A DNA stretch of 64,000 nt from Membranipora membranacea (lineage: Eukaryota > Bryozoa > Gymnolaemata > Cheilostomatida > Membraniporidae). The notes under the pieces were generated by a model. It did no database searches. It had not been told where the DNA came from and saw only the letters and a program-made list of their open reading frames with translations. Shown here piece after piece: positions 1-64,000 of this stretch. The stretch lies in NCBI GenBank assembly GCA_914767715.1, contig OU612069.1, positions 26,533,387 through 26,597,386 of the forward strand, in the 5' to 3' direction. Each line of letters opens with the position of its first letter. Position 1 is the first letter of the stretch. A program made the position numbers and the translations under genes.

Positions 1-301
1 TGAAGCCTCAGGTGTGCTCCGACCTGCCGGCAAACTGAGAGCACTTGGCGTCAAATATGGCGGCCGCGCCCTTAAGGCACCTGTATTTCTCAGTCTTCGG
101 ACAGAGACAACCTATTTTAACCCACAACCCACATAGGTGCAATACAAAGCTAAGCGATGTACGAGTAAGTTACTGCGAAAATATATTTTTGATACACTCA
201 AGAAAATAGGACAAAATATGAGCTCATCAATAGGAAGTAAATGTGATTGAAGAGGACCATAGTATCAACCGGCTATTCAAGTATAAGACATGATAACTCA
301 C

Positions 302-3300
302 TGTAAGGTCTTGCATTCGGTGAGTATTTCACTATTGAAGCGGCCACGGATCAGCTTGATGGCCACAGGGGTGGTGAGCCATTTGGCCTGGTGCACTGCG
401 CCTTCGCCGCCTTCGGCAATCTCCTCCCCCATTACGATATCCTCCAGATCTGAAATTTTTGAAATTTCCACACGCAATGAACAATCTCTGATATTACAGT
501 GGTTCTGGTAGTAAAACAGAAAATATGTATGATGTATAATACAATATCTGGATTTGAGATGGTGTGCTCCTCTGATGCGTATGCCTTCTGATGCGTATGC
601 TCCTCTGATGCGCTGCCAAAAATGTGTACAATACTTATATCTAGTTGAGTAGTTTCAGTGGGATGTGGTCGATACTCTAGACAAGTGGAATTGGTTCCTT
701 TGTCTTAACTTTGAAATACACAGCAATGTTGACCTGACAATGCGACACATATAATTAAGTAAGAGACATGCCACATGAACAGAATTCTGGTAGTCAACTG
801 TAAGACTTGTATGAGCTGAGACAGTGATCGGTCAATTCGGTTCAAATAAAGTACTCTCACCTTCGACGTCTTCCTCCTTTCTTTTAACAGAGCCTTCTGT
901 AATCAATGAAAAAATTAAGTTATTATGCTTTGAAAATGACTTATTCATGATCGGGATCTAAAAGATTGTATCAGTTGAGGAAACACCAAGAAATGATTCA
1001 CCAGTGCATACATATAGCACAACATCTTAGTATCATCTACTTGTGGAGATATGTTATCAGTACAAATCTTTGGGTTAGTACCTGCATATAGCTAAAAATC
1101 TGGCAGGTTTTACATTATGCAATCATTGACGTCCTGGTAACAACATTCAAAAACTCAGGCAAGCTGCTTGACAAAAGTTTACTAGGGTCAGCTTTATTAC
1201 GATTCTGAACGTGTGGACCAATCATAGATGAGTTTGGAGTCCAGCAACCGTACATGAATAGCTTTTTGCTTGCTCATGGTCAGATATGTACCCCTATATG
1301 TATAACAGCGCAAAAGACATGAATTAATTATGGAGACTTCAAAGCAAGCATTGATATAGCTCTCGAAAATACCCGGCTCCTACACTGGTGAGTGTAGTCT
1401 TCCTTCTCATACCTGCATCATTTTCCAAGACCAAATTAAACAAGACAGAGCCAAAGTTTTAACACCAGAATTTGATATCAAATCTTTTTGTCTTTTTTTC
1501 TCCCTTTCGATCCAGCGACTCACTACCGAACGACTCTCTACCGAACGAATCTTTGACTCACTGCCTCCCTGCATACATAAACTTTCATTAATCACACTGC
1601 CATAACTGTGTGGAGTGGATTGTGCAAACATTTACAGCCAAAACAACTAAAAACACTTAAAGAAACTACTTAGTTCCGCAGTAATGCATAAATGAGTAGT
1701 AAATAATGTGCGAGGCAGCATCAGCTTTGTGCATGACACTGTGTTGCTGACTCTTAGCTGACTAGCACCCCAGTTTAGGGGAGGTTCCATGACATTGCTG
1801 TAATAATAATAGAGCACAGGCTAAATATAACAGGTAACTGTTTGGTTCTGTGTGATCTTTTTCCCTATACATAAGGTGCAGTCGGCTATTAATCAATGAG
1901 AACTTGTTTGAAACCCTGGTTGCCCTTTAATCATCCGCAAGTCATGTATATCATCTCCACAAAAAGTATAGTAAGATGGTAGGAAATGGGGAATTATGGC
2001 GAAGGCTTTGTTAGTATTGAACCTAGTTAAAGTATGATTTCATGTTATTGCCATTCACACTAGTTCATTGTTACACATCAAGAGGTCATCTAGGGGCTGG
2101 TCCAAGTTTATTGCATGCCAAAAAATAATTTCGTACTGAAGCAGCAGCAGCACAAGCCCCATTGCTATAAAGATTAGAATTATCATTAATTGAAAATAGA
2201 GACAGAACAAAGACTCAAAAATAAACCATATACAGACAGCTAAAGTGAGACACTTAATTGTGGGTGGCGTTACGACATGGGATTGTGTAGTAGCAATGAA
2301 GCTATCATTGATGTGCAGTCTACAAACCATATTTTTGTTGATAACCATATCAATTTTTATCAGATTTTGAGTTTGAAAATTGATTTACGTTCAACAGCAT
2401 CCTGCTATCAATTTGGTATCGTTTTTCTCTACAAAAAAGTTTAAGGCGAAAATAATAACAAACTTTTCGCAGCAAGCTGTTTAATCTCGCTTAAAATCAA
2501 ATCAGATCTAAACTGATCAAGTTAAAAAACCTGGTATGTGGTCTGTAAGTTAATTGTAACACCAATGGGACTACACTGTTCAATATCGTAAAGTCTCGCA
2601 TAATTAATTGCCACAGTGCCTCAGCACTAATGTTCCATATGGTGTCCTGTCTAGGTTATTATTAAGTCTATGGGATAGAATCATCAATGTCAGCGATCAA
2701 CGCATTGTCACAGTCACAGTTAAGATCAAATCACTTGGGAGTGTGAAAATGAGAATTTACAGATTTCTCGTAGAAGAATCACTTTTGCTGTGATTGAATA
2801 GGATGGATGTAAAAATAAGCATTACAATTTAATTCCATAATGGCATCATGCCACTTACCTTTTTCGCTTTCTTGACTTTGTCTTTGTACCTTGAGAAAAT
2901 GCCCAATACACACTTGTAAACTTGTAAAACCAAAGCAACAGCATTTCAAAATACTTGGGAGCCAACTTGGAAGAGTGCTAAGGATTTGCATCAGGGGATG
3001 GAAAAGTGTAACCTTGAAATAAGTGTGGAAGTTTGAACAGAGCAATGGAAAAGCCCTTAAAAATACACACCTATTTGTGCTGCCAGTCAGCCATTTGGTT
3101 CTGAAATGAAATGAACCCTATTGCTATGGTAAACCTAAATCTACGTTCTCTGAGAGAGTTTAACACTAATATAAAAACATACCTTGTTTGTTGTCTTTAT
3201 TTTTCTCCCTTGCATCCTTTTGGGAATGAACTGCAGTCTATAAAATCAAAATGGAGAAATGATGATGTACCTTACAGCTTATGACAGGATTATTGGTGAA

Positions 3301-5500
3301 AGATAGTTAAAACATAGAACTCACCAACATTCTTAAGCTGTTTTGATGTGATAGTAATGTTGCAAGTAGACCCTGCTGACATCACTTCAAAAAGGCTTGA
3401 GACTCAATAATGCGAACAAGTTTATCTGGTTTAGCAACAAAATATTCACCACCTGAAACCATCTAATCTACATCTACTTCTACATGCTCAACTACTACTG
3501 CTAGTTAGCGCAAGAGATTTGTGTACATGCTGTACCATGTTAACGAGCACAGAAGAATAGTAGAGATACTTGATGCCAAAAAATACATACACACCACTAA
3601 TTGTCGGTAAAACTATATTATTCCTTGACCATCCTGTTGTTCACTAGTTGTTTTGCATGTAATATGAGCAAAACTAGCTCTCGAAATTGCGTTTCAATGT
3701 AGGTTCTAAGATGTGAATGATATTTTTCACCCTTGTGATATGATAGTGAGATGATAGATATAACATCAAAATGCTCTAGGCCTCATCATTATCAATGATA
3801 TTGCAGATGATAAAAAATCAAAATTGCACACTTTTGATTTTCAAAATGCATTTATTGCATGTTGAATGTTCCTGAGCAATTGTGAATTTGTCCAATGTCT
3901 ACGTATTATTTTTACAAAGTGGTGTGTACAGTATTAATAGACATCCTTTATCTAAGGCGTTATCCCAATACAACCCATGTCACTTCATATCTGTTACCAA
4001 GGAGTAACAGGTTACTCCTTGCAGTTACTTACAGGAACCACAGTATCGGAATTCACTCTGTTGCTACGAGGAATAACAGATAGATGGAAAATCCAATGCA
4101 AATCAACTGGTAGTTATAGTAGAGGCTGTTGAAAGCAATATTTATGCATGAGAAAAGTATCAAATGACAATATATTAGTTTGAGTAGGTTTTTCCTCGTG
4201 GTCTTCAGTTCGGTGTTATAAAGTGATCATCAAATTTCCGAATTTGTAATTGGTCCATCAATTCAAGCAGTATGTGATCGTCTTGGTCTGTTATTGAGTT
4301 GGATTTTGAAAAATGCATAAACATCAATGAATGAGACCTACTAGGTACGCGTGCAATGTTATAATTAAAAAACATAAAATTTTATCCAACTAGCTTCCAC
4401 TATATATGATAATTTTTTTAGATGAAAAATATTACCAACTAACCTCTTTGTGCTATCGCTATCACTCAAGATAACATCCGAACAGTCAATATCGCCATTT
4501 TCGTCTGAATTTAAAGTAGTAGTGAAGCTAAGACATAGCTCCATATACGAGAGCCAACAGTGACAAGAATTGCACTTATTGCAGTTATTATATATAAACA
4601 TTGATGAAAAAATTAGACAAGGTATTCAAAAATAGTAAGCTTATAACATCTAATAAAATAAATAGTCAATAAAATGTCGTTTTGATAACCAACTGATTAA
4701 AAATATAAAATTTGCTTACCTGATCTGAAATAAAGCTTCTGCTTCAATGCCGAATCTGGCAGTAGTTGTGGTCCAGATGGTCCCCCCAACAATCGACCAG
4801 AAACTGTGTTTGCCTTCTTACAACAGTCCACCATTAGCGCACCAAAGGTGCTGCTTCTTGGTGTAATCTATAAATGGGACAGAAAGAAGACAATTTTTTA
4901 GCACTTAGTCACAGCCGACCCTTTGTACATGACAAGATATTGGTAAACTACCATCTCATATAAGGGTGTGCCCAATAATGGCCATTGATTGCTTCACATG
5001 GCACACTGGCAAGATCTCCATCACAAACACCACTAATTCCATCAATAGGGAAATATGAACAACCACTTACTGTATGTACAGACAGCTCGTCTATCAGGAG
5101 CTTTGCCCCACACTTCAGCTGAAAGCTCACTGTAAAGCGGCTGATATCCTAAAACAAATTACAAAGACCAGAGATGACAAGCACAATAGTAACGAAATGA
5201 GGTAGATATGGAGAAGAATATTATATCAGATCATCTCCTGCAAGCTAAGAGCACTTGAAAAATTTGCCCTCAAGGTGGACATATTCTCAAAGTTCTCACT
5301 TTCAAATCACTTTGATAAAATTTTAGCTACTTCTTCTTTGTTGATTACACAGAAAAAGGATTTGACAATTTGACAAGCAGGAACCCGCCTTTGGATTTCT
5401 GGTTATGTAATAGCCAGTATTAGTTTTATCGACATTGGAAAGAAAACAAACTAACCACTTTCTTGGCCTTTGGTTCTTCCCTTGCATCTGCCAACATCAC
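302..5500 (-). CDS. Protein kinase gene, 5' portion (partial; leaves window at left)
   Basis: I built this from eight exons on the minus strand whose splice phases all agree: 5459-5500, 5071-5148, 4720-4867, 4444-4504, 3183-3237, 2859-2889, 861-896 and 302-449. The last exon holds the start of a kinase N-lobe: a glycine-rich loop (IAEGGEGAVHQA) followed by the VAIK motif with its ATP-binding lysine. The first loop glycine is alanine here; the other two are present. The preceding exons encode a globular stretch, then a charged, lysine/glutamate-rich linker. The rest of the kinase domain, including HRD and DFG, would lie to the left of the window. The true start codon was not found and more 5' exons may exist. 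The kinase assignment is firm, the subfamily is unknown, and the small linker exons are supported mainly by phase. Confidence 0.7.
540..600. repeat. Short tandem repeat around CTGATGCGTATGC
   Basis: About three imperfect copies of a 17-20 bp unit containing CTGATGCG lie in an intron of the kinase gene. No function is evident. Confidence 0.6.
1785..1965 (+). repeat. Dispersed repeat, copy 1
   Basis: This segment resembles the ones near 20.9-21.15 kb (same strand) and 27.06-27.31 kb (opposite strand). Shared blocks include a run near CCCTATRCAGAAGGTGCA, a block near CTGGTTGCCCTTTAA and one near ATAGAGCACAGGCTAAATA. It lies in an intron of the kinase gene. It is probably an old short mobile element; no coding capacity is visible. 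Confidence 0.6.
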
Positions 5501-6239
5501 CTAAAAATGACAGTCACACTGGTTCATATGACAATATCCTCAGCAAACGCATTTTCGTTCAGCATGATACAGTATTTTAATGGATAAGTTGTTTATTATT
5601 TCTACATTTCCGGTATGGCCGGTATCCTACGTTTAAAGCCTAACTACTCACATGGTTTTTGGGTAAACATGCACAAACCCCACACTTATAACCGTCTTGT
5701 GGTGCTTTGCATACGGTGCAACCGGTGCAACCTGTGCACCGGCCCCGCTCGCGATTCCATTGATCTTTCATCTGTCAAATATAAATTCAGACGCATGTAT
5801 GTAAACTATAAAGTAGGCTTACAAAACATAAAAGCATTGAAGCATGACGGATGTGACATTCTTTTACACATAGTAGTAATTGAAATGTGATTCCACCAAC
5901 CAAGGCTTACTGCTGAAACACGCCTTCATAGTTAGTGAATGTTATTCTTCGCATTAATCTAATTTAGTAATTATTTTTTTCGAGTGAGAACATTTGAAAC
6001 TTTGAAAAAGGTGGCTTGCAAATCTGGACTTGATTCTGGGAACTAGCGCTTGTCACTGGCTACGCTGTAACACAATGACTAGCTTACATGTGCGGTGGTA
6101 TTCCACCAGCTACTATACTCAAGCTCATATATAATTTACCTGCAAATTTACCTGCGATCTTCCTAGTCTCTAGCACCAGCTTAGATAGCTGTGACTTTAG
6201 TAACCGGATTCTCAAAATCAGTTTATCGTTCCGGGTCAA

Positions 6240-7037
6240 AATGTCAGTATTTCATGGGAACAGAACAGCTAATGCTAGGAGGTTTGAGGAGCAGGTGATC
6301 AATGGCAAGGAATTCCATTCCTTTGCAGTTCGCATAAAGAATGAGCGGCGATGGTGATCAGTGTTGGACTGGTGGATGAAGTATTGCTCAGGGTGTCTGC
6401 GCACAGATGTATGGGTGGCACGGCTGATGTATTTGCCGAGTACAGTAGGGTTGTATTGGTGGTACTTGCTGAAGATTTTCAAGCGTTGTTCTTGTCTACG
6501 CTGAGAGAGTTGATATATTCAGCTTGTGGAGGAGTCCTGTAGTGCTGGTAGAATGGTCAGTCCTCCAGATTCCGCATATCATTCTTGCAGCCTGTCTCTG
6601 CACAGCTTCAAGCTGGTTGGTGTTGGTGGTTGTGGCAGAGTCCCAGGTACAGGATGAATATTCTAGCACTGGGCGGACGTGATGTTGGTAAGCAGTTTGC
6701 TTCACATCTTGTTATTTGGTGAATACATTACGGCGAATGAAACCCAGTGTCGAGTCAGCCTTGGCTGTGATCTTGTTGAGGTGAGGGCGCCAAGTAAATT
6801 TCGGGTCCATTGTAATACCCAGGTACTTGATTGTGTCAGCACGTGGTATTTGTGTGCCATGAAGATGAAATGGCTGGTTGTCAGGTTGGCGTTTGCGGGA
6901 GAAAGTGATGTGCTGGCACTTACTCGGATGGAACTCCATGGCCCAGGTTGACTCCCAGGCTTCTAGTTGTCCGAGGTCTTGCTGGAGGATGTGGTGCTGG
7001 TCAGTTGTGCTGTAGACTATGGTGTCATCAGCGGTTG
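6240..7037 (-). mobile_element. 5'-truncated, dead LINE fragment (reverse transcriptase 3' part)
   Basis: The minus strand encodes the C-terminal half of a non-LTR reverse transcriptase. It starts at the catalytic ADDT motif, continues with the FHPSKCQ and YLGITMDPKFTWRPHL blocks typical of the CR1/Jockey-like group, and ends with the KEWNSLP block that closes such ORFs. A TAA stop near 6710 and a frameshift near 6485-6495 break the frame. Everything upstream of the ADD motif is missing, which fits 5' truncation during target-primed reverse transcription. It lies directly left of the MULE element. Confidence 0.85.
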
Positions 7038-7097
7038 ATCATACAGAAGGTATCCGGGCTATTACTACAATTTCTAGCCAATGTGCTCTGATGAATC

Positions 7098-7622
7098 CGC
7101 GACAACTTGGCCGAGCCAAACTTGGCCCGAGCCAAACTTTGCCCGAGCCAAACTTGGCCCGAGCCAAACTTGGCCCGATGCAATGAAACTTGGCCCCAAT
7201 TAGTAAAGCTTGGCCCCAATTAGTAAAACTTGGCCCCATGCAATGAAACTTGGCCCCAACTAGTAAAACTTGGCCCCAAGTACTGGAACTTGGCCGAAAT
7301 TAGTGATACTTGGCCCCAAACAAAAAACTTGGCCCCATGTACTGAAACTTGGTCTTATGTAATGAAACTTGGCCCCAATTACTATAACTTGGCCCCTATA
7401 TAAAACTAGGCTGCATATAATGAAACTTGTCTCCAATTAGTAAAACTTTGCCCCAATTGGTAAAAAAATGGCCCCAAATATGAAACTTGGCCCAATGCAA
7501 TGAAACTGGGCCCAAAATATAAAACTTGGCCCCATGTACTGAAAATTGGCCCAATCTAATGAAACCTTACCCCAATCAGTATAACTTGGCCCCAAATAAA
7601 AAACTTGGCCCCACATAGTAAA
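7098..7622 (-). repeat. Left minisatellite arm of the MULE element
   Basis: About 25 degenerate copies of a roughly 20-bp unit of the type AACTTGGCCCCAATTAGTAA. It is the reverse complement of the array at 9.80-11.30 kb. Short open frames through it are artefacts of the repeat. Confidence 0.9.
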
Positions 7623-8482
7623 ATTAGTAAAATATCAAAGTCAATTACCTTATCTGGTCGTTAAGACATATGCTATTATTTTTGTCATGCGTTTAGATTA
7701 TGAAATAAACGTGTGTGTACCTGCAAAATTTTTATTTAATACAATTAATTATCAGAAGCATCGATTTAAAAAAATGAAAGAGAATTATGCGTGTGTAGTA
7801 ATAGTTACCTTATTATTGAATATAAAACTACAGAAGAACACAAAAGCCACTGTATGTAGGCAAAAATGATAATCCGTTCTTGCAAAATTAAACATTGTTT
7901 CCATTATGGAGACATAATGAATGAATGAGATTGAATGTGTGATTAAAAATGAGATGTTTATAAAGTTTGATGGAAAATATAAAATAGAGTAGGCTGCTAG
8001 AGTATTTATGTAATATCTAAACCTGATCTAAAACCAATGGTTCTTTGAGTTTTATGCAACACAAAAATTTGGCTTTCAAGTGATAATACTTCGGTACTAC
8101 CATGTACTAAGATGAAAACTATTGAGAGACAAAATAAAATTTCTTCTGAGATTAGAAATGAGGTAACAATAAGACAATTTACAATGGTTCTTGCAAAATA
8201 TAAATGAAACAGTAGCTATGGGCAGTTAGATTGTTAGCTATTTATAAAACTTAGTTTCACAGTCTCCTAAGAGATAATTAATACATAGGTACCACCATGT
8301 AAAATGATGAGAAAAATATGAGATAAAATACAAATTTCTGGGATAAGAAATGAGATGGAAATCTGAGAATTTATAATGATGATGCAGCAAACTAAATGAA
8401 ACATAATTGGCAGTAAGATTCTAAGTCTATCAATGCCATGAACTATTTACAATGCATGTTTATGATATAATTGTAGGTTGAT

Positions 8483-9516
8483 CTACAGCTCCTGCTCAGA
8501 AGCTGTGAATTCTTCATTTACATCTTCAGAGCAGGAGTCGTCCTCAACGGCAGGCAGCATATGGTACGCCATATTTATTATTTGCCTGTAATAAATATTG
8601 TCTTCATCGAGTCGATCCCAGGCTTTTACCCAAAACCTGTTGAGTCTTTCATATTTTAATTTTTTATTTAGACTGCTAAAGCCTGCTGAAATCTCTTTCA
8701 GCTCCAGTTCTACGGAAGATGACTCCTTCCGTAACTCTTCAATCAACATAAATGTTGGGGGCTTATCGACTCTCACCTGGCGATTAAACTTGTTATGCCA
8801 GCCTGAAAACGGAAACAATATTATTCAATAGGCACACATAGCTCATGTTTTAAAGAAGCCTGAGATTATTATTTACTTTCAAGCTATAGTAACGCCTCCC
8901 AATATTTGGTATCATATTTGATGTCTTGGGCTAATCAAGAGCACTGGCTCTTGATTAACCAGATACCTCCAATAGGACTTGTGGCAACATTTTAGATAGC
9001 CTATGAATTCAGTTGTACCGATGAGCTTCATTCAAGTAAATCTTCATCGTCATGCTATTAGCAATTCTTCTACTACCTAAGCAATATGTCGTATACCAAA
9101 AGGCGCTACTATAGCTTTAACTTTATGATTTAAAGCATAGATTTTTGTAACACAGAAACAAAATGTTGGTTGTTGCTCATTGCATACTGAGTGATGAACC
9201 TTTCTGATCAAGTGAAGATTGCTTTACAAGGGTTCAAATATGAACAACCTTAAACGAATTGTGAAATTGAATGACAGTTACCTTCCAGAGAGTTATTTGT
9301 CCTTATCGCCTGTCGATACACACTCCAGAATTTTGGCTCAAATCTTCCATGTAATCTCAAAATACTCAAACAACTGCCTGAAGTGAGGCTCGTTGTTCTC
9401 CGCGACCACATAGCGATAAGCTTTCTGAATCAAGTGGACTGGTAGGTAGGAGAGCCCCCACAGAAACCCACAAACACGACGAGTGTTGTGGTGATGGCGA
9501 TAGCCTGAAGCGAGAC
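8483..9516 (-). pseudogene. MULE-type transposase, C-terminal part, frameshifted
   Basis: Two exons, 9282-9516 and 8483-8802, are joined by a phase-1 GT-AG intron. Exon 1 encodes the FLWGLSYLP ... YFEITW block, then PKFWSVYRQAIRTNNSLEG. Exon 2 begins WHNKFNRQV and ends in TAG. The order 'YFE-T-W ... RTNN-EGWHN-FN' is characteristic of MULE transposase C-termini (also found in FLYWCH-type host proteins). A one-base shift lies between YFEITW and GRFEPKFW near 9345, so the frame is broken unless this is a sequence error. The upstream catalytic DDE core is absent, and under 300 bp remain before the right arm. The copy is therefore unlikely to encode an active transposase. Confidence 0.75.
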
Positions 9517-9794
9517 CTGTAACATTAACCATGCACTATCAAGTTTTTGAGGTTGAGCTGATGTGAGAAGTTATGCTAGTATAAAGTTTTTCTTTTTTCG
9601 TGGTTACTAACCTTGTAGAGAAACTTGGCGATGACTTTTTGTGCTTTCTCAATTATGACTAAATAACTTCATAAGAAGTTAAAATTCGATATTTAATATA
9701 TCATTAATATATCGGTTTATTGCATATTTATAATCATAATATTATTATTAATCATAGTCATAGTTATTTATGCATAACGTTGACTTCTTACCAA

Positions 9795-11305
9795 GCCAAG
9801 TTTCAATATGGGGCCAAGTTTCATATTTGGGGCCAAGTTTCATATTTGGGGCCAAGTTTTACTATTTGGGGCCAAGTTTTATATTTGGGGCCAAGTTTTA
9901 CTACTTGGGGCCAAGTTTCATTGCATGGGGCCAAGTTTTACTAATTGGGGCCAAGTTTCAGTACTGAGGGCCAAGTTTTACTACTTGGGGCCAAGTTTAA
10001 GTATATGGGGCCAAGTTTCATATTTGGGGCCAGGTTTCATATTTGGGGCCAAGTTTTACTAATTGGGGCCAAATTTCAGTATTTGGTGCCAAGTTTTAGG
10101 AATTGAGGCAACTTTTCAGTACATGGGGCCAAGTTTTATATTTCGGGCCAAGCTTTACTAACCGGGGCCAAGCTTTACTAATTGGGGCCAAGTTTCATTC
10201 AATGGGACCAAGTTTTATATGAGGGGCCAAGTTTTACTAATTGGAGCCAAGTTTTATATTTGGTGCCAAGTTTTACTACTTGGGGCCAAGTTCCAGTACT
10301 TGGGCCAGGTTTTACTAAATGGGGCCAAGTTCCAGTACTTGGGGCCAGGTTTTACTATTTGGGGCCAAGTTTTATATTTGGTGCCAAGTTTTACTACTTG
10401 GGGCCAAGTTCCAGTACTTGGGGCCAGGTTTTACTAATTGGGGCCAAGTTCCAGTACTTGGGGCCAGGTTTTACTAATTGGGGCCAAGTTCCAGTACTTA
10501 AGGCCAAGTTTTACTAATTGGGGCCAAGTTTTATATTTGGTGCCAAGTTTTAGTAATTGAGGCAACTTTTCAGTACATGGGGCCAAGTTTTATATTTCGG
10601 GCCAAGCTTTACTAACCGGGGCCAAGCTTTACTAATTGGGGCCAAGTTTCATTCAATGGGACCAAGTTTTATATGAGGGGCCAAGTTTTACTAATTGGAG
10701 CCAAGTTTTATATTTGGTGCCAAGTTTTAGTAATTTGGGTGAAGTTTCATTGCATGGGGCCAAGTTTTCTATTCGGGCCAAGTCTTAGTTATTGGGGCCA
10801 AGTTTCATAACATGGGGCCAAGTTTTATATTTGGGGCCAAGTTTTACTAATTGGGGCCAAGTTTCAGTACATGGGGCCAAGTTTTATGTTTGGGGCCAAG
10901 TTTTACTAATTGGGACCAAGTTTCAGTACTAAGGGCCAATGTTTCTAATTGGGGCCAAGTTTCACTGCTTTGGGTCCAGGTTTCATTGCATCGGGCCAAG
11001 TTTTATATTTGGGGCCAAGTTTTACTAATTGGGGCCAAGCTTTACTAATTGGGGCCAGGTTTCATTGCATCGGGCCAAGTTTTATATTTGGGGCCAAGTT
11101 TTACTAATTGGGGCCAAGTTTCAGTACATGGGGCCAAGTTTTATATTGTGGGCCAAGCTTTACTAATTGGGGCCAGGTTTCATTGCATCGGGCCAAGTTA
11201 TATATTTGGGGCCAAGTTTGGCTCGGGCCAAGTTTGGCTCGGGCCAAGTTTGGCTCGGGCCAAGTTTGGCTGGGGCCAAGTTTGGCTCGGGCCAAGTTGT
11301 CGCCC
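9795..11305 (+). repeat. Right minisatellite arm of the MULE element
   Basis: About 70 copies of a roughly 20-bp unit, GGGGCCAAGTTTTACTAATT with variants ending TTTCAGTACAT, TTTATATTT or TTTCATTGCAT. Higher-order duplication is visible: the block 10080-10280 recurs almost unchanged at 10525-10730. The array ends in five GGCTCGGGCCAAGTTT units, mirroring the left end. Confidence 0.9.
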
Positions 11306-11317
11306 TTCCGCTCTGAT

Positions 11318-12070
11318 TGGTTGGGTCATAACCCTACTTACACATTGGCAATACAATCTAGCTCATTCTAAACTGACATAAACAAGGTTACTCGCCTGCT
11401 ACCTATGCCTACGGTACTTTTATCTAGCTAGAAATCATATCGTATCCTTTCCATTATTATTAACCAGCTCACTCTAAACAGACCTAAATCAAAGTTACAC
11501 ACAACTCTCACCTGGCCTTACTGACAGAAATACTCGGCTTATATCTGTCTGGTAGTTATTATTGACATCACAGCCTCTCTTCAGCATAAGGCTAAGTTAC
11601 ACAGCAGTGACTGAGTGAGTGAGTGTAACTCTACCTGTTGTTGTAGTAGGCTTTCTTATAAATATGAGACCTGGCTGGTCAAGCATTGACATACTTACAA
11701 CAATTCTGGTGTTTCAAATAGCAGCTGAAGAATCAATATTGTTTTAAAGCAATACACATATAACTTAGGCTAATTTATTGATCTGAAAATTGAAGAACTT
11801 TGACTGACTGCCTTGTTGTCTACTTTAATGTCTCTCACTCAGTTCATGCTTTGTCCTTGACCTTGAGAAAAGTAAAGCCTCGAAAAATGGAGAAAACCCA
11901 ATTATTTCGATATAGCACAATGGGGTTGCAGGAAACTCATCTACAACTGGACTTCCCAGCCAAAAATATTTGCTAACTCTGTGATTAACTTTTTTCTTCT
12001 GGAATTACCTGGTCAAAAATGGACAATAGTGCCTCAATGAACCAACAACTGGGAATCCCACGGTGTTATT
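11318..12070. other. No gene recognised
   Basis: AT-rich sequence right of the MULE element. No exon, repeat or RNA could be supported. Confidence 0.5.
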
Positions 12071-12075
12071 TATAC

Positions 12076-12178
12076 GATGGCGGGTATCGTGAGACGGTAT
12101 ATGCCATAAAAATATTTTTTTGGAATTTCCAGAAAATTTTTTTGTTAGTGGCATATCTCGTCAGACGATAGCCGCCAG
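12076..12178. repeat. Imperfect hairpin, about 30-bp arms
   Basis: TGGCGGGTATCGTGAGACGG near 12077 pairs imperfectly with TGGCGGCTATCGTCTGACGA read on the opposite strand near 12177. A third partial copy (GTGGCGGGCATCGTCAACC) follows at about 12220. It lies next to the breakpoint of the inverted duplication that starts near 12239. Confidence 0.55.
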
Positions 12179-12238
12179 ATGGATTTTGATAGTAAAAACC
12201 CAGGTTATATACATTATTGTGGCGGGCATCGTCAACCG

Positions 12239-13003
12239 TGGTCTGACACAATTAGCCTATTGATAATCTCATGCAGTTATAGCAATTCTACCCAATACCA
12301 TTCCTATGCACACATGGTTGGACCCACAAAAACTCGGTTTGGGCTTCTTGTTGTACTAAGGTACACAAAGAGACAGTATATTCATGTGTCGACTTTCTAT
12401 TCATGATGAACACAGACAACAGTTTCATACACCCACATGAAAAAATCACAGGGTTATGTGAAATAGAGCTTATTTCAAGAATTGTGTTGTTACAATATGT
12501 GGTCAAAACATTTTATAATTGACCACTATTGATAAGCACCCTTGAGACTTGTAAAGCAAAGCCAGCCGAATAATTGCAGCTGGCATCAACCACTTGTGCC
12601 ATCATAGGATACCTCATTCAATTGAAATCTAATCTGAAAACAACATCAGTCTCTCAAACTAGTACAGCAAAATGGCTCCAAAAGCACCATTGTATTACAT
12701 CGTCAGCTCCATCGGAAGAGAGGAAGTAAGCATTGTTAGCAGTAATTGGATCAAAAAGTCAACTTTATTAAAGGAAAAGGACAAGCTAAAACACTCAGTT
12801 GTGGTGAGTCATAAATTTTCTTAGCAAAACACTTTTTTTTATATTTCCAATATTCAAATATGCAGTTTTATTTTAATGATTTCAAATCTATTTTTTAAGA
12901 TTTATCAAGTTGGTTCATTTGAAAAGAGTGCCATATGGTTGAAATGCCCCAAATACTGATTTTTGGTATACATTGGTGCTTAGCAGCGCCAACATGGCTT
13001 TTA
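12239..13003 (+). repeat. Inverted duplicate of 38372-39123 (promoter, exon 1 and intron 1 start of the DUF4806-type gene)
   Basis: About 765 bp match the reverse complement of 38372-39123 nearly base for base, with few substitutions and small indels. Both edges are abrupt: homology starts at GTCTGACACAATTAGCC and stops after CAGCGCCAACATGG. The copy includes upstream sequence, the first coding exon and most of the first intron, but no later exon. No target duplication or TIR was seen at its ends. Confidence 0.9.
12672..12803 (+). pseudogene. Orphan first exon of a DUF4806-type gene
   Basis: Forty-four open codons from ATG to a GTGAGT donor, the same length as exon 1 of the complete gene at 38561-38692. 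The product starts MAPKAPLYYIVSSIGREEVS. Two residues differ from the parent near positions 28-30 (KS.T for NS.I). No downstream exons follow in the right orientation, so this is a gene fragment. Its open frame and preserved donor point to a recent origin. It could be transcribed if the copied upstream sequence contains the promoter. Confidence 0.8.
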
Positions 13004-14050
13004 CCTGATCATAATCATCTCGTAACTAAAAACTGAGCTAATATAGTTATGCATAATAAATGCCTTTATATTAACAATACTACTACTAATTAGGGCTTCT
13101 TTGAGGGAGGAGGTTTGCATTTGAAAGTGACACATATTTTGCTGAAATCAATTGCACTGCCCAACCCTAGCCTGAGCACGACACAACAGCCTGCCCAGGC
13201 TAGCCCACCCCATCCTAAAATATTTTGTTTTAGAGACGTTGATTGATTTTTGGAACAGCCCTAGTAAACTTCAATAATCTTTAATTGATATTGTGTCCTC
13301 ATTTAATCCTTGTTTTAAATGTGATAGCGTCAAGACATATTGTTTGTTTCCTAGGATTAAAATCTTTTACAACTGTTAAGTGAGTATTTTTGACTCACAT
13401 TTGCTCATAATAATTGTGAACACAAATGCATAAGGTGGGCTGATTCCAGTACCAGTTGATGAATGATGCGACCTCGTCTAATCCATCCACTCAGTAACGT
13501 TAACCATTACAGTTTAAGTTAGAGCCAGAAGTATTGAATTTGGACTGTGAATAGTAATTCAAATAGCCAGTGTGCTTGCACCGGCAGCAAATTTTTTATG
13601 GCCAACTTGTCAGTGAAAGGGTTGATGGAAAGTTAAATTGACTCGATTGATTGTTCTGCTTGATGTTTTGAGTTTGAAATAATACTGTGTACAGGCAAAA
13701 CCTTGTATATTTGGAGACATTTAATTTTTGATTAATCATAACCAACTTATTTATCAGTTTGCATAATTCCGCTAATATAATTCTGCCGGATGGACTCAAT
13801 ATTTAGTGCAAAAAGTATGCGTTCACTTCCAACCGATAATGATTTTTTGAGGGATATAACTGTTTAATTTTTTGTTGATGATAACAATTAATTAGTTTGT
13901 TGAACACTGTACACCCCAAACTAACATGTTAATAAACTCTAAGGTCCACACAGAACAAGATGTGAACAAGATAGGGTAACTTTGATATAGAAAATTTAAC
14001 AAATTAGGAAAGACAACTCCTAAGGGTCATTTTTGGACAGAGAAGTATAG
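13004..14050. other. No gene recognised
   Basis: AT-rich stretch. Open frames near 13.6-13.8 and 14.05-14.23 kb on the minus strand show no recognisable motif and no convincing splice context. Confidence 0.5.
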
Positions 14051-14469
14051 TTCACTGAGAGGTCGACACGAGAAAAGCATATCCAAAGGTGAAAATGTTC
14101 TGAAACACTAATCCAGCTAGTTCAAATCTTTCCACTGCCCCTTGAGCATGTTCTGGTTCAGTGATATTTACAACAGAGTTCTTCTTTGTAGAATGCACTG
14201 CTACTCCAGCAAGGATTGAGAATAATAGTAGCATGGAAATTTGGAAAACTTCGAGACCTATCGAATGCTGATGACCCGCTTAATGATCATAGCCTTAAAC
14301 TGCTGCCATTGAAGATCACAGCCTGAATTCTTTAGCAACTTTCCTGTATCTTGAATTGTAGAATGAGAGGTAATCACTATCCTAATATCGCATTTCATTT
14401 ATGTTTATGGTTGTATGTCCAGTGATCATCACCTTTATCTGAAAACTAAACAGTGAGCCAAAATGAAGC

Positions 14470-14745
14470 GCTGTCATCAGTTTGAGATAACATTCCAGAT
14501 CAAATTCTCCCAGGTGAAAAATTACATAGATGTATGAGAAAAAGTTTGTGGGCGTAGAACAAATTACTTACATGGTCTTTTAAAAGTGGCTTTGTCATCT
14601 GTCACTGTTTCACCATCTCTTTTTGCTTTCAGTTCTCCAACTCTAAAAAAAAAGATTTTAAACCATTTCAACATACCACATGGCACAAGCCTGAAGAATG
14701 AGCTACATATGGAAGTTGAGTGACATGTTTCACTTAGCAAATGTC
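14470..14745 (-). repeat. Exon-bearing direct repeat, copy 1
   Basis: About 275 bp holding the ABCA exon VGELKAKRDGE (14572-14642) plus flanking intron. It recurs 650 bp away at 15125-15395 in the same orientation. This copy is in the correct gene order, and its exon phase (2 in) matches the exon at 14797-14947. Confidence 0.85.
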
Positions 14746-15124
14746 TATATATATATTTATCAAATTTATATATAGTGATTGATGGCGATGACTCACCTTT
14801 GGAACACTTTTTCTTGTGTTGCGACTGATGCGCCAAATCCAAGAACTCCTAATTTTGGCTGTTTATCCTCGAGCTCATTGAACAAAGTAGGGAATTTTGA
14901 CACAGTTGCTGTCGGTAGATAATAAGTTACCTCAGCTCCAGACCTTCCTGCAAACAAATCATTAGATCACTAATATGAAGCAGAAGTGAGTCACTCTTGA
15001 CCTTAGATCACTAACTGAAAGCTATTCCCTGATACAGATCCTAACACTGTCCCTATTAAAACATTAAAAAGGGTTTGTATAATTGAGAGTTTATGATGTG
15101 AATTTTCTGTATTAATTTGATGAA

Positions 15125-15395
15125 GTGTTGTCAACATCTTGAGATAACATTCAAGTTAAAATCCTCCCAGATGAAAAAAATGAGAATAAAAAGTGGTTTG
15201 TGAGAATAAAAAATACTTACATGGTCTCTTAAAAATGACTTTTTCATCTGTCACTGTTTCGCCATCTCGTTTTGCTTTCAGTTCTCCAACTCTTAAAAAA
15301 AAATAGAAAACCGTTTTAACATGGTACATGGTACAAGCCTGAAGTATGAGCTACATATGGAAGTTGAGTAACAAGTTACATTAAGCAAATATAGT
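15125..15395 (-). repeat. Exon-bearing direct repeat, copy 2
   Basis: Second copy of the VGELKAKRDGE exon (15221-15291, also 71 nt with both splice sites kept) and its flanks. It lies upstream, in the gene's direction, of the domain-end exon that it should follow, so it is out of order. It ends right where the LINE sequence begins. Confidence 0.85.
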
Positions 15396-15399
15396 TTAG

Positions 15400-18300
15400 G
15401 TTTAGGTAGCGCCAGAGTAGGCTGCACCTAAACTTGCTCTCTAGTTTTTCAGCAATTACTATGTCAGAACATTTAAAATCATCAACAATGAAATCTTCAA
15501 CCCCATCAGTAAACACTCATTAAACAAAGGATTACCAGATCAAAGGAGACAATTAACTAAACATGGATATTCTATAGAAAAACTAAACGAGGTTGCAGAG
15601 CTGGCAAACGAAAACTGAGACCGTCCATTCATAGATTGGCACCGAGTCAGAATGCCGTCAAGTCAGTTCCACTTAGATCCAATGCGATTGCACTCCCCTC
15701 CGTTTTGTACACAAACTGCAGATCATTAATCCAATGGAAACTTGGTGAGCTTACAGGCTATGTGCACATTTACAAGTTTGATATAATATGCTTAACCGAA
15801 ACATGGCTTGATGAGATCAAAGAACAATCAATAAACATCGATGGCTATAAAAACCATTTCTGCAAACGTAAAAAGTGAATGAGGGGGAAGGGTTGCCATT
15901 CTCACCTCACAGAAACTCACAACTAGTACCATATCATCTCATACCACAAGAACGTTCTCAGCCATATGGGTACTTGTTAGTATCGGTAGCTACAAACCCC
16001 TGATAGTATGCTGCCTCTACCACCCGCCCAATGCTGATAAGGACACTACTCAAGTCTATATATCCTCAACCATACTTAAACTGTCGAAACGCTTTTCCAA
16101 GGCGCAGTTCCTATTATGAGGGGATTTCAACAGACTACCTATAGACGATATCACTGCTCAGTTTGGCCTCTCCAACCTGGTTAACTTCAATACTAGGGAG
16201 GAAGCTATGCTGGATTTGATATTAACTGACATACCGCAATACAGCACAAGTGAGAAACTAGCCCCCATAGCAAACAATGACCACTGCTGTATCTACCTAA
16301 AAGGAGAGGGCATAGAATCAACTAAATATATTAGAACAATACGCCGACTAGTGACACCACAACGAAAACTCGATGTACTCGCCGACCTAGGAAGAGAATG
16401 TTGGGATACAATTTTACAGGCTAATGATGTCCACAGCAAGGTTACCACCATGCACAGCATCATTAATAAAACACTTGACAAGCACTGCCCAATGAAGACT
16501 ACTAAGGTACGAGCCGACAAACCACCATGGATGTCTGACACTATTATCAAGACAATCTCTGCAAGAAATGAGGCATACAAAGACAAATTCCCATCATACA
16601 AAGTGCTACGGGCTCTGGTACAGAGACTAGTACGCAGCAGCAAAAGAAAATATGTGAACGAGACTCTAAAGAATGGTGGGACACCGTTAAAAACTCACCA
16701 ATAAAGCACAACAGTGACACAAATCTGATCGTATCATCATCGAAGACAACAAACTACCTAACGCTGAATTCTGCCATAAACTGAATAATTACTACATAGA
16801 AGTCGGGGGAATACGAGCTACCCCGCAACCTGCCAAACAAACAACAAACAGAACAAAACTACAACACCTTAGTATAGGTGAAGTTAAAACGCTGATGAGA
16901 ACGCTGAAATCCTCAAAGGCTACATCAACCGAAGACTTCCCAACATGGTTGTCCAAGGAAGCCATTGAGGATGTATCAATTCCTCTACATGATATTATCA
17001 ACAGCTCACTCGACACTGGCACATTCACTGATATGTGGAAACGCGCGCAAGTAGTTCCAGTACCGAAGACCAAAACTCCCACCATCTACAAAGACTTCCG
17101 ACCCATCAGCCTATTATCTCATCTCGGCAAACTCCTAGAGCAGGTGATCCTAAGTAAGATGACGATACATCTCGCTGATATAATAGATGTGAATCAATAT
17201 GCCTACCAACAGAAACTGAGTACCACTGACGCACTGCTGCAGCTACTCGATGACTGGACATCAGTTCTTGATCAGAACTCAAACATTAAATTTGTCCAGA
17301 ACGCAGTTTTAGATTTTTCAAAGGCGTTCGACAGAATGCAACACCCGATCTTATTGTCTAAAATGAACTCGCTAGGATTTAATTCCAATGTTATCAACTT
17401 AGTAGGAAGTTTTCTAAATTCAAGACAGCAGTGTGTCAAGTTTTCTGGACAATTTTCCACATACAAGCCCATTGATGTTGGTGCACCACAAGGCACTAAG
17501 CTTGGGCCTATTCTCTGGCTGATATACGTTAATGACTTGAAAGCTGAAGGTTTTAATTGTGTGAAGTACGCAGATGACACCACATTTTATAAGCCTATTG
17601 TAAACCCCACCGATGACAATGTCTCTGATGCTATATCAAATGCTAAAGCTGTAGCTCCACGTAACGATTTTTACATCGATTTGGGGTCACGAGTGGTTAA
17701 TCGGTGGATCTGCACGAGTGATTACTCGTGTTAAGTGGACATCGAACTTGTTGGTCTTTTGCCCGAGTGTTCTAGACGATCCTCTATGCTGATTGGTTGT
17801 TGATTGCTTGCTTCAATAAGTACGCGGTTAAACACGTCATCTATCAAATCGTGACAGGCTATCAAAAATGGAGGAGTTGATAATATCTGTAGTTAAATCA
17901 CATCCTCCTATTTATGATAAAAAAGACCATAACTACAAAGATAGGAGTGGTGCTGTAGTGAAAATATGGAAGGTAATAGCTGTATCACTTGGAAATGGAA
18001 GCTGTCCTGACATGACATCCATAGTATAGCATAGGAAAATCAATTTTACAGAAGACTGAAATTTTATTTGGTGAAGATTCAAAGTGACAAAGACCCGGAT
18101 TTAATATGACATCTATATCCGGTCATTTGTTAACACGCCCATTAAATATCATTGGTCAATCGATTGAACTGAGGGAGTTCATTGGTCAATCTAGGCACCT
18201 GATTTATTACCCCACTATGACTCACTAGACCATCGAGTACTAACTCATAGGCCTGTGTAGCAGTGTGAGATCGGCCTAGCATGTCTAGACTTGCCATCGG

Positions 18301-19076
18301 CCTGTGATTACATCGTTACGTGGAGCTACAGCTTAATAGTTGGTCTTTAGAAAACAGTATGCTTCTCAACTCAAGTAAGACTGTTGTATTGAATATTGCT
18401 TTTTCTGACTGACCTGGTATGAACCTCGATGTAAAACCCAGTGATGATACTTTTATCTCCCCATCTAAATCTGCTAAACTATTTGGAGTCACTGTAGACT
18501 CTCAACTGTCTTTTAGTGACCACATAGACTCTGTCGTGAGCAAATGCAATAGCAGACTGTATCTGATGAAGCAGCTTAAGACCATGGGTATGAACACCGC
18601 AGGACTGATAACATTCTATGCTGCCAATGTCAAACCCGTTCTTTCCTACGCCTGCCCAGTATGGTTTCAGTTTATCTCCGAAGCCGATAAAGAGAAACTA
18701 GAGAAAGTGCAGAGATACGCTACACAAATGATGATGCCACACATAGAGCACTATGACGGTAGCTAGCCTTACCCTTTATATCCAACTTCTTAATGTCTCT
18801 ATGCAGCGAACACTTTTTAAAAATTTCAACCGATAATACCCATCCGCTGAACAATAGAATCAGACCTAACACTCAAAGAAAATCCGCCCGTAAAGCAGTA
18901 ATCGACAAATACCGACCCAGCAAATGCCGCGCTGTACAACGGCAGAACAGCTTTATTGAATTTTATATGAGATTTTTCAACTAGTGCAATATTTTTCTAT
19001 CAATTTTTATGTAAACATTTCAATTTTGTCAACCTTTTTAGGAGTGATACCGGAAATGTCTAAATAAAGAAACATC
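15400..19076 (+). mobile_element. CR1/Jockey-group LINE, degenerate, split by a DNA transposon
   Basis: The plus strand carries an endonuclease-like region from about 15636 (VLYTNCRSLIQWK, CLTETWLDE, later NNDHCC). The reverse transcriptase starts near 16895, with the RPISLLSHLGKLLE block, DFSKAFDRMQH, GAPQGTKLGPILWLIYVND and the catalytic YADDT. After the insert, the C-terminal thumb continues from about 18340 (SAKLFGVTVDSQLSFSDHI). Frameshifts and stops occur at 15878 and between 16.7 and 16.9 kb. The 3' end is near AATAAAGAAAC at 19070. The clade is judged from motif style only. The LINE lies where the nucleotide-binding domain of the minus-strand ABCA gene should be. Confidence 0.85.
17647..18333. 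mobile_element. Harbinger-like nonautonomous DNA transposon inside the LINE
   Basis: A 687-bp insert with 22-bp perfect terminal inverted repeats starting AGCTGTAGCTCCACGTAACG, flanked by TAA at 17644-17646 and 18334-18336. Taking it out with one TAA leaves the reverse-transcriptase frame continuous, which defines the insert exactly. A 3-bp TWA duplication is typical of the PIF/Harbinger superfamily. An internal ATG at about 17869 opens a short frame resembling the start of a MADF/Myb-like domain (EELIISVVKSHPPIYDKKD...W). Such proteins accompany Harbinger transposases. No transposase is present, so the copy is nonautonomous. Confidence 0.85.
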
Positions 19077-20834
19077 GTATAATTGACAGTTTATGATGTG
19101 ACTTTTCTGTATTAATTTGATTTATGAATTACTAAATCTTATACAGCGAAGGGATCGATGTACCTGACACACACATATATTTCCTGTGAGACAAGACCAT
19201 GAAAGTAAAGATGGAAGAAACAAAGTGAGAGAGTATTTGGTGAATTTTTCCATACATGTTTTCAGTGATTCATATTGATCGTGCCATGTTCATTACAGGG
19301 GTAAAGTAAAGGAACTAAGTGAAAAACCTAAACGGAAGAAGCCAAGATGAAATTATTGATGATATTTTACTCCTCACTCAAGAGAAACATATTCCAAGCT
19401 AGTTTATAGCTTCATCAAAGTTGTAAAACTTTTATATACTGCCAATTACAGTGACTTAATCACAGTGATCCGCATTCGATCCTGATTTTTTTACATACCG
19501 ATTGACACACTGATCTATACTTACTGGTCGATCAGAACCGGCCCGTTATGCCCTTTATACTGATAAGACATGAACTCCGGCTTTCTGAAGAGGTCATTGA
19601 TTTTGTTACATTTGGTCCCACCTAATAAACATACTCAAATTACAAACTTCTCTGGTTGAAGACCCAACTGATGCTGTTCCTCTCGGTACTTGAACTACAA
19701 TCTTCTCTCATAAAGTGAGAATCGGTTGAGTTGAATTAAATTAGAAAAACTTATAGATTGATAAGCCTTTTATTGGGAGAAATAATTGTCCACAAACAAC
19801 TCACTGCTGGTCTCAGAATCCAAACCGATCTCTTCTGCATATCGCAGATTCTTTAGAGCTATAGGTGAGGCGGAGTTTGGTATGAGTGACAGGTACAGTA
19901 TTTTGTTTTCTTCTGCTGCTAGTGTCACATTGTTTATATTATATGGCAGCAATGCAATGAAAGGTACATAGCTGACTATGTACACCACTGCTGCACAGGC
20001 TGACGCAATACTCGCTGAAACATTATGTTTATTGTCAGAAAAGACTTATACATTGTCCGGTATCAAGATCTGAAAAAATATCAATTCATAATGTAATTCC
20101 AGCAGGCCTTGCCTCCCCTTATGATGACAATACAATAGACTTTATAGCATAGTACACTCTGCTAAGCTAAGCTTCCCCAGTATAACAATGGCCATTACAG
20201 AAAAAGTCCAGTTCTGTGTGGGCAATAGCCAGTTTTATGAAAAAACCATCATAGTAGAGGGTTGGTTGGTGCAGCCCATGTTGCATGCTAAGACATACTT
20301 TAGGTACTTAGTCTGATCCTTCACAGGGGTGTTGTGGGACATGTTGTAGGAAATTTCTTACAGCACTGCTAGTATGGAGTTTGCACAGAGTTTGGTAAGC
20401 CTGCGTTTGGCGTAATATCACGCAATTTTGTTGTGCAGTTTTAAATTCAGGTCCAAACTAAGAATTGGTAGAAACTTCCTTACCTTGAGTGAAAAGGCGC
20501 TCAGAAAGAAACCGAAGGAAATTTGGGCGAGACCCCAAAGCATGAATAATTAAAACCAAACACTGAAGTCAGTATCACAAATTTATCTGAAGGCACTTCG
20601 GTTGCTGCAAAGATGAACAGCTATACGCGTTTGATTCAGAAATCCAACACCTGTGAAGGCAGTCAACCAGTATATTTTTTTAGCTTGATGATTATCAGGA
20701 GAGAGGAAATAAGCTTCCCCATAGAGGTTCAATCATTCAGTTGTAGATTTCGAAGAGGAGGGCTTAAAGGAAAGATGAAAACAAGTCATATTTGCATTAC
20801 AATGACAAAAGTGAGTGTTTGTATAAAAAATTTC

Positions 20835-21242
20835 ATAGGCAAGGAATGTGTTCAGAACATAATAAATGTCAGATTCGGAATCTCCATGCTCCATTACAGT
20901 CTAGCTGAATAATCATCTGAATTATATTTCGTATTTTTCCCTATGCAGAAGGTGCAATCTGCTATGAATCAGTGCGAAGTTTTTTGTAACCTTGTTTGCC
21001 CTTTAATGATTCTCAACACAATGTGTCACATGACCTGCAGGGAATTCCCTCTAGGTCTTAGCTTAGGGGATATCCCATAACATTTTGTTGTTACAACCAT
21101 TAGATATTGTTGCCTATTTCTCAACACTGGATTGTAGCAGAGTGATAGAAATTGGTGGGGTTATGTAATAAAGCATGGAGATTCCAAATATAGTATCCAT
21201 TATGCTCTGAACACATTCCTTGTCTATGAATCGTTAAATGCT
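20835..21242. repeat. Dispersed repeat copy 2, with inverted ends
   Basis: Reverse complement of about 20835-20895 matches 21165-21242, sharing GCATGGAGATTCC and TCTGAACACATTCCTTG, so the unit is a roughly 400-bp foldback element. Its centre carries the family shared with 1.79-1.96 kb and 27.06-27.31 kb. The 99-codon open frame at 20613-20912 partly overlaps it and has no recognisable domain. Confidence 0.6.
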
Positions 21243-21999
21243 TACCCCTGGTAGATTAAACATGTAGGAAACCCAGAATGCTCCAGACGCAAAAAGTATG
21301 ATGAACTTAGTTAGCCATGACAGCCACGGAAGTTACTAACTCCCACCATCTTCATATATTCCTTTATTCACTTCTGCTTCTTTTGTTTTTTCATCTCTCG
21401 GAACACTCAAAGCTGCCAAAAATATTTTGTTAAATTTATAGGCCTTTCTCCCGCTAATGTGAAATATATTATGATATGTCATAGCACATGACTCCGCATA
21501 TACTCCCTCAATTTCTCTCGCTTATGTAAGAAAATATGCGTTGTTGTTTGGTTGGTTGGTTGGTTGGACCGGTTGTGATTGATACTAGTCGCTCACTCAT
21601 CAATTAAAGCTTTAGATGATGTCATAGGTTATTCATTGCTGAGTTTGAAACTTTACCGAGAAAGAGAAACCCCATCAGCAGATATAGATCAACACCTTCT
21701 GGCCTGCGAGCATGAAATATAGGCGGTTTTATTGAGGTTGGAAGAAAACATCCCGGTGTGTTTTTAATTCTTTCCAACTCTACATACGGATCTCTGAATT
21801 GCCATGTGATGAAAATTACAGGCAGGAACACGAAGAGCCATGGGAAGACAATCCGCACAAGGAATGAAGTTTGTTATGAAAGATACTAAGAGAACAAAGA
21901 AATAGTAGAGCCTTTGCTAGTTAGTGACTATAGAGTTGTTTGATATAATGCTGCAACTGACATCATAATAGTGTCTGGGTTATTATGACTCAGTGTGAG

Positions 22000-23600
22000 A
22001 TTGATAATACCAGTATTATAAGTCTTTCTATGTTTGCTGGCCTCAGTGTTCTCAGATAAATTATCACTTTCTTCCATACCTGTGTATGCGCAGATTACTA
22101 TTTCATTTTTGTTTCATCATTTAATTCATTTATTGTTGTATATCTCCTACTGTGTAACTTGAGGGAAGACTTGGGACAACCTATTATGCATTGGGAACCT
22201 GATGCATCACGATTATGAAAGACCCAAAGACATGGTACTAGCTTTAGGGAGAGTAAATCATCAATTCCTGACACTGATATAACAACAGCTGTTTTGTGTG
22301 ATACAAGTCAATGCATCACACAAAATGACAGCTGTTTTCTACCAGGCTAAACTGAGGCTGCACTTTACTTTTTTGAGAGGCACATTGTCTTATCAATAAA
22401 AATTAAATCAACGTTTTGATGCCACAAGTAACAGGTGATTGAAACTATGTTTGATGAGCACTCACTTGAACAAAGGTTGCAATCTTGTTATGCAAGGCTA
22501 CTTTGAAGATCTTATAAAGTAACAGCAGTTACTTGCTGATCGATCGAAAAGGGTGACTGTTAATCCTGTCAAAATCATGCCCTGTCTTCTTTGAGTCAAA
22601 GGCAAGATCATCTACCAGTGTCTTCCGTCTACTGTCAGAGGGTAAACAATGGATTCAAATGCAATGAAGATTCTTCTTTAGAGAAGATTTCATGTTTAAT
22701 ATAATTGTTTAAGGAAACCAAAAAACAACCACTGTTTATATCGAAGTTACTTCACAGCAATGGACAAAACACAGAATTTAGTACAGGGACATTATTGAAT
22801 GATGTTACCGATAACCCAGTGTCTAGAAAGTGTCATCTCCCCTTTGACAAAGTGACATCAAAATGATGATCTACTAATAGTAACAGTAAGCCTAGTCCTT
22901 GGTCGCCTAGGATAGTTACCGGACTGCTCTACTTTCACCAGACATTATCGAAGAGCAGTTTTGGTCAAAGGTAGCTCAATCACAGATATTTGAGTGTTAA
23001 TCTGTAATAGGGGAGATGACATACTCCAGACCAGCCATGCTCAACCTTGGCAAAAATAGTCATTCCGGCCAGAATTGTCACTTTGTTCGGCCAAATGCAC
23101 CCTTATCTAAGAAAAAAACTGAGACACATTTTCTCAACCTGTTGAAAAAAATTTATAAAATAAATCCCGCAGTATTCTGTAACAACTGATATTCCAGCTT
23201 ACACACATAGGAAAGTAGACTTAGAGAAAGAAAACCTTAACTTGACATAATAGCATGATATGCATTGACTCTATTTATTCTCAACAGAAGTTAATGAGGT
23301 CTTTGTGTTATCGGTAGGCATTTAATGAAGGGATTATATACTGATATTACTGTTTTCATTGGCACTACGACCTGCCTCAAAATGTACCTCAACAGCAATA
23401 ATGGTATGGCATAACACTTAACATTGCATGTTCTAAATTGGTTGCCGAGGGGCCTGGGGTTTGACCTTACAAAGGCTCACTGGTCATGACCTCTCATCCA
23501 ATATATTTTCTGCGCCAAAGTGTTCATATCGCTCTGTGATGGTCATTGAAACTAGAACTTTGACAGAAAATTGCTCGTACAAAAGTGTTTCTCATTATTC
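22000..23600. other. No gene recognised
   Basis: AT-rich intergenic sequence without supported exons or repeats. Confidence 0.5.
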
Positions 23601-23629
23601 TGTTCACGAACAATCTATCGAAATCACAA

Positions 23630-23900
23630 GATAAGATAAGATAAGATTTATTGGCTACAAAACATCAATGATGAGGTAAAACTAGTGTGGCATGAAGGCT
23701 GCGTCATTTAAAATGCGAATACTTTTTGGCACAAAAGCGTACAGTTCGCGATTTGCTACAAATAAAATATTCCCCTGACTGTTATTCTTCTACTTCTCTG
23801 TAAGCAGTTAACTGTAGCCCTGGTTCCTATATCCTAGGACTCCCATGTGATCTTTTCAATCACTATAAAAATATGCTGTCAAACATTGACTACCCTCCGC
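23630..23900 (-). mobile_element. LINE 3' end fragment with (TTATC)n tail
   Basis: The minus strand reads NRELYAFVPKSIRILND, the closing block of a LINE reverse-transcriptase ORF, then runs into AATAAATCTTATCTTATC. The tail and closing block resemble the second fragment ending at about 24.93 kb, so both are probably 5'-truncated members of one family. Confidence 0.65.
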
Positions 23901-24057
23901 AATAAGTTCATTGATCTTTTAGCATCAAACACAGAAGGGATCAAATATGATAGGCTATGAATTTCCTCAAATTCTAGTTTTACTCAAAGATTCTTGTGGC
24001 CAGTGCCTTGTTAGTTTTCTTCATAAAAAGTGCCAGAATGCCAAAAAAACTGCCTCT

Positions 24058-24526
24058 TTATTCAAAAAACTTTCCAGGAGAAGCCCATAACCCTGTCACC
24101 TGAAGGCACCCATCCCGCCTGGCCCTACCACTGTAACACCAATGGAAAGAGGCCTGGATAATCCACATTCTGTATCCCAAGTAAAAATTGCCCAAAAAGT
24201 GACACGGCTTATTGGTATTCTCCCCAACAAAAAATAGCCACATCAGAAAAAAGTTTGGCCATGCATGCTCTTGACCCTTCTAGACCCTGGATTTCCACAA
24301 ACCTTGGGTTTGAAATAGCCTTTGAGGGTCTCTTTGTAGGCAGTGCAATACCTTCTTCTTTTGATGGGGAGCTGAAAGAAGAAGTGAAGCTTTTTTTATA
24401 ATGGCAAACATCATCCTTTATATTGCATATAAAACAACCAGAGCGGGATCGGCCCTGTATGTAAGGATCAAATAATCTTATTCCAACCAACAAATATGTT
24501 GTGCCTGAGTAAGGTTTTGCAGACAC
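24058..24526 (-). pseudogene. Unrecognised ORF broken at a T-run
   Basis: Two overlapping minus-strand frames (24209-24526 and 24058-24243) would form one reading frame of about 150 codons if one base changed in the run of six T near 24225. The predicted product is cysteine- and serine-rich with no motif I recognise. It may be a decayed gene, a frame disrupted by a homopolymer error, or chance. Confidence 0.25.
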
Positions 24527-24929
24527 AAATACACCAGATCTTTAAAATAGTTAAGATATATAATCAAACAGTTAGGACCTAAGTAGAATAAAGCTTACGG
24601 ATTCCGCCTTGAGCCTTTGGAGCTCATACCTGACCACACTCACTCAGACCAACTAATCATCAATCTTACTCTCAGCCTTATATAGTCAGTTACTCACTCC
24701 ATTCAGCACTACAGCAACAGAAGACTGTATGATTTTTTATTCATTGTTGTTTACGTCACATCAGGCTGCCATTATTATAAAAAATATGTCACCTTCACAG
24801 GTTAAAATAAGCTTGTAATTTTGTTATGAAGCTTTTACTGTTTTCAGTCATCGGTATAGGGCTTCAGGTTCCCCAGAGCCGTTCTTCATTCTTCATTCTT
24901 CTTTTAAACGCAAATTTTTGTTACTAGAT

Positions 24930-25550
24930 TAGATAGATAAGATTTATTTGGTAATATTGTCAATGACGTATTACAATGAAAGTGTTGGAATGTCTCTGTT
25001 ATTTACAATATTGACACTAACAGGTATAAAACTATTTAGAAATCTGCTGGTCCTTATTTTTGGCAAAATGTATTGGGATCTTGGGCATGAATAGCAGTTA
25101 TTTAAAATATGTTCAGCCCAGTTGGCAGTGGCTAAAATATGAATCCTTTCAACTATGTAGCTAGTTATATCTACAGAAAAATAGTCACAGATAAAATGTC
25201 TAAGAAGTCGAGTTCGTTCTTGAACAGTTGATGAAATATATCACAACTCGATATTATAAGTAGGAATGGGAAAAATGAGCGTTTTGATAAATGAACTTTC
25301 TGAGCGATACTAGGCTCAAAATGTTTAAATTTGGATGAAGCATAGAATTTTCAGCGTAACTTGCTATTAATACATAAAGAATCCTCATTTAAGGCTATTA
25401 CTAAAAGTAGTGCGAAGGTATTTAAAATGATTAACTTTATCAATTACACTACCATTAATGTTTAACATATCACAAAAACTAAAAGTTCTACTGAAACTCA
25501 GGACTGTCTCCTTGGTCTTTTTGGCATTTATCAAAAGGGTGACCGATCAG
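24930..25550 (-). mobile_element. LINE 3' fragment, degenerate
   Basis: From right to left on the minus strand: LLINAKKTKETVLSF and VNHFKYLRTTFSNS match the post-catalytic region of non-LTR reverse transcriptases (N-KTK and the F-YLG-like block). A degenerate region ending RTSRFLNSFIPVSVNIVNN follows, then an AATAAATCTTATCTATC tail. Several stops are present. This is a dead, 5'-truncated copy. Confidence 0.7.
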
Positions 25551-26985
25551 CATTGTCATACAGTGTTCCAAAACAGTGCACCTGAGGAGTTACCAAGGTA
25601 TTATGCAAATGCTACACACTTGCAATGTTGAAAACAGATCAGTCAGAATTCACTAATGAAGTAAACACGGCATGTTTTAGATATGACTTGGTGGTTCAAT
25701 GACCAATTGCCTTCACTTTTTATGCAGTGGAGTATTTTGTATGGTAGACTCGATATGACTGAAATCTAGTCACTGGACTTGCTTTATATTTTATTTTACT
25801 GCTTTTTTAAAATAGGATTCTTCTTATGACCTTGTCAAAGCTGTTCTTCATGGCTGCCACCCTGCTAGTTTGTCAATTATACGCTGTCTCGCCACCACAA
25901 TGTGTGAGTACCTGCTTATGTCAATACACATTTCTTATCTGCAGAGATATTTTAAGTAGATGTGCTCTTACTTCAGCTCGACTTTATGTAAGGGAGATGT
26001 ATAGAAAGATTGCCATGGCTAATTTAAGCGGTTCAATGTATTGATTCAGCTCCAAAAACATGGGGCAAGTCGATTAATATTCACAGTATCAGTATACAAA
26101 ATGAATATACGAGAGTACTCTCGAGGAATCTAATAGCCTAAGGAGCAGTTCAGTTGTGTTAGACAGATTTAGATTGGAGCAGACTACAACACATCTTTGT
26201 GTCTCCTGTTTTAATGCGATTTTATTATCTGTAATTTTAGGACTTAGTAGAGGGTGAGCTGCTGCCCAAGCTGAGTACATATAGAGAGCCTTGTCAACAG
26301 ATAGACAGTGACAGTCTCAGCTGCTGTCAGATGTGTGCTAGAGGTCGACATGAGAGATATGGACACTTTGATGGGTATATCTGTCTGTATGTCTACTGTC
26401 GCATTACTGTAATCCTATGGTCACTCTGCTGTCACTCCGCTCTAACTCTACTGTCCCTCTTAAGCTTGTTTTCTATTGATTGACATCCGCTGACATTGCC
26501 TTAAAATCGCACAGATATTTTGATAACTTCGGTCTACAAATGACTGCATATGCTTCTAGTTTAATGGAACCGTGTCTAAACCAAATTTCTGCTGCTGCTG
26601 TGAATTTACTAGGGCTGTCTCACAGTTCCAGTATGCAGACTGAAGTATCAGTATTAGTCCATGTCTCCTTTTACTTCTATTAGGATTCAGCAGTATGTCA
26701 CAAATCTTGTAACAGGGTGCTAGTCTGAGTTTAGTTTTGTATAATATTGAATCCAAAAGCTAACTGCTGATCAGCTCCACTCTCACATCAATCTTTTGGT
26801 TAAATGGTGAGATAAATCCTATTCAGATAAATAAAAAAGCTTCCCTCTTTTAATATTGAAACGCATGGACAATGATCATACACCCAGACATTGCCTCCAG
26901 ACTCTTGCCCCCAACCGGAGAAGTTAGCATCAGGTAATCATTGTAAAGGTCCTGTATTTTTTGTGTTTTCAATAACAGTTAAACA
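25551..26985. other. Intergenic; one possible signal-peptide exon
   Basis: Nothing firm. The only candidate is a short plus-strand exon at 25826-25901: ATG, then a hydrophobic stretch (FFMAATLLVCQLYAV), ending at a GTGAGT donor. This could be a signal-peptide first exon, but no downstream exon was found. Confidence 0.3.
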
Positions 26986-26988
26986 TTA

Positions 26989-28046
26989 GGCCACTCCAAA
27001 TTAATACCTTGATCAAGATGACAATTTGATGATTTGTAGGTGGGGGAGGGGTTTTTTTATTTTATATTTTAGCCCTATAAAGCAGCTCGAGTTAAAGGGC
27101 AACCAGGGTTTCAAACTTCTCATTGATTAATAGCAGATTGCACCTTCTGCATAGGGAAAAAGACAAAATCAAATTCGGATGATTATTTAGCCAGAATGCT
27201 TGTGAAACATTTCTTCCATCAGGTACTCAAACTCAGCTAAAATAGAATACCACAGAGCAATTTCCTGTTCCTGTTATTATTTAGCCTGTGCTCTATCATC
27301 ATTACAGCAATGTCTTCAAACCTTCCCTCAACTGAAGCGTTACCAAGCTTAGAGTCATCAGCTACTTTGAGTTTTGCATCGTGTAACGCACAAAGCTTAT
27401 GCTGCCCAGCGCATTATTTACTACCCATTAGTGCATTGCTGCGAAACCTTGGTTGCCCTTTAAGATATTGTTTTATTTTATCTATAAACCCCGAACTCAA
27501 GAAGCTGAAATGCCCTGCCACCTCATGACTATTTGATAATGTAATGCAACAAACTCTCATTGCAAGCCATGTGCTTTCAGAATGCTTGTATACAAATAAG
27601 TAGCCAATGACACAAGAGTAGCAAGCAATGCCTTGTACCATGCTCTGAGTCAAATTTGATTATTTTAAAAGATTTTAGGTTGCCTCTCATCGGTAAAGCA
27701 CACTACTAATTGGCCAATCAGTATAGTATGATAAAATCAATGATGGACAATGAAGAAGAAGAAAGACAGAATTTTATTTTCATGTTATATTTTTTGTTCT
27801 CTTCATCCATATTGAGTCACTACTCACCATGGGTAAAAAGATTATATATCATGCATACCATGTACAAACATATAGGGAATTGACAGGCGTCTAGGGGTAT
27901 ATGTTTTATATTTTACTTGGTCAAATGACCAGGAGGTAAAATATTTTATCATTTCATGACTATTTTCAACTGGCATCTGGCGGTATTTTGATTTTATTAG
28001 GGCTCTGACAAGTTCATCTAGATCAAGATATTAATTTGGAGTGGCC
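26989..28046. mobile_element. 1.06-kb TIR element with TTA target duplication
   Basis: The ends GGCCACTCCAAATTAATAC and, inverted, TATTAATTTGGAGTGGCC form imperfect terminal inverted repeats of about 30 bp. TTA flanks both sides (26986-26988 and 28047-28049). A 3-bp TWA duplication suggests a Harbinger-type nonautonomous element. Inside it, 27.06-27.31 kb is the inverted third copy of the dispersed repeat. No transposase frame is visible. Confidence 0.65.
27060..27315 (-). repeat. Dispersed repeat, copy 3
   Basis: Reverse-complement match to the repeats near 1.8 and 20.95 kb (AAAGGGCAACCAGGGTTTCAA, AGATTGCACCTTCTGCATAGG, TAGCCTGTGCTCTATCATC). It lies within the TIR element at 26989-28046. 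Confidence 0.7.
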
Positions 28047-28049
28047 TTA

Positions 28050-29010
28050 CATTAAACTGATTTACGTAAACAACAAAAAGGACTTGCTATGTATAGTAAT
28101 ATGTGTAGTATTTTGTAGTAGAAGTATTTCGCCAAATATATCAGATGCCTAATCAACCATATTCTATAATTCGAAACTCAAATCCCTATACTAAGTGCAC
28201 TATTACAGTACAGTAAGTTTATAATTTATAGCCTCTACACACCGGTATTTGTGTCAGATTGCAAACTGAGCTCGCAGAAAAATTACACCAGACTGATCTT
28301 TGCAGGCCTGTCATGGCTTGTCATTGCTGACGAACAGTATAGAGTGTGTTGAACTCAGAACAATGATGTTTATTTATTCCAGCACCGGTATATAGAACAG
28401 GTAAATTAACTAGCGCTGTGAGACCATCGATTGAGAAAAACATACCCATAGCTGTGGCCTGCATCGAACGAGGCGCAGACAATATAGTCAACTCATAACC
28501 TGTGAAATAAGAGTAGCAGATATGATTTGCTAGTTAACTTAGTTGGAAAACGTGTTCTGGGGGCTTTGCGAAATTTTATACATTTTTGGTGATTTTTTCT
28601 TCCATAACTTAACCCCCCAAATTAAATCTCTGATAACAAGTGAATACTGTTGGGAGAAATGGCTATATTTGCTAAGTCAATCACAGACACAAATCAAATG
28701 GTGTCAAGATGGTGTGGCATGCAACTGTTGAGTGCATTGATGTAAGCAGCGACTGAGAAAAATTACCATAGTTTGGTTGATTCACAAATTGGAATGTAAG
28801 AGCACTGGACAAGCTGGTGTACTTGATAAATAAAGCCAACCAGATAATGTGCTATCTGATCAGCCTATCATGGCTTGTTGTGTGTCCTGGTACAGTCCAA
28901 AGCAATACTGGCTTTCATAAGGTGAGAACAATTATAGTGATCAGCGAAATAATATAAGGTTTTAGATATTATTATTTGTAACAATTTAGTCAACATGTTT
29001 CATTTTAAGA
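28050..29010. other. No gene recognised
   Basis: AT-rich sequence 3' of the SLC15-like gene. The final exon and polyadenylation region of that gene may lie here but could not be placed. Confidence 0.4.
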
Positions 29011-29227
29011 ATACTTTGATGCCTGGCGAAATAAATAAGAACAGGCAGTCACAGCCAGGCCCAACCCTATAATCATGAACTTCATCTTCAGAGGTACAAA
29101 CTATGGTTATACCAATTTGAAATTTCATTTTTAGCGCTAATAAAGGGCCACAATTTCCTGATTAATACAAAAAACATGTCTGTCCTTAGCATAAGCCGTA
29201 TTATCAAAGGAAAGATTATATGGTTAC

Positions 29228-32200
29228 CTGCTTTGTAGATGAATGCATTGCTGATTCCCTGAAACACCGTTGTGAGCATGAGTTCACTCAATAGACCTAA
29301 AAATATACATGCAATAGGATAAGATTTCTCATCAAGTGTGATATATATATATATATATATATAGTTACCTAAAAATGAACAATGCTTCTCGCATATATCA
29401 TGTGTGTCCAGACTCTTGACAAACCCAGCCCCACCCGGCGGACTCCCAGTGTGTCAAAAGAGGCAGAACACCTGATTAAATATCCTGTCGTCATGAGTTC
29501 GATCATTGCCTTCGTTTATTCATATGCCCATCATTCACTTCACAGAGCCCAACTGCAGAGAACATAACTCCAGGAATCATAAGTGTTGTCAATGTTTTCA
29601 ACACAGACAGACCAGATGTGGGGACATTGTCAATGGAATTTACAGGCACCCACCTTTGGTTGCAACGGTGACTACACTGGAAGCTATACTGCAGAGCTGC
29701 CCTGCCACTATCCTGTGAAGTAATAATATTCTGTAGCGGGTTCTACTGTTGATTATCGTGGTAACAGCGTATATTATCGGTATAAATACAAGACCTGTAC
29801 TTTGTGATGTCACAGAGCCTAATAACTGAAAATAAAATCTAATTGGACAGCAAAGTTTGACTAGCAGCCAAGAGAGTTGCTCAATGTTTCATCTGATGGA
29901 GAAAACAACTAGGAAGGACTGTTTTAGAACACACCACAATATGCAGAACAAAGTGTTCATGCAAATCTTCTGCAGAGATTTCAAAAATCGCCTTTTCTCT
30001 TTTATAATTACTGTTTGTCACATCCAAGGGGGCTTTTATTTAGAGAGAGAGAGAAAACATCTCTAGAGAAAGAGATCAAAACAAAAAAACACATTCTCAA
30101 ATGATGACTATATGTTACATATTCCCTATCAGCCACTTACCGGGTCGTAAGGGTAATCGAAGACTGAAGTATTGTTCTGTCCCATCAAGCTATTATGGGC
30201 CTAAATGAAAAAGATTAAAATTGGCAGCACAGATTTTTTCGTGTCTTATCTCGTTTGTTTGTATGTTTCATCATCATCTTTGAAGCGGAGAGAGTTATCC
30301 TCTCTTGGGTACAGGTACCGGTGTAGTATTGTAAACTGTCCCCCGCGCCAAAACAACCCCGGGACACTTTACAATATTGTAAACTATCCCGGGGACACTT
30401 TACAATAAAAACAGGCCTATTGTAAACTGTCCCCCCCTATTGTAAACTGTCCCCCCCTATTGTAAACTGTCCACCCTATTTGTGACTGTCCATATCAAGG
30501 GCCCAGCTGTTTATCACCATTCTAAATGGGTCAGACCATCTAACTGGAGCATACCATGACGTTCTGGCAGCCACTATGATGGACAAAGATGTACCATGGG
30601 ATGGTGGTGGTATCTCATTGACATTATGAATGAGTGTATAAAGACATTTTTTCATGTGGTACTTGAAAGATCTATTTTTGCAAACACTAGTTCTTGTATG
30701 AAGCTCCTATGATTCAGAGATGTTTGGTTTGCGAAGAAAGGTGCACTAAGCCAACAGTGAAAAAATGTGTAGTTACCACATCACAGAACGCGCTGTTCTT
30801 GGAGTGCCTTGCAAACAGGGACCATTGCCGAAGTAAGAACAATTATCAAAATCGTACTTAGGCACCTTGATGATGATATACTCTCTCATGCAGTGATGGC
30901 TGAACAAACCAACTAGCGGCAATGTGTACTAGTGCTGCTTTCGTAATAAGTTGAGGCCAGAATTTTCGCTAACCCTCAAAAAAGCTTTGCTTAAGCCGTG
31001 CGAAAACAACCGTCCCCCAACAGATACTTTTTTAAACTGTATGCTCAAAAATGACAGGCGGCATCAAATGTTTCTTTACAACCATAGTGTAGGTGTCATA
31101 ATGATACTATTGGTCCATTTTCGGATGAATGCATCGCAATTTAATGAGCATAACAGGTGTTTTGCATTTGACAGAAGCTCAATGAGCCGCGCGAAAACAA
31201 CCCCCCTCCCCCCCCCCCCCCCCCCGAAAACACCCATCTAGAATGGCACTGCTATTCGGTATTTTTGTGTGTGTCCTGCTGAAAATGTTTCTGCTGCATT
31301 ACTTGTCATACTTAACACTGTAACCCTGCATATAAACCAATTGCTTAAGCCGCGCGAGCACAACCACCCCCCAAACCGTCTTATAAATATTACCTGTCAA
31401 AAAGTCTCAAACATAATGAACCATGCTTTGGCAGCCATAATGTGATTGTCATGAGGTGACTGTGTACCAAATCTCGCATTAATAGGTCAGAACTTAATGA
31501 CACAAGGTGTTACCCAGCAAACACAAAATGTTATGAAAATGTTCTGATAACATTATCATAACAGTAGTGGTCCTCGTGATAACGTCGTGCCACGACATCA
31601 AAATAGCAAAATGTGTAGACACAATTTTATTGCCGTGATAATAGTTTCGAACGATGTTTTACAAAATGTTTTCATAACAGTTTCACGATGAAATTTGTTA
31701 TCATTGAAACCCAGTATTGTGGCGATTCCCTGAGCGCATTTTGCCCGATATTTGAAGAAACCATCTAGATAATGTCTTTATAACAATCCAATCCGTCATC
31801 GTCGAACTCTACTAAAAGCATGTTTTTGCCCGATATTTGGAGAAACCATTTATATAACGTCATCATAACAATCCAATTCGTCAATGCTGAACTCCATTAA
31901 AATTTCCAAATTTAAATGACTTGACGATTTGCACTGCACAGCAATGACAGTAAGACAACAGCCATTGCTTCAGCACTACAACTTTCAAAGCTCTGTTTAC
32001 CTCACAAGTCTATCAAATCCTCATATTCGTCATCTGATTAGCAAAGAGTGTAGTGATGTTCCAAGGTGTTTTATTCATTGCAAAATAATGTTCAATGATG
32101 ATTATATACGTGTAATCAACAATTTTGTTTATCAAAAGTAACAAAATGAACATTAATGGTGGAGAAAAATAAAATTGGTTAGATATCTATTTTTTTACTT

Positions 32201-35200
32201 TATTGGCTCTCTATGCTGCAGTCATCGCTGTCCCCATTCAGAGTAAGCTCTGTGATTTTCTAAAAGAAGAGAATAACAACACATTCTTATTACAGTTGTT
32301 TTCCTACAATGCATTTGGTTCAACTCCACCGATACAATGCTTCTTTCAAGACTCCTTTGTATTTTAAGGAGTTGTCCGCTCCTGTACAGAGGTCTGAGCT
32401 CAAAGCTCAAAATAGTTATATGATTCGTTGGATTGAATGGTAACAGAGTCAGATAGTAAACTCAAAATAGGGCTCCTAAAATAAAAATTTATCATTCATT
32501 GAGCATCGGCTTAGCAATGACCTTTGTTATTTGCTCGCTACTTTTAGTTCTAACAAGCTGCATACATATTTGTAACTTGTTTAGAGAAACTAGGCTAAGA
32601 CTTACTTGAAAGACCTTACACAATCTTAAGTCTTTCAATGAAACTTGACTACCTGGAGCTTGAACTGCAATTAACCTAAAAGTGCCAGTCTGTGTGCAAT
32701 TCATTGTACTGAGCTAGATAGTATGTCTTGACAAGCTTTGTCGGCGCCCCCTCCCCACCCAACAAAGGTTGTCATGACAGGCCATTTGCCACTCAACTTA
32801 CATTTTGTTTCCAACACTAAAGTTGATGCCGCCCTTCTGATTAGGTGCGGCTCTACAGAGATTCCCCATCTTCTCTATCAACACAGTGTCATTGTATCCC
32901 AGTGCCCTCACAGCTCCTTTGAGAGATAAACATATCAATTACTAGAAGGCAGCGCAGGCAGTCAAACAAAACTGGGGTAAAACATAGTGAACATAAGAAA
33001 CTTAAACAAAGCACAATATACAGGCACTTGAGTTTTGACCATTGAAATGTTTATTGGCAATGTTGTTCTCATTTGGTCTGCAGTCCAGGTTTTATTTACT
33101 ACTTGATCAACTTTAATTGGGTTTTGAGTTTGAAAATTGCATGAGATTGAGCAGCGTTTCACAATCACGTTCGAGTTGTTATTTGTTAAAGAAATCATTT
33201 ACCCTATAGGAGTTTAATTTAGCTAGAGTTTAATTTCGCTATCTGGACCTGGAACTAAATTTCGCTAGTAGGCTTACTAGTGAAAATTTTAAAAAAATGT
33301 CCAAGCTGGGATTCAAACCCAGGGCATAATTCTCCATCTGATTGCAAGGCAGACACTTAGACCGCTACACCACACTAGCTTGCATGCTTGGGAAGGTGTA
33401 TTCCTGTATAATTGTACATTGTTTATGCAACTATGGTGAGTGAGTTTAATTTAAGATACACTAAATTTCGCAACCTAGGAATCAACCGAAATGCGAATCC
33501 TAAATGCCGCGAAAACTAAACTCCTATAGGGTAGATAAAAAATTAATATCAGTTGATCTCGAAAAGCTCAAACTCAAAGTATGATTGATGATAACACCGT
33601 TGCTACTACACATCCCAATGGTGTAATAGCACCCAAGAATAAATGCATCACTGCTAATACTCCATTTAATGTCCTGTCTAGATTTATCATAAAATTTTTG
33701 AAGTACAGTGAGAACCACTACCCCTGCCTGCTCATAAATATCATGTGCTTCTACCCTTAAAAGCTCACAGAGTAAATAATGAATAACAATTGTCTATGTT
33801 GCCCATCACATGAGGGTTCATACTAAATGCCTTACACAAGTAGTTGTCTTCCAAAACCTCATGGGCAGGTAACTTCCGCTAATAATTCTGAAAGCACTCA
33901 TTGAATCAACAAATGTGTGTAAATTACGCTTAAGGCAGCATTTTGTCATCAAAGCCTTTACTTACTTCCTATCGTCTTGAAGACTCTTGTGCCTGCAAGG
34001 CACTGTTTTGTCTTTGTGCCCTGCAGCGTGAAATGCTGCCAAACATGGTTTGAAGCCACTCTCCTCATTGTGGTGAAAACAGCCTCGGTGAGGCTCCTTC
34101 CTCCGATTGTCTCACAGAATTTTTGCTGCAAGAATAAATTTTATGGAAACTGAAAAAAACACAACATTTTTATAATGGCGTATCTGTATATGCGTCATGA
34201 AAGTTAAAAAGTCTGTTTTTTTCCGTCCAGGCCCCCATGTAGCCGATCTGCCGATATGGTTGACATTCTGTAATTCGCCTTCTCTTTGCTGTTATGTTTA
34301 ATAAGAGCAAACTAATTCGAGCACAGTCATGATTCATATCAGATGTAGATCATGTGCTGCAGAAATGATTCTTCCCTTGACCCCTGAACTCCAGGCCAAA
34401 TCTAGCCACCCTTTTACATATCCACCTATTTTTGCAGCATGTTTGCTACCCAAAATTTTTGATATTGCAAATTAAAGTACTGATTAACCACTGGTCTACT
34501 TACAAATTGCTGATACTTGGTATCATCCTCTTTGAGTTGCTCGTTGAAAAGCGTGAGCTCCTCTGGAGATATCAGAGGGCTCTCAAACATGTCGAGTATG
34601 TTTTTCTCGACTGCAGAGCAACTGCCACTCTCTCCTCTCTCAAGGTGTCTGATTATCTTGCTGACCTTCATATCAAGGTTTGTCAGCAACCCTATAGAAG
34701 AAATATGAAAATCCATTCAACCAATTATTCAAGTTTTTTCCAGCGATACAACCAAAGGCAAAGTCTTTTGTTTCGCAAAGAATATATTGGGGTACTTTGT
34801 CCTGTATTTGAGGGAAGACTGTGGATGAATTACTTTGCCTGATTGTGTTGGTGTTGGCAGTAAGTGACAGCCTAATAATTGACAAACAGATAAAAAAATG
34901 TATGATTTAGATCGAAATGGTCGCTGCCATCCAGGGAGTATTAATCTATTTATCAACATTCAAATAACTCACTTTCAATTTTCTGATTTGAAGTTTCCCC
35001 CAACTCCACACACGATTGTGAATATCCATCTACAATAAAAACTTGGAATTAAAATATCATAGTATTCCATTCAATGCTAAAAGTTCCTTATCAAGGTTCA
35101 ACAGTTCAATCAGGAGTTGTCCACCATTTTTCACAGAGAGGGACAACTCATAAGATATTTATGTATTTCGTTACTAATAGGGTTGTGTTGTTATAGTATA

Positions 35201-38200
35201 CCATTGTTGAGCTGAAAAAGTGACCAATGAGCTTAAATCTAGTAACAGAACAAAGGTAGTGAGGTGGTCCACAGTTTTGATAGGAACAGATGATAAATAT
35301 CCGTCTAGCAAACTTGACTGAGCTATTGTAGTCCGGAAATTACCGTATCGATTCGGATCAAGTTGGTCACATTTATCATCAGCAACAAAATTGATTACTC
35401 TGCAGTGACCTCGGCCAATCTATTGGTTGGAATTTATTCAAATATTTGACCAAATTATGTGAAAAGGATTTCAGATGATAAGTTTTCAAAAATCTTAAGC
35501 TTATCTGTATTCTTTTTGAAATTGTCCTGCTATAGGTTCAATCCAACTTCATCTTACTGCAATGAACATGTTTTAAAGAGTGCACTGATGTATTGAACCA
35601 CCTATGCATGATTCTGAGGCATTCCAATTAAGTGTTAGAAGCGGAGGCAGATCTCAGTTCCGGTCCAAAGTTGTCTGGCTATTATCTAATCCAATATTAT
35701 TCTCTCATTTGAGCAATACTGTTCAAGTCTCAGAAAAAACTGGATACTGTATCTTTGTTGCAATGAGCCTGATTTTTGTACAGAGACTAAAAGGAGAAAG
35801 GGATGCTTACGCATACTAGCCGATGGTTCTGGACTCATAATTCTGGGCTTTTTTCTTTCGGAGTTGAAGTGAGATCTTCATCTAAAAACAAAGAATTTTT
35901 TTGCTAGCAGTCGATAAATTGTTAGGTACTTATTCTGAAGTCGTATTTTCACTCTCTCTAAACTTAACAACAAAACAAAGTGGCTGCTTTTAATGTAACT
36001 ATGGGTTATCAATGAACCGAAATGGATCTTCATCTTTGGCAGAAACCATCTAAATATTGAACCCATGATGGACGTTAACTGTCAACGGATGTTAGTTGAT
36101 ATTGAAGATACCAAGAGAGAAATAGATGTTTAGCACTTCTGGTGTATTTCAATTATTGTTCACAGATGGTCGGAGTTGTCAACCCCTTTCCCGTGACATC
36201 GCAACTCCAAGGCAATGTCAAAAATAGACTTGGCTGATAATAATGATCCCTTTCTGCGACTACAACAACGCCTGGATGATTGGGCTAGCTTATTGTGTTG
36301 CAAAAATCAGAGATATCGAATCATTGAACATACATATTGGGAAGAGGCTGCCTCGAATAACATTATAGGTTATTAAATCAATTCTGAGTCAAGTGCATCT
36401 GGTGGGGCCCGCTATCATGATTCTTCTATAATCGGTCTTTAAGTTGGTAATGCATTTTATCTCATGAATCAATCTTGAGTTATAACTCACCATGAGAGGT
36501 CTTTAGATCAAATGACGGTAGTGGTATAGCCATACTACTGCCATCATGTGTACTATTGTCATCATTTGCACCATTCCTCTCTTCTCCATCACCATCATCT
36601 TTAAAAAATTACAACTGAATTAACTTCTTAGTCAAATGATTGCACCGGGCACAAAATTGTTTATTATATGGACCATAACAAACCACAGATCATATTTAAC
36701 GTATTGCCGTATTGCCGGCAAGGGGTTGGAGTGCAACAAATCGATAATGGTGCTCAATGTGGGATACATTTTAATATTTATCACAGTATAAAGGAAATGC
36801 TGACTAGCAGCAAGACCTAGACCGGCCATAACGTGTATAGTAATGATCAACTCACACCAAATATCAAAACACCAATACCGGTACTGCAAATCATGCATAC
36901 ACATCATGACAGTGACCACTCCTTACTGCTTGCTATCAGTTCCCAACCAAAGATTTAGTGGTCCTTTTCGCTACATAAACCGACCAACCGCAACTGCATG
37001 CCCTAAATTAAATATGAAAATAAAAGAATGTTGCATACACTTACTAGGGTCCTTCTGAATTCGCTGGGGAGATGACAGAGTTTGTTTCCTCAAGCTTTGT
37101 TCACCAGCCTCTGTATCTACATAAACACAGTATTTTCAAACCAAAACATCAATGTTAACCTGTTTGTGGTATGAAATCATTAGTTCAGTCTGCGCTTGTT
37201 TACCAGAAATAAATTGCCTCGCCAATAGTTTATATTGACAACATCCAACAACCCAAATACTTGTAAGAATTCCTAGAATAAATATCCTTGACTCTTTTTA
37301 CAAGGGAAATCTTAAGCAGGACCAATTTTTATGTAGCAGTACAGCGACCTGTGAAGCATCGAGATCAAACAGGACTAAATATATACATATACAGTGCTGT
37401 TCCCTGAGTTTTCAATGGTCGAAAGCGCAGACACTTGATTTGAATGTCAGGCCATGTGAATATTTCTTTGAATGATTGACAAATATTGATGCTTAGTGAT
37501 AGTAATTAATTCAGACATAGGAAAGGACAGCCTTTAAACCGAACCATTACCTCCAACCTAACAGCAACCACATTGCTGGGGACATCAGTTATATTTATTT
37601 ATATTTTTATGTAAAGTTTAACTAACCAGTAGTGATATCATCCTTCTTTCTTGCTTGCGACTCATACACCTTGGCCTTTTCGTGGTCCTCTGGAAAGAAA
37701 ATGCGTAACATTTTAGTGAGAGGGATGCTGGCATATGTTTGCAACACGATCTTGCTTAGTACTGCAAACTTTTGTAGATTGAACTTAAGTTTGGCTCTAT
37801 TGTGCATGCGGTGGTCATGTTATGTGTGCAGCGCTCAAATACATATTATGAATTGACTAAGGTTGCAACTCCGAGTTCCATCCTGTTACTGAGGATATAT
37901 GTATCAGCTGTGCTTTTTTTTGAAAGTCTCTCATTTTAGAAATTATTTTTTGAGCTATAATCTCCGCTATAACCACCCTCGAAGATTAAAAGATTCCACA
38001 GCCGATAATACCAAGTGAATGGGATATCCCACAAGAATTTATCGGCGTAATATAGTACTTTCCTATAGTGTGATGCAATCATGATAAATTATTGAAACCA
38101 ATGCCGTAGACAATGTTAGCTTTGTCTCATTACCTGTAAGCTGCAATATCTTCGCGTCATACAACTTCCAATTGCCAATATCTGGAAATGCATGCTCCTT

Positions 38201-41200
38201 CCTGAGGCTTTTTCCGTTTGTGGTGGGTGGTGGCCAATAGCATTTCTGGAAAAAATAATCAGAGCAGCTGTTACACTAGTCAATAAGAAAGGAATCCAAG
38301 ATAACATTTGGAATATCCACAGATCAGTAAGGCATAGGCACTTGCGAGGCTTTGTCTTGTCAATCCATGTTGGCGCTGCTAAACACCAATGTATACCAAA
38401 AATCAGTATTTGGGGCATTTCAACCATATGGCACTCTTTTCAAATGAACCAACTTGATAAATCTTAAAAAATAGATTTGAAATCATTAAAATAAAACTGC
38501 ATATTTGAATATTGGAAATTTAAAAAAAAAAGGGTTTTGCTAAGAAAATTTATGACTCACCACAACTGAGTGTTTTAGCTTGTCCTTTTCCTTTAATAAA
38601 ATTGAGTTTTTGATCCAATTACTGCTAACAATGCTTACTTCCTCTCTTCCAATGGAGCTGACGATGTAATACAATGGTGCTTTTGGAGCCATTTTGCTGT
38701 ACTAGTTTGAGAGACTGATGTTGTTTTCAGATTAGATTTCAATTGACTGAGGTATCCTATGATGGCACAAGTGGTTGATGCCAGCTACAATTATTCGGCT
38801 GGCTGTGCTTTACAAGTCTCAAGGGTGGTTATCAATAGTGGTCAATTATAAAATGTTTCGACCACATATTGTAACAACACAATTCTTGAAATAAGCTCTA
38901 TTTCACATAACCCTGTGATTTTTTCATGTGGGTGTATGAAACTGTTGTCTGTGTTCATCATGAATAGAAAGTCGACACATGAAGATGTTGTCTCTTTGTG
39001 TACCTTAGTACAACAAGAAGCCCAAACGAGTTTTGGTGGCTCCAACCATGTGTGCATAGGAATGATATGGGGTAGAATTGCTATAACTGCATGAGATTAT
39101 CAATAGGCTAATTGTGTCAGACACAGATCATAAATATTTAATTGATTAAAATATATATTTCGCACAAAATTTAAATAAGATAGGGAGACTGGGTAAATTA
39201 GACAGAATGATGACTCGTATACTCATTTCCCTGCAAACGTTTAAAAGTCGAATATAAAACTTTCCGAAATAACCAGGTAACAAGTGTCAAATTAATGGCC
39301 AAATTATTCACTCAGAAGATCAAAGCTTGTTTGGAGATGTACTATTTAATTAGTATTATGCTATTGCTTGGAAATCATGCTTTGACATGCTTGGACATGC
39401 AAGTAGTTAGGTACTGCCTATAATCTGGCAAACATCGAAAAAGCGGAACCAAATCACAGAAAAAGACTGTGTGTTGATTACCTGACACCATGACACCAAG
39501 TGCCTGCGATTGGGTAAAACATCTGAACAGTCTGAAAATACTGTAAAATTTTAGCAAGATGTTTTATGCTAGGGTTAGATGCATGATGTCACAGGATGCC
39601 AGAGGATTGACACTGAGCTAGGTCAATGTGATCCATATGTGCTATTTATAAATTTTGCTATTTATAGATAATATCATAGGTCCTGATATCATAAGGTATT
39701 TGTTGTGGTCTACACAATGATCATTTGTGTAGTGCCTCTGTACTATGCAGTTAGCATAATTGCAGTTAGCAGTTGCAGTATGCATAATTAATCATCAGTG
39801 CACTGCAGTGCTAATTCATGTCATAAGGTCTATACTAGTGGCACTCCACAGATTATTAGATGTGATGTGTTATATTGATTCCGATTCTCTTTATCGTTTT
39901 TTTTTTGCAAAACTCCATACTCTCTCAATTCTATCACAGCAGAATAGGAATGCAGCAGTATACAATGGTATAAAAATTATTAAAAATTTTAGTTGACACC
40001 CTAGCCTCATTTAATCGTCCTGGGTCAATATAAAAAGCATGGATGAAGATTTGTCGAGCTTAAATTAGACTAGGAACTGGTAACAGTTGAAAATAAATTA
40101 TTGAGCAGTAGAATGTGGCGAAAACTAGGAGAACCCCCCCCCCCCTGTACGTACAGATTCATGTGGCCTAAAAACCTTGTTCATAGTCCCCTGGTCAATT
40201 TTGGGCTTACTGCTTATTTTGCAGTCACTATTATCTGTCCTTTTATTGAACTGTTGAAATTGTTTACATCATAATAATTTTGAAACATGTGGCTGCAGAA
40301 TCAATCAGTTTGTGGTTTTAGGGAATGTTGGATGAGCCAATTACTTAGCCTATGGAAATTGAATAATGGGAGATATTATCATGCATAGTCTGTAAGCTAG
40401 TAAATCTTGCACCTAAGTGTATGACTCTGACTTATTCAATAGAAAGTGCATTCCGTAATGATTCTGTCTAAACAGACAGAGGATTTGTACACTATTTCCA
40501 CAGTCCCTGAGTTCATAAAAAGGACAACATAGTCGAAGATTAACCTCCCGCAGTGACAGTTGCCAGATCATGTCAAATGCAAACTTAGAAAAAAATATTA
40601 CTACAGTCAACAGCATTATGATCACATCACAGAGTAAGGATATATATATATATATATACATATATCCTTACTCTGTGATCACATGCAGGTAGCATACCTG
40701 ACAAGTCTACCTTTTTGGTAGGGAGGCTCCCAGTTTTTAGGGGTAATTCCCATCCCCTCCCTATCTCCCTTTCTCCTCCCTTTTCCAGCTTCCTTTACTC
40801 AGAAAGTTTTTGAAGCTACCCTTTGCAAGAGTTACTGTGTTCTCCTACCATCACAGTACACATACCTATGTATTTGCTTATTAACACTACGTATTGTAAG
40901 CGGCTATTCAATATTCGAGCCTTACCTACCAGTGTCGTTATGGCTGCTCCTCCCAAGTTGGTTAAATCAAGACAATTTCATCCACATAATGAGGTAAAAT
41001 TATGCAATTAATAAAATTTACAGTCAAGTTTTGGCTTGGAAATATTATACACTAGGCCTAAATTGCATCCACACTCTTGGACGCAGAGTGGTAGTCCGGG
41101 TTTATAGTTCGTCCTTGGAGACCTCTTGATTTCTGGGTCTGCCAACTTGTCATGTATGACAACTTGTCATGTATGACAGGTAGTCTTACACCATACCTGC

Positions 41201-44200
41201 ATGTGATTGATCGATCATTATCAAAGCAAAGGAAGTTCATGATGTTTATCACTTTGATCTTATGACTGCCATCACACTTTTTAGCCAGATGAAACCTAGC
41301 CAGTAATGGTTTGATAATCTGACCTTGAGGTTACATAATACTCAGCCTAATTATATTCACTCATGTTACCTCTGAATTAAAATATAAGGGCCATGTCCTA
41401 GTATACTAGACCAAGTTTGGTCCATTTGCCTGCATTCCGAGTCGCTCCTGATCAACTGGTTACGCCGCAGGCCGTGACCGGTGGAAGAGAGCAACAGGAA
41501 TGTTCTAAAGTATACCGCCACACCCCAAAGTTACATAATATAGGCCTATTTCATGTAAATGACAATACTAGATGATGTATGTTTATTTACATCGACAATT
41601 TTATAACTGTATGAATGGACAGTCAATCATCAACTCTATTCAACAGTGGGATCAGAAGCTTAGCAGTGAATTGTATTAGCCCAGTGTTATAATCATAATA
41701 ATCAGAGGGTGTCAACAAACTGTCCCTTATATAGCACAGATTGAACTGAGGCCAAATTAACACAGAATTTATTAGCCCATACTCATCTGTGATTTTCTCT
41801 TGTTCAAAGTCAGCTAAGCTCCATAGTTTTTTCACAATAAAATTCAGCTGTGTCTGCTCAAGCTAATTTAATTGATCTCCCTCAGAAAAAACACATCGTT
41901 GATATACAGGCGGCCGATTAAGGTGCTGTCATTTGGAATACTTATGTCATGCTTTAGGTTATTAGGTAGGATACCAGGCAGAATTATTCCTGATCTAATT
42001 GACAAGCACCTTGATTGTATGATAAGATAGATTACAACAAAAAACAACCCACAGGCAGCCCTTAATGGCGTTCGGGATGGCGATCGTGGCTGTAGGTTGC
42101 ATACTATTTAGGTTGACTGCTTTATTCTTTTAGTAATCTGCTTGTGAATTTTCACCTGAGACACTCCTACAAAACCCAGTCAATGCAATGCAAAGGCCCA
42201 AAATTGCTCTCTAGGCTTTAGGGCCGGGGCTCTGCGCCGCACCCCGTTGGGTGGGCTTCCAGCGCCCCCAAACCCCTCAGCTGGGTTTACTTACTAGGCG
42301 CTTTGGTAAAAGATGGCAGGTTCACAATCAAAAGGGAGAAATCCACCCTGTAAATCATATTCTTAGGAATCATTTCTATAGTATGTATCGCTAGAATTTC
42401 AGTTTCTGATTTTTAAATGTGAGCTTTTTACCTTCAGCGCAGACAGCCACGTATAAATGTGATACCAAAATAACTAATTTGTTGTCTAGATTGCGGAATT
42501 GTAATGGAGGCGGATGTTTTAGGGATACACTTGTAATACATTGTGAACTGATAAATTGCTTGATTGATTGATGGTATTTATCCTCCAACACTTCGCCAGC
42601 AAAGTTACTCTTGATTAATTAATTTCTATGTAAGTGTGAGGAGCAAACCCTATCAATCATTATGCATTTCTCAAAGTTGAATTGTCGTTTGCTGAGATTT
42701 CAAAGTGAACATGTAAATGTGATAATTTTTGTACTAAATGTACTTTATAATTCGTTTAAATTTTAGGAAGACTGAAAACCAGATTTTAACTTCAAACCAT
42801 GACTATGTGGTGCAAGGGTGTCCAAATTGGGGCCCATGGGCCAAATGTGGCCCACAACTAGCAAATTTAAGTGGCTCAATTGCCATCGTGACACTCTACA
42901 AACGGCGATAATTCATGCGGGGCGCAAATGTCCTGATAACTCATACCATGCAACATGGTCTGTTTTCTGAAAAAACTCACATGGATTGGCCTACAACTGA
43001 ATAGAGAACAGAACTAGAGAACATCAGTCTGCAAGAAAAGGACACCAAAAAAATTCCCACTTGTTGAATTAGTTCTCTACAACAAAAATAATTACAGTAC
43101 GCCCCTGAATGGTTCTGATTCTCCCGTTTTTATAAGCCGCCCTCTTATTCGCTTATTTGCTAATATTCCGAATGGAATCAGTTTTGAAAAATCCTCAACC
43201 AGGACATGTGATTATTTGGATTAGTCAGTTCACTAGCCCAAAAAAATTATTTCCTCATGCAATGTTCAAAATTATGAAGCAAAATATTTGTTATGGGGCC
43301 TCCTAGCGACTATCAATAATCACCAAGCATAACTACTCTTGGCCCACGGACATTTTCTAAACTGCGAATATGACCCATGGTAGGACAAGTTTGGGCACCT
43401 ATGATGTAGTGATCACTATTGTTTATTGTTGGTTTGCCTGCAAACTATTTCTACCCTGACTGCCTTCAGGTCAAATCTAGCCATAGTGGTCAATCAGGAT
43501 TAACGATCCGATTGTGCCCTTCTCAGAGTTTTCTCCTCACAATAGATCAAGAAAAGCTTCGAGCATCGCTTTTTTTTTAATATAATTTCCACTTATTCAG
43601 ACAACACCAGGCCCTAAAAGTAATTCAATAGTGCCCAATGAGCAATCCCTCAGGTGATGAACAATTATTGCATGGTGTGGAATCCTTGAACCTTAGGAAT
43701 TTATTCGAACAATGTATAAATGTGATTTTTTATGCAAGTGGGAGCAACTCTTTGTTAAGCGTGTGCATAAAATTGTTCACAATAGTTTTTCTCCTAATTC
43801 AAGGATTTCTATTATACAGTTATTTATGTTGAAGCAAGCAAAGCAATTTATTAAATATATTGCAGTTGCTGTGCCCACGTGTACGGGGTGTAATTTTGTG
43901 TTATTAAATGTATGGCTGATTGTCTTTGTGACATCAGATTTTAAACCTTGAAACAGAAATAGCGGTAGTTCTCAAACTTGATACGCTGCTGTGCACATTC
44001 CTGCATAGTCAACAAAAAGTCATATTGTATGATTCCTATCTTCCAATTTAAAGCAGCTAATATTATTTTACATGATCTTCCTACATGAAGTTAAAATTCC
44101 GATGGCATGTGGTCCAACCAGTTTGCGTATGGAATTGTAGCATCTGTGTATAATTCCTTGGTTATGCTTAGATGATAAACGTAATGCAGTCCCAATGACA

Positions 44201-47200
44201 TTATGGTTCATGAGAGAACAACTCCCAATTCATCATCGGATGTTAATTTTGCATAAGCCCATGTGACATACGCATAAAATGAGGGTTAGAAATGTCAATT
44301 TTTCAGAACAAATTAGAACTGGTATGGTGGTTATTATTCGCACTGCTTGTGGACATATGGTAGACGGTGAACATGATATGAACTCGCAACACAAACATAA
44401 AACCTCGTTAAACTCAGCTGCGTGCCTTGCAGCAAAATACAGCCAATCGTCAAAGCCCAGCATGATGGGCCGCAGCATGACTATCAACCTTTCACAAAAA
44501 GTTGTTCAATCCTGTAAACCACACTCAACCGGACGTTGACCCAAGCCTCATTAGCCTAAAATCCTCCCCCAACTAAAAATATGCTATTCAAATGGTGGAT
44601 ACCACTTATTCACTCACAAGTTGCAGTCAGAATAAATGTTTCTAAACAGATAAAATGAAAGATAATAAAATATACTATCTGTGATATCTATTGATAAAAT
44701 TTTGCAAAGCTCTGAGACACAGTAATCATATAATTACTGATGATTATTCCTTGATATTGTTTTGATCAGGTTACAAAATGATTTTGAGAGAACAATTTTA
44801 CACCTGTTTTGCCATGATGTTATTGCTGGATAAGCTTCAAGAAGTTGTAGTGATGTCATTCCACGAAGTCATTCAGAACATTAACAGAGTGTCATGAAAG
44901 CATTTTTGTCAAATTGCCATATAGTCAATTCCACTAGATGTTACAGTAAAAGTCGGTGCACCTTGTTACAACAAGGACATGGCATATCAATCATGCTGGA
45001 TATTATATCGGAGTTATCATAGCATTTTGGAAAACTTCTCGTTAGAACGTTATGTCACAACAGGTGGATAATGTTACACAAAATTGTTAAAACAAAGACA
45101 TTGGATATCAATATTGCTAGATATTATATTGGAGTTATGGGAACATTTTGGATAGCTTGTCGTTAGAGCGTTATGTCAAAACTTGCTGATAATGTTACAA
45201 AAAATAATTTTGTGAAGTGATGGGAATAACATTTTGAGGCGATGTTTTAAACACAATAATATAATATCTCCAATGAGCTGCGTTTCAGCCAGTCAACCCG
45301 ATATCATACAACAATATCAGGGAGTATGCTCTTGAATGCAATTGCCCGATCACAACATTATCACGAGGTACAAAACATTTTAAAAACATTTTGCGTTTGC
45401 TGGGTATATGTCATTTTTTGCAGGTTCATGAGCCGCGCGAAAACAACCACCCCATTCATTCATCTTGAAATCTACCTCGACCAAGCATTTGGCTGTGAGT
45501 GATGACAGTCAGTCACAATTGTGACTGGTAGAAATAACCACTTTTGAGCTTTTCATATTGTGCAGCCTGGTATTGCACTGTAAAATATTTTATGATGAAT
45601 GAATGGGGTGGTTGTTTTCGCGCGGCTCATAAACCTGCAAAAAATGACATATAAAACATTGTGTCATTCAGTTCTGACCTAAAAATCCCAAATTTGGTAA
45701 ACAGTCACCTCATGACAATCACATTATGGCTGCCAAATCATGGTTCATTATATTCGAGACATTTTGACAGATAATCATTATGTGACAGTTTGGGGGATGG
45801 TTGTTTTCGCTCGGCTTAAGCAATATTTTACAGTCCAATACCAGGCCGCACAATATGAAAAACTCAAAAGTGGTAAGTTCTCCAGGTCTCAATTGTGACT
45901 GACTTTCATCATTCACAGGCAAATGCTTGATTGAGATAGATTTTATGATGAATGAATGGGGTGGTTGTTTTCACGCGGCTCATGAACTTGCAAAGAATGA
46001 CATATCATCTGCTGTGTCATTAATTTCTAACCTTTTAATCCAAAATTAGGTACACAGTCACCTCGTGACAATCACATTATTGCTAGAAAACCATGGTTCA
46101 TTTCGTTTGAGACTTTTCGACAGATAATTTTTATAAGACAGCTTGGGGGGTGTTTGTTTTCGCTCGGCTTAAGCAATGTTTTACAGTGCAATACCAGGCC
46201 GCACAATTTGAAAAGCTCAAAGAGGTTATTTTTCCCAGTCACACTTGTGACTGACTGTCATCACTCACAGGCAAATTCTTGATTGAGGTAGATTTCAAGA
46301 TGAACGAATGGGGTGGTTGTTTTCGCGCGGCTCATGAACCTGCAATGAAAGTATGTGTGTTCTGTGATGTGGCAACTACACATCTATCCACTGTTAGCTT
46401 AGTGCACCTTTCTTCGCAAACCAGACACCTCTAAATCATAGAAGCTTCAAATAACAACTAGTGTTGGCGAAAAATAGATCTACAAAGTACCATATGAAAA
46501 AGAGGCTTTACACACTCATTCATAACGTCAATGAGATACCACCATTATCCCCATGGTACAACTTTGGCCATCATAGTGGTGATAAACAGCTGGGCCCTTG
46601 ATATGGACAGTCACAAATAGGGGGGGACAGTTTACAATAGGGGGGGACAGTTTACAATAGGGGGGGGGGGCAGTTTACAATAGGGGGGGGACAGTTTACA
46701 ATAGGCCTGTTTTTATTGTACAGTGTCCCCGGGACAGTTTATAATATTGTAAAGTGTCCCGGGGTTGTTTTCGCGCGGGGGACAGTTTACAATACTACAC
46801 CGGGACCCATAGCACTCATGCCGCACCCTATACCCATGCCCGCCGGAAATCCGGCTACTTTTTATATCGAAGAGGCAGAGGGGGTTCTTTTTACTGCGTG
46901 TGGGGTGTGCAAAACACACAGTGGATCTCCGGTATTTTTAGTCCCGTTCCGCAAGGACCTGGCTAGGATGAATGGTGTGTCATTACCAAATCGAAATGAC
47001 TGCCGGCGCTGGGAATTGAACCTTGACTCCAAAGATCCAAAGTCCGTACCCTTAACCATTAGACCACTCCTGACTGTTTGTATGTTTGATAAATCTGACC
47101 TTGAAAGTCATTTCACAGGGCAAGACTTGTCCTTTCTGAATGAAATTGCTGAAGATTTCCACCTTCTCTCTAAAAATTAAGTGTATTGACATCCCAGCTC

Positions 47201-50200
47201 CCGTTCGAATAACTGAGAATCTTAACAAAGCTCCATCATAGTTTGATTGAAAGTTTCTGATAAACTAAGAGTTTAAAACTATGTGACACTTACATCAATG
47301 GTAGATGGAAGGCCAGTTGAGTAGGAGGTTGGAGCGAGGCATATCAGTACACAGAAAAACTTTCCTAGGTTGGCCCGCTCTTTTACTAAACCGTCAGGAT
47401 AATCTCCTCCATTTCGGAACAAGGCTGTGGACAGAAAACCTTCACCCTCTTTTCTATACCTGTTGTAATGATAAAACATGCTCTTAGTCACGTACCAAAT
47501 GTACTACTGACTGGAAATTATTCTGCTGCGATATGCTTTAATACCAAACAAGAGTGAGGCTTTGTCCAGCCTAATGGACCAATTAAATTATGTGAAAACA
47601 CTTAGATATGTTTCAGGTGAGATGCTATCAGTTGCAAAGGTTGACCAAGTGTACTTACTTTCTCCTTTGCCATGCCTGCTTCCATATCCCGGCACTGTCC
47701 ACAATTACACTTACATCCGGTCTGTACTCTCGAATATTTTTCATCCAAAGAACTAAAACATAAACCAAATCAGCAATATAAGTTGACTAGAGCTTGTTTA
47801 ATGATTTCCCAGCTGTTTCTAACTCAAGATAACAACTGCCAATGTGGCAGACCCTATCTAGTACTGATTTGTTTTATCACTGAGTTTGTATGTTCTAGCT
47901 CAGACGACATATCGTATCAGGGTGAGAAAAAGTCTCTCTTCTTTGCTATAAAATAACTCCTCAAATAATCTCCTCAAGGTAACTTTTTAACCACAAACAA
48001 CCCCTGCTGGGCCCTAAAAAGTCTATTAGAGTCTCCAAATATACTATAGCTCATGTTTGCTTTGATAACCTTGATTAGTTAAAAAAGTGATGAATAACAA
48101 TGTAGCCAGCATGTGAATATTTAATCACTATTGGCTTTTCAAATGAGAAAGACACATTACTGGCGCTTGCTTGTGTCGTGATAACTAAGTAAATGCTCTG
48201 CGTATATGAATAACCAAATAACAAAAATACTTATCTAATGATTCCTCTCACCCAGCATGATGATCAGGACACTGAGATTGGCACTTACAACGACAAGTAT
48301 GGCAAAGCTTACAGCCATGTAGCTGAGTTTCTGTGTGACGAGGTCCAGAAACTGATTTGGGTCAGTGGCAGCCAAACTATTATTGTATGTGACCCCTGCA
48401 CAGATCCCCACAGACACTGTGTCTCCGAGCTTCCAGAACCAGTAATACCAAGCATAGAGCTTCCTCACGTCATCCCTACTAGTCATCTGAAAAAACAATC
48501 GAAAGAATATTACCTTTTGTGATTAAAAAGATGAAATTCCAATAATATACATTACCTCTTGCCTATAATTACACATGCTATTCCTACTCATATACATATC
48601 ACACTAAGAAAATTGGTTTTATTGCAGAAGAGCAAATGCTTTCAAATAATACGGAAATTATTTGAACAAAACGGCCTCTTGTAATTTCTTTTTATCCAAT
48701 TTCCAAAATTAGAGTTTTGGCTATACTATTATCGGGTTCATACGGGCAGGACCAACCTGGTCTCCTGCTAACGCAGGAATGATTGAGTCCTGTGGAGAAT
48801 GAGAACCAGATATAATGCATGCAACAATCAGGTAAACATAAGCCATTCCGTGTAAGTCCAGTTGGCCCATAGATCTCAGAGGTTCGATACTGCAGTCAAG
48901 ATCAATAAAGACTCTGTCTGAGTAGTTCTGAAGCGTCATAGTACAGTTGAGATTGTGCGACAGCTCAAACATCACTCCAGATATGTATCCAAACCTATTA
49001 GACAAACGCAATATCAAATCTAGTGAAAAGAAACTCACTATGTGTACGTACCATTCTTTTCTCAATTAATCAACTAATCAAGCTTAAAAATTTCATATAT
49101 TGCAGAGTCATTCGAACAATTTTTTACGGCACTTTCAGTATGTCAATATGTTGTATACAAAGATTACAAAAATTGTCTTGACCATGATAATAGTAGTGCC
49201 AGCTCCTTGGTGGACCTTAGGTGCTCACCCGATCCATGTGAGTACAACCGCACTCAGAAGCATTCTGGTTTTTCTTATCCAGGCGTCAGTAATAAGTCCA
49301 CTAATAAGAGCGCCAAAGCTGTTGATGAGGAGGGAGGCTATAGACACCAATTGCAACCTTCAAAGACATTGTATGGAATAGTTAGTGTTTACCATCATAC
49401 AATCACTATGATCTCATGCTTCGATGAGTTTTCCGCTACCAAATATGAACTGTGGCGGCCGTAATTTGAAATCGGGCCTCCTGCATCGCAGACATTGTGA
49501 CTATCCTACCATCTAAGTTGCAACACTAGTTCAATGCATCTAGACAATGCGGCTCCCTAATTCGAATGAGGAAACACGAACCGATGCGAATGGAATCATA
49601 TGGAAACATATTGGAAAGATATGGAGCGAAATCAGTATATTTTAAAATAATGATGCTAGTTCCCTGTAGAGAATGTTCTGTATTCAATGCTCAGTGATAC
49701 AATTTAAAAATATGGAGCGAAATCATTCTAATTAAGATATTGCCACGTATTGATTAGCCCTAAGATCGCCGCCACATTGATTGATGGAAACATAGTGATA
49801 TAGGGATGCTTGCCTTCTTATGACCTTTAAAAACTCAAATTCCATGTAAGGTTAACTTACTTTTGAGTGACAATATCAGGCTTTGGGACTCCGGGCTGAC
49901 CAAATATCGGATAATACATCACTAGTATAAGCGGTATCCATGTAGCAAGTGTTCTGATGGCTATGCAGCGGAAGAAATCACAGAGCAAAAGTCCACATAC
50001 AGCTAGTTTCTGGTTCTGCTGTGAGTAGAAGTCAACCAATGCGGATCTGAAGCTCAGCACTCCTCTGTGTCTGTTGATGCTTTCCGACGGTGACACATTC
50101 AGTGGAGGTGTTACCTCTGTCCTACTGTTAATAGAGTTGTGCTCCTCTGCTGTGGTGGTAGACGTTGTTGTTCCCATGTTCAGGTATCTCTTACATTGTA

Positions 50201-50258
50201 CACATATGGCTCTAATTCTCTGCAAGCTCTCTGAACAAATAAGACAGGTGTACCTTGG
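29228..50258 (-). CDS. POT/PTR (SLC15-like) proton-coupled transporter, interrupted by a 17-kb transposon-filled intron
   Basis: Nine exons with agreeing phases: 49861-50258, 49229-49357, 48757-48994, 48252-48486, 47659-47752, 47294-47459, 30141-30200, 29654-29825, 29228-29296 (about 520 codons so far). Family signs are the MFS loop GLITDAWIRKTR after TM2, VACIISGSHSPQDSIIPALAGDQ-type TM4 text, WYYWFWKLGDTVSVGI for the 'FYWFINLG' helix, GDYPDGLVKERANLGKFF before TM7, LLGSVTSQSTGLVFIPIIY, and SELMLTTVFQGISNAF for the GE-xxSITGLEFAY helix. Such proteins import peptides or related small molecules with protons at the plasma or lysosomal membrane. The first exon found is unusual: it opens with two CxxC pairs (CLIC...CVQC) before a serine/threonine-rich stretch. 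The start codon and last exon were not resolved; a segment at 29013-29119 could encode the C-terminus but is out of phase. Confidence 0.8.
29338..29364. repeat. (TA)n microsatellite
   Basis: A run of about 12 TA units in an intron of the SLC15-like gene. Confidence 0.9.
30415..30485. repeat. Tandem TTGTAAACTGTCCCCCCCTA units, left arm
   Basis: Three to four roughly 20-bp units at the tip of the level-2 element. They are mirrored by the units at 46612-46705. Confidence 0.85.
31203..31226. repeat. Poly(C) run
   Basis: About 20 C with one interruption next to the GCGCGAAAACAACC motif in the left arm. The length is prone to sequencing error. Confidence 0.85.
31743..31910. repeat. Two-copy tandem repeat, 86-bp unit
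   Basis: TTGCCCGATATTTGRAGAAACCAT recurs 86 bp apart, followed each time by TATAACAATCCAATYCGTCA. It is subterminal within the left end of the 13.9-kb element. Confidence 0.8.
32798..38692 (-). CDS. DUF4806-domain protein, complete nine-exon gene inside the 13.9-kb element
   Basis: Exons 38561-38692, 38134-38245, 37627-37689, 37045-37116, 36491-36598, 34973-35029, 34504-34691, 33966-34125 and 32798-32916 total 1011 nt, giving 336 residues plus stop, with every splice phase matching. The N-terminus (YYIVSSIGREEVSIVSSNWI, then KCYWPPPTTNGKSLRKEH and DIGNWKLYDAKIL) is the conserved start of this family. An acidic serine-rich linker follows. The C-terminal DUF4806 domain is clear: SPLISPEELTLFNEQL, CETIGGRSLTEAVFTTMRRV, VWQHFTLQGTKTK and IGRAVRALGYNDTVLIEKM. 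The function is unknown; the family is multicopy in many invertebrates and often lies near transposons. Its only visible host context is the transposon, so it could be captured cargo or part of the element. A possible extra exon near 35.82-35.87 kb would introduce a stop and was left out. Confidence 0.8.
33202..33531. mobile_element. 330-bp MITE with TA target duplication, in the last intron of the DUF4806 gene
   Basis: Terminal inverted repeats of about 20 bp (CCCTATAGGAGTTTAATTT and its near-complement) with TA on both sides (33200-33201, 33532-33533). This fits a Tc1/mariner-type nonautonomous element. Its middle is a tRNA-like sequence. Confidence 0.8.
33300..33380 (-). other. tRNA-like sequence (tRNA-Ala-like anticodon TGC) inside the MITE
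   Basis: The minus strand has an A-box-like GTGTAGCGGTCTAAG, an anticodon-loop-like CTTGCAA and a B-box-like GGTTTGAATCC at the right spacings. The acceptor arm does not pair well and the anticodon stem has a mismatch, so it is probably a SINE head or tRNA relic rather than a working tRNA gene. Confidence 0.55.
38372..39123 (-). repeat. Source copy of the inverted duplication found at 12239-13003
   Basis: Upstream sequence, exon 1 and most of intron 1 of the DUF4806 gene. The duplicate lies outside the 13.9-kb element, about 26 kb away in the opposite orientation. Confidence 0.9.
39130..44960. other. Interior of the 13.9-kb element without a recognised gene
   Basis: About 5.8 kb, AT-rich apart from a GC-rich patch near 42.18-42.29 kb. 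Small frames at 43.64-43.95 and 44.28-44.54 kb (plus) and 41.62-41.84 kb (minus) have no recognisable motif. If the element once coded its own transposase, this is the likeliest place for its remains. Confidence 0.5.
40621..40688. repeat. Long AT-core hairpin
   Basis: CACAGAGTAAGGATATAT and its reverse complement flank an (AT)n core, giving a nearly perfect stem of about 28 bp. Such palindromes are unstable and can be breakpoints. Confidence 0.85.
44975..45205. repeat. Two-copy tandem repeat, about 118-bp unit
   Basis: The block from GGACATGGCATATCAATC through CTCGTTAGAACGTTATGTCA is repeated once with about 15% divergence, subterminal in the right end of the 13.9-kb element. Confidence 0.8.
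45590..46360. repeat. Tandem array of the level-2 unit, about 350 bp per unit
   Basis: GGGGTGGTTGTTTTCGCGCG recurs at about 45605, 45957 and 46312, alternating with GTTGTTTTCGCTCGGCTTAA at about 45797 and 46155. The segment 45413-45600 is the same unit inverted, so the right arm folds on itself. Confidence 0.8.
46612..46705. repeat. Tandem ACAGTTTACAATAGGGGGGG units, right arm
   Basis: Four to five roughly 20-bp units with G-runs of varying length, the inverse of those at 30415-30485. Confidence 0.85.
49560..49750 (-). repeat. Inverted partial copy of the 50.4-50.9 kb repeat
   Basis: Reverse complement shares TTAATTAGAATGATTTCGCYCC, TATCACTGAGCATTGAATACAGAA and CAGGGAACTA with 50.57-50.67 kb. 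It lies in intron 1 of the SLC15-like gene. Confidence 0.65.
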
Positions 50259-50404
50259 CTGAGAAAATGGACAACCATTTAGTCAAAACAGCTAGATAAA
50301 GCCCGGATATAGCAATGAAATTATTCACACCATGTGAGATATTGTTAATTGAGCTACGCTTATCCCGGTGAAACACAATTAGTCATGTACATGATTGTAA
50401 CTTC

Positions 50405-50855
50405 TGCTGATTTCGCCTCACATGTTTCCAATTGTATCTATTCATTATTTTCGCACACAATGGCAAGTAAAAGTTGATGAATTGATCTTGATAAAGTTTA
50501 TCAGAGAATGATGCATGTGGGCTAACTGGTAGGAAAGTAAAACAGATTATCATTCACTGAACATCGCGTTGAATTCATGATTATCACTGAGTATTGAATA
50601 CAGAATATTATTGTACAGGGAACTACCATCATTATCCTAATTAGAATGATTTCGCCCCATATGTTTACAATCATATCTCTTCATTATTTCCGTACACAAT
50701 GGCCAGTAAAAGTTGATGATTTGATATTGATGAAGCTTATCATGAAATGATGTATGTTGGCTAACTGGAAGGAAATCAAAACAAGTTATCATTCACCGAA
50801 CATCGGCTTTTAATTCTTGATATCCCTAAGTATTTAAATACCAAATTATGTTGGT
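50405..50855 (+). repeat. Direct repeat, two units of about 240 bp
   Basis: 50409-50610 and 50648-50850 share ATTTCGCCYCATATGTTTMCAAT, CACAATGGCMAGTAAAAGTTGATGA and TATCATTCACYGAACATCG. No coding content. It lies just upstream of the first SLC15 exon identified. Confidence 0.75.
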
Positions 50856-52022
50856 CACTGTGACCTATTGTGTAAGCGGAGTGCTTATGTAAATGAAACC
50901 TCAACTACCAGTTTGACGGGTTACTAATCAGCCTCTGTAGCAAACATAATTCACCAAACACATGGATGATCTAGGACCTATAAAAAAATTAATCTTCGTA
51001 TATAGATCCCTGTGTGCTTCAGAACCTTGGGAAATATAATATGTATTGTAGATTGTATATCATGTTGTACGGAAAGCTTGCACATTACTTTACTTACCAA
51101 TTAGCCGTTCTGTCTCCTGGCTAGTGCATCTCAAATGGAAAATAGGATAGTAGCAAGTCAAACATGCATGGCTGTATCCAAGGTTCTCCATATCATCCTT
51201 CTGTATATAGATGAGTATATAGGTGAGTATATAGGTGAGATGTTATGTCGCCAATTGCATTATGTAAATTTGTATCATCTTGTTGTTGTTGTTATTGTTA
51301 TTTTTTGTTGCGCAGTGCATTATTGAAAATTCCTTAGACCACTTTCACTATAATATTTTGGTATTAGCAGTAGGAAAAAGTATATCAAGTAGTTTGATTA
51401 GGGATATGCCCAATTCAATTGGTGAATCGCTCCACCAAACTTGAGCATCTCACCTACAATAAAAGAGTGTCTCTGCACTGTGTTGTGAATGTAAATACTT
51501 ACTTTGAGGCTGCTATTTTGTATCATATATTTTCCCCATATTATAGTCCATCTTGTGAGCAATTTCCAGCTTTGGAGTCCTAATACTGAGTAAGTTATGG
51601 TCTCTCAAACTTTCAAGGCTATGGCCGTCCGATTGCCATTGCCAATTGGATTTAGCTGGCAATTCTCACACATCGTCACAACATGTCATACTTATTATCA
51701 ATATCTTATACTAGTGACTACTTATACTAGTTATTTCACAAATACGATGCAATCTTTATATGTGCAGCTGGGATCTGAGTCCAGGTCCCATGGATAAGCA
51801 GGCGCTGCTGTTACCAATGCACAATCAGCTAGACCTCCTGGTGCAATGGTATCATTTCTATGGGATTATAAACAAAACATAGCTCCTCAATTTAATCAAA
51901 TTTATTTATTGCAACCATTTGGGTTAAGAGGTTGCTGACTGCCTGGTGGTGCAGAACCATAGCATTTATACTTTTTCATCTGTTTTCACTGTTGAGTATG
52001 CTGCCTCAATCCGTGAAGGCAA

Positions 52023-53830
52023 ATGTTGATTCATATTTATAGTGATATAGCTGCCATAGGGCAGGTGAAAGATTCACACACGGACAACGGCGGTGAGTAC
52101 ATAGGTAAGGACTTTCAGTCAGTATTACTCGATAAAGGTATAAAAGATACAACAACAGAAGAAGATCCTGGTGTAATAACCAGTGCTAATATTCCCAAAC
52201 AGCTACGGCCATAATATGCTGTCAAGTATGCAGTATATCTCCAAAATAGAGGATTCCAGCGACGCACTGGTAAAACTGCCTATGAGCTATTCTCAAAATA
52301 CAAGCCTGACATGCGAAAGATCCACACATTCGGTGCTGAGAGCAAATGCTACATCGAATTGTATAAGCAAAAGCTAGACTCAAGAGGTAAACGTGATATC
52401 TACATCGGAGTGAGCACTTACAGTCAAGGTTATTATATCCTCACTGATAACCAGCAGATACTCACATCTCCTAACGTCATTATACACAAACCGACCGGAT
52501 CGTCTTCATACTGCATAGAAGAACCAGAACCTAAACCTGGTGTATCCCTATGTACTAACAAGCTAAAACGTACTGAGAGAACAGTGTCAGAGCAATCTGT
52601 CACTGAAGAGGCCCAAGATCGCCCAGACAATTGTGATCCTGAGACTAGACTGGTCAACCAGGGGCCAACAGAGGCTAGCTGTCGACCGGAAATCCCAGAG
52701 GTGTCTAATGATGGTTACACTAGACTACAGAGAGAGCGTAAGAAACCTGCTATGGGTAGCTATGGACAAGGAAATGGTGACAATCACACAAAATGACACC
52801 TGGGACGTAAAACCACTACCTGATGGACGATCTGAAACCAAGGGTAGATTGGTATACACAATCAAACAAGGCAAAGATGCCAACGAAACCCAATTCAAGG
52901 CACAGTGTGTAGCCAAAGGCTTCACACAACTCCATGGTATCAATTACTATGACACATACTCACCCACGAAACATTTCACATCTATTTGAGCACTGTTACA
53001 GAAAGCTGGTCATGACAACATGGTCATACAGCAACTTGATCTGAAAGGTGCCTACCTTAATGCTCCTATCAATATCGATACATATCTACAACAGCCACCT
53101 GGATATGAACACTCACATCACACACAACGGCTAACCTGTCACTTGAAGAAGTCACTATACGGACTCAAGCACTCTGGTGGCAACTGGCACCAGACCTCAC
53201 AGATTTCCTGAAATCGGAACTCTTCATACCCAATGACAATGATCCATGTGCGTACAAATCCACACATGCTGATGATCCAACTTACATACTATTCTGGGTT
53301 GATGATATTATCATTGCCAACGCCACAAGACCCGACATAAGTTGGGTTATCTCCAAACTACCAGAGTTTCTCGACAAACCTGGCCCTCCACACATAGCCG
53401 CCGCGAAACGAGTTCTCATATATCTCAAGGGAACACTTGATCATTCTCTCATGTTCTCACCCACTGATGGAGAACTCACCGGTTATTGTGATGCCGACTG
53501 GGCAGGAGACTGTGACGATCGTAGATCCACAACAGGATACATATTCACACTTGCTAAGAGTGCTGGTACTCCAATCAGTTGGAAAAACCCGTAAGCAAAC
53601 CACAGTAGCACTATCCTCAACCGTAGCTGAGTACATGGCACTATTTGATGCGACTAAGGAGATCATCTATCTCCATCCGTTCTGTGAATCCCTCGACATG
53701 ATACAACCAACAACCAACGTCATATACTCATGGTTTCTAGCTGAAGACCTGTGTGTTGTGCAGTGGTACGGGCACCACTGTATGTTGTATCTCAGACTCC
53801 TAAGGATTTGTGAGCATAGATAACTGCGAG
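52023..53830 (+). mobile_element. Degenerate Ty1/Copia retrotransposon (internal fragment)
   Basis: Pol motifs occur in Copia order: integrase block HTDNGGEYIGKDFQ at about 52077, then RT pieces around WDVKPLPDGR and FKAQCVAKGFTQ, QQLDLKGAYLNAPI near 53030, the catalytic VDD near 53300, and RNase H (GYCDADWAGD, then AEYMALFDATKE) near 53490-53660. Several stops and frame changes separate them (near 52212, 52795, 52988, 53210 and 53594). Gag, protease and LTRs were not found. It is a dead fragment lying beyond the last surviving exon of the SLC15 pseudogene. Confidence 0.85.
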
Positions 53831-54049
53831 TCGAGCAAAAGGATACGTCACTATCTTACAATGTGTTCAAATTCAGCTACTACAAAAGCGTGGTTTGTCA
53901 GCAGAGCAAATCTTTGATTGATGCAATCCCCGGCCACAAATACAGGCACATTGGATTAAACTTTATCTAGATTAAAGAGCTGACCATGCAGAACCAAAAG
54001 GGTGCTTTGATCAGCCAGTTAAAAGAATGAGTACATGAGTTCTACTCAC

Positions 54050-55400
54050 TCTCTTCTTTTCCAGGCTTGTTTCCGCATACCAAAAGTGTCCAAAATGACA
54101 CTTGTATCTGATCGAGGTTCTCTCACAGACTTTGAGAAAATAACTATAACAAATAACACTTTATTTCAATTCTAATGCTTGTGTGTTGAGCAATTGTTGC
54201 AAAATCTGATGCTTGCATTTGTGATTTGAAGTGCAGTGAAGTGATCACAAACTGAGATTTCTGTGTTTGCCATGTGATTGACAAAGTTAATTGTGATGAT
54301 ACTACTTACCTGAAAAAATTACCGATGTGCTGAGTGTTGATGCTACCAAGGTCAAACCAGCAATGCATATGAACATGAAGTGGAATTCAATCTTAAGTTC
54401 TTTTGGTGGGGGAGGGATTTTAGTAGCAGCGTACGATAGTTTGATAGAACCAACGCGGCTACAAAACAAGATTGCTGCTGTATCTCCAAGTATCCAAAAC
54501 CAGAAGTAACTTGTGGAGAGTGGTTTCAATGCCTCTCATTCTATCATCTGGAAAGTACGATATAATCTCAAATTACAGGAAAATGAGCATCCGGAAGAGA
54601 TTTTCTCTCGCTGTCCTCAACAACAATGGATACGTTGCAGTGTTGTAAACTTTACCTTGTGAGAAAACGACCGGGACACTTCAAAATATTGCAAACTGTC
54701 CTTGGACCCCATTGTAAAGTGCTCATCCTATCTATTTGGGATCATTTTACTAAGGTCAAATAACCTTTCTGTTGTGCGTACAATGATGTACCAGATGCCA
54801 TTGCAATGACCTCAGGAGTACCAGGTGATGGTGGTAGTAGTTTTTCCACATAATGATTAGGTGGGATGCTGAACTTTCAATCTCTAGTCTCTAGTCTAGT
54901 CTCTAAAAAAAACTAGTGGGCCAATTTCAAGTGTGTACTCCAGGCATTTGTCCGCAATCAAAGAGATATCAGCATGCAGCCTTCCTGAAAACAATGACTT
55001 GATATTATACTTTATACTAGAAGAATGTGCATTAGCAAATATATTTGTTAACTGATACTATAGAAACCTGTGAACCCTCAATCCTTCAAGCAATCAACTC
55101 GTTTATTACCTTTTGGAGATTTTGGAGATATCATCAGGTTTGAGTTGTCCTTCTGTTGCAAACAGAGGGTCATAAAGACTGAGGGTTAGTGGTAACCAGA
55201 ATGCCAGTGAGCGAAAGCAATGCAGCTATTGCCAGCTTCTGACAGCGACTATATTTATTGTAGTTGCAATCGCTTGGCTGAATCAGAAGTTTAACTTCAG
55301 TAGCCTCATTCTGGTATGTGTAACTTCTGGATCTGGAGCTTTGTATAAACCCATTTTCAAATTTTTTTCTGCCGCAAGCCAACAGCCAAATGAGTGATGT
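54050..55400 (-). pseudogene. Decayed tandem paralogue of the SLC15-like transporter
   Basis: Three exon relics match the gene at 47-50 kb. At 55160-55400, QKLAIAAL and FRSLAFWLPLTL...YDPLF match QKLAVCGL and IRTLATWIPLILVMYYPIF. About 29 nt are missing between them, which shifts the frame. At 54310-54547, SYFWFWILGDTAA matches WYYWFWKLGDTVS, but codon 4 of the exon is TGA. At 54050-54143 the exon has exactly the same length (94 nt) and phase as its counterpart, with SVREPRSDTSVILD matching NIREYRPDVSVIVD. Exons for TM2-TM4 are absent, and a Copia fragment occupies the region beyond the last relic. It was therefore a tandem duplicate, now dead. Confidence 0.8.
54640..54870 (+). repeat. Diverged relic of the level-2 element arm
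   Basis: TTGTAAACT, GAAAACGACCGGGACACTTC, AAATATTGCAAACTGTCC and GATGTACCA...GATGGTGGTAGTAG follow the same order as the left arm of the element at 30322 onward, with clear divergence. It lies within the SLC15 pseudogene and shows that the family is older than the copy at 30-47 kb. Confidence 0.5.
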
Positions 55401-56850
55401 TACAAGTTTACTACTGTAGCTTCACTTATTGATAAAACAAATAAGACAATAAACAATTAGATTAATCATTATGAATATACAATACAATACAATACTCTTA
55501 TATAAGTGATGATATAATTGACAATTACGTGATCATGACTAATCGACATATTCCCACAGTTGCTTTATCAATACTGATGAGGAAGTTTTGCACAGCATGG
55601 CAACATGCACCACTCCTGGCTTTACTCTGGGAAGTTAAATTGAGGTCATTTAGTTTTTCATATGTTCAAATCAAAATGCAGCTATAGCTGCATGGAATAC
55701 TGCTTAGGGTATAAGACATTTTTACGTGTTGTTCTAGACTGCATTCTAGTGGTGAATCGACCAACAATATTGATTCCACCAATGTCTCTATTGATTTTGA
55801 AACTCTATATGGCCTGTTCAAAGATCAATAAATCAAATAACAATTGCATTTTAGGTTTTGTCAAGAGATACTTTTCCGATGGATCATTATTCTCCTTTAG
55901 TTTTCTGCTTTGGAATAATATCTACCAAAATTGGGCCAAGTTGTCAAGCTCCTGACACCAAATTAGGGAGGAATAGAAGATGATCTATATATTTATCGAT
56001 ACCTGTAGTGCAAGTGCTTACTGGTAGGAAGCAAAAGCTCCTGTTGAAGGTTGATTATTTGACTTGGTTCTCTACCTGACCAAAAAACCAATAACGCAAC
56101 CTATACCAGAAATATATCCTGGGCTATACTAAATCTATGTAGGAGTGATAATCCAGCGCTAAGTGAGAGCTCACTGAATCTCATCTTACCTTTGTAAAAC
56201 AATTTATCTGCCACAAAGACATGCAGGTAGGTGACTTCGATATAAGTTGATAGATTTTGACCATTGACCCAAAAATCTCATAAATTAGTTGTAGTTATAA
56301 CTTATTATCTAACGTACTGATGTCGAGTGTTTTACATGAGCTGTGTCGAAAATATCTAATGCTTGTGAAAAGACGGGTGTTTTGGTAAAAAGTGTTCTAA
56401 TATGAAACGGAACAAATTCTAGGAATATTGCCGAGACTTTCTTTAACTCTATCTTCATCTGATGCTTTCTTTCAATTCAATACTTGAATTAAAAATCCCC
56501 AACTAATTCATCATCACCGATAACTGATAACCTGATATCATATTAGACTATCTGATATTAAATGATGTACTGGATAGTTGATAAGGTGCTAAGCTTTATG
56601 TGTAATCAAATTAAATATAGATCATTCAGCTGGTCGTGGAAGGTTTACAGCATTCACATTGGTGTTTGTTTGCCGCTGTCTAATTTAATCAAAAATCTAT
56701 TACTTGGTATGATCCATTTGAAATCTGCAAATGACCCACATTGTACAAGCACCATATATGGTTGGACTGATGATTGATATTTAGACTGTCACTGGAGAAA
56801 GTAGATAAATTGGATTGGTATATATATAGGCTGTAATTTTGTGACCTGCA
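55401..56850. other. No gene recognised
   Basis: AT-rich stretch between the pseudogene and the armadillo gene. The 5' exons of the armadillo gene probably start here but could not be defined. Confidence 0.4.
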
Positions 56851-56853
56851 CAG

Positions 56854-59800
56854 ATTGTAGCTGACAGATTATGGAGTTATGTCTTCCTGTCTGAATCAGC
56901 TGGAGGGATAAATCTACCAGTACTGATGGATAATATCGACCTAAAGTATATTATCAGCCTTCTGAAGGTCCCTGATATCATCCAGGATAAGGTAAATATA
57001 TCTGTGCTTGTTGGGGCTGTGTGCTTCCCCCTCAATATCGGTTTGCAGGTGTCCTATGGCATTCTATTTCAGAGCAGTTCACTTAATTCACACAAAGATT
57101 TGTTCTAATTAAGCTGAGTCTGAGTTAAGTGGCATTATGATTCGTTGACATATGGCTGAAGGGGCCAATTTTCCTGGTCTGAATTAACAGGAGATTTGAA
57201 TGATAAAGTTTGAATTATCCACTGTATCAAACACAAAGTCAAAGATGGAGTGCCAATTGTTTCCGTGTCGGCCCTCAGACAAATGCTGGTACAATGTTGG
57301 TCTTGTTCTGACTAGTTAAAATCGATTCAATGACATCATAGTACAAAAGATCCTTAAAAATGCAGGCCTGGGTACTGTTCAATTGGCTCATATGACCCTC
57401 CTGCTTAACAGTGAGACCCTCAGATCAGACTTAATAAAATCTTACAATATTTAAATGTTGTGCCTGTGGTTCGAGGGGAAGCAACAACACGGGCCATCAA
57501 TCAGCGTCCGGCTGTCAAACACTTCTACATATTTGAAAACCTTTACACAACTCTGTCTTCTGAACCTGAAGTCGGAGTTGGTTAACCAGAGGATTGAGTT
57601 GGTCTGCAATCATGACTAACAACCTGATCTGTGTATCTCTGTATCAGTGTATCCTTGTACCCGTGTACCAGCATACCGCTGTACCCGTCGATGTGTATCT
57701 GTGTATCCTTGTGTATCTGTGTTTCTGTGTAGGGTGATGAGGGGTATGGCTGGTCTAAGCTCATGTCCTGGTTCTCTTCTGCTAATAGAACTGAGGAGGC
57801 ACCACCACCACCTACGGCTTGTTGTGATGAAAAGGTGGATCCGTTGGAGATTCAGGTAGGTTTGCTTAATTAACGTCGATCACTGAACTTGATTATCTTC
57901 CAGCATTAGCACAGCCTTGAACTTGAAGTTAGTTAAAGACCAGCAACCCATTATCTAGGGGAGTTCCGATACTGTGACATCTTTTAGCTTTCCTGTGATG
58001 TATGACCCTAGTGTATCGAAGCGCCCTTCTACGCCGGAGCTTTCCATTGAAACTTAAATATTAGTTACCACTATCTTACCTAGATCAAGTTTGATCCAGT
58101 TTGCCTGCATCCGAGCTGGTAGGAGCTGCTCAGTGACTTATATGGTTTCCTCGTTATCTCCCCCTACATTTTTTTTAATTTGATGCAGAAACCATCACAA
58201 ATTGATTGAAAGTTATTGTGCAGGCTTGGTGGTTGAATTACCATTTAATCCACGAAATGAATGCAAAAAATCAAGAATTTCATAAAAAATGATGAATTGT
58301 TGGCAAAAAATTATCTTTTAACCAGATGACTCAATTAAAATGCACTTCTACATATGCTAGAAGCGTCAAATTTTTTTGCTAACCACATTATGATGATATC
58401 AATATATGAATCATTTTGGATCATTTTGGATCACTCTATCGCTATTTCCCTTCATTTAATGCAGCATTTCTTAAAATTTATTTTCAGTTTTCTCATATAA
58501 ATTTTTGATGCAAGCTGACATGGTACATTTATCCTCTATTGTATAGAACGAGGCACAGCATATAAAGGATTCCTTTGTTTACCATATGTTGAAACAATGA
58601 AAAGTATTGAATCGTATAGAGGCCTCACACTCAGCACAATACAATGTTACAAAATTAATATCACAATGAAGGTTTGATGTGAACCTGTAGTCTTGTCTTC
58701 TAACATGACATCACTTAAAATGATAACAGATTATGAGCATCGAATGCTGACTTAGATTATTGTTCCTAAAATGAAGATGGAACCCTTATTTAATTTTGAA
58801 AGCAGAATATAAAAATTACTTAGGTATGATAGAAAAACCAGTAATTTTAGAAACCTCCACATGACAGAGAATATTAGGATTCTAAAACAGGGACCGGCAG
58901 ATTTATCCAATATTTTACCTTAGTCATTTCAGTACCCATGAATGGGGGTTAATGTGACCACAGTACACTCTTCATTTTTTAATACCTATAAGATAATTTG
59001 TCAAGTCTTATGAGCTTGCCCAGATCATAACCTTACAGCAAATTTACACATCAAGCAACACTATTAGCAATGACAATAGTAACAAGATCTCGGAAATCCC
59101 TGTCAAAGAGTAGCAAATTCAAGCAGCATCCAAGCTTTGTATCATTTTACATTGTACAGGGGCACACTCAGCAATTCCACTGTGTTATGTTGTAATATTT
59201 CAAAACTTCTAGACTCTAGTGTTTTGTCAGATCAGGGAAACACATTTCTTCTCAGCTGTAAACACTTGAATACATATTTTTCACATATTTTGAGTACTGT
59301 GTATTGCCAGCTTTTCAAATAGGCCCAATGTGATGATTAACCATAACCATAAACCCTGCTTGGTGATTTCACCTGGGTTTGTTATTGAAACATCTATTGT
59401 GAAAACTACTCTGAGTTTGTTCACCTAAACAAGGATAGGTGTCTCCTGTCTCTTTGAAATAGTTTCATTGATATTGAGTTTACAATGGATGTGAAGCCTA
59501 ATCCCCCAAGAAACAATAGAGTGAAGGCTGATTATTATCTCTAGGTATTTACACATTAAAGTGTGCTATGTAATGTTACTTGATGAAATCTCTTATAAAT
59601 GGTCTGTGGGTGGGTGGGTGGGTGGGTTCAATGAATGAGATTATCCTGTTATTGCCAAAAAATTTCAATGGCTCCTGCAGTGAGAGTTCGCTCCTGTAGA
59701 CTAGCTATATTGTAGAAGACGATATCAAATTCTTTGCAATTATGGACTCAAATTTAATTGCTTGAGTTTGATATTTCAGGGAGGGTGGCAGAGGGTATAT

Positions 59801-62800
59801 CCCACCCTCCCTGGTTATTTCAGACCATCATTGTATTGGTATTAATTTAAAATATGTGTAGATTGGTGTACCAAAATCAAGGATGAAGAAAATCAGTGCC
59901 TAGTGACGTTGGCTATAGCTTTTTGCTCAGATTGCAGGCAAAAACATATGAAAGACATTTATTCTGTGTCACAGGTATTTCATGATGCAAGCCTGTTTTA
60001 AACCACTGCTGCCACACAGCCAAATGTGTGCTTATAGAATTCTGTGTAGCTCAGAACTAATAAAATGAGGCTGCAATATCAGCATTGTCACCTAATGAGC
60101 AAATAATTTGCACAAACTGATCGTCAAAATTAGGATATGAAACTAATTATGTCTTACTAGCGCACACTGTACACGTCATAAGCTGGTGCGTAGATTTCAT
60201 GCCCTGATTTTGAAGATCAGTTTGTGCAAAATTATTTGTCCATTAGGTGACAATTATGAGATTTAAGTCTCAATTAATTATCTTGGAGCTATGCAGAATT
60301 CAATGAGCACAAATTTGTATGAGTGGCAACAGTAGTTTAAGGGCAGTACAAGGGAAAAATCATGGTAATTGGCTATTGCACTGCTCTGCCTATTCTACCC
60401 AGGGCTGTATCCATGGATTTTGTATAGGCAAACCAGGCTGGGTACAGGAAATGCGTTGGAAAGTCTTCCCGCAGGGAAGGATATTGAGGAACTATCTGAG
60501 GAATAGAGGTAGTTTAATGTGTTCCAGCCCATTTTGGAAGGAAAATTATCGATCGGCTTGCTGCAGAAACAATCCATGGAAAATTTATCGAATTACGGAG
60601 CTCATTCATGAGCTGCTTGATGATTTTGACTTTGCTGCAGCAAATATTATGCATGGGTGTTATTTCATTCGACGGGCATCTTAAATTGAGACTTGCTTGA
60701 AAATGATTCAGACAGCGGCAATATCACATTTCTGGCCATAGCCTACCTTATGTCAAAAATATCAGTTTAAAACTCATTGATGACATCTTAACCTCAAAAC
60801 ATGTAAGAATTGGCAAACCACACCATATCAACCAGCCTAATCCATTCATAATCCCAACCAACCTCACAATGGCCCCTCTGCGCGCCTGGTTATTAAAAGT
60901 TTAAGAGGTTTCAAGAGGATTTTCAAAATTGACATGCTGAAAATTGGTAGGGTCAAGCCCACTAAAAGCCCTTCCGACGAATACGCTATTGACTCTACCC
61001 CACATACCTGTAATACCAACTTGTGGCAAGAAATTTAAAAGTATCATAGAGAATAAAGAGTAGAGGAAACTATCGGATACTAAGTTGTTGCAGCTCTAAT
61101 GCTGCCATCGTGAGTTAAATGCTGCTGCTCTAGATTATCATCAATTTGACAAGTTTGTTTAAGGGAACTTTATACCTCCTAGTCCCCAGTCCTCTGTCGA
61201 TAAAGTTCCAACTCAGTGAGCATGGTATACGATAGGCAGATTTAAAAATATCATACAAGGCTAAGACCAAAGCTACCAAAACCTTGCAGAATCAAAATCA
61301 AATTTAATTGATCAGTAATTGTGTGTATTGATAATATCACCTGTTAATTTCCGGATCTTATTAAAGTTAGAATTGACAAAAATTCACTGCTGCTGCATAA
61401 ATATTTCTCCATTACTTTTGCTTAGTAATAGTTCAGTATAGCAAAATTTTGTGTGTATTGAATTCTATTTCAAAATCACAATGTTCAAATATGTGTGTGT
61501 GGCATCATTTGAGTGCCATACATGGAATTAGCATCAACACTTAATTTTAGTATAGCAGTCAAATTCAAAACTGCTGGACTTTCAATCAACAGACAAACCA
61601 GTTGATACAAACTAGAATATCCACTGTCTTTTGTTTCTATTCTTCTAAATTTCTTGTGGATTTTGTTTAGCAGAACAAAAGACTTTCTCTATGTATATAA
61701 AATTTGTGGGGTAATAACTCTGGTTTAAATATTTATACAAACAAGGAGATGATAATTCCTGCAGCTATTGAACTACGAAATCCATATAAGTCACTGAGTG
61801 TGCTCTTGTTTACAGCGGATAGTTAACTCCAATTTTTTGACTAAAAAAAAGATCCAATTCCAGAGCCAACAATAGAATTGAAAATAATGAATGGTAATTT
61901 GTGCTTCACTTTGAGAACAATCATCATTCAATAGTGTACTGTATATTATAATATATGAGGTGTTATCTTGTTACAGCGTATTGCTATCAGAATTATCAGC
62001 AACATATCCGCTAGCTCAAATATAAAGTTTTGTAACCAGCTACTAGACTGTGAACTGATCAGATATATGAAGGGGACTCTCACTTCTAGTGACGATGTCG
62101 TACTCAAGAAGGTAGGCTATTTCTCTAGCTGAGATACTTCTTGCTTGTTAAAAATCTCGTACGCCTACCAACACTATGATAATTTAATACAATCTACCGT
62201 ACGTACAATACTCAGTTTACTACATCTCAAAAATCAAGCAATATAAAACTGCTACTCCCACCCACATGTGTTCCCCTATGTTTAGTTTACAGTGTGGCGT
62301 TAGTTACTTTGTCTGATCGGAGAGACACGAGAACCCCATTATGCAATTTCATAGCGTTCCCAGCAGAGTTGGTCGGTATCTGATCTGATTATTAGAGCCA
62401 CAAAATCAGAACCTGATTGCATCTTCTTGTCTTGTCTTATGTGGGGGGAGGGTAGTGGTATGAGACCGTACTATCCAGAGAACAGGTGATTGACACCAAT
62501 AGTGCTCAAAGACCCCGGACCAATTTTGATTTTTACTGATAGAACACATTCTTGATGTTAGAAGGATGAGTAGTTCAATCGGTCGGTTGGTTTTGTGATT
62601 ACAAGTGTTGTCTGAGTCTGAGGTGTGTGGTATTGGTGAGAGTTGTGGGTTGAAACATGATTTGAGTATTGTGGTTTGTGGGTAGGGAGAAGCCAGGGTA
62701 AATCCCGAGACAAGAGCAGGAATCGAACCCGGGACCTTTCGCTTGACAGCAAAGGATGTGATCATTTGCGCTATCAAAGCTTCTTTTGCATCTTCTTATA

Positions 62801-64000
62801 AAACCCTTTGATGATCCTCATGCTGTTATTACTATAACAGGCACTGTTCAGTTTGAGTAATTTACTAAGGACACCAGCCTATGTACAGCTTCTGATTAAT
62901 GAAGGAGTTTTACCTCTGGTTGCTCAGCTTATCGGGTCTGAGGTAAGACTAAACAGGCCAATAACTGCCGTGTGGGCTTATAGTATGGTCTTTAAATGAT
63001 AATTATGTCAAAAAGCTGATGTACTGACTGTGGGAACCAGATCCTCAATTTATCTGTACATACAAAACTTCCAATAAATACTACTAAATGCAGAAACTAG
63101 GGTATATCTGTGTACTAAACACCACAGAAACTAAGCTTTACTTGTGTACCAACAGCAGACCCAAGGTTATACCTGTGTACTAAATCTCCAGAAATATCTT
63201 TTCAAAGATATGTCCCTGTCCCAGAGCTGAAGAAGCTATGGTGCTACCACCTCCTTGTTTGACTGCATATACTGCGACTGTTATGTTAGTTTCTTTGTTT
63301 GTATCAACTAACCACCCTGGTAGTACTCGCAGTTCCCATTAAGTTTTGAGTCCAAAGCGATAATGTAGAACTAAAATTGATTAGTGAGATAAATCAGCTG
63401 TCTCTAAAAAACTACTGGTCAGATATCTGTGTGTGATTTTGTTTCTAGGAGCCATCACACATGAGAGTGAACATTAAGGCAGCCTGGGTTCTGGACGCTA
63501 TTCTACTACAAGCGACTAAAGAACATCTTCAGCTACTCCTGTATAGTGGAGTTATCCCGAAGCTCTGTGGACTACTGCAATCGCCCAAAGAAAAGGTTTG
63601 CTTCATATAATATATGAAGAGGATTCAAGTCAATCTTCAAAATGATTGAGAATACTTTTTGGCTTTGGTCCTTTGTTTTTGCATAGAGGTTTTTGGATCA
63701 GATCAGCCATGGATGAAAATATCAGCGGGCATCAAACAACTTGCTGACATTCATAATCATCAGTAGGCTTGGTATACATTTTTGGTAAAATAACTTCATT
63801 TTTAAGATATAAAGTCTATAGGAATGGGAACTTCTGGTTTTTCATTTCTTTCTCTAATAAAGTTTTTCTGAATTGTTGACTAAATATTTTACATCAATTT
63901 TCAGGCTATACACCTAGCTGCAGGGAATAGCTCAAATTATCTCGCGAGATTAGAAGCTGATACCAGTGAGGCCATCAAACAGATCGCAGACTGCGGCGGT
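56854..64000 (+). CDS. Armadillo-repeat protein (importin-alpha-like repeats), partial at right end
   Basis: Six plus-strand exons, all phase 0 at both ends: 56854-56991, 57733-57855, 61977-62111, 62841-62942, 63449-63595 and 63905-64000. Exon 3 reads RIAIRIISNISASSNIKFC, exon 4 ALFSLSNLLRTPAYVQLLIN then EGVLPLVAQLIGSE, and exon 5 NIKAAWVLDAILLQATKEH then SGVIPKLCGLLQSP. These are successive armadillo repeats of the importin-alpha style (A-W-L-NI...Q-L---G-IP-L--LL), which bind extended peptides or partner proteins. Exon 2 (GYGWSKLMSWFSSANRTEE, four prolines, a CC pair) is a non-repeat insert. The start codon lies upstream of 56854 and was not found. The 4.1-kb third intron may hide more exons. 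The exact orthologue is unknown. Confidence 0.7.
57627..57732 (+). repeat. Degenerate TGTATCYNTGTATC minisatellite running into a splice acceptor
   Basis: About ten units of 9-12 bp (TGTATCTCTGTATCAG, TGTATCCTTGTACC and similar) end in TTTCTGTGTAG at the acceptor of the armadillo exon at 57733. Confidence 0.7.
57860..60010. other. Intron sequence, nothing recognised
   Basis: AT-rich, apart from a (GGGT)n run at about 59607-59627. A segment near 58.08-58.14 kb resembles one near 41.40-41.46 kb (CAAGTTTGRTCCAKTTGCCTGCAT), so it belongs to an unclassified dispersed repeat. Confidence 0.5.
60015..60317. mobile_element. 300-bp palindromic MITE
   Basis: The left arm GTGCTTATAGAATTCTGTGTAGCTC...CACCTAATGAGCAAATAATTTGCACAAACTGATC and the right arm, inverted, GTGCTCATTGAATTCTGCATAGCTC...CACCTAATGGACAAATAATTTTGCACAAACTGATC, run the full length. 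The centre is partly complementary too. It lies in an intron of the armadillo gene. The 121-codon open frame just to its right (60319-60684) has no recognisable domain. Confidence 0.75.
62429..62785 (-). mobile_element. tRNA-derived SINE with 12-bp target duplication
   Basis: TTGCATCTTCTT occurs at 62417-62428 and 62786-62797. The minus strand begins with a tRNA-like head at 62785: A-box-like TGATAGCGCAAATGA, anticodon-loop-like CTGTCAA (tRNA-Asp type) and a consensus B box GGTTCGATTCC. A body of about 260 bp then ends in GACAAGAC. It is a different family from the SINE at 30-47 kb and lies in an intron of the armadillo gene. Confidence 0.8.

Follow-up and report, generated by a model that had tools for sequence, protein, structure and literature searches.

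The window, a 64,000-nucleotide stretch of the Membranipora membranacea genome, contains a 14-kb stretch that is a real multicopy mobile element with inverted ends and a gene between them. The ends are CCCAGCAAAC and start with CCC, as do the inverted ends of TRC elements. Exact matches to the 20-bp end lie at 31513-31532 on the plus strand and at 45385-45404 on the minus strand, and at up to three mismatches these two are the only matches in the window (0.02 expected). The inverted arms reach 36 nt at 89% complementarity, with the flanking TA counted in. The CCC..GGG termini departed from one further end pattern that was tested, though this pattern is not defining for animal TRC elements. In the layout below, the splicing of the gene models is predicted.

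31511..31512, no strand: target-site duplication, left (TA)
31513..31546, plus strand: left terminal inverted repeat, A-type, CCCAGCAAAC...
31513..32199, no strand: left terminal region, carrying AAAATGTT/ATAACATT repeats; copy variability 1.4% versus 1.7-1.9% in the interior
32200..32259, minus strand: probable tenth DUF4806 exon (KITELTLNGDSDDC..), which would be in frame if the exon-9 A-run were one base longer
32798..32916, minus strand: DUF4806 exon 9; terminal ATGTAA, stop overlapping a GTAAGT donor
33966..34125, minus strand: DUF4806 exon 8, covering the domain's second half; best second-family match (43% over 51 aa)
34504..34691, minus strand: DUF4806 exon 7, covering the domain's first half
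34973..35029, minus strand: DUF4806 exon 6
36491..36598, minus strand: DUF4806 exon 5
37045..37116, minus strand: DUF4806 exon 4; 1-nt deletion shared by four of the ten fetched short copies
37627..37689, minus strand: DUF4806 exon 3
38134..38245, minus strand: DUF4806 exon 2 (CYWPP...)
38561..38692, minus strand: DUF4806 exon 1 (ATG at 38692)
39840..39844, no strand: deletion scar, site of the 3.6-kb Transposase_21 segment in long copies; flanks overlap by 5 bp
44500..45404, no strand: right terminal region; lowest variability of five regions compared, 1.0%
45371..45404, minus strand: right terminal inverted repeat, G-type
45405..45406, no strand: target-site duplication, right (TA)

The gene, with nine exons, 336 aa and consistent phases as in the initial annotation, lies on the minus strand (38692..32798), a point on which that annotation is corrected. 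Pfam identified it as DUF4806 (PF16064) with an E-value of 2.6e-6 and a score of 28.1 bits, above the cut-off of 25. Because the DUF4806 exons are short, six-frame Pfam scans of the window element miss them; nothing scored above threshold, DUF4806 included, and the best match was BTB_2 (E 0.049). Scans of this type are blind to short exons, their negatives were not counted, and tblastn was used in their place. Several long minus-strand ORFs are present in the 38.7-45.4 kb half of the element. Ranking of ORFs of at least 35 aa by synonymous/non-synonymous differences revealed no convincing additional gene in that half.

The 20-bp end was searched in the whole genome. At up to two mismatches 82 matches were obtained compared with 3 for a control pattern. 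At up to one mismatch there were 78, of which 62 formed 31 adjacent inverted pairs less than 35 kb apart and 16 were unpaired. The spacing was 12.9-15.1 kb in 23 of the 31 pairs, and every pair (31/31) combined one A-type and one G-type end. All ten short copies that were fetched align end to end with the window element, with 94-99.8% identity by segment and gaps no longer than a few hundred bases. The pairing of the ends shows that they are not two independent MITE copies, and the inverted ends first proposed for a 13.9-kb element were borne out. Copy-to-copy variability is lower in the termini than in the interior. The end TACCCAGTAAACACAAAA, a near match, led to three loci (L036-L038) that are unrelated repeats. 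A literature search with the first ten bases of the end gave, among the matches listed, only titles on other subjects.

Matching 2-bp direct repeats, as in TRC elements, were seen directly at 13 of the 14 fetched copies. The window copy and the ten short copies all have them (TA six times, AT twice, and TC, TT and TG), and both long copies described below are flanked by TA/TA. The exception is the C8 copy, with GC on the left and CA on the right. In a listing that favours flanks close to TA, both flanks could be seen for another 12 pairs, and by our reading they match in 10. The initial annotation had placed TA on both sides, which is correct for the window copy and does not extend to a rule, since the 2-bp sequence varies among copies.

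DUF4806 was found in all 14 fetched copies (window, ten short, C8 and two long), often broken; the earlier proposal to ask whether DUF4806 genes are enriched between end pairs was followed on these copies, which make up 14 of the 31 pairs. The C8 copy (19.6 kb) was rejected as a long copy, being short-type with other insertions. When homologues of the DUF4806 protein were searched for, the single match was apparently an exon-plus-intron fragment of another copy. Only 3 of the 11 short copies have the gene without stops, frameshifts or broken splice sites, and the four copies sharing the exon-4 frameshift are one clade, so a broken DUF4806 gene has spread. Among the 14-kb copies pN/pS is 1.72 and the coding sequence differs as much as the introns (1.70% versus 1.72%); the gene decays neutrally there, with no constraint. 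On the branch between long and short copies dN is below dS, and 23 non-synonymous and 20 synonymous fixed differences compare with 67 and 12 polymorphic ones (Fisher p 4e-4). The non-synonymous rate on this branch (0.029) is close to the intron rate (0.032), and constraint is therefore not clear-cut. In both long copies the DUF4806 frame is open and the exon-9 A-run has one extra base, with which the frame can enter the tenth exon.

Two longer copies carry a 3.6-kb segment at one internal site, the same in both (98.5-99.2%). It contains a Transposase_21 gene oriented divergently to DUF4806, with a 639-aa model that is open in one long copy and frameshifted in the other. A 581-aa ORF in the segment matches Transposase_21 (PF02992) with an E-value of 1.7e-4 and 21.3 bits, below the cut-off of 28.6. 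Of 7,991 candidates that were scored, 824 were homologues; 19 among the 120 listed had a precomputed PF02992 or PF13960 match, and two homologues showed weak Plavaka similarity. A scan of viral contigs with the transposase alignment gave no relative. In 29 aligned proteins of our own choosing, D116, D195, C214xxC217, H416xxxH420 and E440 are invariant. The AlphaFold2 model (pLDDT 88.5) was compared with the PDB by Foldseek, and all ten matches at E ≤ 1e-3 were RAG1 or Transib (best 6.5e-8), with modest TM-scores (0.29-0.50 by query). The predicted fold is thus RAG1/Transib-like, in line with the acidic and zinc-binding motifs. Unlike RAG1 and Transib, the element has other ends and a 2-bp target duplication, compared with 5 bp for Transib, and identity to the ten best matches is 9-13%.

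The Transposase_21 (tnp2) gene of the long copies has no counterpart in the window copy. The initial annotation had recognised no transposase, which is correct for the window copy and not for the family, whose transposase-bearing relatives it had proposed to look for. That none was recognised there, and that none came up when the window copy was scanned with Pfam, had left room for DUF4806 itself to be the transposase of an undescribed class. The long copies refute this for the present family, since their transposase is RAG1-like and has acidic and zinc-binding residues as expected, and we regard it as extremely improbable overall.

The internal deletion could be read directly. Edges of the segment, of ~107 bp and 24 bp, are retained in 7 of the 11 short copies; the 14-kb copies are therefore deletion derivatives. 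Judged from these junctions, the window copy is non-autonomous through internal loss of the transposase. Alternatively, the segment could be another CACTA element nested in a DUF4806 element, as its presence in only 2 of the 14 fetched copies and the clean window junction with its 5-bp overlap might suggest. Such an insertion is very unlikely, given that no CCC ends were seen in the junction sequences examined, the first transposase codon lies ~24 bp inside one edge, both edges are kept in the seven short copies, and the two genes have the same order in a second family.

In this second family, whose transposase is 56-59% identical, DUF4806 exons were found directly by tblastn upstream of the transposase (best E 2e-10; best exon match 43% over 51 aa); they keep their order and lie on the strand opposite to it. 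The tblastn control gave no match below 0.01 in 6 other fetched loci and 8 reversed sequences. The joined exons have DUF4806 as their best Pfam match (E 0.0098, 16.6 bits), below the cut-off. Pfam scans gave nothing for L041 in six frames, for L042 in the three frames of the minus strand or for L039 in the three of the plus strand, a test blind to such exons; L039 holds DUF4806-like exons despite its empty scan. At two more distant transposase loci (37-38% identity), tblastn over 8 kb upstream, and at one of them also over 4 kb downstream, showed no DUF4806.

The DUF4806-transposase regions of the two families are too diverged to align as DNA, and the same head-to-head pair in both therefore indicates that the pairing is old and that DUF4806 belongs to the element. 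The gene looks like a standing element gene and not a stolen host gene. Capture of a host DUF4806 gene as a passenger, introns included, by a non-autonomous element would account for the retained introns, the neutral decay among short copies and the frameshift shared by one clade. It is disfavoured by the second family and, with the frame open in both long copies, appears improbable. Of the two readings first offered, a large non-autonomous element with a captured host gene therefore survives in its non-autonomy and not in the capture. The other, in which DUF4806 is an element gene, is closer, except that the class is not undescribed: transposase, CCC ends and 2-bp duplications are those of animal TRC elements, already reported (PMC1636069).

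We consider it highly probable that the window holds a non-autonomous copy, reduced by internal deletion, of a large cut-and-paste transposon of the animal CACTA/EnSpm ('TRC') kind, a class assigned here by Transposase_21, CCC ends and 2-bp duplications. The full element is 17.3-17.5 kb long, with CCCAGCAAAC inverted ends, subterminal AAAATGTT-type repeats and two genes. From a shared central region, a 639-aa Transposase_21 transposase with three predicted exons and the predicted RAG1/Transib fold reads toward the right end. The DUF4806 gene, for which nine or ten exons are predicted, runs the opposite way. The transposase would cut at the CCC ends and join with a 2-bp stagger, and a few long copies would move the 14-kb copies in trans. 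As the likeliest mechanism, to which we give slightly less than even confidence, the DUF4806 protein may bind the subterminal repeats, the shared promoter or both, and so act as the animal counterpart of TNPA.

This role is drawn by analogy from plant En/Spm elements, which have subterminal repeats and internally deleted dependents, both shared by the bryozoan element. The two-protein logic of TNPA and TNPD, a DDE transposase with a suspected DNA-binding partner, would also be similar. In plants, alternative splicing of a single transcription unit yields both proteins (PMC1636069), whereas here two separate, divergent genes are present. Among animal TRC elements, SmTRC1 of Schistosoma mansoni and those of Tribolium (5.2 kb) and Aedes aegypti (9.2 kb, ends CCCAGTCAAC) likewise have a Transposase_21 gene, CCC-starting ends, 2-bp duplications and large size (PMC1636069). 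The divergently transcribed DUF4806 gene sets the present element apart; for the SmTRC1 accessory proteins PrA and PrB, no relatives were reportedly detectable among the other elements of animals and fungi (PMC1636069). Fungal elements of the CMCT clade with TET/JBP genes (Kojima 2025) resemble it in their C(2)C and H(3-4)H transposase motifs, 2-5 bp duplications and extra element-borne gene, and differ in that gene, in host and in ends (CA..TG versus CCC..GGG) (PMC12730594).

DUF4806 might instead be a regulator carried by the element, acting against host silencing or as an activator of the promoter, and not be needed for cutting. Plant TNPA has a role in the reactivation of methylated promoters (PMC1636069), the fungal relatives carry TET dioxygenases to a similar end (PMC12730594), and DUF4806 is dispensable in cis for short copies. 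A trans-acting transposition factor would be just as dispensable in cis, and we hold the regulator role to be possible without favouring it.

In plant CACTA elements the DNA-binding partner TNPA works beside the transposase; an animal counterpart was postulated in 2006, and the same source reports no shared one found by similarity (PMC1636069). According to PMC11075544, which cites Pan et al. 2023, DUF4806 is a DNA-binding domain of the BEN type. In Hydra it is multicopy, with 69 and 54 genes compared with 0-6 in five other cnidarians (PMC7642931), and the passages found in a literature search on DUF4806 drew no link to transposons. More speculatively, and on present grounds rather unlikely, DUF4806 could have its origin in transposons, as the second protein that animal CACTA elements had seemed to lack. 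The DUF4806 genes found in many copies and with patchy occurrence in Hydra, beetles, mosquitoes and zebrafish would then be copies carried by such elements or domesticated from them. With its head-to-head position beside the transposase kept in two families, DUF4806 offers a specific, testable candidate for the animal TNPA counterpart. If this is true, it would give a first function and an origin to a domain of unknown function.

The two ends of the element at 31513..45404 are exact inverted copies lying 13.9 kb apart, and no further match to the end was found in the window. A search of the genome for inverted end pairs, as proposed in the initial annotation, yielded 31, each consisting of one A-type and one G-type terminal end; 23 of them spanned 12.9-15.1 kb. 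The pairing drew on 78 ends, of which 16 had no partner. All 10 copies fetched with their flanks matched the window element along its length, which bears out the earlier reading of the two ends as those of one element. Together with the window copy, 11 of 11 short (14-kb) copies were flanked by a 2-bp direct repeat. Because the copies match over their length and each has this repeat, the element is a genuine transposition unit. The flanking TA described originally was present in the window and five other copies; it is not fixed, since the remaining duplications were AT (two copies), TC, TT and TG (one each). Chromosome C7 carries 14 of the 31 pairs as well as both loci of a second family described below. 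A further G-type end of the window-element family lies at C5:26598024, 638 bp past the window end, with no listed partner end within 2 mismatches.

No transposase had been recognized by the initial annotation, which is correct for the window copy and incorrect for the family. Two members of the end-pair list, at 17.3 and 17.5 kb, proved to be full-length relatives with a transposase. The first long copy (L029, L030) matched the window element over its length and had an additional 3.6 kb at window position ~39,840, containing a 581-aa open frame similar to Transposase_21 and DUF4218, both under the Pfam cut-offs. In the second long copy the same segment was found at the same position (98.5-99.2% identical), with a late frameshift in the transposase gene. 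Addition of two upstream exons gave a 639-aa model for the first long copy with phase 0 introns; exon 1 was identified because the first part of a homologue from a crab matched it weakly by tblastn (E 0.10), and it was otherwise delimited by eye. The acidic and zinc-binding residues of the CMCT clade, as defined in PMC12730594, were present and were invariant across 29 aligned proteins chosen from 120 homologues listed. The putative catalytic residues were assigned by this motif definition. The predicted structure matched RAG1 and Transib, with no other structural match at E<=1e-3. The proposed undescribed class of large TIR element is thus replaced by a known class, with a Transposase_21-like transposase of RAG1/Transib fold in the long copies. 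The two-gene architecture within this class was not found described in the literature searched.

The DUF4806 gene lies on the minus strand and has nine exons. The model of the initial annotation (336 aa, consistent phases) was recovered, and Pfam placed the DUF4806 domain at residues 215-291. Only the window, L013 and L015 among the eleven short copies were free of stops, frameshifts and broken splice sites. A 1-nt deletion was common to L011, L017, L025 and L027, with 58 unaligned bases besides in L025; stops were present in L019 and L021, an altered donor in L009, and a 1-nt deletion near the end in L023. Because the difference among short copies was equal in DUF4806 coding sequence (1.70%) and introns (1.72%) and least at the right end of the element (1.01%), selection preserves the ends of the 14-kb copies and not the gene.

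Edges of the transposase segment (~107 bp of one, ~24 bp of the other) were retained in seven of the 11 short copies; neither was present in the window, L009/L010, L015/L016 or L021/L022. The simplest account is that the 14-kb copies arose by internal deletion of this segment, a common origin of elements that depend on CACTA transposons. The transposase was found at 99-100% identity at at least two loci in the genome search, the counts of which are lower bounds, compared with 31 end pairs. Given so few transposase loci, we infer that movement of the 14-kb copies is, or was, in trans. A C8 copy of short type (L034-L035, C8:21422035-21441686) is 19.6 kb long. It contains other insertions of ~4.6 kb and 0.7 kb, it is partly duplicated close to the left end, and its two flanks differ (GC/CA).

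Other features inside the window element
33197-33536: 24-nt inverted repeat pair (92%) around ~290 bp; perhaps a SINE
40626-40679: palindrome, 27-nt arms 96% complementary, no spacer, TATATA core
41058-41330, minus strand: open frame
41623-41862, minus strand: open frame
42391-42618, minus strand: open frame

We take the minus strand of the ~290 bp to resemble tRNA A and B boxes; no tRNA was found by ARAGORN in 33100-33600. The copies differ by many indels in the stretch where the palindrome sits. The three frames (75-90 aa, protein-like composition, indels among copies nearby) had no Pfam match and may represent degenerate exons from an additional gene.

The deciding evidence on DUF4806 as a part or a passenger of the element came from the second family, two C7 loci with transposases 56-59% identical to that of the long copies in the genome search. 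The 8 kb upstream of these transposases (L039 and L040) were 98.4% identical to each other, and in both tblastn detected DUF4806-like exons in the correct order on the strand opposite to the transposase.

DUF4806 exon matches in the second family
Residues 46-72/74: E 3e-4 and 0.003
Residues 247-297: 43% identity, E 2e-10
Residues 304-329: E 0.002
Near residues 9-46: weak

No DUF4806 match under E 0.01 was obtained in a further six fetched loci or in eight sequences that had been reversed (best 0.069). For the joined exons the best Pfam family was DUF4806, with a score below the cut-off. DNA similarity between the two families in the upstream region was confined to 34 and 28 bp, and several splice sites, compared by eye, were at the same places in both DUF4806 genes. 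Because the exons stand head-to-head with the transposase in both families, the two-gene order is, as judged from these comparisons, older than their split. The ends of the second family were not found, the two copies being alike up to the edge of the fetched DNA. By tblastn, DUF4806 was absent from 8 kb upstream of two more distant transposase loci (37-38%; L041, L042) and from 4 kb downstream of the first (L043). These loci may lack the gene, have it elsewhere or have one too diverged for tblastn. In a wider, conjectural reading, DUF4806 would be the usual second gene in CACTA elements of animals; the loci compared here are all from one species.

Fixed differences in the DUF4806 gene between two long and twelve short copies, the C8 copy included, were 20 synonymous and 23 non-synonymous, compared with 12 and 67 polymorphisms among the short copies (Fisher p 4e-4). 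Counting with a single long copy had earlier given a closely similar result. This suggests that the frame was kept on the long/short branch and afterwards lost. Along that branch, however, non-synonymous change (0.029) proceeded at about the intron rate (0.032) and the synonymous rate was high (0.096), so the second family was weighted above this test. Fixed differences amounted to 0.6-0.7% over 41.5-45.4 kb compared with ~3% over 32.8-41.5 kb, which points to exchange of the right third between the long and short lineages, giving a mosaic.

Judged from its family, the ends and the duplication, the transposase would make a RAG1-like cut at the CCC ends, with 2-bp staggered joining. By raw count, the words AAAATGTT and ATAATGTT were in excess at the termini (7 and 5, terminal 1.7 kb) compared with the interior (3 and 1, 12.2 kb). 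In maize En/Spm, the DNA-binding protein TNPA acts on such subterminal repeats. A 2006 paper on animal CACTA elements postulated a TNPA-like protein and found no shared one (PMC1636069). DUF4806 is reported as a BEN-type DNA-binding domain in PMC11075544, citing another study. As the main alternative, the DUF4806 protein would have a role in regulating or de-silencing a shared promoter. Our tentative reading, which we rate at slightly less than an even chance, is that the DUF4806 protein may be a DNA-binding factor on the terminal repeats, as TNPA is in maize En/Spm.
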